Notes under the pieces: model-generated | The model's input: the letters and a program-made list of their open reading frames with translations, nothing else | Told to the model about the DNA's origin: nothing | The model's database searches: none | In this document: piece by piece, positions 1-64,000 of the stretch | Numbering within the stretch: position 1 is the first letter of the stretch | Layout: every line of letters starts with the position of its first letter | Made by a program: the position numbers and the translations under genes | Assembly: GCA_905221615.1 (NCBI GenBank) | Contig: CAJNDT010005880.1 | Coordinates: forward strand, 978,501-1,042,500 | Length of the DNA: 64,000 bases | Origin: Symbiodinium sp. CCMP2592 | Lineage: Eukaryota; Sar; Dinophyceae; Suessiales; Symbiodiniaceae | Direction: 5' to 3'

Positions 1-66
1 TTTAGGGTTTAAGGGTTTAGGGTTTAGGGTTTAAGGGTTTAGGGTGCAGGGTTTAGGGTATAAGGG
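1..66. repeat. Degenerate TTTAGGG interstitial telomeric tract
   Basis: Runs of TTTAGGG and TTTAAGGG. A true left chromosome end would read CCCTAAA on this strand, so the orientation argues against a terminal telomere. Confidence 0.8.
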
Positions 67-146
67 ATCCTAGCTTCGATAAGGGATCTATAGGGGTTTA
101 AGGGGTTCCTACTTAGAGTTCCTTACAGCGGCTCTATAAGGGATCC

Positions 147-270
147 TACTTGGAGGGGCAGGGGACTTAGTAAGTAGGGTATAAGTAGGGTTATAATTGG
201 GGTTCCTCCATTCAGGGTTCTTATAACTCTACTTATAACCTATTTACTAAGTCCCCTGCCCCTCCAAGTA
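147..270. mobile_element. TIR-A2 foldback element (GGGGCAGGGGACTTAG variant)
   Basis: About 30-bp arms begin TACTTGGAGGGGCAGGGG and close with the complement ending CCAAGTA. TA at both ends fits a TA duplication. A near-identical 26-bp sequence beginning TAGCTTCGATA occurs at 71 and again at 270, so flanking sequence is duplicated. Confidence 0.8.
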
Positions 271-307
271 GCTTCGATACGGGATCTATAGGGGTCTAGG
301 GTTTCCT

Positions 308-413
308 GGTTTCCTGAGAAGTACCCTTTTGCCCTTTTTGCTTTTCTCTTCCCTTATCCAAACCAAATAGCAGGAAGAAGGGTACCCTCATTAAACGAGG
401 CTACTCAGGAACC
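308..413. mobile_element. TIR-S foldback element
   Basis: The left arm reads GGTTTCCTGAGAAGTACCC and the right arm GGGTACCC...CTACTCAGGAACC. Other copies are at 10351, 33155 and 35784. Confidence 0.7.
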
Positions 414-417
414 TAGT

Positions 418-530
418 CTAGGACCCAGAGTAAGCCCTTATTCCCTTTTTTGGGGTTCAGGTTCCCTTATAAGCCCCTTTAAAGCAAAAAGGGCATCCTT
501 TTTGTTCCTAGGTTACTCTTGGGTCTAGAG
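418..530. mobile_element. TIR-F foldback element with 13-bp flanking repeat
   Basis: CTAGGACCCAGAGTAAGCCC at the left, GGTTACTCTTGGGTCTAG at the right. The 13-mer TCAGGAACCTAGT flanks it at 405-417 and 531-543. The left copy overlaps the end of the TIR-S element, so F may have landed beside or in S. Confidence 0.8.
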
Positions 531-539
531 TCAGGAACC

Positions 540-1390
540 TAGTTAGGGTTCTACAAGGGTTCTTCTGGGTTCAGGGTTTAGGGTGGTTTCGGGCCTAGAG
601 TCTAGAGTTTAGGACTCACAGTTAGGGGCCTCAGGATTTTGGTTTAGGGTTTAGGGTTTAGGGTTTCAGTTCAGGGGTTCAGAATTTTGGATATTTGCGG
701 TTGGTGACTTGGTTTTGCTTCGAGCAAGATCGTGGTCTAGGGTGGTAAATAAACCCCCTACCTCAAAAGGATGATAGGGATCGCAAGACTCAGCTCCCTA
801 ACGAGAGAGTGTATTTATCAGCGTATACACAGATTGAATCCCCCAATTTGCAATGCTAAAGGATTTTAGCATAAGTTGGCTCGGGCACTTGAACTTTAGC
901 CTTCTTCAGCCAGCGGCTCAGAGATCGACATTCACCCGGCCCACCCGCCCGGCGCGATCATATCTTTGGTTTGGTATATTTTGCCCTCCGAAAGGGGACG
1001 GCCTACATAGCAGAAGCAACTTTCTCGTCTGCAGCGGTACAAAGCTCCGGTTCGGTTAAACAAGAGCCTAAGCCCGAAAACCCTAAACCCAAGGTTTAGG
1101 GTTTAAGGTTTAGGGTTTAGGGTAAAACCCAAGCACCATCACAGCCAGGTTGTCAACAGCTCCAATGTGCTCATGGAGGCATCGACCAGCGCATTGCAGT
1201 ACGAACCCCTACATACACGGCCACGCATCTTGAAAAGCTTAGCAACCCTAAGGATCTGCCAGAAACCCCACATGAGTCTTACAAAGCACCAAAAAAACCT
1301 GAATAAACTCGTGGTAACCCTAATGGTTGCGCAGCTGGGGAATAGGGTCCCACGGGGTCGATCCGGTTGAGGCTTTGGAGGTATAGAGTC
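540..1390. other. Intergenic, no recognisable gene
   Basis: Scattered TTTAGGG motifs near 580-670 and 1095-1125. Only short open frames without codon-like structure. I see no element with paired arms. Confidence 0.4.
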
Positions 1391-1482
1391 TACTTTAACC
1401 CGGAATAACCTATCTTTGAATGACCTATATAAGGAAATCATAGTAGTGAACCCTAAAAAGGTAGGTTATTCAGGTTAAGGTA
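1391..1482. mobile_element. TIR-I variant
   Basis: TACTTTAACCCGGAATAACC is paired with GGTTATTCAGGTTAAGGTA. The interior has the family I block ACCCTAAAAAGGTAGG. A sister variant is at 19238. Confidence 0.65.
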
Positions 1483-1568
1483 GAGTGTACGGCAGAGCAA
1501 TCTGGGTGCTGGTGCCATCGATCAGGTAGGACACGGTAGTTTGGATTGAGGGTTTGAGGGTGCAACTA

Positions 1569-1672
1569 ATATGGGGGCCTTAATAATTGGAATAGGGTTT
1601 TGGGGCCCATTATACCGCTTTCGTAATAAGGAACCCCAAAAGAGTACGGATACTTATTCAGGCCCCTTGTGT
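1569..1672. mobile_element. TIR-H foldback element
   Basis: TATGGGGGCCTTAATAATTGG is answered by ATTCAGGCCCCTTGTG. The interior GGGTTTTGGGGCCCATTATA is typical of family H. Confidence 0.7.
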
Positions 1673-2321
1673 ATGTGTGATCAGCGCTGAACCCGGGCAA
1701 GCAGATTCAAGGGAGGAAAGCACCGCGTGCTACGTCTTTCTGCCCCTAAACCCAACACCCTGCACCCAAAACCCTGCACCCTAGACCCCACACCCTAAAC
1801 TCTAAGTCAGTCTAAACCCTACTCAACCTCAGCTTAACCCAAGCCGTCCAAAAGACGTGCTTGACTGAGGAGCGTTCCATATTCCGATTGACATCCTGTG
1901 AATCTGTGGGTTCCGGGTCTAGGGAGTTAGGGTTCAGGGTTTACAACGTTCAATCAGAGGGGCACATATTGACGGCAGACCCCGTTCAATTCAGGAATTC
2001 AAGCTCTCGGATTTAGAGCCGTCGGGTTTATGCTTTAGATTTCAGGTGTCATTCTGGTGTACTCTCCGTCATGTTGTGGAAACCCTGAAGCTTCAAGCCA
2101 TGCACCTTCAAACCAAACTCCTACATGGTGGTCAGAACCCGTCGCCTTGCGTTTGAACCATAAGCCCTTACGAAAACTTCCAAAACCCGGGCAAACAGAG
2201 TCTAACCTCCAAAGCTCGTATAGAATCCTGGGCATCGATCCCGTCCGTCTTGTCTAAAGCAGCGCTTCAATGCTCAAGTCCTAGGCCCTAAACCCTAACC
2301 CTAACCCCCCCCGCCTCCTTC
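1673..2321. other. Intergenic, no recognisable gene
   Basis: CCCTAAA/CCCTGCACCC-type repeats around 1740-1830 and 2280-2310. Nothing else supportable. Confidence 0.4.
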
Positions 2322-2530
2322 CTAGAGACCCCAATATCCCTTAATTAGGCAATACCTTATTAACCCCAAGTAACCTACCTTTTCAAGGACTTTTATAAAG
2401 AAGTCATATGACGGAACCCTAAAAAGGTAGGCTCCTTAGGGTCCAGGTATACCTTAAATTAAATCAGATGAGGGAGCCATCTATAATTTACGGAATATCT
2501 CCTAACAGAGTGATATCGGAGACCCTGGGT
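2322..2530. mobile_element. TIR-B element split by a TIR-I element
   Basis: The left end AGAGACCCCAATATCCCTTAA and the right end GATATCGGAGACC belong to one B element. Its interior is interrupted at ACCTTA by the I element at 2353-2450; ACCTTA is present on both sides. Confidence 0.7.
2353..2450. mobile_element. TIR-I element nested in TIR-B
   Basis: TAACCCCAAGTAACCTACC on the left, GGCTCCTTAGGGTCCAGGTA on the right, and the usual AACCCTAAAAAGGTAGG interior. Confidence 0.75.
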
Positions 2531-2744
2531 TCCAGAACCCTAAACCCCTAAACTCCTAAACCCCTACACCCCTAAACCCTAAACCCCTAAACCCTGAACC
2601 CTAAACCCTAAGGAGCCCTGTAAACAAAAAAAATTAAACCCTAAACCCTATAAACCCTAAACCCTATAGATCCCTTATAGATCCCTTAAAAAGGAACCCT
2701 AGGTGACCCCAAACCCCCCTTTTCCTTCTTCCAGCAGGATCCCA

Positions 2745-2840
2745 ATATCGCGCAATTAAGGAATATCCCTTAAATCATATTAGGGATCCTACTATAATGT
2801 AAGCCATATTCCTTAATTCAGGGGTATTGGGCCCTCTGGG
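2745..2840. mobile_element. B/O-type foldback element inside a 19-bp direct repeat
   Basis: Interior with AATTAAGGAATATCCC, TAGGGATCCTACTATAATGT and ATATTCCTTAATTCAGG, ending GGGCCCTCTGG. The 19-mer TTCTTCCAGCAGGATCCCA occurs immediately before (2726-2744) and after (2841-2859). Confidence 0.65.
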
Positions 2841-2918
2841 TTCTTCCAGCAGGATCCCATGTCCGTCTTCTGGATGCAGTTCGAGGCCTGGCCTGGGCTT
2901 AGGGTTGGAGCGTTCCTT

Positions 2919-3020
2919 TACTAACCATTGATATTGGGGGAGCTAAGGAGCCAGGGATGATGATCATCCCTATCAAAGAAGGAGCTAAAGAGCCAAGGGA
3001 ACCCCCAAAACCACTGGTTA
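2919..3020. mobile_element. TIR-Q element in AA
   Basis: ACTAACCATTGATATTGGGG pairs with CCAAAACCACTGGTTAGT. It sits between CCTTTA and TTAAGGACG, interrupting the AA sequence CCTTTAGGACG. Confidence 0.7.
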
Positions 3021-3065
3021 GTTAAGGACGAAATGAGCCCTAAAAGGGTTTAAGGTTCATATACC

Positions 3066-3135
3066 ATAACCCCAATTAGGATCCCTTTTGGGGTACCTAT
3101 AAGTCTACTTACTACCTACTTACTAAATCCCCCGA
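3066..3135. mobile_element. TIR-A2 right half
   Basis: It contains ATAACCCCAATTAGG and TACCTACTTACTAAATCCCCCGACCCTCCAAG. The left arm is missing, so this is a truncated element fused to AA. Confidence 0.65.
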
Positions 3136-3276
3136 CCCTCCAAGCGTTCTTTTAGGACGAAATGCCTTAAAAGGGTTTAAGGTTCATATACCATATAAGC
3201 ATTCATAGCTATATAGGGCTTTCGGGACGTTTTAGGGTTTAGGGTTTAGGGTTGGAGCGTTCCTTTAGGACGAAAT

Positions 3277-3396
3277 TCAAAGGGGAAAAGGAGGGACCCT
3301 TAATGGGGACCCCTACCCTATAATGGGCCATGTAATGGGTATATAATAGCTATATTAAGGGCATATACCTAGGGGTCCTTATTAAGGGTCCCTCCT
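3277..3396. mobile_element. TIR-R element with 13-bp flanking repeat
   Basis: TCAAAGGGGAAAAGGAGGG is matched by GGGTCCCTCCT. TTTAGGACGAAAT flanks both sides (3264-3276, 3397-3409) and is AA sequence, so R lies within AA. Confidence 0.7.
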
Positions 3397-3541
3397 TTTA
3401 GGACGAAATGCTGGGCTTTCGAGTACCATACTTTAATACTTTTTGTCTTAATGGAACCAGTATAAAATGAAAGTTTATACTTTGTTCTCCCTGGTTACTT
3501 AAAGGCCCAGAATGAGCCCTAAATTGGTTTAAGGTTCAAAT

Positions 3542-3647
3542 GGGTGGTTGTCAAAATTATGGTCCCTTGTACCCTAAATATCAGGTGCCGTATTATAATA
3601 AGGACCCAAACACGGACCCAAATTTTGACAGCCACCCATATACCATA
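3542..3647. mobile_element. TIR-D element in AA
   Basis: GGGTGGTTGTCAAAATTATG is matched by CAAATTTTGACAGCCACCC. The flanks are AAAT and ATAT. The uninterrupted AA copies read TTCATATACC here, so the target was ATAT. Confidence 0.75.
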
Positions 3648-3849
3648 TAGGGATTCATAGTATATGGGTATGGGGTTTGAAGAAGGGATAGTACATGATT
3701 TGTCTTAGGTTTTTTAGGGGTTTCACGACCCTAAAACCCCAAACCCTAAACTCGGAACCCTAAACCCCAAATCCTATCCTATAAGCCCTAAACCGCCGAG
3801 ATCTGGCATGGACCCCCAATTTCCAGCGCTTGCGCTTTTTGGGGTGCCT

Positions 3850-3950
3850 AGAGACTCCAATATCCCTTAATTAAGGAATATACCTTAAATCATATTAGGG
3901 ATCCTACCAAAATTTAAGGAATATTCCTTAATTGAGGGTTGTTGAAGTCC
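3850..3950. mobile_element. TIR-B element
   Basis: AGAGACTCCAATATCCCTTAA left and AATTGAGGGTTGTTGAAGTCC right, with the central TAGGGATCCTACC of the family. The right arm is decayed. Confidence 0.7.
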
Positions 3951-4013
3951 CCTTAACCCTATACCCTACAGATCCCTTAAAGGAACCCTAGGTATTCCTT
4001 ATATGGTCTCTGG

Positions 4014-4363
4014 GTGGTCTGGGGGTATTTGTTGGGGGGTCCCGGGGCACCAGGTGGGCAGATTACAGCAACTGTTGCAGTCTCTACACCGCCACCTGGA
4101 GCATTTGCACCTACAGTGGGAGGACATATGGAAGGAGTTGGCTATCAGAACCAGGGTTTTGCACCTCGGACAGGCACCTCTGCATGTCGGCCCTGCTATT
4201 TTGTTATTTGACCATTTCACTCCGCATACAGTACTGCCGTGGCCGATGTTTGGCGTTGGCAGCCCGAGATGCTACAGGAGTTTCCTCCTCCTCCTGTGGG
4301 TAAAGATGAAGACATGCAGTATGAGTTGAAAGAATCAGAGAGGGCCTCCTGTGCCGGTCCTGG
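4014..4363 (+). pseudogene. Coding-like fragment with one in-frame stop
   Basis: One reading frame stays open and protein-like across about 115 codons except for a single TGA at 4209-4211. Upstream it is Gly/Pro/Ala-rich (stretches such as GAPGGQITATVAVS and TPPPGAFAP). Downstream it reads SAYSTAVADVWRWQPEMLQE and FPPPPVGKDEDMQYELKE. The frame runs directly into a TTTAGGG tract at CCTG|GTTTAGGG, which could be a splice donor. I do not recognise the family. It could be a relic or two exons with a missed intron. Confidence 0.45.
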
Positions 4364-4540
4364 TTTAGGGTTTAGGGTTTTAGGGTCTAGGGTTTAGGGT
4401 TTAGGGTTTAGGGTTTTAGGGTTTTAGGGTTTGGTGTCCAGGGTTTTAGGGTGTAGGGTTTAGGGATTCAGGGTTTTCGGGTTTAGGGTCTGGAGTTTAG
4501 GGTTTAGGGTTTTAGGGTTTGGGGTCTAGGGTTTAGGGTT
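4364..4540. repeat. TTTAGGG interstitial tract
   Basis: About 20 perfect or near-perfect TTTAGGG/TTTTAGGG units on the + strand. Confidence 0.9.
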
Positions 4541-4774
4541 TAGTATTGGGCTCGGAGAATATACTGGCGCCTAAATCATTCGAAGAGTCTTTGAGGGCTG
4601 CTTTTTGGGCTAAAAACGGTTTTGGTATAGGAGAGTACAGGGGTTTGGGGTATGTTATGGTATGGTTACAACAGGGAACCTTAACGAACAGTGTTGGTAA
4701 TTATTCAGTCTCCTGCATTGGAGCTCCCTCCTCTGTCATCCCGTTTTCATAGCGGCTCGTACACCGCAATGCAG

Positions 4775-4935
4775 GAATATACCTCAACGCACAATGTTAA
4801 GCCCCTTGTAATTTAAGGTATACCCCCGAACTTAAATTAAGGAAGACACCGAACATCATTATATATAAAAAAAGGATGTCCCCGATAGGTTTAAGCTCTA
4901 TATTCCTGAATTTAGGGGGGTGGGGCTCTGTGGGC
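4775..4935. mobile_element. Decayed O/B-type element
   Basis: It contains CCCCTTGTAATTTAAGGTATA and ATTCCTGAATTTAGGGGGG leading to GGGGCTCTGTGGG. The arms are imperfect. Confidence 0.4.
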
Positions 4936-4954
4936 TGGACCTGAATTCCCATGA

Positions 4955-5051
4955 TGGGGGAGTTTCAGAAAATATGGGACCCTACCCTAAATAGTCGGAT
5001 CCTGATTATAAGGCACCCAAATAAGGTACCCAAAATTTTGGGAAACTCCCA
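4955..5051. mobile_element. TIR-E element
   Basis: GGGGGAGTTTCAGAAAATAT is matched by CAAAATTTTGGGAAACTCCC, with ATGATG/ATGGAG at the flanks. Confidence 0.7.
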
Positions 5052-5134
5052 TGGAGCTCAAAAGCTTCGGAACATAGACCCCGAACTACATGCTCAACCC
5101 TAAACCCTTTACCCGAAGCCCTTGAACCCTGAAA

Positions 5135-5239
5135 TACGGCTGATGATATAAATCCTGCATTGCCCATAATAAGGAATACACCATACTCCCCATAGTTTAG
5201 GGTCCTTAAGGTAATGCAGGATTTATATCATCAACCGTA
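5135..5239. mobile_element. TIR-C element, TA flanks
   Basis: TA|CGGCTGATGATATAAATCC at the left, TATATCATCAACCG|TA at the right. The interior has CATAATAAGGAATACACCATA. Confidence 0.85.
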
Positions 5240-6152
5240 CCCTAATTAAATGCCCCAGCCACTTAAGGAACCTAGGACGTGAAGACCCTAGAAAGCTCTG
5301 TATATTCCCTTCACAACACCTTAGAAAACCCACGACATGAAAAGGGTGCTTATTGCAGTATCCGGATATCTTAATGAACCGGCGGGCGTTTGTCAATCAC
5401 GCGTTTGCATGACATGCCAACCCTAACCCCGTAATGCAGGGTTCGGAAGAACTAAAATTAAGATTACAAGTTATGGCCGTTCTAGAATTCAGCGATAGTA
5501 AACCAACAAACACCCTAAAACCGATAGCCTCTGAAAGGTTCAACACATGAAGTGGTAAACTCTAAACCCTAAACCCTGGAAATCTCTAGCAAGAACCCAA
5601 ATATCGCCTAGCAGACGTTTCGAAGACATGTATGGTCTGGGTGTTTAGGGTTTAGGCCACTTGTGAAGCCCGAAACTCGAAAGCCAGAATCTCAGCAAAT
5701 GATGCATGGAACGCCAGTAAACCACTTCCAAGCCACGCTTTAACATTAAAAGCTTGTAGACCCTCACAAAACCCCCCACAAGCCCAGATAAACCCTTTCG
5801 AAAAGTAAACCAGGACGTGAAGGAGTACTTCGGGGCGGTGGAGATCTGCCGCATCCATGAGAATTGGAGCTCGGACCGAACGCAGGCCAGGCCCTGCCAT
5901 TCGCTGTTTCAGTCTGGTTTTACAGGGCTTGTGAGGGTTTGGCGAGGGTTTTAGAAGCATCGTTTTGAGAAGGGTTTGTACACCTGTAACCCCAAACCCT
6001 ACAAAATGGTCGGTTATGACCCCTTAATTAGAGGGTCTGACCCCTTAAAACGGTAGGTTTTTGGATCCACAGGCATGAATTGCAAGGTTCTTTCGTGTGC
6101 TATCGAGTCCCTAGCTTTTTTGCCGGCCAATACCCCATGAAAGAACGGGCTG
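5240..6152. other. Intergenic, no recognisable gene
   Basis: Scattered CCCTAAA motifs. Overlapping minus-strand open frames around 5650-5960 show no domain and partly translate telomere motif. Confidence 0.35.
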
Positions 6153-6265
6153 TACTTGGAGGGGCAGGGGACTTAGTAAGTAGAGTTATAAGTACCCTAA
6201 ATGGAGTTACCCCAATTATAACCCTATTTATAACCTACTTACAGAGTCCCCTGCCCTTCCAAGTA
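6153..6265. mobile_element. TIR-A2 element
   Basis: TACTTGGAGGGGCAGGGGAC pairs with GTCCCCTGCCCTTCCAAGTA. It sits inside a 163-codon open frame, which is therefore probably not a gene. Confidence 0.8.
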
Positions 6266-6533
6266 TATCAACAGAAGAAGCCCTCTATAGTTTCAGCAGG
6301 GTCTGCGCAGAGCTTTTCAGGGTTTTCAAAAGAGGTTTCGGTAGCATTGTTTTGTATGTTTTTGTGTAGGGGGGTGAAAGGGCGGGGTCGGTGTCTAACG
6401 GTATCAGGGTTTACTTGCCAGAGTTGCATCGCTCTCGACCTGGCTGGAGGTGTTTTCGGACGCGTTTTGGAGTTCTTTTGGGGAAATGGCAAAAAAGATG
6501 AATTGAGTTTCTTGCTGTTTAAACGAACTGGAA

Positions 6534-6623
6534 TACTTAAAGGATCATGGGACTTGGTAAGTAGGTTATAATTGGGCTTACAACTTACAACCTTCCTTAC
6601 TAAGTCCCATGAGCCTTCAAGTA
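6534..6623. mobile_element. TIR-A element (short)
   Basis: TACTTAAAGGATCATGGGAC pairs with TCCCATGAGCCTTCAAGTA. Confidence 0.8.
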
Positions 6624-6778
6624 GAGACAGCATAGAGACCCGGTGGGTAACGCTCCAGCGCAGGCGAACTTCATACCTCAGTAGGTAACACGTACCGGGA
6701 TTCTAGGGACCCTTAAGGGTTCATATTAGGTATATAGTAGGTATATAAGGCTCCCAGGGTTAAGGGCCCATACTCTTC

Positions 6779-6875
6779 TTGGCTGTAGACTGAACTTTTC
6801 AACTTTTGAGGTTCTTATAAGGTAGTCGATTGTGAAAGTTTCAACTTTTATTCCCTTGGGTTTTGGGCCAGTGAG
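6779..6875. repeat. Family Y dispersed repeat
   Basis: GAACTTTTCAACTTTTGAGG then TAAGGTAGTCGATTGTGAAA. A second copy is at 41067-41162. Confidence 0.55.
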
Positions 6876-7367
6876 TACTTTGCCAGGCTGCAAATACAGG
6901 GCCCCAAGCTTCAAAAGCCTAAACCCCATCCAAGCACCCAAAACCGCAATATAGGGGTCGTACAAGTTACTTCTAGTGTCTGTGTGTATATACAAACATT
7001 TCATGTGTATGTATATGAGACGTATACTTATGCTGTTGTTCAGTTTTGTATGTATAGAATTCGGGAGGCTACAATAGTATACAGTAAGGTCCCCGGTGTT
7101 AAACCCAAATAAATTTTCTGGGATACCAGCAACTCGGCAACCAAGTAGAATTTCATTTGTAGTTCCCTTTTTATAAAGTTGGTTGACCCAAACCAGGAGC
7201 TATACACATGCAGTGGACACGTAGTTGCTACAAGGGTAGTTCCTGCAAAGTTCCCTGTATTTCTGTTGAAATCAAAGACCGTATTCTATATCTTCCTCAC
7301 AGAGGGGGATTTGCACAGTCTCCGAGTACTGCCAAAAACACACCACGTTCTACAACTCTGACAATTC

Positions 7368-7680
7368 CCTTAGAGGATCAATGGACTAAGTAAGTAGGTT
7401 ATTGTTGGGGTTGTAAGTCCCCTAAGTGGGGTTATCCTACGTATAGCCTACTTATAACCTTACTCACTAAGTCCCATGATCCTTTAAGTAGACCCTAAAC
7501 CCTAAACCCTTCTTATAGAACCCTATAGTACCCTTACAGGGAACCCTAAGCCCTTACTAGCTAAGTCCCATGATCCTTTAAGTAAACCCTAAACCCTATA
7601 GATCCCTTTAAGGAACCCTATAGATCCCTATAAGGACCCCTTTAAGGAACCTTACTAAGTCCCATGATCCTTTAACTAAT
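7368..7680. mobile_element. TIR-A hairpin (7368-7490) plus two extra right arms
   Basis: The paired arms end at 7490. The right-arm sequence CTAAGTCCCATGATCCTTTA then recurs at about 7560-7584 and 7648-7676, each preceded by CCCTTATAGATCCCTTTAAGG-type spacer. This is the third-arm architecture also seen at 13963, 17430, 37128 and 58963. Confidence 0.65.
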
Positions 7681-7771
7681 GAATCCTGAGTCCGTACAGA
7701 AGCCTTGAAATGCCCGAAGCCCTCCCCTCGTGAATCCATAGCAAAAAATAAGCTGCGCTGCAGGCAATCCT

Positions 7772-7875
7772 AGAGACTCCAATATCCCTTAATTAAGGAA
7801 TACACCTTACGTCATATTAGGGATCCTGCCATAATTTAAGGAATATTCCTTAATTAAGAGATATTGGAGTCTCTG
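7772..7875. mobile_element. TIR-B element, near complete
   Basis: AGAGACTCCAATATCCCTTAA is mirrored by TTAAGAGATATTGGAGTCTCT. Confidence 0.85.
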
Positions 7876-7969
7876 AGATGTTAGGGTTGAGGGGTTAGGG
7901 TTTGGGAGGAGGACAAACCATAGGTTCCCACAGCGTCCTCTTCTGCAGGGTTTAGGGTTTAGGGAATAT

Positions 7970-8063
7970 GGGAGTTTCCGACATGATTTTGGGTGCCCTT
8001 GTAATAAGGATCCTACTTTTTTAGGGTGCTATATATTACGGTCCACCGTTTTCGGAAACTCCC
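7970..8063. mobile_element. TIR-E element, TSD ATAT
   Basis: GGGAGTTTCCGACATGATTT is matched by GTTTTCGGAAACTCCC. ATAT lies on both sides (7966-7969, 8064-8067). Confidence 0.85.
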
Positions 8064-8140
8064 ATATAGCTCCGTCAGGGCAATCTTGAGCTTTTGAATC
8101 GCTGTAAAGCCCGCCCTCAGCCCTAAGCCTACTAGAACCC

Positions 8141-8280
8141 TACTTGGAGGGTCGGGGGACTTAGTAACTGGTTATTTTAGGGGCTTATATATAAGTACCA
8201 TAACCCCAATTAGGGTCCCTTTTAGGGTACCTATAAGTCTACTTACTACCTACTTACTAAGTCCCCCGACCCTCCAAGTA
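8141..8280. mobile_element. TIR-A2 element
   Basis: TACTTGGAGGGTCGGGGGAC pairs with GTCCCCCGACCCTCCAAGTA. Confidence 0.85.
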
Positions 8281-8381
8281 CAGGCTAAACCCTGAACCAC
8301 AAGCCGCTCCGTTTCCTTACCAGGTTTGGCTCCCATCCATGGTCGGACCCGGCCAGGGCGTCGATGTCCAAAGCTCGGAAA

Positions 8382-8515
8382 TACTTGGAGGGTCGAGGAA
8401 CTTAGTAAGTAGATAATAAGTAGACTTGTAAGTACCCTAAAAGGGACCCTAATTGGGGTTACGATACTCATGACTATACAGTAACTACTTACTAAGTCCT
8501 CCGACCCTCCAAGTA
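8382..8515. mobile_element. TIR-A2 element
   Basis: TACTTGGAGGGTCGAGGAAC pairs with GTCCTCCGACCCTCCAAGTA. It is in the opposite orientation to the copy at 8141, judged by the asymmetric interior. Confidence 0.85.
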
Positions 8516-8658
8516 TAATTTAGGGCTTGGGGTTCCGTCAGGTTTAGGAATCCATAAGTCCATCAGGTTTAGAAGGTTTAGGATTTTATAAGTAAGGTAT
8601 TATGTTCTATAGAGCTTTGGGTCTGTACGTCTTACGGTTTCGGGAAAGCAGAGAAGAA

Positions 8659-8730
8659 TTCTGGCTTCGTTAAGGGGTTCAGTTCAAGTTACCAAAATAA
8701 AGGGATTCAAGTTACCATAACAAAAGGATC
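8659..8730 (+). mobile_element. Fragment related to the intron element of the 45.8-kb gene
   Basis: From 8669 the sequence matches the left arm of the intron at 45919-46082 at about 27 of 32 positions (shared blocks GTTAAGG, GTTCA, AAGTTACCA). A second ATTCAAGTTACCATAAC block follows at about 8710. No clear right end is visible, so it is truncated. Confidence 0.5.
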
Positions 8731-9010
8731 TATAGTTTTTATCGAAAGTAGCAGGGTTTTCTGATTTTTGATATCTGTAATTATGTTCCTTACCCCTTAA
8801 ATCCTAAGCCCTAAAACCCCGAACCGATAACCCTAAATCGGGATCCAGAAATACGAACAAGAGCCCATCATTGGCGGCTAGGAGGCAGATCCGGCTTAGA
8901 GTTAGAGTTAAAACGGCGCCATGTGGGGGAGTTTTGGTCTCCTTGCGCATCCATTACCCCTGGTGTCCCCACCCGCTGCGCGCGGGCACACAGCATCTTC
9001 TGTTTAGGAT

Positions 9011-9144
9011 GTCCTTAAGGGGGGGTGGTCCAAGGGGGGTAGGTAACCTAGTAATCCCCATTATTCCCCAATACTCCCTAAGCTTCCCTAAGGTTCCCCA
9101 AAGCTCCCTAGTACCCTCCCCCCTTGAACCACCCCCCCTTAAGG
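9011..9144. mobile_element. TIR-V element
   Basis: TCCTTAAGGGGGGGTGGTCC pairs with GAACCACCCCCCCTTAAGGA, with AGGAT/ATCCT outside. The second copy is at 24920. Confidence 0.8.
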
Positions 9145-9254
9145 ATCCTATAATCTGTTGGAATCCAGGTGCTTTGCTGAGTAAGTCCAACTTAGGCGGT
9201 GTGTTGACAGTGACCTTCAAATGCATTGTTTACAAATCCCTAAACCCTAAGACG

Positions 9255-9326
9255 GTAGGGGTTCCTTATTACAGTTATAGCTTAATGGGCCCCAAAACCC
9301 TATTCTAATTATTAAGGCCCCTATAC
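9255..9326. mobile_element. Truncated TIR-H
   Basis: The right half GGGGTTCCTTATTACAG to ATTATTAAGGCCCCTATA is present; the left arm is absent. Confidence 0.55.
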
Positions 9327-9439
9327 CAGTGATCCAAAGAGGTCACGGTCTTCCGGCGAACAGCTGTTGACATTTGCATCTGGCAAGAGAAGCACATCGC
9401 CCGCGAGGCGGTGACGGGCCAAAGGGTCGGAAGATTCTT

Positions 9440-9672
9440 GCCTAGGGTTCCTAGGGTTCCTGTAAAGGGGTCTATAAGGGCTACTATAAGGGCTATGATA
9501 AGGATTTACTATAGGGGCCTTAATGATTACTTATACCATTTTGAGGGTTCCTTCTTATTTTTATAGTATAATTGGCCCCCAAATCCTATTCTAGTTATTA
9601 AGGCCCCTATACTATAGAACCCTGCTATAGGTCCCTTATAGACCCCTGTAAGGAACGCTTTAAAGGAACCCT
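9440..9672. mobile_element. TIR-H inside a longer outer palindrome
   Basis: The H core spans 9510-9611. Outside it CCTAGGGTTCCTGTAAAGGG / GTCTATAAGGG is mirrored by CCCTTATAGACCCCTGTAAGG / AAAGGAACCCTAG, giving a roughly 230-bp foldback. Similar extended H copies are at 24775 and 56671. Confidence 0.6.
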
Positions 9673-10006
9673 AGTCTTTTTATGAAGTAGGAGCTTAAGC
9701 CCGAGACTCTCAGTTTGAAAGGGACAGCAGCAAGTGGCTAAGGGTATTTAGGGTTTAGGGTTTAGGGGTTTGGATTGGGAAGAAAACTCTAAGAGCAACT
9801 TACCAGTAGCGAATCGGTCGAAAAGTTTTGGGTCAGTGGCTCTCAACAGTACATCTTAAGCCCGAAACTCGCTAAACCCGAACATCCGAAACCCTAAACC
9901 CGGAAACTCGTTGCCCTGCATCGTGTTTTCTTGCCCGGGCCAGACTGCCAGGCTGCCTTGCAGGCAAAAGCCACAAACATAGACGCACCTTGGCTTCGTT
10001 TTGGCT

Positions 10007-10142
10007 TACTTGGAGGGTCGGGGGACTTAGTAAGTAGGTAGTAAGTAGACTTATAAGTACCCTAAAAGGGACCCTAATTGGGGTTATGGTACTTATAAGC
10101 CCCTAAAATAACCAGTTACTATGTCCCCCGACCCTCCAAGTA
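10007..10142. mobile_element. TIR-A2 element
   Basis: TACTTGGAGGGTCGGGGGAC pairs with GTCCCCCGACCCTCCAAGTA. It is close to a reverse complement of the copy at 8141. Confidence 0.85.
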
Positions 10143-10350
10143 GTCCCCGGCCATCAACCCTAAACCTTAACTTGTGGCTTACCAAAACCCCTGGCCTGTT
10201 AATGGAGCCCTCATGTTCCTTAATGGTGGGTATTTAGGGTATATTAGAGGGTAGTTGGGGGGGCTAAGTAGGGCTTGGGGCTTGGATTTCGGTTGCATGA
10301 TTGAGGGCTAAGTGGGATGTCCTGGTTTCTCTCAATCGCTGATTCGCCTC

Positions 10351-10413
10351 GGTTCCTGAGTAGTGCCCTTTTGCACTGTTTGGTTTTGGCGAATGAGGCT
10401 ACTTAGGAACCTA
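10351..10413. mobile_element. Short TIR-S element
   Basis: GGTTCCTGAGTAGTGCCC pairs with GGCTACTTAGGAACC; the interior is shortened. Confidence 0.6.
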
Positions 10414-10552
10414 GTCATAACCATCGTCAACCACTCAACATCGTCATCATCGTTACCGTTTTGAATCAGCACTCGTCGTAACAGGCCTAGGCAGAAATGT
10501 CTGTATATGTACCCTGCGTCATGTATATATGCAATGTACGTTCGGCATGTAA

Positions 10553-10648
10553 TATAGGGGCTGTAACAATTGGAATAGGTTTGGGGGGCCCATTATACAA
10601 GAATAAGGAATCCCCAAAATAGTATTGGTAACTATTTAGGCCTCTATA
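10553..10648. mobile_element. TIR-H element
   Basis: TATAGGGGCTGTAACAATTGG pairs with AACTATTTAGGCCTCTATA. Confidence 0.7.
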
Positions 10649-10654
10649 GGGGTA

Positions 10655-10738
10655 AGTAGAAAAATCATCTTTGGCTTTTACCATCCCTAAGAAACAGCTA
10701 AAATTATAATAGTTGCCAGTGGTCCAAGTTCAGTAAGT
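10655..10738. mobile_element. Decayed TIR-T element
   Basis: It contains CCCTAAGAAACAGCTAAAAT and CCAAGTTCAGTAAG, shared with T copies at 22777, 24047 and 28836. Confidence 0.5.
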
Positions 10739-10799
10739 CTAAAGCCCTAGGAAAACTGCGGCCAGTAGCAATGGCGGCAGCAGTGGCGAAAATCGCAGT

Positions 10800-11640
10800 C
10801 AGCATGAGCAGTAGTAAGTTACCCCCAAACCCCAAAGCCTAAACACGAAACTTCTAAACCCCTAAGCCCCTAAATCCCTTCACCCCAAACCCTTAAACTC
10901 TAAGTCCCTAACCCCCCCTAAACCCCTAAGCCCTTACACCCCCCTGAATCCCTGAACCCCAAACCCCTAAGCCCTGAACCGTTAAACCCCTGAGCCCTAA
11001 ATCCTTAACTCTGACCCTAAATCCCCTAAAGGGAGCCCTATTCTAGAACCCTATACTACCTTTAAATCTGCCGTAGTTTGGGGAACATTTTACATTTTTA
11101 TGGGTACTTAAACCCATTAATAAGGGATAAACATGTAAATTGTCAATACTACCCCAACCCTGAACTAGTAAAAGGGACCCTAAACCCCTAAACCCCTAAA
11201 CCCTAAACCCTAAACCCCTAAACCCTAAACCCCTAAACCCTAAACCCTAAACCCCTAAACCCCTAAACCCCGAGAGATGAGGTCGGCTTTGCGGTTTTCA
11301 GGAAGTTGGGCCCGGGCTCCGACGGGAAGATGAGGTGCGCCTTAGGGTTTAGGGGTTTAGGATCTTGGGTTTCGGAGTTGGGGTTTCGAATTCCGAGTTT
11401 GGGGAGTTGGTGTTTTTTTTTACAGTTTAGGGTTTTCGGTGTTTTTTTGAAGTTGTGGTTGAGGGTGTTAGGGTTTTCGGAGTTGTTTTTTGTTTTTAGG
11501 GTTTAGGGTTTTCGGAGTTTTGGGAGTTTGGGTTGAGGGGTTTAGGGTTTTTGGGGGGTCTGTGGGTTTATTTAAGTTTTGGATTTAGAATTTTCCGAGT
11601 CTGTGAGGAGTTTGTTTCGGTTTTGGGTTTAGGTTTGGTG
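10800..11640. repeat. Degenerate CCCTAAA then TTTAGGG blocks
   Basis: CCCTAAACCCCTAAACCC on the + strand up to about 11275, then TTTAGGG/TTTTCGGAGTT-type G-rich repeats from 11335. The motif orientation switches at about 11280. No gene is supported. Confidence 0.7.
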
Positions 11641-11646
11641 TTGACG

Positions 11647-11753
11647 TTAGAAGGGGCCCCCACCCTGTAATAGTGACTATAAGGATTATATTGGGGTCCC
11701 CTCATATTCCTATTATACCACTATTAACTATTACAGGGTGGCGGCCCCTTCTA
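11647..11753. mobile_element. TIR-L element
   Basis: TTAGAAGGGGCCCCCACCC pairs with GGGTGGCGGCCCCTTCTAA, and inside it CTGTAATAGTGACTATAAGG mirrors CCACTATTAACTATTACAG. The second copy is at 60398. Confidence 0.8.
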
Positions 11754-11866
11754 ATGTTTACGGTTTTCGGAGTTTCTTCTTTTTTCCGCCCGCGGGCGGA
11801 GTGGAGGGGAGAAGCTTTTGGTTCTTGGGGTTTAGGGTTGGGGCTTGGGTTTAGGGTTTAGGGTTT

Positions 11867-11998
11867 ATCAAAGGGGAAAAGGAGGGACCCTTAATGGGGA
11901 CCCCTACCCCATAATGGGGCTATATGAAGGGTATATAATAGCTATATAAGGGGTATATACCTGGGGGTCCTTATTAAGGGTCCCTCCTTTTACCCTTG
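11867..11998. mobile_element. TIR-R element
   Basis: TCAAAGGGGAAAAGGAGGG pairs with GGGTCCCTCCTTTTACCCTT. It shares the downstream flank CCTTGGAGTTTAGGGCTT with the copy at 50767, so a larger segment was duplicated. Confidence 0.75.
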
Positions 11999-11999
11999 G

Positions 12000-12530
12000 A
12001 GTTTAGGGCTTGGTGTTTGAGGAGGGAAATTTCGGTCCTGAGAATTATGGGGTTGAGGATTTGCTTGGTTGCTTCTCAAGTTTGTGTCTTGTAAAGCCAT
12101 CGGGCAGTGTTGTGCTTAGCAGCATTCTTTAGCATGAGCTTTTCAGTTTGCCATACTGGCTCAAGCAGTGTGCTGCAAGCCCAAACAGCATTCTCACACG
12201 CGCTTTCGCTTCCCTATCTCGCCTGCACAAGCCCAGTGCCTCGTAAATAAAGTTAAGCAGTTGCTCCTTCCAATCAATTTTGTGTCGTGTCTTTGTGGGT
12301 GGGTATTCGGCCTTATAGTGAACACTAATAAAATCCTCGCAGGACCTCTTGAAGGAATCCTAACTTCAAGGTATATTCCTTCATTATAACCGGTATTGAG
12401 CTCTCCGGGTAAGCGGCTACGACCCTGTAATAAACCCTTATTTCCCTTCTTGAAGGGCCCCTTAAAGGAACCCTAACTTCGAAGCGTTATTGGGCTGTCC
12501 TGGTAAGCAGGTAACTCCCCATATTATAGA
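12000..12530. other. Intergenic; O-type fragment near 12365-12415
   Basis: AAGGTATATTCCTTCATTAT followed by GGTATTGAGCTCTCCGGG resembles an O right end. The rest holds nothing I can name. Confidence 0.35.
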
Positions 12531-12532
12531 AC

Positions 12533-12650
12533 CCTTATAGATCTCTTGAAAGAACCCCTATAGATCTCTTAAAGGAACCCTTATAGATCTCTTAAAGGAA
12601 CCCTTATAGATCTCTTAATGGAACCCTGATAGATCTCTTGAAGGAACCCT
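12533..12650. repeat. 23-bp tandem repeat, about five units
   Basis: The unit AACCCTTATAGATCTCTTAAAGG is repeated with few changes. It is the same sequence as the spacer that precedes the third arm of composite TIR-A elements, and an A right arm follows at 12660-12695. Confidence 0.75.
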
Positions 12651-12768
12651 TTATAAGGAACCCTACTTGCTAAACCCCATGAGCCTTGAAGTAAGCTTTT
12701 CCCCTGTGGGCCTGCCTTCCCCTAAATCCTAAACCCTAAAGAGATGTGAAGGCCCCTACATGAAGCAG

Positions 12769-12964
12769 GTACGACCTCACAGCTAACCCTTATAGAACCT
12801 TATAGATCCCTTAAGATAACCTGTAAGGAGCCCTAGTTACTAAGTCCCATTATATAGCCTTACCTGGACCCTAAGGAACTTACCTTTTTAGGGTTGCCTA
12901 ATATGACTTCTTTATATAAGTCCTTAAACAGGTAGGTTACTTGGGGTTAAGGTAAAGCAAGCAG
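12769..12964. mobile_element. Candidate second TIR-derived intron (A arm + TIR-I)
   Basis: The 15-mer AAGCAGGTACGACCT flanks this insert (12763-12777 and 12959-12973). Cutting at CAG|GT in the left copy and CAG| in the right gives a 196-bp GT-AG interval whose removal restores one uninterrupted copy. The minus strand also offers AG|GT in the same duplicate, and its frame stays open across the junction. The insert holds a partial TIR-A arm (12785-12855) and a complete TIR-I. Splicing is unproven. Confidence 0.45.
12861..12954. mobile_element. TIR-I element
   Basis: TACCTGGACCCTAAGGAACT pairs with GGTTACTTGGGGTTAAGGTA. Confidence 0.8.
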
Positions 12965-13053
12965 GTACGACCTGACTGAGTATGTTGGACGCGCCCGAGC
13001 CGACGACGTCAGCGAGGAGATGATCCTCGAAGGCAGGTACACCAGGGAAAGGC
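12965..13053. other. Coding-like island
   Basis: On the + strand one frame reads YDLTEYVGRARADDVSEE then MILEGRYTRERLTSR, acidic and helix-like. The upstream continuation hits TGA. The minus strand is also open (ending SVRSYLLHVGAFTSL after removal of the insert). GC-rich, unlike its surroundings. Strand undecided, family not recognised. Confidence 0.3.
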
Positions 13054-13055
13054 TT

Positions 13056-13140
13056 ACTTCAAGGCTCCTGGGACTTTGTAACTAGGGTTCCTTAAAGGGT
13101 TCCTTTAAGGGATCTTTCAGGGTTCTATAAGGGGGAGTTT
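13056..13140. mobile_element. Inverted TIR-A third arm
   Basis: TACTTCAAGGCTCCTGGGAC, then AGGGTTCCTTAAAGGG, ending CTATAAGGGGGAGTTTAGG. It is the reverse complement of the third arm in composite A elements. Confidence 0.6.
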
Positions 13141-13541
13141 AGGTTACAATGCATTTAAACACTCCTGCATCCCAGAGCCGAACCCTGAAACTCAAGAACT
13201 GCTGTAAAGTCCAAGCACTAAACACTGAGCTACACCCTAAAGCCCTAAACCCTGACCCCATACAGCACAAACTCATTAAGTGGAGTTCTTGAGCCGCAAG
13301 CAAGAACGCCAAGCCGAAAGCCCGAATGCACAAGAGTGCCATCGGAGCCTTGATAGCTAGACTAGGGTCGGTTCCTCAAGATCGGGTTCCTTATCATACT
13401 GTAATTATATCTACAGCGTAATTATGCCCCTGAAAGTTTGTGCTAACCATTATCAACCCCCTATATTGTCCAGCTGAAAACATGGGTCCGGCCCTCAAAG
13501 AAAGGTAGTTTATTAATCCTTGGACCCTAATCCCTTAGCCC

Positions 13542-13664
13542 TACTTAAAGGCTCATGGGACTTAGTAAGTCAGGTTATTAGTAGATGATAATAAGGAAAC
13601 CCCCATTTGTGGGACTTGTAACCACAATTAACACCTACTTACTAAGTCCCATGATCATTTCAGC
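13542..13664. mobile_element. TIR-A element
   Basis: TACTTAAAGGCTCATGGGAC pairs with GTCCCATGATCATTTCAG. Confidence 0.8.
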
Positions 13665-13733
13665 CACCCCCCACCCTTGTAGAACCCTTATAGATCCCCT
13701 CAAGGAACTCTTCAAGGACCCTAACTTCCAGGA

Positions 13734-13836
13734 TCACTCAGCCCTAAACGCCCTCCACGCAGGGGGATACGTCTACCGTGTTGTGCCCGTCTCCTTCGGC
13801 CTTGCCCAGGACTCCTCCGAGCTTACGCAGTTGGAG
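13734..13836 (+). other. Coding-like island
   Basis: One frame reads HSALNALHAGGYVYRVVPVS then FGLAQDSSELTQLEG and meets TTTAGGG at GGAGG|GTTTAGGG. It has strong GC at third positions. Possibly part of the same lost or split gene as 12965. Family not recognised. Confidence 0.3.
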
Positions 13837-13962
13837 GGTTTAGGGCTTCAGGGTTTAGGGTTTTAGGGTTTAGGGGTTTAGGGGGCATGCAAATCCCAAC
13901 CCAGGGTCCAAGTTCAGGATGTTGAAAAGTTTAGGGCTTCAGAGTTTAGCGGTTGAACGGCT

Positions 13963-14172
13963 TACTTAAAGGCTATTGGGACATAGTAAGTAAGGTTATA
14001 ACTAGGTTATAATTAGGATATTAGGGGACTTGTAACCCCAATTATAACCTACTTACTAAGTCCCATGATCCTTTACCTGAACTCCCCCTTATAGAACCCT
14101 TACTTATTTATAGATCCCTTAAAGGAGCCCTTTGAGGAACCCTAGTTACTAAGTCCCATGATCCTCTAAGTA
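13963..14172. mobile_element. Composite TIR-A: hairpin plus third arm
   Basis: The hairpin is 13963-14076. Then AACTCCCCCTTATAGAACCC spacer and a second right arm TACTAAGTCCCATGATCCTC ending AAGTAG at 14172. Confidence 0.75.
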
Positions 14173-14491
14173 GGGTGTCAGTTTCAGATTTCAGGGGTTT
14201 TGGGGTTGGAGGATCCCGGGGCTTTGCAGTTTATTCTTGTAAATTGTCTATAGTACCTTATGACGTTTCGTTTGTTGTTGTTTTCTTTTTTTAAAAAATT
14301 TTTTGTTCGTCATATAAAACCCAAGAGAATGTTAAACATAGTAGTTTTCATTATGGTTCTCAAGGGGGTATAGTGTAGGGTTGAGGGTTTAGGATTGTTG
14401 GGTTAAGGATTTGGTGCTGACATACACACAGTTGTTACAGTGGACAGGACATCCAGCAGAGTCACGACAGTGACATGACATGTTAGAACTT
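14173..14491. other. Intergenic, AT-rich patch
   Basis: T-rich run near 14285-14310. No gene or paired arms seen. Confidence 0.35.
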
Positions 14492-14601
14492 GGGTACTGC
14501 CCTCACTCCGTAATAGTTGAATAATATTCATAATACAGATATACTAGGACCGTGATAGTAGCCCTATTATAGACTCTTACTGTATGGGGGCCGTACCTAA
14601 G
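14492..14601. mobile_element. TIR-J element
   Basis: GGGTACTGCCCTCACTCCGTA pairs with TACTGTATGGGGGCCGTACC. The interior is ATAGTTGAATAATATTCATA. Confidence 0.8.
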
Positions 14602-14719
14602 TTAGAACCCAACCACGACCTGAACCCGAGAAGGGTTTTTGCGGCTTATGGCTTAGGGACTTTAGGGTTTTGGGATGTCGGGTTGTGGGGGGGCCCTGAG
14701 TCGTGTAAACCCTCAACAG

Positions 14720-14843
14720 TACTTAAAGGCTCATGGGACTTAGTAAGTAGGGATATAAGTAGGTTATTGGTAGGATAACCTCACTTAGGGGGCTTGTAAC
14801 CCCAATTATAAGCTACTTACTAAGTCCCATGATCCTCTAATTA
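14720..14843. mobile_element. TIR-A element
   Basis: TACTTAAAGGCTCATGGGAC pairs with GTCCCATGATCCTCTAATTA. Confidence 0.8.
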
Positions 14844-14844
14844 G

Positions 14845-15267
14845 GCTAGGCTAAACCGTAAGCCCTCAAACCTAAACCTTCATCACATTTTCGGTTTAGG
14901 CCGTGTGGTCAGGTTGTGATTATCTGATTTCGCTCAAACTGAGACTGAGAGGGGCTTCTGTCGCGCATTGCAGTCCTCAATTTCTATTTAGGGAGTATCC
15001 AGCTTTTCTGTGGTGTCTTTTACAATAATGCTGCTTGGGTTTAGAGGGTTTGGGAAATCACAGGTCCATTTTCTCTGGCCGATTAGCGGTTGTGGTTGCG
15101 AGATGAGGTTAGACATCCATCGCGCAATACCATGACTTCGCGGGAAGCCGCCGTCACAATGACTTCAAGCACCAGGTTAGCCTCAATTCTCATACGCTTA
15201 CGTGCAGAAGTATGCTAGTCTTTCCGTCCCTGCACAGACTTCCACTGCCGCCTAAGTACTATAGTGT
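14845..15267. other. Intergenic, no recognisable gene
   Basis: Mixed-composition DNA without long frames or repeats. Confidence 0.35.
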
Positions 15268-15384
15268 TAGGGACCCCGAAAGCACATACGCATAAGATTT
15301 TATGGGATATCGCTTCAATATAAGGGGGTTTAAATGGGAACATCCCTATCCTAATTTTTGCTTATGCGCTTTTTGGGGCCCTAT
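15268..15384. mobile_element. TIR-M element
   Basis: TAGGGACCCCGAAAGCACAT pairs with TTATGCGCTTTTTGGGGCCCTA. Confidence 0.75.
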
Positions 15385-15458
15385 AGTCACGAACAGGTAA
15401 TGCCCAAGCCCTCCGCCTCGCTAGAAGGCATTGTGAACATGTCGGGTTCCCTCTAAGT

Positions 15459-15594
15459 GTCATAGGAGGCCAACAGGGGTTTTAGCCTATTGGGGGTTTA
15501 GTAGGGATTAGGGTTCCCATAATAGGGTTCATATGAAGGAATCCCTACCCCAAGAATCTTAAACCCCCCTTTTGGCCTCCCATCAGAGTGCCTT
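15459..15594. mobile_element. TIR-N element
   Basis: TCATAGGAGGCCAACAGGGG pairs with CCCCCCTTTTGGCCTCCCATCA. Other copies are at 49866 (truncated) and 59349. Confidence 0.75.
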
Positions 15595-16398
15595 CAAAAG
15601 GATGCCAAACCGGACGCGAAGGATCGAAGCGGGACCTGAAAGGGTGTCAAACAGGACGGTTTGGGGTTAGGGTTTAGGGTTTAGAACAGCGAGCCTGGCC
15701 CAAGCTTGCTTGCAAGGAAGTCTCGCCACGCAAAGCCGTCGTTGCGGTACATTCGGTCGGCAACTCAGGGTGAACCTGAAACCCTGAAACCCTAAAACCC
15801 TGAAGCCCTAAACCCGAAAAACCCTAAACCCTAAACCGTTAAACCCTGGCTCTTGAAATTCGAGAAAGTCGCAGGTTTCCCAAGTCTTCCTTGTTCAGGG
15901 CCCATTGCAAGGGGTAGAGGGGGGGTCGGTCCTTTCAAAGATCCCTAATACCCAACCTTTAAAAACCTTTTTGGGTTCTTGTAGTTTAGTAGGAATCGGA
16001 AAGTTTTAGCTTTTGTTTCTGTGGTTTATTGGGGTAGTAGGCTTTAGTTGGCCGAACATTGTCTGCCAGTTTGCCGTGCGGGGAGTAGACGCTTTCCATA
16101 TATGCCTTGCCGCCCTTCGAAGTCTGGCAAATGCCCGCAGTTCCCAGGGTTTGTGGGAAGGTTTGCGTCATCCTCATTATGCTCATCATCCTCATCCTCA
16201 TCGCTACCGTCGTCGTCATCGTCATGGTCGTCACCGAACACCACCATCGAGTTTGTAGTCTGAGCAGACTAAGAAGGACCGGAGCACAGAGATCAAGGCG
16301 TCAAACCATCCAACTGACGCACTAGCATATTACATTACATTCTATTATTATGTTGTCTTAAACATACGGTACACTCATCCATGGAAGACACCAGAAAA
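15595..16398. other. Intergenic with ATC/TCATCC low-complexity patch
   Basis: Low-complexity pyrimidine triplets at about 16165-16235 produce several overlapping spurious frames. A GC-rich stretch at 15695-15770 after TTTAG is open in two frames; not convincing. Confidence 0.35.
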
Positions 16399-16420
16399 CA
16401 AACACACACACACACACAGA
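16399..16420. repeat. (CA)n microsatellite
   Basis: Ten CA units. Confidence 0.8.
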
Positions 16421-16540
16421 CATCTTTGGGTTGTCCCTTACACGAAAGTTGGGCGTCAGCCTGCAAGTGTCTCCGAGGTCCAGACCATCGAGACCCAGAA
16501 GGTGACGCTGGCAGGGAGCTGAGTCAGGCTACAAGAAATA

Positions 16541-16652
16541 CTAGGACCCAGAGTAAGCCCTTATTCCCTTTTTTGGGGTTCAGTTCCCTTATAAACACCC
16601 TTTGAACCAAAAGGAGCACCCTTTTTATTACCAGGTTACTCTTGGGTCTAGA
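16541..16652. mobile_element. TIR-F element
   Basis: CTAGGACCCAGAGTAAGCCC pairs with GGTTACTCTTGGGTCTAG. AATA lies close to both ends. Confidence 0.8.
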
Positions 16653-17263
16653 ATATTGTCGCCGAAATAATTATCAATGTATTGTTCCTTAGGGTTCCTG
16701 ACTTGATTTATACTGCAAAGAAAGGAATTCAACACCCTACATTTGTTAATTATTGAGGTCCCCACAAAAGGGTTCAGAATGGTGGCGGTGATGTCCACAG
16801 TGGTAGCTGAGGCCGCAGCAGCATTCACCGAACTTTCAGATCGCAGTGTGCTTAGACCCCTAAACCCTAAACCCTAAACCCCTAGACCCTAAGCCCCTAA
16901 ACCCTAAACCCCTAAACTCTAGGGCTATGAACACCCCCCGCCCCCCATGCATGCGAATTTTCACAGTGTTATGCAATTCGATGCATCGTTACAGCACTGC
17001 ATGATGAACGACCTTCTCTGTGACTCTTATAAGCCACTTGGAAACCATTCCTTTAACCGTGAAGATGCCACCAAAGCTCCTTAAACAGGGAGCCTGAAGG
17101 AGAACCTCCTGGTTTCTACCAGAGTGCCGATTCAAAACCGGGGGGGTTGAATTTAATTCCTACATGCTCCATCCGCAAGCCGCTATTCTTTAAGAAGCAT
17201 TTCGGGTTTGGGGTGGAAGGTTTACCGTTTAAGGTGTAGGGCCAAACCCGAAACCCTGAAGCC
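16653..17263. other. Intergenic with a CCCTAAA tract at 16858-16920
   Basis: No gene or element arms identified outside the telomeric motif. Confidence 0.35.
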
Positions 17264-17404
17264 CACTTAAAGGATCATGGGACTTAGTAACTAAGGTTAT
17301 AATTAGAGACTGGTTATAATTAAGGGAACTATACTTATAACTACTTATAACCCCAATTAAGGTACTTATAACCTTACTTACGAAGTCCCATGATCCTCCA
17401 AGCA
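17264..17404. mobile_element. TIR-A element
   Basis: CACTTAAAGGATCATGGGAC pairs with GTCCCATGATCCTCCAAGCA. Confidence 0.8.
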
Positions 17405-17429
17405 GGGTCAGAAACCATCGCGAAAAGCC

Positions 17430-17656
17430 TACTTAAAGGATCATGGGACTTAGTAAGCTTATAAGTAGGTTATAATTAGGATAACCCCACTTAGGGGACT
17501 TATTACCCCAATTATAACCTACTTACTAAGTCCCATGATCCTCTAAGTTCCCCAAACTCCCCCTTATAGAACCCTTATAGACTTATAGATCCCTTAAAAA
17601 GGAGCCCGTTAAAGGAACCCTAGGGTTTCTTACTAAGTCCCATGATCCTCTAAGTA
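17430..17656. mobile_element. Composite TIR-A: hairpin plus third arm
   Basis: Hairpin 17430-17549, then AACTCCCCCTTATAGAACCC spacer, then a second right arm ending CTAAGTA at 17656. Confidence 0.75.
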
Positions 17657-17734
17657 TTGAGGATTGGTCGGACACAGCTGCGGCCGTATTCGAGGGCGCA
17701 CGGCGGAAAGGCAAGAAGAGGCACCGTCGTAGGT
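17657..17734 (+). other. Coding-like island, basic C-terminus
   Basis: One frame reads EDWSDTAAAVFEGARRKG then KKRHRRRF. It sits between a composite TIR-A (ending AAG) and TTTAGGG (CGTAG|GTTTAGGG), so both edges could be splice sites. Family not recognised. Confidence 0.3.
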
Positions 17735-17800
17735 TTAGGGTTTAGGGTTTAGAATTTTGGGTTTAGGGTTTATAATTTAGGATACCTTTGAAAAAACTCC
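17735..17800. repeat. TTTAGGG tract
   Basis: Several TTTAGGG units, partly degenerate. Confidence 0.7.
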
Positions 17801-17830
17801 TTTAAGGGATCTATAGGCTTTTAGGGTTTA

Positions 17831-17926
17831 GGGTTGATGATATAAATCCTGCATTACCTTAACGACCCTAACCTATGGGAATTATTCCTTATCATGGGTA
17901 ATGCAGGGTTTATATCATCAAACGTA
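17831..17926. mobile_element. TIR-C element
   Basis: GGGTTGATGATATAAATCC pairs with GGGTTTATATCATCAAACG. Confidence 0.8.
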
Positions 17927-18101
17927 GGTTAACTGCCGACACAGTTGAGGGTTCGGGGTTTTGGGCATCTAGGTTCTGATCGTCAGCCCAGCTTCCTGCA
18001 CTGAATACACGCTTCTTCTGCCGTTTCTGAGTATAGTATGGGAGTCGGAACGCTTAGTGATACCATCCACAGCCCCTGTATGTCCATAGGACATAGGATT
18101 T

Positions 18102-18188
18102 GTGGAGTTTCCGAAAACTAGGGGTCCTCATTTTGGGTTCGTTTTTAAAGGATCCTACTATTTAGGTCCCCTGTTTTCGGAAACTCCC
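18102..18188. mobile_element. TIR-E element
   Basis: GTGGAGTTTCCGAAAACTAG pairs with CTGTTTTCGGAAACTCCC. Confidence 0.75.
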
Positions 18189-18347
18189 ATCTATTCAGAC
18201 TTTTTCAGGCCCCTCGACTACCAGGTTGGATTTTGGGACATTTTTGATTTTCCTTATTTGTGTTTATAAGGGACCCTATATATAGACATTTTTCATGGTG
18301 TTTAAAGGCCAACCCAGACTATGAAACTCCTGATCTCCAGGTAAGAT

Positions 18348-18550
18348 GTGGGAGTTTCCGAAACTTAGGGGGTACCTTATCTTGGGGTCCTTTATTACTA
18401 CAAGGGTACTATAAGGGTTCCTTTCAAGGGCTCTATAAGGGTTTGTAAGGGTTTTCCAAGAAGTAGGGGTACCTTATTTTGGGGGCCTTATAATAAGGAT
18501 TCCAGTGTTTCGGGTACTATATTCGGGTCCCCTATTTGTGGAAACTCCCA
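18348..18550. mobile_element. Enlarged TIR-E with internal duplication
   Basis: Arms GGGAGTTTCCGAAACTTAGG and TTTGTGGAAACTCCC. The inner block GGGGTACCTTATTTTGGGG-like sequence occurs twice (18370 and 18468), separated by AAGGGTTCCTTT-type repeats. Confidence 0.65.
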
Positions 18551-19237
18551 TGCGTCGTCCATATGGCTGGTTCTCTGAATGAGTCAGGTAGTCTATTTGA
18601 CACCCCAAAATTGAAACGACCTCAGTTTACAGAGCCGCCCTTGGGATCTGCAAATATCCATATTCGCCCACCTGCGTCTCAAACCCTACACCGCGGCGAT
18701 TGCGAAGCTGTGCGAGGTTGTAGGAGGAAGGAACTTCTCAAGCTGCAGGGACGCTACGGATGCTCATGAAACTACTGGGATCTTGCTCAGGAGCGTAAGT
18801 ATGTTCCGATTGTGGAACTAGAATGAGTTGCTACGGCTAGTATGCTGATCACAAGCCGGGTTTCTGGCCTGGGGGTTAGGGATCGTCTTCCGTCCAGTAC
18901 CAACACCGGTTGGGTTAAAGAATCAAAAAACGTAGCCATCCCAGTGAACTGCTGCGACTGCCAGAAAGAAGCACTAACTGGGAGTAGCACAGAAAGGTTG
19001 CGTCTGCCTATACTTATGCACTTTAAGTGCATGCAAAACCCGTAGACAAGTTCTCCAGGACATACGGTCGTGAATTACGTCGCTCTCGATTAGGCACTAG
19101 GCCTGACGCGAGGATTTAGTTTAGAATTTACGGCCGCGCAAAGTGCTGGAGTTTGGGGTTTAGTCCGCTGGCCTGTGTTGTCCAACGAAAGCCACTCCAA
19201 CCTGTGCAGCAGTTCAGCCGTATAACCTACAGGCCCT
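18551..19237. other. Intergenic with coding-like stretch 18680-18770
   Basis: A GC-rich stretch is open in two frames (KPYTAAIAKLCEVVGGRNF or LHRGDCEAVRGCRRKELLKL). The frame cannot be chosen; not called as a gene. Confidence 0.25.
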
Positions 19238-19340
19238 AGCTTAACCCCGAATAGCCTACCTTTTCTATCCTTTCCTATTGACTTATACAAGGAACTCATA
19301 AGCAGGAACCCATGAAAGGTAGGTTAGTCAGGGTTAAGGT
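19238..19340. mobile_element. TIR-I variant
   Basis: TTAACCCCGAATAGCCTACC pairs with GGTAGGTTAGTCAGGGTTAAGG. Confidence 0.65.
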
Positions 19341-19429
19341 GAGTCTTTTGACCACGTAATACAGAGAAATCTTCATCGTCAAACCAAGCCCCAAACCAGG
19401 CCTTGCACCATAAGCTTCACGAAGCTTAA

Positions 19430-19505
19430 GCCCTAAACCCTAAACCCTAAACACCTAAACCCTAAACCCTAAACACCTAAAACCCTAAACACCTAAACGG
19501 CTTAA
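19430..19505. repeat. CCCTAAA tract
   Basis: About eight CCCTAAA/CACCTAAA units. Confidence 0.75.
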
Positions 19506-19722
19506 TCCCTCAGTTCCAAGTCCTGTAGGCTAACGTGCAAAAACTCGAGGCAAAACCATCCTAAGCCCTGGAGGCATGTTCAATCCCAAACCCAATAACA
19601 AAAAAATGACTGGGCAGGGTTTCTGTAAGGTTTCAGGCTCTGGGGTTTAAGGTGTAGAGTTCGCGCCTTAAGACATCAGATCTAGGGTTTAGGGCATCAG
19701 ATTTAGGGTTCAGGGTTTAGGG

Positions 19723-19723
19723 T

Positions 19724-19758
<35 letters not shown>

Positions 19759-19797
19759 GAGAGAAAGAGAGAAAGAGAGAAAGAGAGAAAGAGAGAA

Positions 19798-19847
<50 letters not shown>

Positions 19848-19848
19848 G
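19723..19848. repeat. (GA)n / (GAGAAA)n microsatellite
   Basis: 126 bp of purine-only GA and GAAA repeats. Minus-strand frames through it are serine-leucine artefacts. Confidence 0.95.
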
Positions 19849-19958
19849 GTTCCTTCAAAAAAATTGGCTGGAGGCAATTTCCAAACTTGGCAACTGGGGT
19901 GTCGGCCTTTGTCCTCCAAGAGGAGGCAGGTGATCGAACCGGCTTACGGGTTTTATAT

Positions 19959-20058
19959 GGGTGGTTGTCAAAATTAGGGTCCCTTTTTGAGTACCCTAAA
20001 TAACAGTGCCGTATTACATTAAGGACCCAAAAAGGGACCTTAATTTTGAAAGCCACCC
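19959..20058. mobile_element. TIR-D element, TSD ATAT
   Basis: GGGTGGTTGTCAAAATTAGG pairs with AATTTTGAAAGCCACCC. ATAT at 19955-19958 and 20059-20062. Confidence 0.85.
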
Positions 20059-20059
20059 A

Positions 20060-20389
20060 TATAAGTTCCTAGAGATCTCTATGACCCTTAACTCGGTAAT
20101 ATACATTAAACTCTCAGTGGCTTCATATTTATGATATAAGCTTTCTTCCTCAATTAAGTTTTATGTGTGCTTAAGAGGGTCTTATTTCAGAATACTTCTT
20201 GAGGTCTTTAAAGGGCCAACCTACTTAGTTTTAGGGTGCAGGATTTCAGCACTCGGTCAAGCCCTCACCTCCTCATGTGTTCAGGCCTCGTCGCTTCGTC
20301 CAAGACACAGCCCCCTTCAGCCTGAACCGCAGACCTGAAGACCAACAACTCCTAAACCCCAAACCTGAGCAGCAAAAACTTCTAAACCC
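20060..20389. other. Intergenic, nothing recognised
   Basis: No paired arms or coding-like frame. Confidence 0.35.
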
Positions 20390-20484
20390 TACCTTAACCC
20401 CAAGTAACCTACCTGTTTAAGGACTTAGATAAAGAAATCATATTCGGGACCCCTAAAAACGTAGGGTTCCTTAGGGTCCAGGTA
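20390..20484. mobile_element. TIR-I element
   Basis: TACCTTAACCCCAAGTAACC pairs with GGTTCCTTAGGGTCCAGGTA. Confidence 0.8.
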
Positions 20485-20618
20485 AACCCTGAACCCAAAC
20501 CTGAAGACCAAAACGCCCTAAGTCCTAAGCCCGAAGCCATCCTAACACCATAAAACCTTGAAATGCCCCCCACATTGCCGTTCGTACCTTCACTTCCCAA
20601 AACCAAGTCATTTTTAGC

Positions 20619-20730
20619 TAGGATGCCCAGTAGTTCCCTTATTCCTTTTTTTGGAGTCGCAGGTTCCTTATAAAGTTACTCAATACCAAAAAGGGGCGCC
20701 CTTTTTATTCCTAGGTTACTGGGCATCCTA
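20619..20730. mobile_element. TIR-G element
   Basis: TAGGATGCCCAGTAGTTCCC pairs with GGTTACTGGGCATCCTA. Confidence 0.8.
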
Positions 20731-20803
20731 GTTAACGTCTTAGTATCAAGCCTCATAGAGCTTATAGGGACCCTGCCAACAAGTAGGTTTTGCCTGGTGA
20801 GCC

Positions 20804-20908
20804 CAGAGACTCCAATAGCCCTTAAAGAAGGAATATTGCTTAAATCACATTAGGGATCCTATTTGAGTTTAGGGAATATTCCTGAATGAAGGGATATTGG
20901 AGTCTCTG
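20804..20908. mobile_element. TIR-B element
   Basis: CAGAGACTCCAATAGCCC pairs with GGGATATTGGAGTCTCTG. Confidence 0.85.
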
Positions 20909-20909
20909 G

Positions 20910-21608
20910 GAAGGGGGACGTTCACCATCTTTCAGGCCGGTTTATCTCTGGTTGCCGAGAACTCGTCGGATCAGTTGGCAGCCATGCAGGCCCCTGGCAC
21001 AACTGGCAGTTTCGGCTTAGGGGTTTAGGTTTAGAGTAAGTAGGGTTTTAGGGGTTTAGGGCAAAATAGTTTGTGGGATGAGAGTTTGGGTTTATGAGCT
21101 CAGGATCGTGGCAAGCGTAGGGTGTGGAAAGCCGTGGACATGATCATCTTCTTGATTCCTTCTATACTGACTTTGCCAGTCTTGCTGTGCGTCATCACGT
21201 CCCGACTATTATGTTCATCGTCGTCATCACCATCATCATGAGCATCATCCTCATGCTCATCCTAATCATCTCAACTGCTTCCTTGACTAGTCTACATCCT
21301 AAAACCCTTAGGCCTAACGGCTGCAGGGCACATCGCGTCCCTTCATGTGCCGTTTCCAAGCTTTCGTGTGTCTCGGGACAAGGATCCCCCCGTCCCGCCC
21401 ATCCCAACAAACCGGACCCACTTCTAAATTACTTTTGAACCCAAGAAACCCGATAACGACCCTTCTCACATTTTGGAGATTCCACAAGCACTACGAACGG
21501 TTGCTGTGTCAACCGCTTCCAACTTTCGCCTTATGTGGCACTGGCTAAGTTCATCTTCCAACTTCTAAGTTTTGGCAGGACCACGCTTTCCTATAATACT
21601 GATGCCTT
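20910..21608. other. Intergenic with ATC/CATCATC low-complexity patch
   Basis: ATCATC-type sequence at 21205-21265 creates hydrophobic-looking frames. No domain seen. Confidence 0.35.
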
Positions 21609-21709
21609 TTTGATTAGAATAGGGTTTTGGGGCCCATTATACTATCATTATATTATAGTTAGAATAAGGAATCCCCAAAATAGTATAGGTAAATACTTAG
21701 GCCCCTACA
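21609..21709. mobile_element. TIR-H, left end truncated
   Basis: ATTAGAATAGGGTTTTGGGG then TAAATACTTAGGCCCCTA. The GGGGCC left terminus is missing. Confidence 0.65.
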
Positions 21710-21973
21710 TGGCCCTGGCCATGATGCACTCAATCCTCAAGACCGTTTAGGGGTTTAGGGTTTGGAGGCTCAGGGATATAGGGGCGCAGGGTCGGGGGGG
21801 TTCAGTGCTTTAAGGGTTTACGAAGGATCATGAGAGACTGCTCAGACTGTGTCAGAGAATGCGAAACACTGCCGACCACTGCAACAACGTCAGCGGGACC
21901 TTTGGTGAACCTCGTGCACAGCTCTGAACATCTCGAAGCTGAAACCGTGAAACCTCAAACCCCCGAGAAGCCG

Positions 21974-22098
21974 TATTTAAAGGCACATGGGACTTAGTAA
22001 GAAAGGTTCTATGCAGGTTATAATGAGGGTAACCCCACTTAGGGGACTTATAACCCTCAATCATAACCTACTTACTAAGTCCCATGATCCTTTAAGTA
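21974..22098. mobile_element. TIR-A element
   Basis: TATTTAAAGGCACATGGGAC pairs with GTCCCATGATCCTTTAAGTA. Weakly coding-like sequence flanks both sides (21840-21940 and 22115-22178), so it may sit in a former gene. Confidence 0.8.
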
Positions 22099-22475
22099 TC
22101 CTAAACCAAACCCGCAAGGTCGATGCAAACGACTGCATCGGCGGTGGCCCTAGCAAGGAGTTTGCAGGTGTCTATTAAACAGATTTGAACGACAAACCTG
22201 CCATAAAGTCGAGACTATTTTCTAAACCCTAAGCCACGATATCTGAACGCTAAATAGTGGTGCAGGCTTTTTTTGGTATAGAATTGGCAGAGTTGCTGGT
22301 ACTATTGGTGCTTGCACAATGAGTAGTATTGTTCCTTAGCTCAGATAGCCAAGGGGAGAGCTTCACATTTTCGAAGCCTCATGTATTTGGTCTATCTCAG
22401 AAAGTTCCAGCTTTTTTGGGCGCGGTTATTGAAGAAGAACATTAAGGTTCCTTGATCTTCCTTGTAGTACATTGC
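22099..22475. other. Intergenic; family CC repeat at 22394-22440
   Basis: TCAGAAAGTTCCAGCTTTTTTGGGC then CGGTTATTGAAGAAGA recurs at 58206-58253. A short open stretch with ANDCIGGGPSKEFAGVY before a stop at 22178 may be an exon remnant. Confidence 0.35.
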
Positions 22476-22562
22476 TTCGGTTGGTGATATAAATCCTGCA
22501 TTACCCAGAATAAGGAATATATCATATCATATATATATATATATACACATTTATATACATAT

Positions 22563-22646
<84 letters not shown>

Positions 22647-22690
22647 CCTACTTACCATTCCTTCAGGTAATGCAGGATTTCTACCAGGAT
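22476..22690. mobile_element. TIR-C element swollen by microsatellite
   Basis: TCGGTTGGTGATATAAATCC and GGTAATGCAGGATTTCTACC are C arms. The interior after AATAAGGAATATATCAT has expanded. Confidence 0.7.
22514..22646. repeat. (TA)n-(GA)n-(TA)n microsatellite
   Basis: About 25 GA units flanked by TA runs, located in the loop of the TIR-C element. Confidence 0.95.
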
Positions 22691-22776
22691 GCTTCATAGC
22701 TTCAAATCCCTCCAGCGCGAAGACCTTCCCTCACAGCCTGGCGTGCAAGGACTACTGCCTCTCCGGAGTGAACCAA

Positions 22777-22872
22777 ACTTAGGGGTACTTTGAAATGATT
22801 TTTTTTGGTTATTACAATCCCTAAGAAACAGCTAAAATTATGATTTTTGCTAGGGCTCTAAGCTCAGTATAG
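22777..22872. mobile_element. TIR-T element
   Basis: ACTTAGGGGTACTTTGAAAT then CCCTAAGAAACAGCTAAAAT and TAGGGCTCTAAGCTCAGTATA. Confidence 0.65.
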
Positions 22873-23182
22873 CAAAGGTCACTTCAAAGGTCTGTCCGGA
22901 AGGTAACAGTGGACCGTTCATCATGAGAACCGTGTTTTGAGGTATAGTGTTTAAAGCCTAATCTGCAGATGGCGGAAACGGGCCCTAATCGCAACCGAAA
23001 CCCTAAAAGGCCTTAAGCCCGCAACCGAGTTGAAACTCTTACTTCGTGAGCCCCAAGCCCTTAGCCGCGAAACCCTGAAGCGAGTTGAGTGCCTTGGGTC
23101 TTAGGCCCCGAAATGCCTTTCCTCTTAGGCCCTTTGCAGCCTTTCGCACGGAAGTGTCCAAAAGGGGCCAGTGCCACCGTTC
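22873..23182. other. Intergenic, nothing recognised
   Basis: No arms, no convincing frame. Confidence 0.3.
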
Positions 23183-23303
23183 ATATAGTATAGAGTATAT
23201 AGTATATAGTATATAGTATATAGTATATAGTATATAGTATATAGTATATAGTATATAGTGTATGTAGTATAGTATAGTATACAGTATATTATACAGTATA
23301 TAG
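23183..23303. repeat. (ATATAGT)n microsatellite inside a 10-bp direct repeat
   Basis: TATAGTA units for about 120 bp. CCAGTGCCAC occurs at 23168-23177 and 23306-23315. Confidence 0.9.
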
Positions 23304-23394
23304 TCCCAGTGCCACACTGGGTTTAGGGCTTTGGTTTTAGGGGCTAGGGCCGAACTATCGGCATCCTTTCGATGTTCACAATAACCCCCCCCGG

Positions 23395-23445
23395 CAGGAA
23401 AATTCAGGGTTTAGGGGTTAGGGTTTAGGGTTTAGGGATTAGGCT
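23395..23445. repeat. TTTAGGG tract
   Basis: Five to six units. Confidence 0.75.
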
Positions 23446-23641
23446 TAAGTCAGTACTAAGCTAACACAATTCTACATACAAGGAGTTCTTGCTAAACGAG
23501 ACTCATCAGGCCTTTGTCAGAGAACCCTCCTCTCAGCAAACCTCCCAAGGCTGTGTCAGCTCTCGTGAGAGCTTCGACGCGGTGGTTGCCTTGCCTCCCA
23601 AGTCGCGGCAGGCGAGGTATAGAGCAATAGTAGCAAGAGTA

Positions 23642-23761
23642 TACTTGACGGCTCGTGGGACTTCATAAGTACAGTTTATAAGCAAGGTCATCATTATGAT
23701 AACCCTACTGCAGGTAACCCAATTACAACCTTACTGACTAAGTCCCATGATCCTTTAAGTA
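23642..23761. mobile_element. TIR-A element
   Basis: TACTTGACGGCTCGTGGGAC pairs with GTCCCATGATCCTTTAAGTA. The 70 bp upstream are open and GC-rich in two frames. Confidence 0.75.
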
Positions 23762-24046
23762 GGGACCAAGGGATTTGGGATTTAGGACGTGAAGGGTGTG
23801 AAGAGACAGTTTGTTTGGCCTCAACAGGGTTCTGGGGCTTTCGAGGCTGAATGGTTTTGTAGGCCGGTAGAAGGGTTGAGGGTTTTGCGATGAAGATTTC
23901 GGTGCTGGGTTTTTTTGTGCGCCAGAGGCCATGATACATAACAAGTCCAAGGGCCTTCCACGAGCCATGGGAATGTGTTGCTGAGGTCAGCTGAAAATTA
24001 TAGGCGACTCACCAGACCACCATGCTTCTCCTTGCAGGTGTCGGTG

Positions 24047-24147
24047 AACTTAGGGGTACTTAGAAATAATTTTTAATTTTTGGTTATTATAATCCCTAAG
24101 AAACAGCTAAAATTATGATTTTCGCTAGGGTTCTAAGTTCAGTATAG
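24047..24147. mobile_element. TIR-T element
   Basis: ACTTAGGGGTACTTAGAAAT to GGTTCTAAGTTCAGTATAG. Confidence 0.65.
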
Positions 24148-24171
24148 TGACTGCTAGAAGAACGCTTTGCG

Positions 24172-24262
24172 GTAGGTAACGACTAACCTTGTGGGGCTTA
24201 TATAACCCTGCCACAATGGAAACGGCTAACCTTTTTTGGGCTAGGGTACTCAGCCCTTAAGA
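24172..24262. mobile_element. Family DD element
   Basis: ACTAACCTTGTGGGGCTTAT then AATGGAAACGGCTAACC and TTTTTTGGGCTAGGGTACTC. Relatives are at 37076 and 40078. Confidence 0.5.
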
Positions 24263-24354
24263 AAAGCATCCGCAACAGGGACCAATACTTCCCTAAACCC
24301 TAAGCCCTAAACGCTAAACTAAACCCTCAATTCTAAACCCTAAACCCTGAACCC

Positions 24355-24435
24355 CCAAACAGGGACCACTAATTCCCTAAAGCCTAAGCCCCAAAGCCTA
24401 AACCCCTAAACCCCTAAACCCCAAACAGGGACCAC
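24355..24435. repeat. CCCTAAA tract
   Basis: CCCTAAACCCCTAAACCCC units. A GC-rich open stretch (SNLRAASATSPGEPRAP) follows at 24447-24510 and could be an exon remnant. Confidence 0.6.
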
Positions 24436-24527
24436 TAGTTCTAAGGCGTCGAACCTCAGAGCTGCCTCTGCGACATCCCCGGGTGAGCCCCGAGCTCCGA
24501 ATTCCGATCGGTGATTTTCCTTAAAAA

Positions 24528-24631
24528 TAGGGTTGATGATGTAAATCCTGCATTACCCATAATAAGGAATATACCATAATTCCCATAGTTTAGGGCACTT
24601 AAGGTAATGCAGGATTTATATCATCAACCCT
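24528..24631. mobile_element. TIR-C element
   Basis: AGGGTTGATGATGTAAATCC pairs with GGATTTATATCATCAACCC. Confidence 0.85.
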
Positions 24632-24655
24632 TTAAAAAAGGGCCTAAATGGTTAC

Positions 24656-24748
24656 TACCTGGACCCTAAGGAACCCCACCTTTTTAGGGTTCCCTAATAT
24701 GAGTTCTTTATATAAGTCCTTAAAAAGCTAGGCAACTTGGGGTTAAGG
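24656..24748. mobile_element. TIR-I element with 10-bp TSD
   Basis: TACCTGGACCCTAAGGAACC pairs with GGCAACTTGGGGTTAAGG. AAATGGTTAC is duplicated exactly at 24646-24655 and 24749-24758. Confidence 0.9.
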
Positions 24749-24774
24749 AAATGGTTACCAATGTTTAGGGTTCC

Positions 24775-25110
24775 CTTTTATGGGGGTCTTTGAAGGCTAC
24801 TCTAAGGGCTCTTATAAGGATTTAATCATCGGGGCCTGGTGGTTACCAGTACTATAACTATAGTATAGTGGGGCCCCCGAAGGCCCTCTTCTAATTCTGA
24901 TAGAACCCAACTTTGTAGTATCCTTAAGGGAGGGGGGTCCAAGGGGGGTATATAGCCCAGTGATCCCTAATTCTCCCTAGTACTCCCTAAGGTTCCCTTA
25001 CAGTCCCCTAAGGATTCCTTATACCCTCCCCCCTTGAACCACCCTCCCTTAAGGATCCTATAACAACTATAGATCCCTTATAGGCCCGCTTTTTGGAACC
25101 CTTAAAAGGA
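24775..25110. mobile_element. Extended TIR-H interrupted by TIR-V
   Basis: The outer left arm TTAGGGTTCCCTTTTATGGG and outer right arm GGAACCCTTAAAAGGAGCCC enclose an H core (24828-24905) and, in the right outer arm, the V element at 24920-25060. Confidence 0.6.
24920..25060. mobile_element. TIR-V element
   Basis: TCCTTAAGGGAGGGGGGTCC pairs with GAACCACCCTCCCTTAAGGA. Confidence 0.8.
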
Positions 25111-25148
25111 GCCCTCTTCTGTCTGATCATTAAAGGTCCCTATATTGC

Positions 25149-25259
25149 TAGGACCCAGAGTAAGCCCTTATTCCCTTTTTTGGGGTTCAGGTTCCCTTAT
25201 AAACACCCTTTGAACCAAAAAGGGCACCCTTTTTATTACCAGGTTACTCTTGGGTCTAG
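25149..25259. mobile_element. TIR-F element, 5-bp TSD
   Basis: TAGGACCCAGAGTAAGCCC pairs with GGTTACTCTTGGGTCTAG. ATTGC at 25144-25148 and 25260-25264; with one mismatch the repeat extends to 8 bp. Confidence 0.85.
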
Positions 25260-25277
25260 ATTGCACCTTCATCGGTT

Positions 25278-25517
25278 CACTGTCTGGTTCTGAGTAGGGA
25301 ATGGGGGAATGGACCCCTATAGTAGGCCCTGTATATTCCCCAACAATAGTCCCCATAAGCGATTCTCTCATTCCCTACTAAGAACCAGACAGCCTACTAA
25401 GAACCCTAACCCCTATGGTGTAACCCATATAGTACGTAACTCCTACAGCAACCCTTATAGTAACCCTAATAGGACCCCTCCAGGGAACCCCATTCCCTAC
25501 CAAGACCCAGACGGTTG
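25278..25517. mobile_element. Family Z composite: hairpin plus third arm
   Basis: CTGGTTCTGAGTAGGGAATG pairs with CATTCCCTACTAAGAACCAG (ends 25393). A diverged third arm CATTCCCTACCAAGACCCAG follows at about 25494-25513 after a CCCTTATAGTAACCC-type spacer. Same layout as composite A. Confidence 0.7.
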
Positions 25518-25609
25518 AAGTGCGGAGGTTGTTCTGGGCATCGCCTTCGCTAGAGGGGCCATACGAGTCATGACAGCGGCCGGGCGCTCCGAAGTGCAGT
25601 TTTTCAGGG

Positions 25610-25750
25610 TTTTGGGGTTTAGGATTAGGGTTTATTATTTAGGGTTTAGGGTTTAGGATTTCGGGTTTAGGATTTAGGATTTAGGGTGTAGGATTGAGGG
25701 CTTAGGATTTAGGGTTTAGGATTCAGGGTTTAGGGCTTTAGGGTTTAAGG
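25610..25750. repeat. TTTAGGG tract, degenerate
   Basis: TTTAGGG, TTTAGGATT and TTTCGGG units over 140 bp. Confidence 0.8.
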
Positions 25751-25754
25751 TTCC

Positions 25755-25905
25755 GTTTAAAAGGGGTCTGTAAAGATGACTCTAAGGGGTGTTATCAGGG
25801 CAATATAGGGGCTTAAGATAATTACCTATTCTATTTGGGGTTCCAAATAAAATATCGTATGATGAGCCCCAGTGACCTATTCTAATTACTAAATTAAGAC
25901 CCTAA
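25755..25905. mobile_element. Decayed extended TIR-H
   Basis: GTTTAAAAGGGGTCTGTAAAG, then ATAGGGGCTTAAGATAATTA, and CTATTCTAATTACTAAATTAAG. Confidence 0.45.
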
Positions 25906-25910
25906 AGGAT

Positions 25911-26022
25911 ACTGTTTAGCGTGCATAAGGGTTTAAGGCCTGGGTTTAGGCTTTAGACGCCCTAAACTGCGTTTAGCATGCATAATTGTTGAAGGCCTGG
26001 GTTTAGGCTTTAGACGCCCTAA
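25911..26022. repeat. Two-copy tandem repeat of about 56 bp
   Basis: AAGGCCTGGGTTTAGGCTTT followed by AGACGCCCTAAACTGC occurs twice in tandem. Confidence 0.85.
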
Positions 26023-26055
26023 ACTGCCCTAAACCCTAAACCAGGTTCAGGCTCT

Positions 26056-26145
26056 ACCTGTAGCCCGAAAGACCTACCTAAAAGCTCCTGGTTATGGTTT
26101 CTATTTATAGTTCCTTAAAAAAATAGGTCTTTTCGGCTACAGGTA
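26056..26145. mobile_element. TIR-P element with 6-bp TSD
   Basis: ACCTGTAGCCCGAAAGACC pairs with GGTCTTTTCGGCTACAGGTA. GGCTCT is on both sides (26050-26055, 26146-26151). Confidence 0.8.
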
Positions 26146-26155
26146 GGCTCTGATT

Positions 26156-26205
26156 GATAACCCTAAACCCTAAACCCTAAACCCTAAACCCTAAACCCTA
26201 ATCCT
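26156..26205. repeat. Perfect CCCTAAA tract
   Basis: Six consecutive perfect units. Confidence 0.9.
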
Positions 26206-26283
26206 CATCCCCAATCCTTTTCGACTGAGCATTCTGGAAGCATTCGGATTGGTCCTGGGGTCTCGTATTCTTGGGTTGCATGT

Positions 26284-26403
26284 ACCCGGACCCTAAGGAA
26301 CCTACCTTTGTAGGGTTTAGGGTTTAGGGTACCTTTGTAGGGTTCCCTAATATGATTTCGATATATAAGTCCTTAAAAAAGGTAGGTTACTTGGGGTTAA
26401 GGT
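26284..26403. mobile_element. TIR-I element with internal telomeric insertion
   Basis: Arms TACCCGGACCCTAAGGAACC and GGTTACTTGGGGTTAAGGTA. The block TACCTTTGTAGGGTT occurs twice inside with two TTTAGGG units between, absent from other I copies. Confidence 0.75.
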
Positions 26404-27456
26404 AATGCTTGAGGCATGGCATGCTCGGCTTGCGCGCTCAATGCTCCTGCACGTGCCGTTGTATAGCCATTCATGCGATTCGGGGGCTTGACAGCTTCAT
26501 CTTGGTTTCTTAGTCGTTCTTTCCTGTTCTTGAACTCGTTTTCTCTTTGGCTTCCACAGTATTCCGAGTTTATGCTGAGGCCTGTACATCAGGGCAATAT
26601 CGCCTTTCACAATGACTTTACCTTAAGCCATGCATTGAGACGCAAAGGCTTGACAACGGGAGGTTTATTGTGGGCTTCACATTGAGGCATTTTTGAGGAC
26701 TCATCTTTAGGTTCGCACATTGAATAGCTACAGGCAGGCTGTATTTCGGAGTTGTGCATTCCAAGATTTTGTGCCAAGAGAGCAAATTTACATATTGACG
26801 GTTTACTTTACCGTGACGGCACGTTTGCTCTCATAACGAAGGGTAGTGCACGACGGGTCGACTGACAGTTGCGTTCTATTTACGGGTTTTCTGGAACCGG
26901 GGTCGGGGTCTACAACGGTTTCTACATGCAGCTTTGACACTTTGGTTTTGTTCTCGACTTCAGCAAATTCTCAACTCATGGTTTTTGTGTTTGTTAAGAC
27001 TCCCTTTCTCCAAGCGTGCCATGTTAATTGCGCATCAGTTTTGGTATTGAGGCTTGTCATTGGTGTTCTAAATCTCGGCTCTCGTCCTAGACGGTTGGAG
27101 CCACGACTTACCATTACTGCCGTGAGCCTGTCTTTTGTGGTTATGCTCGCCGCTACAGCCGTAGCAGTGGTGGTGGTACAGTCGTCCTCGTATGGTCGGA
27201 GAAGGAGAATGAGTGGGAGCGTGAGTCGGAGGAAGCAGAATCCGCAGAGACAGAGCAGCGGTGGTTCGGTCCATATTTGGACTCTACATTGGGCCTCTAT
27301 ATATGTTTACTATGATTATTATTACTATTATTATTATTATTATGATTTTTATTCTTCTTATTATTATTGTTGCCATTATTACTGTTATTACTACTGTTGC
27401 TATTGTGATTACTATATCTGCACTGATGTACTATCGTGATTAATATGTCTACACTT
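26404..27456. other. 1-kb repeat-free stretch with a 197-codon open frame
   Basis: No TIR element. A + strand frame from 26846 to 27439 is open but ends in Tyr-rich translation of a (TTA)n microsatellite (27318-27400), and I see no domain. A hydrophobic, valine-rich run near residues 90-110 precedes a basic patch. A gene is possible but not shown. Confidence 0.25.
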
Positions 27457-27567
27457 TAGGTACGCCCCCCACTCAGTAATAGTTGAATAACATTCATAAT
27501 ACAGATATATTAGCACCTTCATAGTAGCCCTATTATAGACTCTTACTGTATGAGGGCCGTACCTAAT
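27457..27567. mobile_element. TIR-J element
   Basis: TTAGGTACGCCCCCCACTCAG pairs with TGTATGAGGGCCGTACCTAA. Confidence 0.8.
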
Positions 27568-27569
27568 CT

Positions 27570-27652
27570 ACATAGTAAGTAGGTAGTAAGTATAAGTCCC
27601 TAAAATAGACAGTTACTAAGTCCTCCCCGACCCTCCAAGTACACTGATGAAG
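27570..27652. mobile_element. Truncated TIR-A2
   Basis: ATAGTAAGTAGGTAGTAAGT then TACTAAGTCCTCCCCGACCC ending CCAAGTA. The left terminus is lost next to TIR-J. Confidence 0.65.
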
Positions 27653-27735
27653 GTTGGAGCCCAGGGCCTTCCCGGCGAGGCGGCGAACTTCGCGCTTGCA
27701 GGAGGGGCGGGCGGACCGGCGCGTGAAGGGAGACT
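27653..27735 (+). other. Coding-like island, Gly/Ala-rich
   Basis: ATG at 27658; the frame reads MKVGAQGLPGEAANFALAGG then AGGPAREGRLDLT and enters G-rich telomere-like repeats. Another frame is also open. Family not recognised. Confidence 0.25.
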
Positions 27736-27740
27736 TGACT

Positions 27741-27850
27741 TGACGGTTTTGGGGTTTAGGGTTTAGAGTTTAGGGTTTAGGGACGCTTTCGTGGTTTTGG
27801 GGTTTAGGGTTTAGAGTTTAGGGTTTAGGGACGGTTTTGTGGTTTTGGGA
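27741..27850. repeat. Tandem repeat containing TTTAGGG
   Basis: The unit GGTTTTGGGGTTTAGGG, then TTTAGAGTTTAGGG, occurs about 2.5 times. Confidence 0.8.
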
Positions 27851-28102
27851 CCGGTTTATGAAGGGGCTTGTGAGGCTTTTGTAAAGGTTTGAGGGGTTGG
27901 AGGATAGGTCTTGAAGGGGGGCTAAGAGGTTTGAGAGGATTTCGGCGTTTGCCGTTTGAAGGTTTGATGCAGGTTCTACGATAGGGTCCTCGCTGCTATT
28001 ATACCGGCCTTGTACGCTCTGAATAATGTTCGGTAGGGCTAGGGATGAGGGCTTAGGTGTTCAGCGTCTAGGGTTCCTAGGCTTTCGGCGGGCATCAACC
28101 GG

Positions 28103-28190
28103 TTTAGGGTTTAGGGTTTAGGGTTTAGGGTTTAGGGTTTTAGGGTTTTAGGGTTTAGGGTTTAGGGTTTAGGGTTTAGGGTTTAGTGTC
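28103..28190. repeat. TTTAGGG tract
   Basis: Twelve units, nearly perfect. Confidence 0.9.
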
Positions 28191-28586
28191 GGTTTCTGGG
28201 GCGCGGGGTGCAAGGGTTTCGGTTTCGTGACCTTTCATTACTACAGAGCACGCAAGGCTTTTGACCACCGCGAGCGCGAGTGGAGAACGCATCGTGACTC
28301 TCCATACTGGATGTTGAGCCTCGGTCCTGACCCCTAAACCTGGCGTGCTGAACCTTCAAGTCAACCGTAAAGCCTCAGACCTGAAGCCTCCGACGGCTCA
28401 GACGAATCCTGCAAGAATCTGCAAGAATCCTAGACAAGGCTCAGCAGTTTAGTGCTCTTACAAGGAAGATGTTCAGTTTTTATTTCAATAGAACTCCAAG
28501 GGATTAAACGTCATCACTGTTGTATTATGGTCCAAAAGTCGGTTAAGATCAAACCATACAGGATAAACTCAGAAACCTGAACTGAC
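28191..28586. other. Intergenic, nothing recognised
   Basis: No arms or convincing frame. Confidence 0.3.
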
Positions 28587-28700
28587 CCAGAGAGCCCAAT
28601 ACTGCTTACTGAAGAAATATACCGTCAATCACGGGGGGCTTTATATAATATGATTTCAAGCAACCTTCCTTCATTGATTCAGGGGGTACTGGGCTCTCTG
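28587..28700. mobile_element. TIR-O element
   Basis: CCAGAGAGCCCAATACTGC pairs with GGGTACTGGGCTCTCTG. Confidence 0.75.
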
Positions 28701-28835
28701 CCTGAATCCCTAAACCCTAAAACCTAAACCCTAAACCCTAAGCCCTGGGATGCAGGGGAAGGTCTTCATGTTCCGCTTGGCTTGGCTCCCACATCAGGCG
28801 TGCCAGGGCGATCGGATGTCAGAACCCAATCAATG

Positions 28836-28932
28836 TAGGGGTACTTTGAAATAATTTTTAATTTTTGGTTATTATAATCCCTAAGAAACAGCTAAGATTA
28901 TAATTTTTGCTAGGGCTCTAAGTTCAGTATAG
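28836..28932. mobile_element. TIR-T element next to TIR-H, flanked by a direct repeat
   Basis: TAGGGGTACTTTGAAATAAT to GCTCTAAGTTCAGTATAG. AATCAATGTAGGGG occurs at its left edge and again at 28933, where it is the start of TIR-H, so T appears to have inserted at the H terminus. Confidence 0.65.
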
Positions 28933-28938
28933 AATCAA

Positions 28939-29038
28939 TGTAGGGGCCTTATTAAGTAGAATAGGGTTTTGGTGGTTTCCTTCTTTATAGCTATAGTAGA
29001 ATGTCCCCCCAAAACCCTGTTCTAATCATTAAGGCCCA
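28939..29038. mobile_element. TIR-H element
   Basis: GTAGGGGCCTTATTAAGTAG pairs with GTTCTAATCATTAAGGCCC. Confidence 0.7.
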
Positions 29039-29131
29039 GAGTGGGTTGGTGGTTCGGGGGGGTTGGGCTTCGCGGCTTCGTGTTTGCCTATTGGAGGCTA
29101 ATCTTCAGGTTTAGCGTGCCGAATTCAACTG

Positions 29132-29232
29132 AGTAGTTGTCAAAATTAGGATCCCCTTTTTGGGTCACTATTCTAATACGGCACCTATCATTTAGGGTAT
29201 CTTAAAAGGGACCATAATTTTGACAGCCACCC
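29132..29232. mobile_element. TIR-D element, decayed left end
   Basis: GTAGTTGTCAAAATTAGG pairs with ATAATTTTGACAGCCACCC. Confidence 0.75.
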
Positions 29233-29483
29233 ATGTGAGTGTATGTTCAGTTGCGAATGATTCGGCGATGGCATGTTTTCTGTAGCTGTCAAGAGGAGGT
29301 GTCAGGTGTCCGTGTCGCTTTGAGTGGCCAGACAGCAAAACACTCTGCATATGCTAAATCCAGAACCTTACACCCTGCAGGCGGGAAATTACCGAAAAGA
29401 TGACAGCCGCTTTCTAGCCCTCTACTTTGTAACACATGCAAAACATAAGCTCGAGCGGAAACTAGTTGTCTTGAAGACCCGTA

Positions 29484-29587
29484 TTACAGGGGCCTCAACA
29501 GTTACCTTTACTATTTTGGGGGGTTCCTTGTTATAATTATAGTAGAATGGGCCCCAAAACCCTATTCGAATTATTAAGGCCCCTCTA
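29484..29587. mobile_element. TIR-H element
   Basis: TACAGGGGCCTCAACAGTTA pairs with TATTCGAATTATTAAGGCCCC. Confidence 0.7.
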
Positions 29588-29682
29588 TTGCTCAGCCACG
29601 AAGTAACTGTGTTCGAGTTTGAATACCAAACCGATGAAACTTCGACCTCGGCACGTTCTGATGTTGTGGTTTAGGATTTAGG

Positions 29683-29791
29683 CTAGGACCCAGGCTAAGC
29701 CCTTATTCCGATTTAGGGTTCAGGTTCCCTTATAACAGCCTTTAAAACAAAAAGGACACCCTTTGTATTCCTAGGCTACTCTTAGGTCTAG
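29683..29791. mobile_element. TIR-F element
   Basis: CTAGGACCCAGGCTAAGCCC pairs with GGCTACTCTTAGGTCTAG. Confidence 0.8.
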
Positions 29792-30107
29792 TAGGGTTTA
29801 GAGTGAGAAAGGAGTGCTGTCTTCCACCCGAATGGTTGCGCAGCTTGAAAAACCAATCGCAATTAGCTCACCTAGATTGAAACCTTCCCTGAGTTGACCT
29901 TTGCCAAGGGGATGCTGACTCCCAAAACCCTAAACCCTCAAGCGTGGAGTTGCAGGGGAAGCAGATATAGGGATTCTTGTCTTCGTTACGTACCTCTCTG
30001 CGCCGTCACCAAGGGCTAAGGGTTTAAGAGTCTAGGGTTAGGGTTTAATGAGCTTCGTGTGCATGCATATATGTGAGGTGCTCTCTCCTGATACCCTTGA
30101 CGAGTAA
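29792..30107. other. Intergenic, nothing recognised
   Basis: Short telomeric motifs only. Confidence 0.3.
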
Positions 30108-30170
30108 TGTAGCGGCCTTACTAAATAGAATAATAAGGTTTTGGGGGCCCATTATGCTATCATTACTTTT
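30108..30170. mobile_element. Left half of TIR-H
   Basis: GTAGCGGCCTTACTAAATAG then GGTTTTGGGGGCCCATTAT; the right half is missing. Confidence 0.55.
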
Positions 30171-30216
30171 CAGGACCCCGATATTAAGTGCCGAAACTCC
30201 CTAAACCCCTAAACCC

Positions 30217-30310
30217 TACCTGTAGCCGAAAAGACCTACCTTTTTAAGGAGCTTTATGCAGAAACCATAGGACTGAACCCTAAAAAGGTAGGTCTTTTCG
30301 GCTACAGGTA
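30217..30310. mobile_element. TIR-P element, near perfect
   Basis: TACCTGTAGCCGAAAAGACC pairs exactly with GGTCTTTTCGGCTACAGGTA. Confidence 0.9.
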
Positions 30311-30579
30311 AACCCTAATCTCAAGACTTCGGTTTCCCTGCATGCTTCGAATGAAGGCATCCCCCCGCCCGACGAGGCGAGCCGGGGCGCTGGGGATTTA
30401 TGAATGTCCCACATGCACTCCTGCTGGGTTCCTTAAGGCCACTATGAGGGCTATCATAAGGTTGTGAAAGCCCCACGTGCACTCCTTGCTCTCTGTGAGT
30501 TTCAGGTGCCACGACAAAGCCTCGCTGTCCGCTCTCAATCCCTGAACTCTTGAGCAGTTGAACCCTAAACCTGAACCTT

Positions 30580-30654
30580 TACTAGCCATTGATATTGGAG
30601 GAGCTAAGGAGCCAGGGATCATGATAATCCCCATTAAGTAACTGGTCAGTTTAC
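30580..30654. mobile_element. Shortened TIR-Q element
   Basis: ACTAGCCATTGATATTGGAG pairs with TAACTGGTCAGT. The interior is deleted relative to 2919 and 49705. Confidence 0.6.
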
Positions 30655-30770
30655 CCTAAACCCTTAAACCCCATACCCAAACCCTAAACCCTTAACCCTA
30701 AACCCTTATCCCTTAACCCTCAAACCCTAAACCTGAAACCCGGAACCCTAAGCCCTTCAACCTCGCCCCG
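30655..30770. repeat. CCCTAAA tract
   Basis: CCCTAAACCCTTAACCC-type units. Confidence 0.7.
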
Positions 30771-31019
30771 GGTTCGGAATCGTTGAGGCTCCTGGCTGCG
30801 GGCTACGAGACTTTGTTAAAGTGTTCGGGGTTCTAGGTTTTAGCGCTTGGGGGTTTAGGTGGTTTCAGGGGTCTTGGGTTTGGGGGTTTGGGGTTTAGGT
30901 CAGGTTTTAGTATGGGCTCCAGGGTTTCAGGGTTTAGGGTTTAGGGCTCCAGGGTTTCAGGATTTGGGAGTTTTGGTTGCGAGGCTATGGGTCGAGGACT
31001 GTATGGTAATCTACTTTAC

Positions 31020-31128
31020 TAGGATGCCCAGTAGTACCCTCATCTCCTTTTCGTAGTCCTGGGTTCCTTATAAAGTTACCCAATACCACAAAGGGAGCCC
31101 TTTTTATTCCTAGGTTACTGGGCATCCT
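31020..31128. mobile_element. TIR-G element with 9-bp TSD, possibly intronic
   Basis: TAGGATGCCCAGTAGTACCC pairs with GGTTACTGGGCATCCT. ATCTACTTT is duplicated (31009-31017, 31130-31138). GTATGG at 31001 and CAG at 31145-31147 could bound a 147-nt GT-AG intron joining open frames on both sides; this needs transcript data. Confidence 0.8.
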
Positions 31129-31147
31129 CATCTACTTTCGGGCTCAG

Positions 31148-31412
31148 GGATGTCGAACTACGTCGGATTTAACTCTCGGGTTTTCGTCTACGGGGCGGAG
31201 GTTCTGTGGCTTGGGCTCCGGAGTAGCATGCTCCTGAATCCCGAGGATAGCGGATCGACGAACTGTGCGGAATATGTTGGCCGGCTTTCCGAAGATCCCG
31301 AATCACTGTGGTTCACAGCCCTGACGCTCGCAACTTTCGCGGACGACACCGGGGGACCATTGCCAGAAAATTGGGCCAGGGTCGTCGCGGTAGCTGTGCC
31401 TCAACTTCCGGT
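31148..31412 (+). other. Probable exon of an unrecognised gene
   Basis: An open frame of about 88 codons from an ATG at 31150, GC-rich and protein-like (VLWLGLRSSMLLNPEDSG, SLWFTALTLATFADDTGG). The preceding stretch (VLVARLWVED, ending about 31000) could be an upstream exon if the TIR-G region is spliced out. The 3' edge is GT|GTAAGG at 31411-31418, the left end of TIR-K. Splicing from there to CTGCAAG at 31522 would add MLDESLVEER and a stop; without splicing the frame ends at TAA 31414-31416. Function unknown. Confidence 0.4.
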
Positions 31413-31413
31413 G

Positions 31414-31520
31414 TAAGGTAAAAGCCAGAAAATTGGAATATGATTATCCTAACCCTTCTATGGTAAATTATAGGGTATCCTGCCATGAAACCATATTCCA
31501 ACTTTCTGGAGTTCCCTGCA
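31414..31520. mobile_element. TIR-K element at the end of a coding-like frame
   Basis: AAAAGCCAGAAAATTGGAAT pairs with ATTCCAACTTTCTGGAGTTCC. The flanks are TA and CA (TA duplication with one change). Confidence 0.8.
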
Positions 31521-31834
31521 AGGATGCTTGATGAGTCTTTGGTTGAGGAGCGCTAACCCCGAGACTCCGAAGCCCCAAGCAGTGCATGATTCACATGTTT
31601 TTCAATAGGTAGGAGCAGGAGTAGAGTAGGAGCAGGAGGAGTTAGGAGTTAGGAGTAGTCGTCCCAAAACAAACTTGTCAACTTTTGTGGGTTCTTAGAA
31701 GATTTTGTTTTAACTTGAAAGTGTTAGCCTTTTGCCTTGTGACTTAGGGGGAAGTAAGAGTATAGCAGCCCCGACATCAGCCGGAACCATAGTCCTTTCA
31801 AGGCTCCCAGGTGTGGTAAGACACCGTAGGACTG

Positions 31835-31941
31835 TATAGGGAACTCCAGGAAGTTGGAATATGGATTAATGGTAGGATCCCCTATAACTTACCTTAAAGG
31901 GGTTACGATAATGATATTCCAACTTTCTGGCTTCTACTGTA
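31835..31941. mobile_element. TIR-K element
   Basis: TATAGGGAACTCCAGGAAGT pairs with CAACTTTCTGGCTTCTACTGTA. Confidence 0.8.
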
Positions 31942-32211
31942 GGAAGCTAGTTGTCAATCCTATATCCCCCACCCTGAACCCGATAGGGTTTCACCTTTCC
32001 TCGGACTTTCGCAAATACCTTAGTCCAAACGGAACTCCGGAAACCGCGGGCTCAAAGGGACCCAAAGCCAAGACACAGGAACCCGCAGCAGAAACCCTAA
32101 ACCCTGAAAGCCGAGAGCAGTCACCGGCTGCAGGCTATCCTCGCACGCGCGCCAGCAGAGAAGTCCCATGCCGAGACTGTCGTGTTCTAGAATTCTGCGG
32201 GGGTGGTTGTA

Positions 32212-32347
32212 TATTAGGGACCCAAAAAAGCACATAAGCATACGCATTTTTTATGGGGATATCCCTACCCTATTGGCCTTCCCTTTGAGGGGGTTTATAT
32301 GGGATATCCCTACCGTTTTCGCTTATGTGCTTGTTTGGGGCCCTATA
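32212..32347. mobile_element. TIR-M element
   Basis: TTAGGGACCCAAAAAAGCACA pairs with TATGTGCTTGTTTGGGGCCC. Confidence 0.75.
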
Positions 32348-32399
32348 TAAGGGCTTTGTAAGGGTTAAGGGTCTTGTAGACTATGGCTTAGGGTGTTGA

Positions 32400-32504
32400 T
32401 GTAGGAACCTGATTAAGGAACCCCTGGCCTTATGACCCCGAAATAGTGGGATTCATATAAAGAACCTCCATAAAGACCTAAGCTTTCTTAACCAGGTTCC
32501 TATA
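32400..32504. mobile_element. TIR-X element (single copy here)
   Basis: TGTAGGAACCTGATTAAGGA pairs with CTTAACCAGGTTCCTATA. Confidence 0.6.
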
Positions 32505-32604
32505 TTAGAAGGGGCAGATTGCATGGGGTTGTGTTGCGCAAGACTTCTTTCTGAGAAAAGAAGTGACTAATCTTCACAGCCACCAAAGCTTGGAGGGCGG
32601 CTAA

Positions 32605-32716
32605 TATGGGGGCCTAAATAATTACAGACTGTCACTGTAGGGTTTAGGGTTTTGGGCCTATACTATTGTGGGGTTCCTTCTTGTTTTTATAGTATAATGG
32701 GCCCCCAAACCCTACA
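32605..32716. mobile_element. TIR-H element, rearranged
   Basis: TATGGGGGCCTAAATAATTAC then GGGGTTCCTTCTTGTTTTTA and CCCCCAAACCCTACAG. CTGTAGGGTTTAGGGTTTTG mirrors the right end. Confidence 0.55.
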
Positions 32717-33154
32717 GCAATGCGACTTAATATTCCTCAGCAGCAGCAACACAAGAGCCACATGCATCATAGCAGTAGCAAGCAGGCTAAGCTGCTCAGA
32801 GTCGCAACCATTGTGAACATGGTAACGATGCTGCTGATCATGGTTGTGGTAATGATGGTTTCCGGACGGACATGGTTGTCTTTAAGCAATTGGTGTGACG
32901 TTGCCGTCGCCCCTTCCTACCCCCCAGCAAACGCCCATGTTGCCTTTAATTTGGTTTGCGGTGCTTCCTTTTTACCCCGAAGGGAACCCAGATAAGGCCT
33001 AATCTCTTGTCCCTGCCACTTGTGAGCCTCAAACCCGAAGACAACAGACCCTAAACCTTAGAACCAAAGACCCTAAACCCTAAGCCCTAAACTCTGAAGC
33101 AGTAGCATACTCTAAAGGCCCTCGCTAAACCCTGAAATTCAGGTCCCTATCTCG
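32717..33154. other. Intergenic, nothing recognised
   Basis: A 91-codon frame at 32720 is CAG/ATG low complexity. No domain. Confidence 0.3.
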
Positions 33155-33248
33155 GCTCTTCAGTAGTACCGTTGTGCCCTTTTTATTCGAGGGTTCCTTG
33201 ATTAGGAAAAAGGGTACCCTGATTATTGAGGGGATATTAAGGAACCTC
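33155..33248. mobile_element. TIR-S element, decayed
   Basis: CTTCAGTAGTACCGTTGTGCC pairs loosely with AAGGGTACCC and TTAAGGAACC. Confidence 0.5.
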
Positions 33249-33408
33249 GCTGTTAAGACGGGCTTTCAGAGGCCATCCCTGCAGCGGAACATCACTCGAG
33301 GCAGTTCCATGAGCAGTTGCCTTAGCACTGGGCGTTTCTCCGGGAGAGGAGCTCTGGTTTTTCGAGCTCCGCCCGGGACCCTTGGGTTTGAGGGGTGGGT
33401 TAAACCTT

Positions 33409-33507
33409 GGGTACGGTCCCCACTCAGTATAGTTGAATAGTATTCATAATATAGATATATTAGGACCTTAATCGTAGCCGCTCTTACTGTATGGGGGCAG
33501 TACCTAA
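33409..33507. mobile_element. TIR-J element
   Basis: GGGTACGGTCCCCACTCAGTA pairs with ACTGTATGGGGGCAGTACC. Confidence 0.8.
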
Positions 33508-34147
33508 GTTAAACCCTACACCTTCAACCCTAAACCTTATAAACCTTAAAACCGATACGCCTTAAACCCGCAAGCCCGAGACCCGATAAACCCTTAACCC
33601 TGTAAGCCCTAAACCCGAAGCAATGAAGCATTAAGCCCTCAACGCTGACTTTTGCCCTCAACCCTACATCCAAGACCGTCACCAAACCGGAAAATCCCAA
33701 ACCCTACAAGCCCAAAAAATCCTGAACCGACAGACCCCAAACCTGACGACATTGAAAACCCCCAAAACCCGCAACCGCTGGACCTAAACGCAAAGCCCAG
33801 ATCTTGACACGAGTTGCGCGTTAAATTTCTCATACACAGGAAACTAGGGTGCATTAGATGAAGGGATTGTTTATGGATCTTTATTCGAGGCTCACCCAGT
33901 GTACGCAATGGGTTCATAGAGCTCAATATTACTACAACTGATGGGTGTGCCGGTGTATGAGTGTGTATATACTTGGGAAAACCCTAATCCTTACCCCTAC
34001 AACTTAAATCCTACTTAGACCCCCAACTACCCTCTAACATAGCCTAAATACCCACTATTAAGGACCCAGGGCTCCATCCAAGGCCCTAACCCACTAAATC
34101 CTAAAGCCCTAAACCTCAAACCCTGAACCACGAAACCACCCACTCTC
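33508..34147. other. Intergenic with CCCTAAA-like motifs
   Basis: Degenerate CCCTAAA/CCCGAAACCC sequence. No gene. Confidence 0.35.
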
Positions 34148-34254
34148 TACAGGGAACTCCAGAAAGTTGGAATATGGATTAATGGTAGGATCCCCTATAA
34201 TCTACCTTAAAGGGGTTACGAGAATGATATTCCAACTTTCTGGCTTCTACTGTA
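34148..34254. mobile_element. TIR-K element, TA flanks
   Basis: TACAGGGAACTCCAGAAAGT pairs with ACTTTCTGGCTTCTACTGTA. Confidence 0.85.
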
Positions 34255-34590
34255 AGCCCTAAAGCACCGAAGCATCTACTTGCTGTTTTCAGACCACTGG
34301 CTCGGATAGCCCTCAGCCGTCTTGTTCGGGTACCGGCTTGGGGTTTAAGGGTTTAGAGTTCAAGGGAATGCCCCGAAGCAAGGACAAGATGTGTGCTGTT
34401 GCCAACTTGTAACATATAGGTTTAGATTCAGGTTAAATTTTCCATTTCTGCCAAGTTATTTGTGTTCAAGCGCGTTTATGCCTGGAGAGAAGGAGAGATT
34501 TCATAAAGGACTTGCTGGCGCCGTCCGAGGCCACGCAGCCCCCGCATTTAGCAGTTTGGCAGTGAGCTGATCCAAAGCGGAGTCTTTCTC

Positions 34591-35692
34591 ATGTCATTGA
34601 TCTTTGAGGTAAGCCTCATAAGTGGCAAGACAGTGTCGCTGCGGGCAGATGCAGACGACTCTGTGGAATCGCTACGGGTGCGAGCGCAGAAAGCCCTGGG
34701 AGTTGGGAAAGGGCGACTCTTGGACTCCACTGGAAGTATTCTTGATGGAGGAGCCCCGCTAAAGCAGGCTAGGCTACAGAACGCGGAGCCGAATGTGCAG
34801 CCGGAGCCACTAACGTTGCAGGTTGGAAGAGTCGGTATATCTGGCGGACGCATGGCCTGTGCTGCGATACTGGGGGATGGCTCCGTCGTAACTTGGGGCG
34901 GCTTCGGTGGTCGCAGCAGTGCTGTGCGAAATCAGCTGAAGAATGTGGAACAGATTCAAGCAGCTTGGTACACGTTTGCTGCGGTCCTGGGGGATGGCTC
35001 CGTGGTGACCTGGGGCCTACCTGTCGCCGGGTGACAGCAGTGGCGTGCGAGATCAGCTAAAGACTGTGCAGCAGATTCAGGCAACTTCTCGAGCTTTTGC
35101 CGCGATCCTGCAAGATGGCTCCGTCGTGACCTGGGGCTGCGCATACTTTGGTGGTGACAGCGGTGCGGTGCAACATCAGCTGAAGACTGTGCAGCAGATT
35201 CAAGCAACGCAGGGTGCTTTTGCTGCAATCCTGGCTGATGGCTCCGTCGTGACTTGGGGCGATGCTGCGGATGGTGGTGACAGTGGAGCAGTGCGAGATG
35301 AGGTGAAGAATGTGCAGCAGATTCAAGCAACTGGATCGGCCTTTGCTGCAATCCTGGCTGATGGCTCCGTCGTGACTTGGGGCGATGCTGCGGATGGTGG
35401 TGACTGCAGTGGAGTGCGAGATCAGCTGAGGAATGTGCTGCATGTTCAAGCAACCAGGAAGGCGTTTGCTGCGATCAGGGGCGACGGCTCTGTCGTGACC
35501 TGGGGCGATGCTGACTTCGGTGGTGACAGCGGGGCAGTGCGCGATGAGCTGAAGAATGTGCTGCAGATTCAAGCAACTGGATCGGCCTTTGCCGCAATCC
35601 TAGGGGAAGGCTCCGTCGTGACCTGGGGTTGTGCTCGCGAAGGTGGTAACAGTAGTACTGAGCGGGATCAGCTGCACAACGGCTACGAGTAG
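34591..35692 (+). pseudogene. UBL-RCC1 repeat gene, intronless, frame broken
   Basis: Encodes an N-terminal ubiquitin-like fold (about residues 3-75; FEVSLISGKTVSLRADADDS, then LRVRAQKALGVGKGRLLDS and EPLTLQV) followed by seven RCC1-type repeats of about 41 residues carrying AFAAIL-DGSVVTWG and QIQAT. ATG 34591 follows CTC and matches the paralogue's start at 45772. The frame opened at 34591 ends at TGA 35032-35034 because GGTGGTGAC of the repeat consensus is GGGTGAC here, a 2-nt deletion in repeat 2. The remaining five and a half repeats continue in the next frame to TAG at 35692. RCC1-type blades usually mediate protein binding; UBL domains contact the ubiquitin/proteasome system; the role here is inferred only from architecture. 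It lacks the intron found in the 45.8-kb copy. Could be a pseudogene or an assembly indel. Confidence 0.8.
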
Positions 35693-35783
35693 AAAGTGAT
35701 GTAGCTTGCTAAATGTTGGCGCACTTCTTCTGTGCCTGTGTCCGTGAGAATTTGGTCGTGAAGTTTGGTACAACAGTCACCTA

Positions 35784-35892
35784 GGCTCCTGAGTAGTACC
35801 CTTTTTTGCCCTTTTTGTTTATGGGTCCCCTTATTAAATCGAATAGTAGGAGAAAAAGAGTACCCTTATGAAAAAGGAGATACGCAGGAACC
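35784..35892. mobile_element. TIR-S element
   Basis: GGCTCCTGAGTAGTACCC pairs with GGGTACCC-type right arm AGAGTACCC and TACGCAGGAACC. Confidence 0.65.
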
Positions 35893-35960
35893 CGAACCCT
35901 AAACCCTTTTAGCACCCCTATAGATCCCTTTAAAGGAACCCTTGCAAAGACCCTTGTTAT

Positions 35961-36072
35961 CTGGGACCCAGAGCAAGCCCTTATTCCCTTTTTATAGGGT
36001 TCAGGTTCCCTTATAACCCCCTTTAAACCAAAAAGGGCACCCTTGCTATTCCGAGGTTACTCTTAGGTCGAG
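35961..36072. mobile_element. TIR-F element with 8-bp TSD
   Basis: CTGGGACCCAGAGCAAGCCC pairs with GGTTACTCTTAGGTCGAG. CTTGTTAT is duplicated exactly (35953-35960, 36073-36080). Confidence 0.9.
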
Positions 36073-36093
36073 CTTGTTATAGTGGGGCTGCAC

Positions 36094-36133
36094 AGGTTTA
36101 GGGTTTAGGGTTTAAACCCTAAACCCTAAACCT
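36094..36133. repeat. 40-bp perfect telomeric palindrome (head-to-head)
   Basis: TTTAGGG units run into CCCTAAA units with perfect two-fold symmetry centred on TTTAAA. This is the orientation expected for joined chromosome ends. Confidence 0.95.
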
Positions 36134-36235
36134 AGAGCAGCCGTCACTAAACTCACGAGGTCTCGGGGTCGAAGCCACAAGCAACTGCCGCGAGAGGACC
36201 CGGATCCCCAACTGAGCCTTTGAGCCCCCTTTGAG

Positions 36236-36480
36236 AGGGTTAGGGTTTAGGGGTTTGGGGGTTTAGGGTTTAGGGGTTTGGGGTTTAGGGGTTTAGGGTT
36301 TAGGGGTTTAGGGTTTGGGGGTTTAGGGTTTAGGGGTTTAGGGTTTAGGGGTTTACGGGTTTAGGGTTTAAGACTTTAAGATAGGCTTTGGGGGTTTGGG
36401 GGTTTAGGGTTTAGGGGTTTAGGGTTTAGGGGTTTAGGGTTTAGGAGTTTATGGTTTTAGGGTTTAAGACTTTAAAATAA
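36236..36480. repeat. TTTAGGG / TTTAGGGG tract
   Basis: About 30 units of TTTAGGG alternating with TTTAGGGG and TTTGGGGG. A 90-bp higher-order duplication ends in TTTAAGACTTTAA(G/A)AT. Confidence 0.9.
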
Positions 36481-36760
36481 ACCGTGCGGGGTTCTCTAAG
36501 GTACGGTCGCTTGTGGGATCCTGATTACAAAGGCTATGACGGTATCGGCAACCGAAAGGAACTACCCACATGTGTGTATCGGTGCAGAACCGCCGCAAAG
36601 ATAATCTATCAACTCAATTCCACCCCTCGGCAATGTTACCATGCCAGGCCAAAAGACACACTTAACAGCCTGCGGGCCAGATGCTCCGCCTCCTTCCAGA
36701 CCCTAAACCCTGAGCCCAAAACCGCCTCGGGTGTTGGTCTAGCGTTCGCGCAATAGCAGT
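36481..36760. other. Intergenic, weak coding-like stretch
   Basis: A 90-codon + frame (36484-36756) shows no domain. Not called. Confidence 0.25.
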
Positions 36761-36832
36761 TTAGGGTTCCTCGTTATGAGCATGGTATAATGGGCTCCAA
36801 AACCCTATTCTAATGATTAAGGCCTCTATATT
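36761..36832. mobile_element. Right half of TIR-H
   Basis: AGGGTTCCTCGTTATGAGCA to TTCTAATGATTAAGGCCTC. Confidence 0.55.
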
Positions 36833-36955
36833 AGGTTCGGGCTTTCCGAGTTTGCGGTTCCTGTCTACAGAGGTGTACTGCCCAGGGAGTGCCAAGGGCC
36901 CAGGGTCCAGGGCGCAGGGTCGAGATTCAGGATCCAGGGGTGTCAAGAGGCCCCT

Positions 36956-37050
36956 ACTTAAACGCTCATGGCACTTAGTAAGTAGGGTTATAAGTAGGTT
37001 ATAGTTAGGATAGCCCCACTTAGGGGACTTGTAACCCCACTTATAGCTTG
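36956..37050. mobile_element. Truncated TIR-A
   Basis: TACTTAAACGCTCATGGCAC and ACCCCACTTATAGCTTGCTT; the terminal right arm is missing. Confidence 0.65.
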
Positions 37051-37075
37051 CTTGCTAATAGAATATACTACGATT

Positions 37076-37118
37076 CGAAAGGTTAACCTTTTTGGGCTAG
37101 GATACTCAGGCTCTAAGA
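37076..37118. mobile_element. Family DD fragment
   Basis: AGGTTAACCTTTTTGGGCTA then GGATACTCAGGCTC. Confidence 0.45.
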
Positions 37119-37127
37119 GGATGTACA

Positions 37128-37328
37128 TACTTAGAGGATCAGGGGACTTAGTAAGTAGGGTTCCTTAAAGATTCCTTTCAGGGCTCTATAAGGGGGAGTT
37201 TAGGTTACGTGGAGGATCATGGGACTTGGCAAGTAGGTTATAACTGGGGTTATAATTCCCCTAAGTGTGGTTATCCTAAATATAGCCAGCTTATGACCTT
37301 GCTTACTGAGTCCCATGTCTTTAAGTTG
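37128..37328. mobile_element. Composite TIR-A in inverted order
   Basis: The third arm comes first (TACTTAGAGGATCAGGGGAC to CTATAAGGGGGAGTTTAGG, 37128-37194), then the hairpin (GTGGAGGATCATGGGAC to GAGTCCCATGTCTTTAAG). Mirror image of 13963 and 17430. Confidence 0.75.
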
Positions 37329-37559
37329 AGAGCTCAGGAAACCAACAGCCCAGGGTCCGCTTTATCAAATTCATAGGTTTAGGGTTTAGGCTAGGGTTTA
37401 GGGGTATAGGGTTTTGGGCTCAGGTCATAGTCTGGATCCCTTGTAAATTTAAGGTATATTCCTTGATGAGTGGGTATGGGAGTCTGTAGGTAGCATCCCC
37501 AATATGTCCATACCATACTTCAAAGCAGCCGGGGCTAATTGAGCCTGTTACTTTAAGGG

Positions 37560-37738
37560 AACCATTTTGAAATACCCTAAACCCTAGTCCCCTAAACCCT
37601 AGTCCCCTAAACCCTAAACCCCTAAACCCTCAGCCCTAAACCCTAAACGCGTAATCCCTAGACCCTCAACCCCTGAACCCCTGAACCCTTAACCCCTGAA
37701 CCCTAAGCCTCAAACCTTAAACCCCCTCAAAGCTTAGA
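37560..37738. repeat. CCCTAAA tract
   Basis: CCCTAAACCCTAGTCC and CCCTGAACCC units. Confidence 0.8.
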
Positions 37739-37740
37739 GC

Positions 37741-37803
37741 AGCAGAGGCAATGACGAGATGCTCCAAGCAGCCATGGAGCTGTCGATGCAAGCGAGGCCT
37801 TCA
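37741..37803 (+). other. Coding-like island with a ubiquitin-interacting motif
   Basis: One frame reads NDEMLQAAMELSMQARPS. An acidic start, the central Ala and the Ser four residues on fit the UIM pattern (acidic-x-x-Leu-x-x-Ala-x-x-x-Ser). A TTAG lies directly upstream as a possible acceptor. A homologous island is at 40943. Confidence 0.4.
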
Positions 37804-37829
37804 CTTCCCCAGGGTTTTAAATACAAGTC

Positions 37830-37950
37830 AAGGGCTCTAAGGGCTTTAAGGGTTTAGGGTTTAGGGGCTTAGGGGTTTAGGGTTTCGAGGTGTAGTACTG
37901 TAGGGGTGTAGGGGTTTAGGGTTTAGGGGCTTACAGGGTTTACGGCTTAC
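37830..37950. repeat. TTTAGGG tract
   Basis: TTTAGGG and TTTAGGGGCTTA units. Confidence 0.75.
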
Positions 37951-38029
37951 GGAAGTTAAGGGTTCTAAGGGTTCCATGGTTTTGTTGGGGCTTTGGGCTT
38001 AGGGATTGAGGCTTAGCGTTTTGGGTTAC

Positions 38030-38139
38030 TAGGATGCCCAGTAGTACCCTTATTCCCTTTTTGTAGTCCTAGGTTCCTTATAAAGTTACCCAATACCAAG
38101 AAGAGAGGCCTTTTTATTCTTAGGTTACTGGGTATCCTA
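38030..38139. mobile_element. TIR-G element
   Basis: TAGGATGCCCAGTAGTACCC pairs with GGTTACTGGGTATCCTA. GGTTA lies just outside both ends. Confidence 0.8.
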
Positions 38140-38214
38140 GGTTAGGTGTTTGGACTGCGGGTTTGGGGCATAGGGTATCGGTTGGGGCCCATGATTTTCG
38201 TCTCGGGGGTTTAA

Positions 38215-38320
38215 TCTAGGGTTTAGGGTTTAGGGTTTAGAGTTTAGGGTTTAGGGTTTAGGGTTCAGAGTTTAGGGTTTAGGGTTGAGGGTTTAGAGTT
38301 TAGGGTTTAGGGTTTAATCT
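38215..38320. repeat. TTTAGGG tract
   Basis: Fourteen TTTAGGG/TTTAGAG units. Confidence 0.85.
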
Positions 38321-38324
38321 AGGT

Positions 38325-38426
38325 GGGAGTTTCTGAAAATTAGGGGTATCTTATTTTGGGGTCCTTATAATAAGGATCCTGCTATTTAGGGTACTATATT
38401 AGGGTCCCCTATTTTCGGACACCCCC
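38325..38426. mobile_element. TIR-E element, TSD AGGT
   Basis: GGGAGTTTCTGAAAATTAGG pairs with CTATTTTCGGACACCCCC. AGGT at 38321-38324 and 38427-38430, so GT...AG termini coincide exactly with element plus one duplicate. Confidence 0.85.
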
Positions 38427-38430
38427 AGGT

Positions 38431-39202
38431 AGGCCTTTGGGACATTTTATATTTTCCCTTATTGGGCTTAATAGGACGGGCCAACCTAGTAATTAGGTTG
38501 TTGGTATTTGGGTGTTGGCTTGGGCCCTGAACCCTAATAAAACTCCTAAACCTTAAACCCCTAAACCCCAAACCCCTAAACCCTAAACCCCTAAACCCCA
38601 AACCCTAAATCCCTAAACTTCAGGGTCTAGAGAGTCTGGATTTGGGGTTTACAGGTTCAGGTTCAGGAGGTTTAACTGCAGGGCGCGTTCAGGGTGTTCG
38701 GCTTCAACTTAGGACTTTTCGAAAACAGGAACATTTCTGGAAATCTCCCCGCGACCGAACCCGAAAATCTGCACCAAAAGTCCGAAACGCACAGCTTTGA
38801 TCCCTGAACTGCATCCCGCAGCTTCCGAACATCCCAAATGCCTGTGGTAATTGCGGTTTAGGGTTTAGCGCTCAGAATTGAACACCTGACCCCAAAACCA
38901 CCGCAAAAACAAACCCTGTGCCGTTTAAACCCCTAATCCCTAGTTAAGCCCGAAACAGGCATAAGGCAGGTCCCTTTTGTTGCTAGGGTCTTCTTTTGTG
39001 GACGTTTGTGGTTATGGTTTTCGGTTTCATCAAGGGAATGTAGGAGCCTGATATCTAGTTAGAATAGAATACGGTTCCTTCAAGAGGGTCTGGGGCTTAT
39101 GGTTTAGAATGGGGTTCCTCTAGTTCGACTCGGGTTGTCGGGATGTGTTGGTGTATAATATATAGAACGAGAATTCTTAGGGTAAGATTCAAGTTCTACA
39201 CT
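38431..39202. other. Intergenic with CCCTAAA motif at 38560-38620
   Basis: No gene or paired arms identified. Confidence 0.35.
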
Positions 39203-39298
39203 CTGAGAGCCCAGTAACTTGTATCATTTTGTTAAGTCGCTTACAATCTGAGGTAAGTCCGTCAATTAAGTAGTATTGGGCTCTCTGGATTCTTTTTC
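39203..39298. mobile_element. TIR-O element
   Basis: CTGAGAGCCCAGTAACTTGT pairs with AGTATTGGGCTCTCTG. Confidence 0.7.
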
Positions 39299-39331
39299 AG
39301 GCCCCTACATTCACCCTAAACCCTAAACCTT

Positions 39332-39442
39332 GCGTACGGCCCCTACTCCGTAGTAGTTGAGTAATATTCATAAACATAGAATTATCAGGACCTTAAATAT
39401 AGCCCTACTATAGACTCTTACTGTATGGGGGGCAGTACCTAA
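39332..39442. mobile_element. TIR-J element
   Basis: GCGTACGGCCCCTACTCCGTA pairs with CTGTATGGGGGGCAGTACC. Confidence 0.8.
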
Positions 39443-39459
39443 CCTACAACCCCTAACCC

Positions 39460-39565
39460 TATGGGGGTTTCCGAAAATAGGGGGATCCTAATATAGTACC
39501 CTAAATAGTAGGATCCTTATTATAAGGACCCCTAAATAAGGTACCCCTATTTTCGGAAACTCCCC
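39460..39565. mobile_element. TIR-E element
   Basis: GGGGGTTTCCGAAAATAGGG pairs with CCCTATTTTCGGAAACTCCC. Confidence 0.85.
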
Positions 39566-39639
39566 TACCACCCCTAAACCCCACCATCTCCAAACCCCAC
39601 CATCCCGAAACCCCAACACCCTAAACCCTAAACCAAAAA

Positions 39640-39716
39640 GCTCGGGGTTCGTGGGAAGAGCGTAGTCCCGAGGCTGGCTAGTCGCGGTTCAGCGAGCCCC
39701 CCGAACCGTGACCAGG
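39640..39716 (+). other. Coding-like island ending at CAG|GTTTAGGG
   Basis: One frame reads KLGVRGKSVVPRLASRGS then ASPPNRDQ. The 3' edge is a consensus-like donor whose GT comes from TTTAGGG. Family not recognised. Confidence 0.3.
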
Positions 39717-39780
39717 TTTAGGGTGTAGGATTTAGGGTTTAGGGGTTTAGGGTTTAGGGTTTTCGAATTTAGGGCTTCCC
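39717..39780. repeat. TTTAGGG tract
   Basis: Six units. Confidence 0.75.
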
Positions 39781-40077
39781 TTAAATCCTAAACTTTCCCT
39801 TAAATCCTGAACTCTCAACCCTGTAGCTCCCAAATTCTGAACCCCAAACCCTAGTTACCCTAAACCGTTGTTTCCCCTGAACCCTAAACTCTAAACCCTT
39901 ATGTCCATAAACACCATAAAAACTCGAAACCCCTAAACCCCAAACCTTAACCTGAAGTCCTGCGCACATACGGAGTGATGTACGGAGACTCCCAAAAATA
40001 ACTCCATCTGTCAGGCCAGCAGATGCTCCACCTGCCTCAGCTCAAGCTGGCGCCATGGAGGTGCATGAAATTTGCTT

Positions 40078-40170
40078 AGTAGCTGAGTAGATAGACTTTA
40101 ACCTTCTGGGGTTTATCTAATCCTACCATAATGGAAAAGGGTAGCGTTTTTTGGGCCGGGGTATGATTGT
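40078..40170. mobile_element. Family DD element
   Basis: GTAGCTGAGTAGATAGACTT then ACCATAATGGAAAAGGGTAG and TTTTTTGGGCCGGGGTA. Confidence 0.5.
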
Positions 40171-40204
40171 TGGTGTGGTTCTTATTGACAGATACCATCG
40201 CCAG

Positions 40205-40330
40205 CCCGACGTTGATGATGCTGCTGTTGTTGATGATTATGGTGATAATGATGATAATCATGATGATGGTGGTGAGGATGATGCTGGTGATGACGGAGAT
40301 GACGGTGATGGTGAAGATGGTGATGGTTAT
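40205..40330. repeat. GAT-rich low-complexity tract
   Basis: GATGATGGTGATAATGATGAT-type triplets. Acidic or histidine-rich frames through it are artefacts. Confidence 0.8.
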
Positions 40331-40487
40331 TTCTGCATATTTCTGCGGTAGGAGTAATATTCATGTTTAGTACCAGTGCGAGGGCTTTTCACTGCTGTTA
40401 GTGCCACTACTGTTCTGGCAATTGGTGTGTTCTGTGATTTGTTGTACGCAAGCGCTGTCGGTCGAAGCTCCTTCCCAGTGCACATGT

Positions 40488-40691
40488 GGGTGGTTCTCAA
40501 AATTAGGGTCCCTTTTTGGGTCCTTAGTATAATACGGCACCTACTGTTGATGGACAAAATCCTGCAATACCCATTATAAGGAATATACCATAGTTCCCAT
40601 AGATTAGAGTCCTTAGAGTCATGCAGGATGTTGTCCATCAACAGTACTTTTTCGGGTACCCAAAAAGGGACCATAATTTTAACAACCACCC
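40488..40691. mobile_element. TIR-D element, TSD ATGT, hosting a TIR-C element
   Basis: GGGTGGTTCTCAAAATTAGG pairs with CATAATTTTAACAACCACCC. ATGT at 40484-40487 and 40692-40695. The C element at 40542-40646 lies in its middle. Confidence 0.9.
40542..40646. mobile_element. TIR-C element nested in TIR-D, TA TSD
   Basis: TA|CTGTTGATGGACAAAATCC pairs with GGATGTTGTCCATCAACAG|TA. Confidence 0.9.
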
Positions 40692-40942
40692 ATGTCTCAG
40701 TTACCGTGCATTCTCCCAGAGCTTCAGTCGACAGCCGTCGTGGGTGCAGGGTGCAGGGCCTCGGGTTTCGAGTGTCGGGCCTGGTAGGGCATGTAGGACT
40801 TAGTCTCCGATGTGGGAAATCTTTGTCTCACCTTTTTTTCGCATCCTTTGAAAAAGTGCCGAAAAAACGAACAGCTAAGTGAACCCCGCACTTTCACAGC
40901 ACAGAGAGCTTGCAGCAAAACGCCCGACAGCCAGTCCACGTG

Positions 40943-41012
40943 CAGCAGCGGCGTAGGTGGATGATGACCTGGCCGCGGCCATCCAGCTGTCAATGCAAAC
41001 ACAGGCCAAGGA
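40943..41012 (+). other. Coding-like island with a ubiquitin-interacting motif
   Basis: One frame reads VDDDLAAAIQLSMQTQAK, a close match to the UIM consensus. It is homologous to 37741 at the DNA level (shared GCAGCAG and CAGCTGTC-type blocks). A TAG interrupts the frame just upstream, so an acceptor or decay must lie there. Confidence 0.4.
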
Positions 41013-41066
41013 GTTCGGGTCTTACTCTTAGTAGCTGAGTAGGTAACCTCTAACGTTTTGGTTTAT

Positions 41067-41162
41067 TGGCTGCAAACTCAACTTTTCAACCTTTGCGGTT
41101 CTTATAAAGTAGTCGATTCTGAAAGTTACAACTTTTGTTTCCCCTGGAATTTCGGCCAGCGA
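41067..41162. repeat. Family Y dispersed repeat
   Basis: CAACTTTTCAACCTTTGCGG then AAGTAGTCGATTCTGAAAGT; second copy of 6779. Confidence 0.55.
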
Positions 41163-41338
41163 GTTGGCTGCTGTATCATCTTACCGTATATTTGACAAGG
41201 TTAACGGCTACTCGGCCTCTAAGTACTTACTCAGGCGTTGAATTTCAGTTAAGCCCAGAACCCAAAATCCTTCTGGACCCCCACTCCGATGCTTCTTCAA
41301 TTTGCCCCAATATTCGGAGGGTTTAGGGTTTAGGGCCA

Positions 41339-41446
41339 TACAGGGAACTCCAGAAAGTTGGAATATGGTTTCATGGTAGGATGCCCCTATACTTTACCAT
41401 AGAAGGGTTAGGATAATCATATTCCAACTTTCTGGCTTTTACCTTA
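41339..41446. mobile_element. TIR-K element
   Basis: TACAGGGAACTCCAGAAAGT pairs with ACTTTCTGGCTTTTACCTTA. Confidence 0.8.
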
Positions 41447-41451
41447 TTCTA

Positions 41452-41560
41452 CAACCTGGAGTAGGCCCTTATTCCCTTTTTTTAGGGTTCAGGTCCCCTT
41501 ATAAGCCCCTTTAAAGCAAAAAGGGCATCCTTTTTGTTCCTAGGTTACTCTTGGGTCTAG
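41452..41560. mobile_element. TIR-F element with 7-bp TSD
   Basis: CAACCTGGAGTAGGCCC pairs with GGTTACTCTTGGGTCTAG. TATTCTA at 41445-41451 and 41561-41567. It sits directly against TIR-K. Confidence 0.85.
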
Positions 41561-42308
41561 TATTCTAGCCGCGATTACGGGACCCAAGAGCAATGCCGTG
41601 GGTCTTGGGTGGAATTGAGTGGGGCTACCAGCTCGGAGCAACGTCCACACCCGTTATACGGTTTAGGGGTTAGGGTTTAGGGTTGAGGGTTTAGGGTTTA
41701 GGGTTTAGGGAGCCCCCTGTAAATTCATAAATGCCTTTTCGTTAATATCATTTTTGCCCGCCTGTTTATAGACCCAGCCAGACCTTTGGAAACCGTACAA
41801 TAAAAAACGTGTTGTCAGTTGTCAGCCCCAAATCCTATAAGCCCTATACTATAGACCCTTTCAGCCATGTAAACCCTAAGCCCCCAAAAGCACATGCAAA
41901 CCCTAAGTCTTACACCGCCCCTTTGACAGTATACCTTAAACCAAACTCAACAGTCTTGATCTTCGACCTTCGGGATAGTGGAGTCTTTCTCAAAATCCTA
42001 AAGCTGTACAGAAGCCTGTTCTGAAACCCAATAGAAGACATCATAAGTTATAACCTGCATAGAAACCCTGTATAAGCTCCATCAAGCCCCATAGAACCTC
42101 TATATAAAGCCCAAAACTGTGAACCGCACACCCTACACCCTAAACCTTAAGTTGTAATCCCTAGACTTTACACAAAGAACCCTTAAACGTTAAATTGTAA
42201 TCCTTAAACTTTACAAGAAATCCCGAAACCTTAAATCTTAATCTTAATCTAAACCCTACCCAGAAATCCCTAAACCTTAAGTTGTAACCCTTAAACCCTA
42301 CCCAAATA
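41561..42308. other. Intergenic with CCCTAAA-like sequence
   Basis: TTTAGGG tract at 41660-41710, then degenerate CCCTAAA/CTTTACAAG sequence. No gene. Confidence 0.35.
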
Positions 42309-42373
42309 TGCGAAGAGAGAGCCTGGAGAGGCGGCAGCGCCGCCACAGCCTCCAAAGGCCGAGCCAGAGCACG
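42309..42373 (+). other. Coding-like island, Pro/Ala/Glu-rich
   Basis: One frame reads KREPGEAAAPPQPPKAEPEH. Abrupt rise in GC against its surroundings. Abuts TIR-B. Family not recognised. Confidence 0.25.
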
Positions 42374-42379
42374 TTTTTC

Positions 42380-42907
42380 CAGAGACTCCAATATCCTTTA
42401 GGACGCCCAGTAGTACCCTTATATACTCCCTTTTTGTAGTCCTAGGTTCCCTTTAAAGTTACCCAATACCAAAAAGGGAGCTCTTTTATTCCTAGGTTAC
42501 TGGGCATCCTAGCCTTTAATTAAGGAATAATCCTTAGGGCTCTTCAGGGTTCTTAAAGGGTTCCCTGCAGGGGTCTATAAAGGGTTCCTAAGGGTTTCTT
42601 ACTTTTCCTTAAGGGTTCCTTAAAGGGTTCCGTAAAGGGATCTATAAGGGTTCTATAAGCGATTTAAGGAATGTTCCTCAAATCATGATAATTAAGGAAG
42701 ACCTGGGGTCCTTTAAGAAGTCGTAAAGGGATCTCGGAATATCTTTTAGGGCTCCTTTCAGGGATCCCATAAGGGGTCCATAGCGTTTAGGGGTCAGGAA
42801 GACCGATTCTAATTTCCCCTAATTGAGGAATATCCCTAAAATCATATCAGGGGTCCGACCATATTTCAAGGCATATTCTTTACTTAAGGGATATTGGAGT
42901 CTCTGGG
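42380..42907. mobile_element. TIR-B, greatly enlarged and hosting TIR-G
   Basis: The left end CCAGAGACTCCAATATCC and right end GGGATATTGGAGTCTCTGG are B termini 500 bp apart. Between them lie the G element, AAGGGTTCCTTAAAGGG-type repeats and a second B interior (42815-42890), so two B copies may be fused. Confidence 0.65.
42399..42512. mobile_element. TIR-G element nested in TIR-B
   Basis: TAGGACGCCCAGTAGTACCC pairs with GGTTACTGGGCATCCTA. CCTTT occurs just before and just after, matching a 5-bp duplicate of the B interior. Confidence 0.8.
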
Positions 42908-43076
42908 TTTGTTGGGGAAGGGAATGGGGGGAAGGAGGAGGTGGAACTTTATAAGGTGCCTGTTTTACGGTTTGCGGTTTAGGGGTATTGGGTTTTGCTG
43001 GGTTTGTTAAAACCCGACAACCCTATGCCTGAATTCTTGAATATAAAACCTTTGAATCCCTGATCCCTGAACCGCC

Positions 43077-43216
43077 TACTTGGAGGGCCAGGCGACTTAG
43101 TAAGTAGGTAGTAGATAAGTAGACTTATAAGTACCCTAAAAGGCATCTTCATTAGTATTATGATACTTATAAGGCTATAGAATAACTACTTACTAAGTCC
43201 CCCGACCCGCCAAGCA
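43077..43216. mobile_element. TIR-A2 element
   Basis: TACTTGGAGGGCCAGGCGAC pairs with GTCCCCCGACCCGCCAAGCA. Confidence 0.8.
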
Positions 43217-43266
43217 ACCCCCCGAGCCCTAAACCGCTTCAGCCCGATACCCTAACAACCCCCTTA

Positions 43267-43400
43267 ACTAGGGACCCGAAAAGCACATAAGCATAAACAT
43301 TTTATGGAGATATCCCTACCTTATTGGCCTTCCTTTTAAGGAGGTTTATATGGGATATCCCTACTCTTATTTTTGCTTGTGTGCTTTTTGGTGCCCTACT
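43267..43400. mobile_element. TIR-M element
   Basis: CTAGGGACCCGAAAAGCACAT pairs with TGTGTGCTTTTTGGTGCCCTA. Confidence 0.75.
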
Positions 43401-43516
43401 TATTCCCCTGCAGCCCCGATGCTGTAGCCTCGGTCTCGGATCCCGGCCTGAAGGACGGCTCGAGTGTGCAGCGCGAGACCCGGGGTGTGAGCAATGCAGC
43501 TTTTAAGGGTCTACCG

Positions 43517-43609
43517 TACCTGAACCCCAAGTAACCTACTTCTTTTAAGGACTTCTTAAGAAATCATATTAGGGAACCCTAAAAAGGTAGGTTCCTTAGG
43601 GTCCAGGTA
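43517..43609. mobile_element. TIR-I element
   Basis: TACCTGAACCCCAAGTAACC pairs with GGTTCCTTAGGGTCCAGGTA. Confidence 0.8.
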
Positions 43610-43848
43610 GGATTTAGGGCTTAGGATCCAGGGCTTTTAAGTGGTTGATAGGGTGGCGTTTGCAAGGTGTTCGAGGCTTTTTCAAAAGGGCCTTAGGGGC
43701 TTAAGCATTTAGCGTTTTGATTGTGTAGAGTTACTAGGGCTCAGCATTTGGGCTCTCAAGGCTATACTACTTTAGCAAGCAAGGTTTGGCCTGTTGAAGA
43801 AAGGTCTGAGCAGTTGGTGCTAGCATCCCCCAGGCCCGATATATTGTA

Positions 43849-43963
43849 CAAGGTATCGATTTAGGATAGCTCGTAATTTCCCGCATGGTTCTGATTGAAT
43901 ATATAGAGCTGTAAGTAAAAAGTATGATGTTGCGGACTGTTGAAAATCGACACCTAGTATAGA
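43849..43963. mobile_element. Family BB foldback element
   Basis: AGGTATCGATTTAGGATAG is matched by CTGTTGAAAATCGACACCT. A shorter copy is at 54428-54485. Confidence 0.5.
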
Positions 43964-44399
43964 GCATTAGTGATTTGGATGGTGAGATTGTCGGGTTCAC
44001 AAGATGTAGTATTGGAGTGGTTTTGCGGCTTCGTGGCTTCAGCATCGTGGGTGTAGGGCTTAGGCACCAAGAAGATGTAAGTCCCGGATAGAAGGTAAGT
44101 AGGGTGTAGGGTCGAGGGTTTGGGGTATAGCGGTGAGGGTCTGGGGTTTAGGGTTGGGGCGGCCGAAAGTTTGCGTTTCGCGGTGACATTTGGCTCGCAA
44201 AGGTAGAGGGTTTAGATTTATGCCGGAGAGCCCTATAGAGTGCCCTAGTCTCTTGTGAGAAGTGTTGCGGAGCAAACCTTTTACTGTGTGCTCCTCCTTC
44301 AGTGTAGACTAGTAAACCCAAATGGTTATTGAAAACAATGGGTCTAAGGGCTTGATAGTAACCCCTAAACTCCCAAAGCTTAAACCCTAGGTAGGAGCA

Positions 44400-44870
44400 T
44401 CCATGCCCGAACCGTAATGTGGTCCACATGTCCTTGCCTGAACCGTAAGAAGATCCACTCCGACCCATCCGGCTGCCAGCACCCGAACCGTAGTATCTGG
44501 TCGACTCGGACCCCATCTGATTACCAGCGCATCAGGGAATTTAGTGCGATCCGACCCCATCCGACTACCAGCACATCCACTCCGACCTCATCCGAATACC
44601 AGCGCATCCGTATCCGACCTGTAACAGCATCCACTCCGATCCCATCCCGAACCGTAACAATTAACGTCCACTCCGACCCCATCCGATTACCAGGGAACCC
44701 ATGCCCGTACCGCAATAACGTCCACTGCGACCCCATCCAAGTACCAGCACATCCATGCACGAACCGCAATCGCGTCCACTCCGACCCCTTTTCACTACCG
44801 GAGTTTCCATGCCATGCCCGAATCTTGATAATGTCTACTCCGACACCATCCGATTAATAGTGCATCAATG
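44400..44870. repeat. Minisatellite of about 55-66 bp units
   Basis: GTCCACTCCGACCCCATCCG, then ATTACCAGCACATCC and ATGCCCGAACCGTAATAA recur about eight times with drift. The 146-codon frame through it looks like a by-product. Confidence 0.8.
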
Positions 44871-44929
44871 AGATATGAAACTCTGTCTTTCTATAAATAT
44901 TACGCATACATGCGCATACATACATACGT

Positions 44930-44931
<2 letters not shown>

Positions 44932-44980
<49 letters not shown>

Positions 44981-45035
44981 TACACATGTATTTATACATG
45001 GTATATGTATATACATATACATATATATGTGTATA

Positions 45036-45116
<81 letters not shown>

Positions 45117-45121
45117 GTATT

Positions 45122-45152
<31 letters not shown>

Positions 45153-45240
45153 GTATATGTATACTATGTATGTGTGTATGCATATATGTATAATATATAG
45201 AGCATATATATATATATATATTTATAGATACACACATGTA
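44932..45240. repeat. (CAGA)n followed by (TA)n/(GTATA)n microsatellite
   Basis: Twelve CAGA units, then about 230 bp of ATATATGTATATAT. The long Tyr/Ile frames here are artefacts. Confidence 0.95.
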
Positions 45241-45771
45241 TTTGTTTACATATGCGGAGACCATTACCGTTGCTGTGCTGCAACAGAGGCTGCGACAGCA
45301 ACTGCGGTTATGACTACGTAGTGACTAGGACGGAGGCGAGGAGCACTAGGATGACCACGGTTGAGGCTTTGGGGTTTAGTGAAGTTTAGGGGTTTCAGGA
45401 CGAAGGACGAAGACGAAGAAGGCGCCGACGACGTTAACCCCTGGATGCCTATGCTGCAATGTGTGTGTGCATATATATATATGCATATACATCAGACTCA
45501 GAATAATCCACAACAGACTAGCAGCGACACAGCAGCAAGCATCTTGATGATTGCTCGCACCTGAAGTCCAATCGCTGTTGTGTTTTCTCGGGAGGCCGAA
45601 AAGAAGCACAGCAACCAAACGCGGTCCTGTCGAGCAACCGTCGCAAGTCGTTTTCAGTAGCGTTTACACATGACGAGAATGACATTAACTTAAGACTTGC
45701 TTGTGCCGCCCAACACTCCACAGCCCCTCGCGTTTGACATGTTGGCCATGGATTGAACCGAAGTCTCCATC
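45241..45771. other. Upstream region of the intact UBL-RCC1 gene
   Basis: No TATA-like or other element I can name. The 30 bp before the ATG resemble those before 34591 (CCGAAGTCTCCATC against CCAAAGCGGAGTCTTTCTC). A two-codon ATG frame at 45748 precedes the start. Confidence 0.4.
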
Positions 45772-47390
45772 ATGTCACGGACCTTTGAGGTGAGCCTCAT
45801 AAGCGGCAAGGCTGTTTCGCTGCAAACGCACGAGGACGAATCCGTGGAGTCACTGAGGGTGCGTGCACAGAGAGCCCTAGGAGTTGGCAAAGGTCGACTC
45901 TTGAACTCCGCCGGAAGCGTTCCTGGGTTCTTGTTAAGGAGTTCAATTTAAGTTACCATAATTATATTCACTATACATCCCTACTATGATTACTTAAGTT
46001 AAACTCCCTAACAAGAAGTATAGTAAAGATAATGGGTTCTTTATTATGGTAACTTAAATTAAATTCCTTAACGAGAACCCAGGTTCTTGATGGAAGAGCC
46101 CCGATAAAGAAGGCCAAGATGCAGGCTAGGGAGGCGCTAACATTGCAAGTTCGACGAGTCGAGATTCAAGCAACCGAGACGGCCTTTGCTGCGATCCTGG
46201 GGGATGGCAGCGTCATGACCTGGGGAAGTGCAGAGAATGGTGGTGACAGCAGTAGCGTTCGAGATCAGCTGAAGAGTGTGCAACAGATTCAAGCAAATGG
46301 TGAGGCTTTTGCTGCGATCCTGACTGATGGCTCCGTCGTGACCTGGGGCGATGCTGACGATGGTGGTGACAGCAGTGCTGTGCAGGATCAGCTGAAGAAT
46401 GTGCAGCAGATTCACGCAACTGGAAGGGCCTTTGCTGCGATCCTTGCTGATGGCTCCGTGGTGAGCTGGGGCAGGGCCCACGCCGGTGCGGACAGCAGTA
46501 ATGTGCGAGATCAGCTGAAGCATGTGCGGCATATTCAAACAACTTTCTTTGCCTTTGCTGCGATCCTTGGTGACGGCTCCGTCGTGAGCTGCGGCTGCCA
46601 TCCTATTGTCAACGGCCGTGGTGACATCACAGCTGGGCGAGATCAGCTGAAGAATGTGCAGCAGATTCAAGCAACTTCGGCAGCCTTTGCTGCGATCCTG
46701 CGGGATGGCTCGGTTGTGACCTGGGGAAGTGCTGACAGCGGTGGTGACTGCAGTGCTGTGCAAGATCAGCTGAAGAATGTGCAACAGATTCAAGCAACCC
46801 AGAACGCCTTTGCTGCGATCCTGGAAGGTGGCTTTGTCGTGACCTGGGGCGATGCTGAATTCGGTGGTGACAGCAGTACTGTGCGACATCAGCTGGAGAA
46901 TGTGCAGCAGATTCAAGCAGCTCGCTATGCCTTTGCTGCAATCATTGTTGATGGCTCCGTCGTGACCTGGGGCAGTTCTAACAGTGGTGGTGACAGCACT
47001 GCTGTGCAGGATTGTCTGAAAAATGTGCAGCAGGTTCAAGGGAATGATGAGGCCTTTGCTGCGATCCTTGCTGATGGTTCCGTCGTGACCTGGGGCTATG
47101 CCCGCTGCGGTGGTGACACCAGTGCTGTGCGAGATGGGTTGAAGAATGTGCAGCAGATTCAAGGAACTAAGGCAGCCTTTGCTGCGATCCTGCGGGATGG
47201 CTCGGTTGTGACCTGGGGCAGTGCTGACAGCGGTGGTGACTGCAGTGCTGTGCAAGATCAGCTGAAGAATGTGCAGCAGATTCAAGCAACCAGCCGGGCC
47301 TTTGCTGCGATCCTGGAAGATGGCTCTGTTGTGACCTGGGGCGATGCTGACGCAGGTGGCGACAACAGTGTTGTGCGAGATCAGGTGTAA
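45772..47390 (+). CDS. UBL-RCC1 repeat protein (484 aa, one intron 45919-46082)
   Basis: Exons are 45772-45918 (49 codons) and 46083-47390. The protein begins with a ubiquitin-like fold (residues about 3-73: FEVSLISGKAVSLQTHEDES, LRVRAQRALGVGKGRLLNS, VLDGRAPIKKAKMQ, ALTLQV), followed by ten RCC1-type repeats of about 41 residues (AFAAIL-DGSVVTWG, GGDSSAV-DQLKNVQQIQAT). Canonical RCC1 has seven longer blades, so this is a short-repeat relative. Repeat 4 is irregular (SCGCHPIVNGRGDI) and repeats 5 and 9 are nearly identical. Removing the 164-bp GT-AG intron restores frame exactly (phase 0), and the joined region aligns with the intronless paralogue at 34591. Function is inferred only: UBL domains dock to ubiquitin machinery and RCC1 blades bind proteins. 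A 436-codon antisense frame over it is a repeat shadow. Confidence 0.85.
45919..46082 (+). mobile_element. TIR element acting as a GT-AG intron (introner)
   Basis: CTGGGTTCTTGTTAAGG at 45923 is inverted at the right end as CCTTAACGAGAACCCAG (16 of 17 pairs). GTTC is duplicated at 45919-45922 and 46083-46086. GT comes from the left duplicate and AG from the element's last two bases, so excision removes element plus one duplicate and restores the frame. The left arm can also pair with an internal copy at about 45990-46017 (TACTTAAGTTAAACTCCCTA), giving three arms. Splicing is inferred from frame, termini and the empty paralogue. Confidence 0.85.
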
Positions 47391-48120
47391 CGCACCTACG
47401 AGCAGCAAGCAAAATGGTTCGATATGAGCTGTTCGGCATTTTCCCAAGTGTTATCCTGGTAGTCCTTAAATACCCTCATCAATAAAGCTCTGATCCTAGA
47501 ACATATCCAGATAAAGATCTCAAACCTGCCGACAAAATCTGGCCGGAGCCTTTCACCACGCCACCTTTAACAACCCTAAACCCTAAACCCTAAAACCCGA
47601 AACCCTAAACCCTAAACCCTCAACTAGAGAGCGAGCGTCCGGAAAGCGTTTAAAGTTTAGAGCAGCAAGGTAACACCCAACATCGTCTTACCATGTATCC
47701 AGCCTATGCCATACATCAGCCAGTAATGTAGGTGTCGGATGATCAGTAGGATCCCCTTGTAGCCCCTGTACGTCTAAAATACGATAAAGATCCAGTAGGA
47801 CCTAAGCTGATGGTTGTTATAACCGCCTTCGGAACACCCTTGTAGAGCCCTACAGCTCCGCACAGAAACCTCATCCAAAAGTCAAAAAAGCCCTTAAGAA
47901 CCCTGTTAAGGCCCTAACGCTCTAGACCCTATATTTGCCGAGCCCTGAATACCAGCATGCTGCACAAAAAAACCTGCTGAATCCCTAAACCCTAAGTAGA
48001 ACCCTTGCAGAAACCAGAACTGTGCATCCATCTAAGCCAAAGCCCAAAATCAAAAGAACACAGGGTTTAGGGTTGAGGGTTCCTCAATATAGAACAAATT
48101 AAGCAAGAGCATGTACAACC
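47391..48120. other. Intergenic with CCCTAAA tract at 47570-47625
   Basis: No element or gene recognised. TTTAG then AGCAGCAAGGTAAC near 47652 resembles the start of the UIM islands but is too short. Confidence 0.35.
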
Positions 48121-48245
48121 TTACTCAGAGGCTCAAGGGACTTACTTAGTAAGTTGTAAGTAAGGTTGTAAATGGTTTCAATAGGCCCAGTTAGGGCAGT
48201 TGCAACCCCAACTATAACCTACATACTCAGTCGCCGGAGTCACCC
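48121..48245. mobile_element. Decayed TIR-A element
   Basis: TTACTCAGAGGCTCAAGGGAC then ACCCCAACTATAACCTACAT; the right terminus is degraded. Confidence 0.5.
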
Positions 48246-48399
48246 GCCTGGGGGCTGACATGGGCGCATTGATCATCAGAATCCGGTTTATCATATTGTA
48301 GTTACCCAGTCAAGTGCCTTCTAACCCTTAGCCCTGACAACCCTAAACACCCTAAGCGGCCCTAAACCCGAAGTAGTAAATCCAATTATGTATAGAACC

Positions 48400-48482
48400 G
48401 TAACCCCTAAACTCTAAACCTGAAACCCTGAACCCCTAAACCCTAAACCCCCAAACCCTAACCCCTAAACTCTAAACCCTTG
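48400..48482. repeat. CCCTAAA tract
   Basis: CCCTAAACCCCTAAACTC units. Confidence 0.7.
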
Positions 48483-48486
48483 ACCT

Positions 48487-48615
48487 ATGATCCTCCAATC
48501 AAGGAAGGAGCAAATGAGCCTTAAAAGTAGGGGCCCTATACCCATATACTATGAATCCCTATATGGTATATGAACCTTAAGCCCTTTTAGGGTTAATTTC
48601 GTCCTTAAAGTCAAG
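48487..48615. mobile_element. Family AA element, inverted
   Basis: GGAAGGAGCAAATGAGCCTT then CCCATATACTATGAATCCC, ATGGTATATGAACCTTAAGC and ATTTCGTCCTTAAAG. The most complete copy of the host family at 2905-3710. Confidence 0.65.
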
Positions 48616-48653
48616 GAACACTACCCTAAACCCTAAACCCTGAACCGCCAGTC

Positions 48654-48738
48654 AAGGAAGGAGCATCCACCAGTGGACAAAGCGGCTCTGCAGCTTCGGG
48701 TCAAGGCCACGCTTGCGCAGAAACCCATGGGGTGTCAG
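48654..48738 (+). other. Coding-like island
   Basis: One frame reads KEHPPVDKAALQLRVKATLA then QKPMGCQ; another frame is also open. The right edge is GTCAG|GTTTTAGGG. Family not recognised. Confidence 0.3.
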
Positions 48739-48754
48739 GTTTTAGGGTTTACAG

Positions 48755-48864
48755 TACAGTAGAAGCCCAAAAGTTGGAAACCCCAAAGCCTCAATCCTTA
48801 AGAGTAATGGGGTCCCGGCACTATTTGGCCTTAATCCGGTTTCCAACTTTATGGGGTTTACTGT
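48755..48864. mobile_element. TIR-W element
   Basis: TACAGTAGAAGCCCAAAAGT pairs with CAACTTTATGGGGTTTACTGTA. Confidence 0.8.
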
Positions 48865-49254
48865 AGGGTGCATAGGGCTTTAGGGACTTAGAGTTTAGGG
48901 TTTTAGGGCTTTTCCCTTTCAGAGTTTAGGATTTAGGATTGTGTTGGGTTTTGAGGAGTTTGTCAGGCTTCTGGTGAGAGTTGCATATGGTTTTTGTGAG
49001 GGCTTTGTGAGTAAGGAGGGGTTCTTTGTTGCACAAAGGTTTATATTAGCCTGGTATGCGGTTCTATGCGAACGCTGTACGGTTTTTGTTGAGCTTTGAA
49101 ACGTCCGGAGGGGAAGGGTTCTACAAGCTGTACAAGGGTGCCAGAGGGTGTATTTAAGGGTTTGGGCTTAGTGCTGGTGGGGATAGCGGCTGTGCTTCTC
49201 AGTGTGACATTCTTGAGCAACCGCGTTGCTTCCAATGCGTATGCGGATGTTTAG
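48865..49254. other. Intergenic, nothing recognised
   Basis: G-rich telomere-like start, then mixed sequence. No gene. Confidence 0.3.
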
Positions 49255-49372
49255 ACCCAGACAGCCCCATACTATTTACTTAAGGCGTATAGCAAAATCA
49301 TAATGTTAATATGGAGTCCCCCATACTTTAAGCTACATCCCTCAAATGAGGGGTATTGGATGCTTTTTGAAG
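49255..49372. mobile_element. O-type element, decayed
   Basis: CAGACAGCCCCATACTATTTA then ACATCCCTCAAATGAGGGGTATTGG. Confidence 0.45.
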
Positions 49373-49571
49373 GCTTCTTGCAGTATCCGGCTTGTGGAGT
49401 TAATTTGCTGGTGCTTTCTAGCTTCGGACATTTCCAAGCTGCCCATCAGAGCTGTGTTGAAACCGTGCAACACCCTATAGCTAATAATGCTCTAAAGCTA
49501 TCCTATATTATCCCCCTTTTTAATCCTTATACCGACGATGGTTAAGATTCAAAAGTGCCCTAACTAGGGCT

Positions 49572-49640
49572 ATCCAAACTCTAACCTTACTTATAAGCTG
49601 ACGTACTAGTAGCTACAAACTCCCATGAGCCTTTGAGTAG
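49572..49640. mobile_element. TIR-A right-half remnant
   Basis: CTAACCTTACTTATAAGCTG and CTCCCATGAGCCTTTGAGTAG. Confidence 0.5.
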
Positions 49641-49704
49641 GGTTCCCTTTAAGGGCACTATAGCCTTCTCTAGTAGGGTTCCCTTTAAAGGATCGGGTTC
49701 AGGG

Positions 49705-49817
49705 CTTAACTTACTATTGATATTGGAGGAGCTAAGGAGCCAGGGATGATGATAATTCCTATCAAATAATAAGGAGCTAAAGAGCCAAGGGACCCCCCAA
49801 AACAACTGGCTAGTTAA
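49705..49817. mobile_element. TIR-Q element
   Basis: CTTAACTTACTATTGATATTGG pairs with AAAACAACTGGCTAGTTAAG. Confidence 0.75.
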
Positions 49818-49865
49818 GTAGCACTCATATGCTAGTTTATAGACCCGAGATCCTCTCAGGCTGTT

Positions 49866-49958
49866 TCATAGGAGGCCCAAAATGGGGTTTAGTAGGGATT
49901 AGGGTTCCCATAATAGGGCTCATATGAAGGAATCCCTACCCCAAGAATCGGTTTGAGA
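49866..49958. mobile_element. TIR-N element, right end missing
   Basis: TCATAGGAGGCCCAAAATGG to ATCCCTACCCCAAGAATC; the GGCCTCC terminus is lost. Confidence 0.65.
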
Positions 49959-49986
49959 GTGTTTTAGGTCACGGCGCTTTCAAGAA

Positions 49987-50095
49987 TACTGTTGATGCTA
50001 TAAATCCTGCATTACCCATTTTAACAAAGGAATATACCATAATTCTCATAGTTTAGGGTCCTTAAGGTAATGCAGGATTTATATCATCAACCGTA
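49987..50095. mobile_element. TIR-C element, TA flanks
   Basis: TA|CTGTTGATGCTATAAATCC pairs with GGATTTATATCATCAACCG|TA. Confidence 0.9.
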
Positions 50096-50195
50096 GCTCA
50101 TCGATTGCTTGGTCTCTTCTTTGCCCTGCCTCCCCCGTTTCGGAACTCGAAGGATCGGGCGATAGCAACTGGTGTATCCAGGGTGATCGGTGTGA

Positions 50196-50405
50196 TACTG
50201 TTGATGATATGGGTGGTTGTCAATATTAGGGTCCCTTTCTGGGTCCCTATTATGATACGGCACCTAATATTCAGGGTACCCCAAAAGGGACCATAATTTT
50301 GACAACCACCCATATGAACCCTGCATACCCCATAAGAATGAATATACCCTAATTCCCAACGTGTAGGGTCATAAAGGTAATGCAGGGTTCATATCATCAA
50401 CCGTA
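50196..50405. mobile_element. TIR-C element split by TIR-D
   Basis: TA|CTGTTGATGATAT at the left and GGTTCATATCATCAACCG|TA at the right are C termini. The D element sits 13 bp inside the left end. Confidence 0.9.
50211..50311. mobile_element. TIR-D element nested in TIR-C, TSD ATAT
   Basis: GGGTGGTTGTCAATATTAGG pairs with CATAATTTTGACAACCACCC. ATAT at 50207-50210 and 50312-50315. Confidence 0.95.
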
Positions 50406-50519
50406 AGTGCCTTGGGTTGCTAAGCCCCCACCCCAGATCCCACAAGACATTTTCCAAATTCCGAGAAAGCCAGGAAACAACGCAAAACACCGTAATACAG
50501 TTTCGCGAAACCTCAAAAA

Positions 50520-50650
50520 GCCCTAAACCTAAACCCCTAAACCCCTAAACCCTAAGCCCCTAAACTCTTAAACCCCTAAACCCTAAACCCCTAAACCCTA
50601 AACCCCTAAACCCTAAACCCTAAACCCCTAAACCCTAAGCCCTAAACCCA
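50520..50650. repeat. CCCTAAA tract
   Basis: About fifteen CCCTAAA/CCCCTAAA units. A lone TIR-A right arm (CCAAGTCCCCTGATCCTTGA) follows at 50660-50688. Confidence 0.85.
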
Positions 50651-50687
50651 AAAGCCCTGCTTACCAAGTCCCCTGATCCTTGAAGCA

Positions 50688-50748
50688 CCACGCAGGCCCT
50701 CTTCGAGCAATATCGCTCCAGCGGCATGCCGCCCAATGAGGCCGGCAC
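50688..50748 (+). other. Coding-like island
   Basis: One frame reads TTQALFEQYRSSGMPPNEAG. Typical helix-turn composition and high GC between two repeat elements. Family not recognised. Confidence 0.3.
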
Positions 50749-50766
50749 TATTAGGGTTTCAGGGTT

Positions 50767-50854
50767 TATCAAAAGGGGAAAGGAGGGACCCTTAATGGGG
50801 ACCCCTACCCTATAATGGGCGGTCCTTTTTGAGGGTCTCTCCTTTCACCCTTGG
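50767..50854. mobile_element. Shortened TIR-R element
   Basis: TCAAAAGGGGAAAGGAGGG pairs with GGGTCTCTCCTTTCACCC. Shares flank CCTTGGAGTTTAGGGCTT with 11867. Confidence 0.7.
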
Positions 50855-51189
50855 AGTTTAGGGCTTAGGACTTTTAGGGTTTAGGCTTTGGGGTTTAAGG
50901 GTTTAGGTTAAGGGGTTTAGGCTTTAGGGTTCTTTCAAGGGGTGCATAGGGCTACCGCAATTCAGGGATAGTTCCAAAAGGGTGCTCTCATTGAGGTCTT
51001 GGTGTTGTAAGGGTTTTGGGGTCGGGTTTTGGGTTTTGTTGCGGCCTCCATAAGGGTTACTTGAAGGTTTGCAGTGATGTGGGCGTGCAAAGGTCCGGGG
51101 TGAGCGCCTGAATTACGTCAGCTACTTCAAGTTCAGGGTTTCGCGGTTTGGGGGTTTTGGGGTTACTTCTTCGGTTTCAGAAACTCAGG

Positions 51190-51320
51190 CCACCCCCACC
51201 CCGAACCACCCCCAGCCACGCTCCACGCACCCCACCCCCGCCCCCACCGCCATCGCCACCGCCACCACCACCACCACCACCATCACCACCAACAGCAACA
51301 GCAACAGCGCCATCGACAGC
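51190..51320. repeat. (CCACCN)n / (CAGCAA)n low-complexity tract
   Basis: CCACCGCCACCACCACCACC followed by CAACAGCAACAGCAACAGC. A 97-codon frame gives poly-Pro; a real proline-rich exon cannot be excluded. Confidence 0.75.
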
Positions 51321-51936
51321 CATCTTCACATCCATGGACTGCACCAGCAAGCCAGTAAGTCACATGATTTGGATCTTCGACGCCTACCCTCCTAGCCTTC
51401 AAGGTTTATGTTTAGGTAGTTTGCGCGGCTCCTGTGATTAGCTTGCACTAGGCAGCGGCGAAAGCCATTGCGGACGCACAGCAAGGCCGCTCGACCGAGA
51501 ATTGTGCATTCGATTGAGGGGTCTCGGATCTATTATTGATGGTAGTCCTTCCTCCTCCTGGTAGAATTGTAATTAGCGGTAGGCCGCGCAGCAAAAGAAT
51601 AAGCACACTGTAATGACGTGCGCCTGTGCTGGAGTTATGTTCGGGGTTTACAGCTTGGGCGTTGGTGAGATGAGGCCGTCTTGAAGAGGTTCTTGTGTGT
51701 GGCCGAAATAGGCATCCCCTTCCGCCGGTGACCTCAATTGTATGTCCATCTCCTCTTCGAATTAGAGCCCCCGAGTTGGTACACTAGCCGAACCCGATTC
51801 CAATTATAAAGGGCCCCTGCTTTGCTTTATAGGGTTCATCCGTGCCGTTGCACCCTTACAGAAGCTTAGGTTTAAGAGAACCCTCACAGAAATCCTAGGC
51901 CTAAACCCTAGGCCCTGGACCCTAAAGCCTAAACCC
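51321..51936. other. Intergenic; weak coding-like stretch at 51451-51515
   Basis: AAAKAIADAQQGRSTENCAFD then stop in one frame; another frame is also open. Nothing else recognised. Confidence 0.25.
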
Positions 51937-52053
51937 TACTTGGAGGATCATGGGTAAGTAGGCTATATATGGGGTCATAAGTCCCCCAAGTGGGTTATCC
52001 TAGTTATAAGCTACTTGTAAGCTTACTTACTAAGTCCCATGATCCTTTAAGTA
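51937..52053. mobile_element. TIR-A element
   Basis: TACTTGGAGGATCATGGGTA pairs with TCCCATGATCCTTTAAGTA. Confidence 0.8.
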
Positions 52054-52175
52054 GACTCCGCCCGTAAGTTTGAGGCTTCCCCTCATGCGACCTCACAGTC
52101 GCAAGCAGTAGCTCGGAAGAATCCTACCAAAAGGCTACTATGGGGTTCTTTTCTCAGGCTTCAGGGTTTAGGGTT

Positions 52176-52298
52176 TACTTAAAGACTCACGGGACTTAGT
52201 AAGCAAGCTTCTAAGTAGCTTATAATTAGGATAGCCCCACTTATCGGACTTGTCACCCATATATAGCCCACTTACAAGGTCCGATGATCCTCCAAGTG
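52176..52298. mobile_element. TIR-A element
   Basis: TACTTAAAGACTCACGGGAC pairs with GTCCGATGATCCTCCAAGT. Confidence 0.75.
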
Positions 52299-52399
52299 GG
52301 CTTTCTCAGAGGCCTTAAGCTTAGGCTTCAGGGCTTGGGGTTCACAGTTCAGCGTTTAGGGTTTAAGGTTCAGGGTTTGGGGTGCAAAGGGGCCTTCTG

Positions 52400-52455
52400 T
52401 AAGGTGCCAAAGACCACATAAGCACGGGGATCCGATATTTAGGGTGAGGCCCCCC
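52400..52455. mobile_element. TIR-M fragment
   Basis: GGTGCCAAAGACCACATAAGC with GATATTTAGGG; the right half is missing. Confidence 0.4.
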
Positions 52456-52462
52456 TACAGAT

Positions 52463-52564
52463 GGGAGTTTCCGAAAATTAGGGGTACCGTAGTCTTGGGT
52501 CCTTATAACAACGATCCTACTATTTAGGGTGCTGTATTAGGGTCCCCTGTTCTCGGAAACTGCC
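52463..52564. mobile_element. TIR-E element, TSD AGAT
   Basis: GGGAGTTTCCGAAAATTAGG pairs with CCTGTTCTCGGAAACTGCC. AGAT at 52459-52462 and 52565-52568. Confidence 0.9.
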
Positions 52565-52597
52565 AGATAAGAAGGAATCCAGCACACGCCCGCACAA

Positions 52598-52632
52598 ACG
52601 CAAACACACGCACACACACACACACACAGCTA
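52598..52632. repeat. (CA)n microsatellite
   Basis: ACACACGCACACACACACAC. Confidence 0.8.
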
Positions 52633-52976
52633 CATACACAAGCAAACCCAAGCCCTAAAGCCGAAACACCCTTAAAGTGACTGATCTTTGAGCTCTTCAA
52701 GTTTAGGTAAGTTGGGCCCAGGGATGACTTGCAGCTCTGTAGCAAGTAGGGTTTTCCTTGACCCTAAACCGGAATAAAGCGCCACTTTGCACCGTAAACA
52801 TCATGATACCCGCAAACCTACAATCTAAACCGCTATCCTAAACCTATAGAATCCTGGAGACCTTTCAAGGGGGTGCTTTGATCTTAGTGGATCGTCGCCG
52901 AGGCCACTGACCGCTGCGCTCGCGTGCCGGAGCAAAATCGTGCTTTTGCTGCCCGAAGATCTGGCGGGTATTCTTC
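52633..52976. other. Intergenic; coding-like stretch 52876-52976
   Basis: Open in two frames (LTAALACRSKIVLLLPEDLA, or VAEATDRCARVPEQNRAF) up to the left end of TIR-U. Possible exon remnant. Confidence 0.25.
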
Positions 52977-53100
52977 TACCCAGACTCCCGGAAGGATCTA
53001 GAAAGTAGATCCCCTAATTTGGGGCCTATACTACTAAGGGTACTTTATAGGAACCCCCATGAAGGGATCTACTTGTTGGATCCTACCGGGGGTCTGGGTA
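52977..53100. mobile_element. TIR-U element, TA flanks
   Basis: TACCCAGACTCCCGGAAGGA pairs with TCCTACCGGGGGTCTGGGTA. Confidence 0.85.
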
Positions 53101-53166
53101 GGTCCCGGAGTATGACCCTAAACCCTGCACCACTGAACCCGAAAGCCTGAATACCAGACCAAGCTC

Positions 53167-53470
53167 CAGAGAGCCCAAGGTTTAGGGTTTAGGGTTTAAG
53201 GGATATAGCTTAAGCTAGATGGGGTACTTTAAGGCCCGTACCAAGGGTTTTAGAAGGTCTTATAGAAGGAAAACAGCTTCAATTCATAATGTGAAGCCCC
53301 TTATACAGTAGAAGCCACAAAGTTGGAACATCGTTGTCCTGGTTCCCTGAAGGTCAAGTACAAGGGGTCGTGGCACGAATCATCCTAAAACCATGTTCCA
53401 GCTTTCTGGGTTTTTCCTGTAATGCAAGGTAGATTCCTCAATTGAGGCGTGTTGGTCTAACGGAGCTGGT
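53167..53470. mobile_element. TIR-O element split by TIR-W
   Basis: CCAGAGAGCCCAAGGTTTAGG left and CCTCAATTGAGGCGTGTTGG right, with GAAGCCCCTTA|TA before W and TA|ATGCAAGG after it, matching the CCCCTTGTAATTTAAGG of other O copies. Confidence 0.65.
53304..53421. mobile_element. TIR-W element nested in TIR-O, TA TSD
   Basis: TACAGTAGAAGCCACAAAGT pairs with AGCTTTCTGGGTTTTTCCTGTA. Confidence 0.8.
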
Positions 53471-53890
53471 TATGGCTCAGATCCGACATATGGGGCATGT
53501 GTTGAGGATGTAGGCCTCAGAAACACAGCCATGTCGTCCTTAAGGTGTTCTGGGAATGACGGAGGAAGATTACAACAAGTGCTGTAAGACATGGGGCCTC
53601 CCAAGCAAGGCCTGCGTACGAATTCCTAGTCACCGCAGCAAAACCCAACCAAGACAAGTTTTGGGTGAAAGCCGTATAGGTTTCTTCAAAACAGCAGAAA
53701 GCCAAATATGCAATCCTATCAAACCCGCACAAGGCCGTGTAGACAACCCTAAGCCGTTTATAGATTCCTGAAAAGCCCGACTTGCCAAGCTGCCCTCAAC
53801 ACCCCGCACTGTGCAGACCCGAAGTCATGACCGCTGGAGATGTTTCCGGTAGAGGGCTTCACGCGTTCAGAGCATTAGGGTTTTGAAGTC
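53471..53890. other. Intergenic; frames at 53517-53771 without a domain
   Basis: Overlapping 71-codon frames on both strands. I see no motif. Confidence 0.25.
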
Positions 53891-54011
53891 TACATAAAGG
53901 TTCACGGGACTGGGTAAGTCAGTTAAAGTAGGTTACAGTTTTGATAACCCCACTTAGGGGACTTATCGCCCCACTTATAACCTACTTACTAAGCCCATGA
54001 TCCTCTAAGTA
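53891..54011. mobile_element. TIR-A element
   Basis: TACATAAAGGTTCACGGGAC pairs with AGCCCATGATCCTCTAAGTA. Confidence 0.75.
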
Positions 54012-54199
54012 TTCAGGGTCAAGGGAGCAGCAGCTGTGAGACTCTTGAGAAAATACAACAGATCCTCGTGAGAAGTGCTCGGTGCAGTACCGATACCAAT
54101 GTCCTCAGCTCTACATCCTCAACCCACGACCCTTTATATTAAAATTGAACCCTTCCCACAAACCCCTAAACCCAAAACCTTCCCACCGCGGCAACGCCG

Positions 54200-54267
54200 T
54201 GCCACAGGGTGCTTCAGCAGATGATGACGCCGAGGCTCATGAACAAGTTGAGTTGCAGCTTCCCTAA
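54200..54267 (+). other. Coding-like island with stop
   Basis: One frame reads NAVPQGASADDDAEAHEQVE then LQLP and TAA at 54265-54267. Acidic; possibly a C-terminal exon. Family not recognised. Confidence 0.3.
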
Positions 54268-54427
54268 ACCCTAACGGTTTCGGGTTTAAGGTGAGTCTTA
54301 AACCAGCTTAAACTCCAGGTAAAGGTTTTGTTGCACTGGTCGGGGTTTGGCGTTCCTGGATTTGGATTTGTTTGCCACGTCCTGGATCCCAATCTCAGCA
54401 GTTGCGGGACACCCCAAATCTCATATT

Positions 54428-54485
54428 CTAGGTATCGATTTGGGATAAAGTCTAAGCATTGGGGACTGTTGGAATCGACATCTAG
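54428..54485. mobile_element. Family BB element, short copy
   Basis: CTAGGTATCGATTTGGGATA is matched by TGTTGGAATCGACATCTAG. Directly followed by TIR-U. Confidence 0.55.
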
Positions 54486-54610
54486 TGCCCAGACCCCCGG
54501 GAGGATCCAAACAGTAGATCCCTTAATGGGGGTTCCTTTAAAGTACCCTTAGTAGTATAGAGCCCCAAATTAGCGGATCTACTTTCTAGATCCTCCCGGG
54601 GGTCTGGGTA
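54486..54610. mobile_element. TIR-U element
   Basis: TGCCCAGACCCCCGGGAGGA pairs with TCCTCCCGGGGGTCTGGGTA. Confidence 0.9.
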
Positions 54611-55144
54611 ATAGATACCTCCGGCTGTCTCCTCTGCCATGACTTCGCACCAAATTCCCAAAGCCCAAGCCCCAGCTTGAACTACCAAACTTATCTTTGT
54701 TTGTATGGTCCCTGTAAATTCGTCAAAAAAGGAAGGTTTTGGTAGTTTAGGGTATAGACACTTTATCAGAACACCGGCCCTAAGCTCTGGGTCAGAACAG
54801 CCCTAAGAACCCTATGCGGCATCGTTCGACGCTTACCTACCGAGAGCAAAGCAGACTGATGCACATTGCCTAGACCTTACACGTTTTGAGGGTTTAGGGG
54901 TTTAGGGTTTAGGGCTTGGCATTTAGGGCTTAAAATTAAGCTCAAACGCAACTGTGTATAACATGAGGATGTTAGGGTGGTTTTGCAAGGGCTCCGAAGA
55001 ATGCCAGTGCCGAACCCATTCTGCTCAGCACGACTTCGCCGCCTTTGCTGAATCCTTTGCATCTATCCCTCGCTTGTTCTGACTTCGTGACTGTGTACTT
55101 AGTTCTCCAAGACCACAACTATGAAGTTTTGTTGGCTTCTTACT
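54611..55144. other. Intergenic, nothing recognised
   Basis: Short TTTAGGG run at 54893-54925. Confidence 0.3.
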
Positions 55145-55245
55145 CTTCTAAACCCTAAACCCCAAAACCTTAAACCCCAAAACCCAAAACCCTAAACCCC
55201 AAAACCCTAAACCCTCAACCCCAAAACCCTAAACCCTAAACCCTT
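55145..55245. repeat. CCCTAAA / CCCCAAAA tract
   Basis: AACCCTAAACCCCAAAACCC units. Confidence 0.8.
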
Positions 55246-55320
55246 TCATTTGATTGGATCTTGGGGCTGCAAGACATGCCCCTATGGTTTCCTATCAGAA
55301 ACCTACACCCTCCGGCCCTA

Positions 55321-55430
55321 CTTGAAGGCTCATGGGACTTAGTAAGTAAGGTTATAATTAGGATAACCCCACTTAGGGGACTTATAACCCCAATTATAAC
55401 CTACTTACTAAGTCCCATGATCCTCTAAGT
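55321..55430. mobile_element. TIR-A element flanked by 37-bp direct repeats
   Basis: CTTGAAGGCTCATGGGAC pairs with GTCCCATGATCCTCTAAG. The 37 bp ending at 55320 recur at 55431-55467 with two differences (start ATGGTTTCCTATCAGAA, end CGGCCCTA). Confidence 0.85.
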
Positions 55431-55467
55431 ATGGTTTCCTATCAGAACCCTACACCCTTCGGCCCTA

Positions 55468-56428
55468 TGTAAGTCCCCAATCCCAAACCCTTCTTACCAA
55501 GGGGTCACTGGGGGCCAAACCCTGAACCCCTCAACCCTTTCTAGTTCCCCCACGCACCGACAAGCCTCGAAACGATTGTCGGTTGTTGCGCAGGATGCGG
55601 ATGCAGCAGAAGCCGAGAAGGAGGTTCCTTGCTCCAGTCTTCAATCATCAAAGCGGAAACCAGGACCTAAACCATAAAGCCGTAAGGACTCAGGCTTCAA
55701 GGCATACAGAGGCCCGCGACATGAGAGTCATGCAGGTTTTGATAGGTTTACGTAAGGGTTTTGGGTTCTGGAGTCTAGGGTTTAGGGCGAGAGCCTTTGT
55801 AGGTCTGCGCTGCACTGTGACTGCGAGTACACCCTAAGGGCCACCGCGCCCCTCACCCCTTAGCTATGCATTGTAGGGCTTGCTGTATCTGTATGCAGAA
55901 GTGCTGGAGCTGCAGATCAAGGGTTCTAGGGTTTAGGGTTTAGGTTGAGCGTTAGGCTATTTTTAGGAGTAGCCAGTCTACTCCAGGTTCTGCGGCCCAG
56001 GTGTTTGAACTTGCGGTTCAGACACACCGCCTGATGACAACTCAGTAAATCAAAGACCGAAACGGGTGGATTGAAGGCAAGACGGGTAAAGCATGCCGTG
56101 CATTATAGTGTAAAAGGGCTCGTCCCTACGCAAAGATTCAGAGCCAAAAACATGATGCGAAAGAACCCAAACTCGTAAAGTGTGCGGATCGCAGGCCAAT
56201 CCTTACGCCCAGCACTAGTTCGAGGACACAAGCCATGAAGATCTCCTACAGACCGATATCTATGCACACAGCCCGCCGTTTTGATGAGTCTCCATCAGGG
56301 CCCCTTGCTACAGATCCGGGTTTTGTGTCGACTATGCAAGCTGGGTGATTGAAAATACACAGGCGAAGCCCAAAAAGAAGGACGACAAGAAGGTGCCTTG
56401 GACTGCTGACCTTTGGGTTTAGATACAA
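55468..56428. other. Intergenic, nothing recognised
   Basis: Mixed composition. An 84-codon frame at 55583 lacks any motif. Confidence 0.3.
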
Positions 56429-56532
56429 GAGAGGTTCCGGAAACTAGGGGTACCTTATTTTGGGGCCCTTATAAGAAGCATCCTACTATTTAGGGAACTA
56501 CATTAAGGGTCCCCTCTTTTCGGAAACTCCCA
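56429..56532. mobile_element. TIR-E element
   Basis: GAGGTTCCGGAAACTAGGGG pairs with CCTCTTTTCGGAAACTCCC. Confidence 0.75.
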
Positions 56533-56670
56533 CATGGCCGAAAGAATGAACGAAATTCCCTCGGAGTCCCTGTAATAATCTGCGGTAGAAGACTCACGCA
56601 AAGACCTATCCTAATCCAAGGCCCCTGTATTGGCGCTCTGCGGTAAAATGGTTCTGTTTTAGGATTTTAA

Positions 56671-56850
56671 TACAGGGGCCTAAGTAGTTATCTATGCTAT
56701 TGTTGGGGGTTCCTCTTTATAACCATAGTAGAATATACCCTAAAACCCTATTCTAATTGTCAAGACTCCTACAATATGGAACCCTACTATAGACCCCTTT
56801 TTAAGGAACCCTTGAAAGGAGCCCTATGCTAATTATCAAGGCCCATATAT
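56671..56850. mobile_element. Extended TIR-H element
   Basis: TACAGGGGCCTAAGTAGTTA and TTCTAATTGTCAAGACTCCTA core, then GACCCCTTTTTAAGGAACCC and a second CTAATTATCAAGGCCCATA end. Confidence 0.6.
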
Positions 56851-56929
56851 TAGACTTGCAGCTTCAGGGCTTGGGGCAGGGGTCTCCGTGGTTCGACTTT
56901 ATGCTTTGGGGTTTAGGGTCTGTTGGGGC

Positions 56930-57070
56930 TTCAGGGTGTAGGGTTTAGAGTTTAGGGGGTGGTTCTTTAGGGTTTAGGGTTTAGGGGTTGGTTCTTTAGG
57001 GTTTAGGGTTTAGGGCAGTTTAGGCTTTAGGGTGTTTTTGGTCTGTTGGGTTTAGGGTGTAGGGTTTATT
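56930..57070. repeat. TTTAGGG tract
   Basis: GGTTCTTTAGGGTTTAGGG units repeated. Confidence 0.8.
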
Positions 57071-57129
57071 TATACATGCATCCATGTCGGACTGTCCCGA
57101 GTGTTTGGTTGGGGTCTCTAAGTGTGGGA

Positions 57130-57225
57130 TACGACTGATGGACAAAATCCTACATGGCCCTATATGCCGAAACTATGGTACTCTTCTACATTTCAGGTAA
57201 TGCAGGATTTCGCCCAGCCACCGTA
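57130..57225. mobile_element. TIR-C variant, TA flanks
   Basis: TA|CGACTGATGGACAAAATCC pairs with GGATTTCGCCCAGCCACCG|TA. Confidence 0.7.
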
Positions 57226-57304
57226 TTGTTCGACATCCTCAGAGCCATGAAGAAGGTGATGGTCAAGCGGAAGCCATTGGTTTCAGTGCCTTTTAAAAGC
57301 CCTG

Positions 57305-57480
57305 ACGACCTAAACCCCAAACCCCTAAACCCTAAGCCCAAAGCCCTAAGCCCCTAAGCCCCTAAGCCCCTAAACCCCTAAACCCCTAAACCCCTAAACC
57401 CCTAAACCCTAAACCCCTAAACCCCTAACCCCTAAACCTTCCTAAACCTTCCTAAACACCTAAACCCCTAAACCGCTAAG
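57305..57480. repeat. CCCTAAA tract
   Basis: About twenty CCCCTAAA/CCCTAAG units. Confidence 0.85.
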
Positions 57481-57560
57481 CCCTAAGCCCGGAAGCTCTA
57501 AGCCCTTGAGCCTCCTGGCCCCAAACCCGACATCTGCGACCAATGCTCTCAAAGCCAAGT

Positions 57561-57661
57561 GGATTGTTGTCAAATTTAGGGTCCCGTTTTGGGTACCCTA
57601 AATATAAGGTGCCGTATTTTGTTAAGTACCCAAGAAACGGACCTAATTTTGACAACCACCC
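57561..57661. mobile_element. TIR-D element, TSD AAGT
   Basis: GGATTGTTGTCAAATTTAGG pairs with CCTAATTTTGACAACCACCC. AAGT at 57557-57560 and 57662-57665. Confidence 0.9.
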
Positions 57662-57683
57662 AAGTATGTTTAGCCTCAGACTC

Positions 57684-57763
57684 TGCCTGTAGCCTAGAAT
57701 ACCGGTGAACGAATTATACAAGTCAGGAAACCTGAAACGGTAGGTTCTTTGGGCTGCAGGCAG
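57684..57763. mobile_element. TIR-P element
   Basis: TGCCTGTAGCCTAGAATACC pairs with GGTAGGTTCTTTGGGCTGCAGGCA. Confidence 0.65.
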
Positions 57764-57856
57764 GCCCCTCTAAACATACGCCAACCGCTCACCACAAAAA
57801 CCTGTCAGGCCAAAGTGTCATTGCCCCGACCGTAGTTTCACCCGAAACCCAAAACC

Positions 57857-58094
57857 CACTTAGAGGGTCTGAGGACTTTGCAAGTCGTTATTTATGGACT
57901 GATAAGCATCATAACCCCAATTAGGGTCCCTTTTAGGGTACCTACGGTTGATGATATAAATCCTGCATTACACATAGTAAGGAATAAACCATAATTCCCA
58001 TAGTTCAGGGTCCTCAGGGTAATGCAGGATTTATATCATCAACACTAGAACTCTACTTCTTACCTACTTACTAAGTCCCCCGGCCTCCAGCTAA
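57857..58094. mobile_element. TIR-A2 element hosting TIR-C
   Basis: CACTTAGAGGGTCTGAGGAC pairs with AGTCCCCCGGCCTCCAG. The interior GGGTACC|TA is split from AACTCTACTTCTTACC by the C element. Confidence 0.8.
57943..58047. mobile_element. TIR-C element nested in TIR-A2, TA TSD
   Basis: TA|CGGTTGATGATATAAATCC pairs with GGATTTATATCATCAACAC|TA. Intact A2 copies read GGGTACCTATAAG here. Confidence 0.95.
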
Positions 58095-58172
58095 ATAAGG
58101 CCTCCGAGGCCCGAAACCCGAAACCCAAGCTCCAAACCGCTCGGAGCCCTATGCTTAGATAGTGAACGGGCG

Positions 58173-58253
58173 ATTTTTTTCAAACTTTTTGGCCTTATAA
58201 ATTAGCTCTATTTTAGAAAGTTTGAACTTTTTTGGGCCGGGTTGTTGAAGAAG
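58173..58253. mobile_element. Family CC element
   Basis: TTTTTTTCAAACTTTTTGGCC is matched by AAGTTTGAACTTTTTTGGGCC; a relative is at 22394. Confidence 0.5.
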
Positions 58254-58847
58254 AGAGTATAAAGCCCAAGCTAAGACCCTAAACCCTAAACTTCCTACAC
58301 CCTGCACCTCAAAATTTCTAAAGCCCAAACCCTAAACCGTAAATTTCCTAAACCCTAAAGCCTTGAACTTCCTGAACCTTAAAATTACGCCCTAAACTCT
58401 AGATCCTAAAAACCCCAGGAGCTCTCAACAAAAAACAAAACCGAAGGCCCTCAGCCCTAGCAAGGCGAAAACTGGCACGGCCAAAGAGGTCAAGGACTAC
58501 ACCTCGGGGAGGTTTACGGGGTTTCAGGCTTATAGGGTTATAGGGCTATAGGGTTTTATGGTTATAGGGTTATAGGGTTCAGGGTTTGGTTTTTCTGTTT
58601 GGGGTTTAGTAGAGTTTAGGGTTTTAGAGTTTTGTTGACTGTAAATGATTTTTTATGGCATTATCGGATGTCAGACTGTTCGTGGTTGTTCATAGGATGT
58701 TATGGTTCGCCGGGCTTTAAACGGAGTTTAACGGCTCGAGGGTTTTCAGGTCTAGGGTTGAGGTTTGTCGGGCTTTGTGACCTTTGGGTCCAGGTCTTGT
58801 TTACGCCTGGAAAATTAGCGTTTGTTTCTTTTCGCGGCGCTGCAGGG
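58254..58847. other. Intergenic, telomere-like and GGGTTATA motifs
   Basis: CCCTAAA-like sequence to 58400, then TATAGGGTTATAGGG repeats at 58530-58585. No gene recognised. Confidence 0.35.
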
Positions 58848-58961
58848 ACATTGTGCGTGGAGCCTCAAAGTTGTCAAGTCCAGCAGGAGGAGAAGCAGGA
58901 AGACAAGGAAGATTTGCAGATAGAGCCGGACCGAGCTCTCATCAAGGCCCTGCCACACAGG
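58848..58961 (+). other. Coding-like island ending at CACAG|GT of a TIR-A element
   Basis: One frame reads LCVEPQSCQVQQEEKQEDKE then DLQIEPDRALIKALPHR, a charged coiled-coil-like stretch. CACAG|GTTACTTAAAGG places a donor-like GT at the left end of composite TIR-A, whose right end is AAGTAG. The sequence after it is not obviously coding. Family not recognised. Confidence 0.35.
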
Positions 58962-58962
58962 T

Positions 58963-59174
58963 TACTTAAAGGCTCATGGGACTTAGTAAGTAAGGTTATA
59001 AGTAGGTTGTAATTAGGATAACCCCACTTAGGGGACTTATAACCCCAATTACAACCGACTTACTAAGTCCCATGATCCTCTAAGTACCCTAAACCCCAAT
59101 ATAGAACCCTTGTAGATCCCTGAAAGGAACCCTTTAAGGAACCTTACTTACTAAGTCCCATGATCCTCTAAGTA
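58963..59174. mobile_element. Composite TIR-A: hairpin plus third arm
   Basis: Hairpin 58963-59086 (TACTTAAAGGCTCATGGGAC / GTCCCATGATCCTCTAAGTA), then GAACCCTTGTAGATCCCTGA spacer and a third arm ending AAGTA at 59173. Confidence 0.8.
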
Positions 59175-59348
59175 GGGTGTAGGCCTTCGTGATAGGGTTG
59201 CTTCTCCGGTCAGTCTAGCTCCAGGCCCAGACCGAACAAGATTCAAACAGCGTAGACCTTACTTTTCGGTTTCTCATAGGGGTTAGGGATCCCTGGGGTT
59301 CCTTTAAAGGGATCTATAGGGGTTCCTTTAAAGGGATCGATAGGGGTA

Positions 59349-59472
59349 TCATAGGAGGCCAAAAGGGGTTTCAGCCTATGGGAGTTTAGTAGGGGTTAGG
59401 GTTCCCATAATCGGGTTCATATTAAGGAATCCCTACCCAAGAATCTTGAACCCCCCTTTTGGCCTCCCATCA
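59349..59472. mobile_element. TIR-N element
   Basis: TCATAGGAGGCCAAAAGGGG pairs with CCCCCCTTTTGGCCTCCCATCA. Confidence 0.85.
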
Positions 59473-59577
59473 GTTTCAGTGCAGAAGCAAGCACAGTTCG
59501 GTGAGTTACACCCCCCCGATCTCAAAGCCTAAAGCCCAAGCGTCAAAGCTGAACCAAGAGTCGCCCCGGCACTACAT

Positions 59578-59677
59578 GGGAGTTTCCGAAACTAGGGGTA
59601 TCTTATTTTGGGGTCCTTATAATAAGGATCCTACAATTTAGGGTACTATATTTGGGTCCCGAATTTCGGAAACTCCC
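59578..59677. mobile_element. TIR-E element, TSD ACAT
   Basis: GGGAGTTTCCGAAACTAGGG pairs with CCCGAATTTCGGAAACTCCC. ACAT at 59574-59577 and 59678-59681. Confidence 0.95.
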
Positions 59678-59681
59678 ACAT

Positions 59682-60178
59682 GATGCTAGAAGCTGCGACG
59701 GCCAAAAGCCCCTGAGCCGAGACCCTAGAAGCAGTTGAGAATAGTTAAGAGCCAAACCCGAAGTTGTAAAACAGTGCGTAACATCGCTAGACTAAACTGC
59801 AATCCTTCAACCCCACCCTCATCCAACTGTCAGTTGTAATTTGGACTCAAGCATTCCGCGGCCCTAAGCGACATTGCTGTTTAAGTTTTGCGGTTTAAGG
59901 TTAAGGGCTGATTTGGTCGGAGAAGGCGCCGGCTGCCTCCATCCGACACGGCTTCAGCTTAAACCCTGACATCGGGAGGAGCTCCTTATCGAACCCTAGT
60001 ACGCCATAGCCCGAAACACCCTTAACTCGTATGCCTCGTGACATACCGCAAACTTACAAACCCTAAACCCTAGACTTGGTGTTTTGGGTCTTTAAGGTTT
60101 GTGGAAGGCCAGTAACTGCTATAATCCTTACCTCAAAATCCATGCTTGACCGTGTGGGTTTTCTGTAGCGCATAGTTT
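59682..60178. other. Intergenic, nothing recognised
   Basis: No arms and no convincing frame. Confidence 0.3.
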
Positions 60179-60293
60179 GGGTACGGTCCCCACTCAGTAA
60201 TAGTTGAATAATTGTCATAATATAGATATATTAGTACCTTAATAGTAGCCCTATTATATTATAGGCTCTTACTGTAAGGGGGCAGTACCTAAC
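60179..60293. mobile_element. TIR-J element
   Basis: GGGTACGGTCCCCACTCAGTA pairs with TACTGTAAGGGGGCAGTACC. Confidence 0.8.
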
Positions 60294-60397
60294 GTATAGT
60301 CTGTTGAGTGACGCTCCTTTCGAGTCGGTGTGGTATCATGGCTTTGAAGCCCTGCTGTGTAGTAGCCGGCTCCGACATGTGTGCGTGTGTGTATGCA

Positions 60398-60498
60398 TTA
60401 GAAGCTGCCCCCACCCTGTAATAGTGGTATAATAGGAATATAATAGGGCCCTAATATAATCCTTATAGTCACTATTACAGGGTTGGGGCAGCTTCTAT
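60398..60498. mobile_element. TIR-L element
   Basis: TTAGAAGCTGCCCCCACCC pairs with AGGGTTGGGGCAGCTTCTA. TGTATGC occurs just outside both ends. Confidence 0.85.
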
Positions 60499-60960
60499 TG
60501 TATGCCTGTATGCATGTGTATGGATGTATGTATTGTGCACACAGGATGTACGGATGTATTGAGGATTTTCGTATGTACGTATGTATGTATGTATGCATGT
60601 ACGCATGTGTGCATGGATGCAAGGATGGAAGATGCTTGGATGCATGGATGGATGGATGGATGGATGGATGGATGGATGGATGGATGGATGGAGTCTGTGT
60701 GGGCATGTATCTCCATGTGTATACATGCCTGGATGTGTGTGCATACGTATGTATGTGCTCACACATGTGCAGTTGAGTCGGTATGTGTATGTATTCATCT
60801 GTATGGAATTTGTGTATGTGCACGTCCAGAGTCTATGTCCAGGATTATGCCTGTGTCCACGTCTATGTATGCAGGTCTGCGTTTACGTTCATGTGCATGT
60901 GTGGCAAAAAGTTATGTGTATGTGCAACTGTATACGGACGTGTACTACGGATATTGCTGA
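60499..60960. repeat. ATGT/GGAT-rich satellite-like tract
   Basis: (GTAT)n at 60570-60595, (GGAT)n at 60645-60692, otherwise TGTATGTATGTG-type drift. Several long Cys/Met or His/Thr frames on both strands are artefacts. Confidence 0.85.
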
Positions 60961-61216
60961 CACGGTGCTGTAATCCCATGCCGTACACACACACACAGAG
61001 TTTGAGTCCTAACTTCGACGCCGAGCGGCTCGAACATCCCACAAGCTCGGAGATATCTGCAACGACGCAGAGAGTCGACGCCATGAGCCGCGTGACCTGA
61101 GAGTCGGGATGATGACGTGCAGAATTCTGCCATATGTTATTGCTGGATGCGGAGTTTGGGGTTTGGGAGTTTAGCAACAAAAAGTCCGTTAATGGATTCA
61201 GGACTTAGCATCTAAT

Positions 61217-61320
61217 GTGCAGGCCTAAATAATTACCAATATTATGGTGGGGGTTCCTCATTATAAGTATAGTAGAGTGGGCCCCCAAAACCCTTATTCT
61301 AATTACTAAGGCCCCCATAT
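61217..61320. mobile_element. TIR-H element
   Basis: TGCAGGCCTAAATAATTACC pairs with TTCTAATTACTAAGGCCCCC. Confidence 0.65.
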
Positions 61321-61453
61321 TACTATATGATGATCCTGCATGTTCACTCGACAGTACCAGTGGAAGGTTGGCCGCATACCCAGTTCATCAATCAAGCCAG
61401 GCAAGGTAAGGTGTGGTCTTTGTTCCGTCTGCATCGGAACGTCTCTAAACCTT

Positions 61454-61554
61454 TAGGATGCCCAGTAGTACCCTTATTCGCTTTTTGTAGGCAGGTTCCG
61501 TTACCCAATACCAGAAAGGGAGCCCTTTTTAGTCCTAGGTTACTGGGCATCCTA
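61454..61554. mobile_element. TIR-G element
   Basis: TAGGATGCCCAGTAGTACCC pairs with GGTTACTGGGCATCCTA. Confidence 0.85.
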
Positions 61555-62459
61555 GACCTAGACCTCGAACCCTTGCCCCTAAACCTCTAGATACTCAAGC
61601 CCAAGCCCCTAAACCCCAGAACAGAATCCACTAAACCCTGAGCCTTGAAACCGTAAACCGTCAAATCCTAAAGCCCAAAACCCTAAAGCCCAAATTCCTA
61701 AACCACAAACCATCTGAAACCCTATAAAAGGTTTCAGGGACTTCTTTCAGCCCAGACGGCCTAGCCCTTGAAGGAATTGTGGGTCAAGCGTGAAGGGGCT
61801 GAGGTCTATCTAGGGTTTAGCGGAGAAGGACCAGTGTCTAGTACTGCATGGGTCTAAAAAAAGCTAGAACAGGGCTTTGGGGTCTCTCGTGCTATAACTG
61901 CAAATAGGATATTATTTCTGTCTGATCCTTACCACGCGAGTAGGCTGAGTTCGTTCTGTCCGCAGAGGGTTGTCAGCATAGTGGCTTCAACTGCAAACCT
62001 AGAGTCTAACCCTGACGCCCTGAACCCGAACCCTACATCCCAAACCCTGCACCGAAACCCCAAGCCGCAAGTGTTGGATTCCGGCCAACAATATTTTGCA
62101 CTCGAAACTTGAAAGCCAAGCTAAGGCGACGCAACGGCGCAGCATTGGCATGGCCTCGTTGCTGACACCGTCGGCCACAAGCGGCTTGTCTAGCCCTGAT
62201 GATACAGCTGGTTGCGGAAGCTCATAAAGGTTTGGGGCTTTAGGGTTCCTTATGAGGTTTCCATAAGGGTTTGTTCTATATGGTTTCCATAACAATGGGA
62301 TTGAGGGTTTATGTCTCAGAAGGTTTTGCGGCATTTTAGGGTTTGAGGGGTTTGAAGGTGGCTTCAGGCTCAAAGGACGTAGCAAGTGAGGAATAAACGG
62401 GATTAGACATACACTTGCTGGGATTCTCCCGACTTGTAAGTACGGGAGTCATAGGTGCA
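61555..62459. other. Intergenic, nothing recognised
   Basis: CCCTAAA-like sequence at 61570-61730. The 128-codon minus frame near 62000-62385 has no motif. Confidence 0.3.
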
Positions 62460-62536
62460 ATTAGGATGACCCCACTTAGGGGGACTGCAAGCCCAATTGT
62501 TACCTACTTTCTAAGTCCCATGATCCTCTAAAGTAG
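62460..62536. mobile_element. TIR-A right half
   Basis: GATGACCCCACTTAGGGGGAC then CTAAGTCCCATGATCCTCTA; the left arm is degraded. Confidence 0.6.
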
Positions 62537-62546
62537 CCTCCCTAAC

Positions 62547-63109
62547 TACTGTTGATGGTATAAATGCGGAAACAATTCCTGCATGACCGGTCATCAAAGA
62601 GGTGATGGAGGCGAGAGATGCCCATTGGCTGGCCCCGGCGTTCCCTGACGCGAGCCCATCCGGACCGAAGCATGTGCCAGCAGTGGCCGAGCCCGCTAAG
62701 GTGTCCTCTCTCTTTGTTGCGGGCCCCGTGGTAGGGGGCAAACCCACGGCCAAGGTCATGAAGGACGGCACGAAGTTGTGCGGGGACTTCCAGAAGGAAC
62801 TTGCAAGAATTTGCCACCGTGCCCCAACGGAGCTCACCGTTGTGCTGTTGTCCTTCGTGCTGAGCGGGTGTGTGGGGCACCCAATCACGGAGCGGCCAAA
62901 TGCAAAGCCATAGCGAAGGCCAAGAGCTCTTGACTCTTGATGGGGCCCGGCCCAGCCTCTGGGGGAGCTGAGCCTGGGGTCGACGACTCCCCCTTCGACG
63001 GGGAGATGACCCCCAACCTGGTTATGTTGTTCCCCATAATAAGGAGTATGCCATAGTTCCCATAGTGTAGGGTCATTAAGGTAATGCCGGATTGTTATCA
63101 TTAACTGTA
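62547..63109. mobile_element. TIR-C element carrying a gene fragment (Pack-type)
   Basis: TA|CTGTTGATGGTATAAAT and ATTGTTATCATTAACTG|TA are C termini with TA flanks. The right half of a normal C element (CCCATAATAAGGAGTATGCC) is present. About 440 bp of unrelated GC-rich sequence (roughly 62589-63031) replaces nothing but is inserted at ACC|CATAAT, and it contains the zinc-finger frame. Confidence 0.8.
62590..62933 (+). pseudogene. CCCH-type zinc-finger protein fragment, frameshifted, inside a TIR-C element
   Basis: The frame is open from the start of the insert (PVIKEVMEARDAHWLAPAFP; first ATG 62605) through KPTAKVMKDGTKLCGDFQK. Near 62796 a 1-nt deletion (a G lost from GAAGGGAAC) moves coding to the next frame: GTCKNLPPCPNGAHRC, then VCGAPNHGAAKCKAIAK and TGA at 62931-62933. 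Together the spacing is C-x7-C-x5-C-x4-H, followed by a second Cys/His cluster. KDGT-LC-x7-C zinc fingers are frequent in dinoflagellate proteins, where they are thought to bind RNA. No 5' end of a gene is visible, so this is a captured fragment rather than a working gene. The length of the intact gene is unknown. Confidence 0.65.
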
Positions 63110-63674
63110 AGCCCCCTAAACCTTTGAGTTGGGTTCTTCCCTGACAGCACTGCTTCGGGTTACCGTCGCCAAGCGCAGGCCCCGCGATTTAGGGGTTGAG
63201 GGTCTAGGGCTTAGGGCCCGGATCACGGCATCTCCTACAACAGCTGAATCTGACAGCCTCAACCCTCGACCCCAAACGGTTTAGGGTTTAGGGTTTAGGG
63301 CTAAAAATCCTGAACCATAGGATTTAGATGGATCTAGGGCCAACCCTCACTCAGCCCAAAGGGCAAAACCCTCAACAAGCACCTAAGCACTAAACCTGAG
63401 ACCCTAAATAGCACCGCAAAGCCACATGTTCCCTGAAGGTGGAAAAACCCCTTAGAACGAAGCCCAAGAAGGTCAGGATATCCCTATTAAATGCTCATGC
63501 TTATGTCCTTTGGGGGGGTCCCTAAACCCTCAACCCTAAACCCATTTTGTGGTGTCTTTTTGTGAAGGTGGCCGTTCCCCAAAGCCAAATGTTCTATATT
63601 ACCCTCGATTCTACACCAAATACCCACAATTATGGACCAGGTGGCCTCTATGAAAGGGCCCTCGGAGGGTTTTG
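63110..63674. other. Intergenic; TTTAGGG run and TIR-M fragment
   Basis: TTTAGGG at 63278-63300. A right-half M fragment (GGATATCCCTATTAAATGC, CTTATGTCCTTTGGGGGGG) at 63475-63520. No gene. Confidence 0.4.
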
Positions 63675-63770
63675 GGTAGGCTCTTCCGTGAAGTATCCTT
63701 TTCAGGGTCCTACTAGTAAGGATCCTACTCTTTAGGGTGCTACATTAGGGTCCCCTACTTACGAAAACTC
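63675..63770. mobile_element. Decayed TIR-E element
   Basis: TCTTCCGTGAAGTATCC, then AGTAAGGATCCTACTCTTTAGG and CCCCTACTTACGAAAACTCAC. Confidence 0.5.
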
Positions 63771-63863
63771 ACACGCAGTCAATATAGGAGCTTCCATGCT
63801 TCAGAACGTCGCTCTCTCATCGGCTATGAATCGTAGTAGGATGCACCCCCACCTCCTCTCATA

Positions 63864-64000
63864 AACAAAGCTATTCTCTGAACCCTAAACCCCAAAACAA
63901 ACAAAGCTATTCTGTGAACCCTAAATCCAAAACCCTAAAATACACAAAGCTATTCTGTGAACCCTAAACCCTAAAATCAACAAAGCTATTCCGTGAAGGT
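63864..64000. repeat. Tandem repeat of 36-43 bp running off the window
   Basis: ACAAAGCTATTCTGTGAACC followed by CTAAA-rich filler occurs four times; the last copy is cut by the window end. Confidence 0.9.

What the first reader, a model, noticed from the sequence alone, without database searches (positions are those of the whole stretch)
45919..46082. A TIR element is the intron of the UBL-RCC1 gene: a caught-in-the-act introner
Seen: 17-bp terminal inverted repeats (16/17), a 4-bp duplication (GTTC), and GT...AG ends made of the left duplicate and the element's last bases. Removing 164 bp restores the frame exactly. The paralogue at 34591 has no insertion at the homologous codons (AGT ATT CTT GAT against AGC GTT CTT GAT). 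Known: introners with TIRs and target duplications have been reported in several protists, dinoflagellates among them. Inference: this foldback family makes spliceable introns on insertion.
Basis: partly seen in the sequence, partly recalled or inferred. Interest (0 to 1): 0.92.

Follow-up and report, generated by a model that had tools for sequence, protein, structure and literature searches.

The report
A transposon-made intron, but old
A small folded-back transposon in a gene of a coral-alga-type dinoflagellate looks like a normally removed intron, a known way new introns arise, but it seems to be an old one, since at least five sister genes carry a related element at exactly the same spot.

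Summary
Observation confirmed. 45923-46082 is a foldback element (TIR 16/17, running on to 37/40) with a GTTC duplication; only register 45919-46082 gives GT..AG, and removing 164 bp leaves a 484-aa open frame. The window is a contig of a 1.1-Gb Symbiodinium-like genome.

Introner reading: well supported by sequence; no RNA seen. The exact TIR end occurs 1435 times; 28 of 39 bounded copies have identical 4-bp flanks. A copy in an unrelated gene is crossed flush by 30 of 30 spanning homologues. In the mostly single-exon host family, 12 of 12 inserts with homology-set length have a duplication and a G[T/C/A]..AG register; three further inserts could not be tested that way and one of these failed.

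"Caught in the act" is not supported: five more UBL-RCC1 genes carry family elements at the same nucleotide with the same GTTC, unlike the young 111-bp copies. The gene tree is patchy: one old gain with losses, or repeated gain at one site, is open.

The kind is published: Gozashti et al. 2022, S. microadriaticum introners, same anatomy, example 115 bp.

The parts
45772..45918 (+). exon 1 of the host gene (49 codons, phase 0 at the intron)
45919..46082 (+). proposed intron GT..AG, 164 bp (left duplicate + element)
   Evidence: RNA fold -64.8 kcal/mol, z -11.66 against 200 shuffles
45919..45922 (.). left copy of target duplication GTTC, supplies the GT donor
46083..46086 (.). right copy of target duplication GTTC
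45923..46082 (.). foldback element, 160 bp; 34 of 37 other bounded copies (L041 apart) are 111 bp
45923..45962 (+). left terminal inverted repeat (37/40)
46043..46082 (-). right terminal inverted repeat, ends in CCCAG = acceptor
45985..46017 (-). third, inner arm, corresponding to the right arm of the shorter relatives; what follows resembles an inverted left part
46083..47390 (+). exon 2, RCC1 repeats, to the stop codon
34591..35692 (+). paralogue without insert at the site; frame broken near 35031
8661..8724 (+). degraded partial copy of the same family

Best explanation
The 164 bp are a spliceosomal intron made by insertion of a non-autonomous TIR element (MITE-like introner), and the insertion is not fresh. 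Insertion duplicated GTTC; the left duplicate gives the GT donor and the element's CCCAG end the acceptor, so splicing restores the pre-insertion codons. The confidence below is for this. How the site came to be shared is a separate, weaker inference: I favour one ancestral gain followed by losses in some duplicates (about 0.55) over repeated gain at one nucleotide (about 0.3). In this copy an inverted duplication of a left part probably replaced the old right end and so re-created the acceptor, because the left TIR read backwards is the same CCCAG end. Shown by sequence: anatomy, dispersed family, duplications, paralogues, open frames. Inferred: splicing, transposition by a transposase in trans, number of gains, losses, the rearrangement.
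For: Only one register gives GT..AG and it restores a 484-aa frame. L041, a second gene 345 kb away, has a 113-bp element at the same site, the same GTTC, and a 479-aa open joined frame. L108-L111 carry an element at the site with GTTC on both sides; joined frames run on into the first RCC1 repeat in three of these four. 28 of 39 bounded family copies (the window gene and L041 among them) have identical 4-bp flanks against 0-1 of 39 at seven offset registers. L090, an unrelated gene: 125-bp family element, GTAT duplication, GT..AG, 149+147 open codons (all that was fetched); of 46 homologues listed 30 span the junction and 30 of 30 are flush at WRT^SIAHD. Insert test in the host family: 12 of 12 cases with homology-set length have a duplication of 4 nt or more and a G[T/C/A]..AG register, rough product of chances 10^-12.7. 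70 of 71 protein alignments over the site show no extra residues. Window gene against L041: dS 0.48, dN/dS 0.47.
Against: No RNA evidence. Some genes with an element at this site look damaged: L108 leaves the frame about 25 codons after the junction and L110 shows no start codon in its open stretch. dN/dS 0.47 is weak constraint. For a single gain: the gene tree puts the window gene next to the intron-free L056 (97/93), L041 outside; only the 47-nt 3' half of the window element has L041 as best match (74 against 59), while its left part is closest to L003, its right part to L012, and the best relatives of the whole L041 element are young copies such as L005, not the window copy; the shared TTAAACTCC of the six site elements is also in the elements of L002 and L102. 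One insert, L053, gave no splice register at its longest duplication.
Confidence: 0.85

Rival explanations
1. Repeated gain (a variant of the best explanation, not exclusive of it): elements of this family inserted independently at the same nucleotide in several UBL-RCC1 genes, because the site with GTTC is a preferred target that also makes a working donor.
For: Intron-bearing and intron-free genes are interleaved; the L108-L111 elements differ strongly inside from those of the window gene and L041; left and right parts of the window element have other copies than L041 as best match; L061, close in protein sequence to L109 and L110, has no insert.
Against: The 3' half of the window element is closest to L041 (74 against 59) and an element tree joins the two with bootstrap 82 (24 other copies used, L108-L111 not in it); all six share TTAAACTCC; hitting one nucleotide of a ~1.5-kb gene repeatedly is unlikely without a strong target rule, and the duplications seen elsewhere vary.
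Confidence: 0.3
2. A plain MITE insertion that broke the gene; GT..AG is coincidence and the gene is a pseudogene.
For: No transcript seen; broken family members are common (14 of 29 interrupted loci read have only a frameshift or stop); TSDs beginning with GT are not rare (10 of 78 strand sides GT..AG); L108 and L110 look damaged.
Against: Long frames stay open on both sides in this gene and in L041; 12 of 12 inserts with homology-set length are splice-configured; L090 lies in a conserved motif with 30 of 30 spanning homologues flush.
Confidence: 0.07
3. A very recent insertion.
For: Perfect duplication and 37/40 TIR; the nearest gene read, L056, is empty.
Against: Same site occupied in five more genes; element rearranged and unlike the young consensus, to which 13 of 34 111-bp copies are letter-identical.
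Confidence: 0.06

Closest known systems
Symbiodinium microadriaticum introner family 1 (Gozashti et al. 2022, PMC9860276; abstract, sections 7, 10, 23 and passages seen)
   Same: TIRs, 4-bp TSD, element carries the 3' splice site, 5' splice site taken from the TSD; their example spans 86725-86839 = 115 bp, equal to 4 + 111 here
   Different: their sequence is not held here, so letters were not compared; this copy is 164 bp and rearranged
Dinoflagellate introners incl. Polarella glacialis (Roy et al. 2023, not seen; told from passages of the review PMC11453091)
   Same: introner insertion as a source of recent introns in dinoflagellates, many families in one genome
   Different: original paper not held, no sequence compared
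Amoebophrya introner elements (Farhat et al. 2021, PMC7789003, passages seen)
   Same: inverted repeats near both intron ends (8-20 nt there) and 3-5 nt direct repeats at the boundaries
   Different: there defined among introns with non-canonical splice sites; here GT, GC or GA to AG

Membership tests
introner (TIR/TSD type) | introns that are copies of one dispersed element family | tested here: met
   1435 exact TIR ends; family elements in six UBL-RCC1 genes and in L090. L088 joins nucleoporin FG repeats (Pfam E 4.4e-5, under the curated cut-off) but with an imperfect duplication GTTC/GTTT
introner (TIR/TSD type) | terminal inverted repeats and target duplication | tested here: met
   TIR 37/40; 28 of 39 identical 4-bp flanks
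introner (TIR/TSD type) | splice sites formed by TSD and element end, coding length unchanged | tested here: met
introner (TIR/TSD type) | spliced from RNA | not testable with these tools
   no RNA data held
S. microadriaticum introner family 1 | sequence similarity to that family | not testable with these tools
   only anatomy and length (115 bp) could be compared
Amoebophrya-type introner element | non-canonical splice dinucleotides | tested here: not met
   GT..AG here; GT, GC or GA to AG in 12 of 12 inserts with homology-set length

The most novel reading that the evidence does not exclude
One nucleotide of the UBL-RCC1 gene has been turned into an intron by the same transposon family several times independently. 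A family of hundreds of mostly single-exon genes thus works as a natural trap that records intron birth (several element families, GT, GC and GA donors, one minisatellite insert) and shows parallel gain at a preferred site.
Probability: 0.28. Interest if true: 0.8.

Novelty: new member of a known kind. Interest (0 to 1): 0.55.

Why it matters
Introners are a published source of new introns. What this locus adds is a large family of similar, mostly single-exon genes in one genome, with inserts of several element families at different sites and empty paralogues to compare. That makes gain, loss, donor choice and reuse of one site countable in one genome, and it suggests that a TE-derived intron can rebuild its acceptor from its other TIR.

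Tried and rejected
Joined-frame scan of the 39 bounded copies: judged by the shorter side none passed the 99th percentile of 1994 controls (148 codons); by total length the two UBL-RCC1 genes (495 and 489 codons) and L006 (312) were longest among the 30 rows shown. L006 was not convincing on reading, so most of these young copies are not visibly in genes. L002 (177 bp, unclear ends) was dropped from the 40 scored places before the count of 39. The element pattern gave 0 hits in viral contigs and genome contigs (the window's own genome may be left out there). 50 kb beyond the window held no further paralogue. Pfam on ten window ORFs found nothing above a curated cut-off. The PSSM set removed lengths but not the register (its readings for the window gene, L041, L050 and L052, repeated, gave no duplication of more than 1 nt), so the longest duplication at the set length was taken. 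Its search windows were placed by eye, and for L050, L052 and L054 after the splice-aware, so the test is not fully blind. For L049 and L065 the PSSM preferred another length (105, 117) than the duplication (93, 105); the duplication length was used. L053 failed (a 3-bp reading GCA with GC..AG exists). These three are outside the 12. In one search one alignment (P0114) has extra residues, one (P0057) lacks the region, and P0046 counts twice. Of 29 interrupted loci read by eye (28 genes; not all short-frame rows were fetched), 13 hold inserts (14 inserts), 14 only a frameshift or stop, 2 (L069, L073) were undetermined (the output was cut). In one search the right ends were chosen by TIR match plus flank match, so its 8 of 20 identical flanks are partly selected. 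Of the 25 places two were known, six were read, 17 were not; of the six, L106 and L107 are not UBL genes and have no duplication.

Full report
What is there. The element at 45923-46082 is real. Its arms match 16 of the first 17 nt and 37 of the first 40; the best terminal repeat in 20 block shuffles of the window scored 13 against 32. GTTC stands on both sides. Of eight registers for a 164-bp removal only 45919-46082 gives GT..AG, followed by G. The joined frame runs 484 codons from 45772 to 47390; unspliced it meets stops inside the element. As RNA the piece folds at -64.8 kcal/mol, z -11.66.

Where it is. The window lies in a 1.1-Gb assembly of 5383 contigs. The five best protein relatives of the joined product are 56-69% identical; the named ones are Symbiodinium sp. 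KB8 and S. microadriaticum. I take it for a Symbiodiniaceae dinoflagellate; the species is not known to me.

The element family. A search with the 164 bp gave 829 candidates, 40 scored. I bounded 39 of these 40 places (L002 dropped); 28 have identical 4-bp flanks, against 0 or 1 of 39 at seven offset registers. They are the best matches, not a random draw. 34 are 111 bp long and 13 of these equal the consensus letter for letter, so the family moved recently. The exact 17-nt end CTGGGTTCTTGTTAAGG occurs 1435 times genome-wide, the reversed control 0 times; 126 such ends follow GTNN. So about 9% of exact ends are GT-ready.

Copies as introns in other genes. I took the first 20 GT-ready places of the list (leaving out one already held) with about 450 bp each side. 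Eight of 20 had a right end of at least 11/17 and an identical duplication, with the choice of end partly guided by the flank. L090 is the clearest: 125 bp, GTAT twice, frame open over all that was fetched (149 and 147 codons); of 46 homologues listed 30 span the junction and 30 of 30 are flush at WRT^SIAHD. Sixteen do not span; P0155 (97% identical) stops matching at the junction and ends in residues that resemble a read-through of such an element. L088 joins nucleoporin FG repeats (Pfam E 4.4e-5, under the curated cut-off; flanks GTTC/GTTT). The other joined frames are suggestive at most.

The host gene family as a test. The 78-residue N-terminus gave 945 first-look candidates, 150 scored. 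The 149 places other than the window gene match across the insertion site with spans too short for an insert; by eye about 115 of the 150 have open frames of 440 codons or more. Interrupted genes score less, so this list favours empty sites. I read 29 interrupted loci: 13 contain inserts (14 inserts), 14 only frameshifts or a stop, 2 undetermined. Removed length was set by protein homology, the longest duplication at that length was then found, and the splice dinucleotides were asked for last. With the window gene, 12 of 12 cases have a duplication of at least 4 nt and a G[T/C/A]..AG register: GT in four, GC in four, GA in four (one of these also allows GC). The product of chances, 10^-12.7, is rough: three inserts (L071, L072, L075b) share their ends, and search windows were placed by eye, three of them after a splice-aware look. 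L049 and L065 agree but their length was chosen by the duplication; L053 does not pass. L054 is different: a 230-bp minisatellite between 16-bp repeats, no TIR element. GC and GA donors fit: a review gives 25-74% GC or GA to AG in Symbiodiniaceae (PMC11453091, passages seen).

Age of this intron. A second gene, L041, 345 kb away on the contig, has a 113-bp element at the same nucleotide with the same GTTC and a 479-aa joined frame. A site-specific pattern search gave 25 places: the two known, six that I read, 17 that I did not. Of the six, four (L108-L111) are UBL-RCC1 genes with GTTC on both sides at the same nucleotide, two are not. So at least six genes carry an element at this site; L108 leaves its frame soon after the junction and L110 shows no start codon, so not all six look intact. 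Window gene and L041 differ by dS 0.48. The last ~68 nt of the window element match the left part of the L041 element inverted at 83%: an inverted duplication probably replaced the old right end and supplied the acceptor again.

Gain or loss. In an 18-sequence tree of 297 columns the window gene is sister to intron-free L056 (97/93); L065 and then L041 lie outside them (group of four 85/89). L108-L111 were found after that tree; by protein L109 and L110 resemble the intron-free L061. The elements give mixed signals: the 3' half of the window element is closest to L041 and a tree joins the two (82), but its left part is closest to L003, its right part to L012, and L041's own best relatives are young copies; TTAAACTCC is in all six site elements and otherwise, within an element, in L002 and L102 as far as I can place the hits. 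I lean to one old gain with losses, about 0.55, against repeated gain, about 0.3.

Known kind. Gozashti et al. 2022 (abstract, sections 7, 10, 23 and passages seen) describe S. microadriaticum introners with 4-bp TSDs and TIRs that carry the 3' and co-opt the 5' splice site; their example is 115 bp long, as TSD + 111 is here. The anatomy is therefore published; identity of the family is likely but was not tested by letters. In my five paper searches (listings, plus passages of four papers, and the paper above) I saw no report of this gene family as a record of intron gain; the library lacks most subscription journals.

Noticed in passing
window 34591-35692: The intron-free paralogue is frameshifted: frame 0 ends at 35031 and the RCC1 repeats go on in frame 1.
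   Followed up: partly
L071, L072, L075 (UBL-RCC1 genes): Three inserts share a second element family with similar ends (CTAGGTAGGnCTTTGG at the start) and duplications GTTG, GTAA, GCTGC; L075 holds two inserts.
   Followed up: partly
L053 and L085: Both inserts begin alike and end in CAGAAGTCAGCCAAG: a third repeated element family in the host genes.
   Followed up: no
L054: A 230-bp minisatellite of TTTAGGG-like units sits in the coding region between 16-bp direct repeats and reads GA..AG: a possible intron gained without a transposon.
   Followed up: no
window 30217-30310, 40488-40691, 50208-50314, 60400-60496: Other inverted-repeat elements with 3-5 bp flanking repeats of other sequence; 3-bp flanks can be chance.
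   Followed up: no
window 8661-8724: Degraded partial copy of the same foldback family; I did not look for a gene around it beyond ORF 8808-9305, which had no Pfam hit.
   Followed up: no
G000: The UBL-RCC1 family has up to 945 first-look candidates in one genome; the 150 scored are mostly open across the tested stretch.
   Followed up: partly
P0155: A public predicted protein 97% like L090's gene ends in residues that resemble a read-through of an introner, as if an intron had been taken for coding sequence.
   Followed up: partly
window 44920-45230: Long (GACA)n and (TA)n microsatellites upstream of the gene; a TA tract also precedes L041's gene.
   Followed up: no
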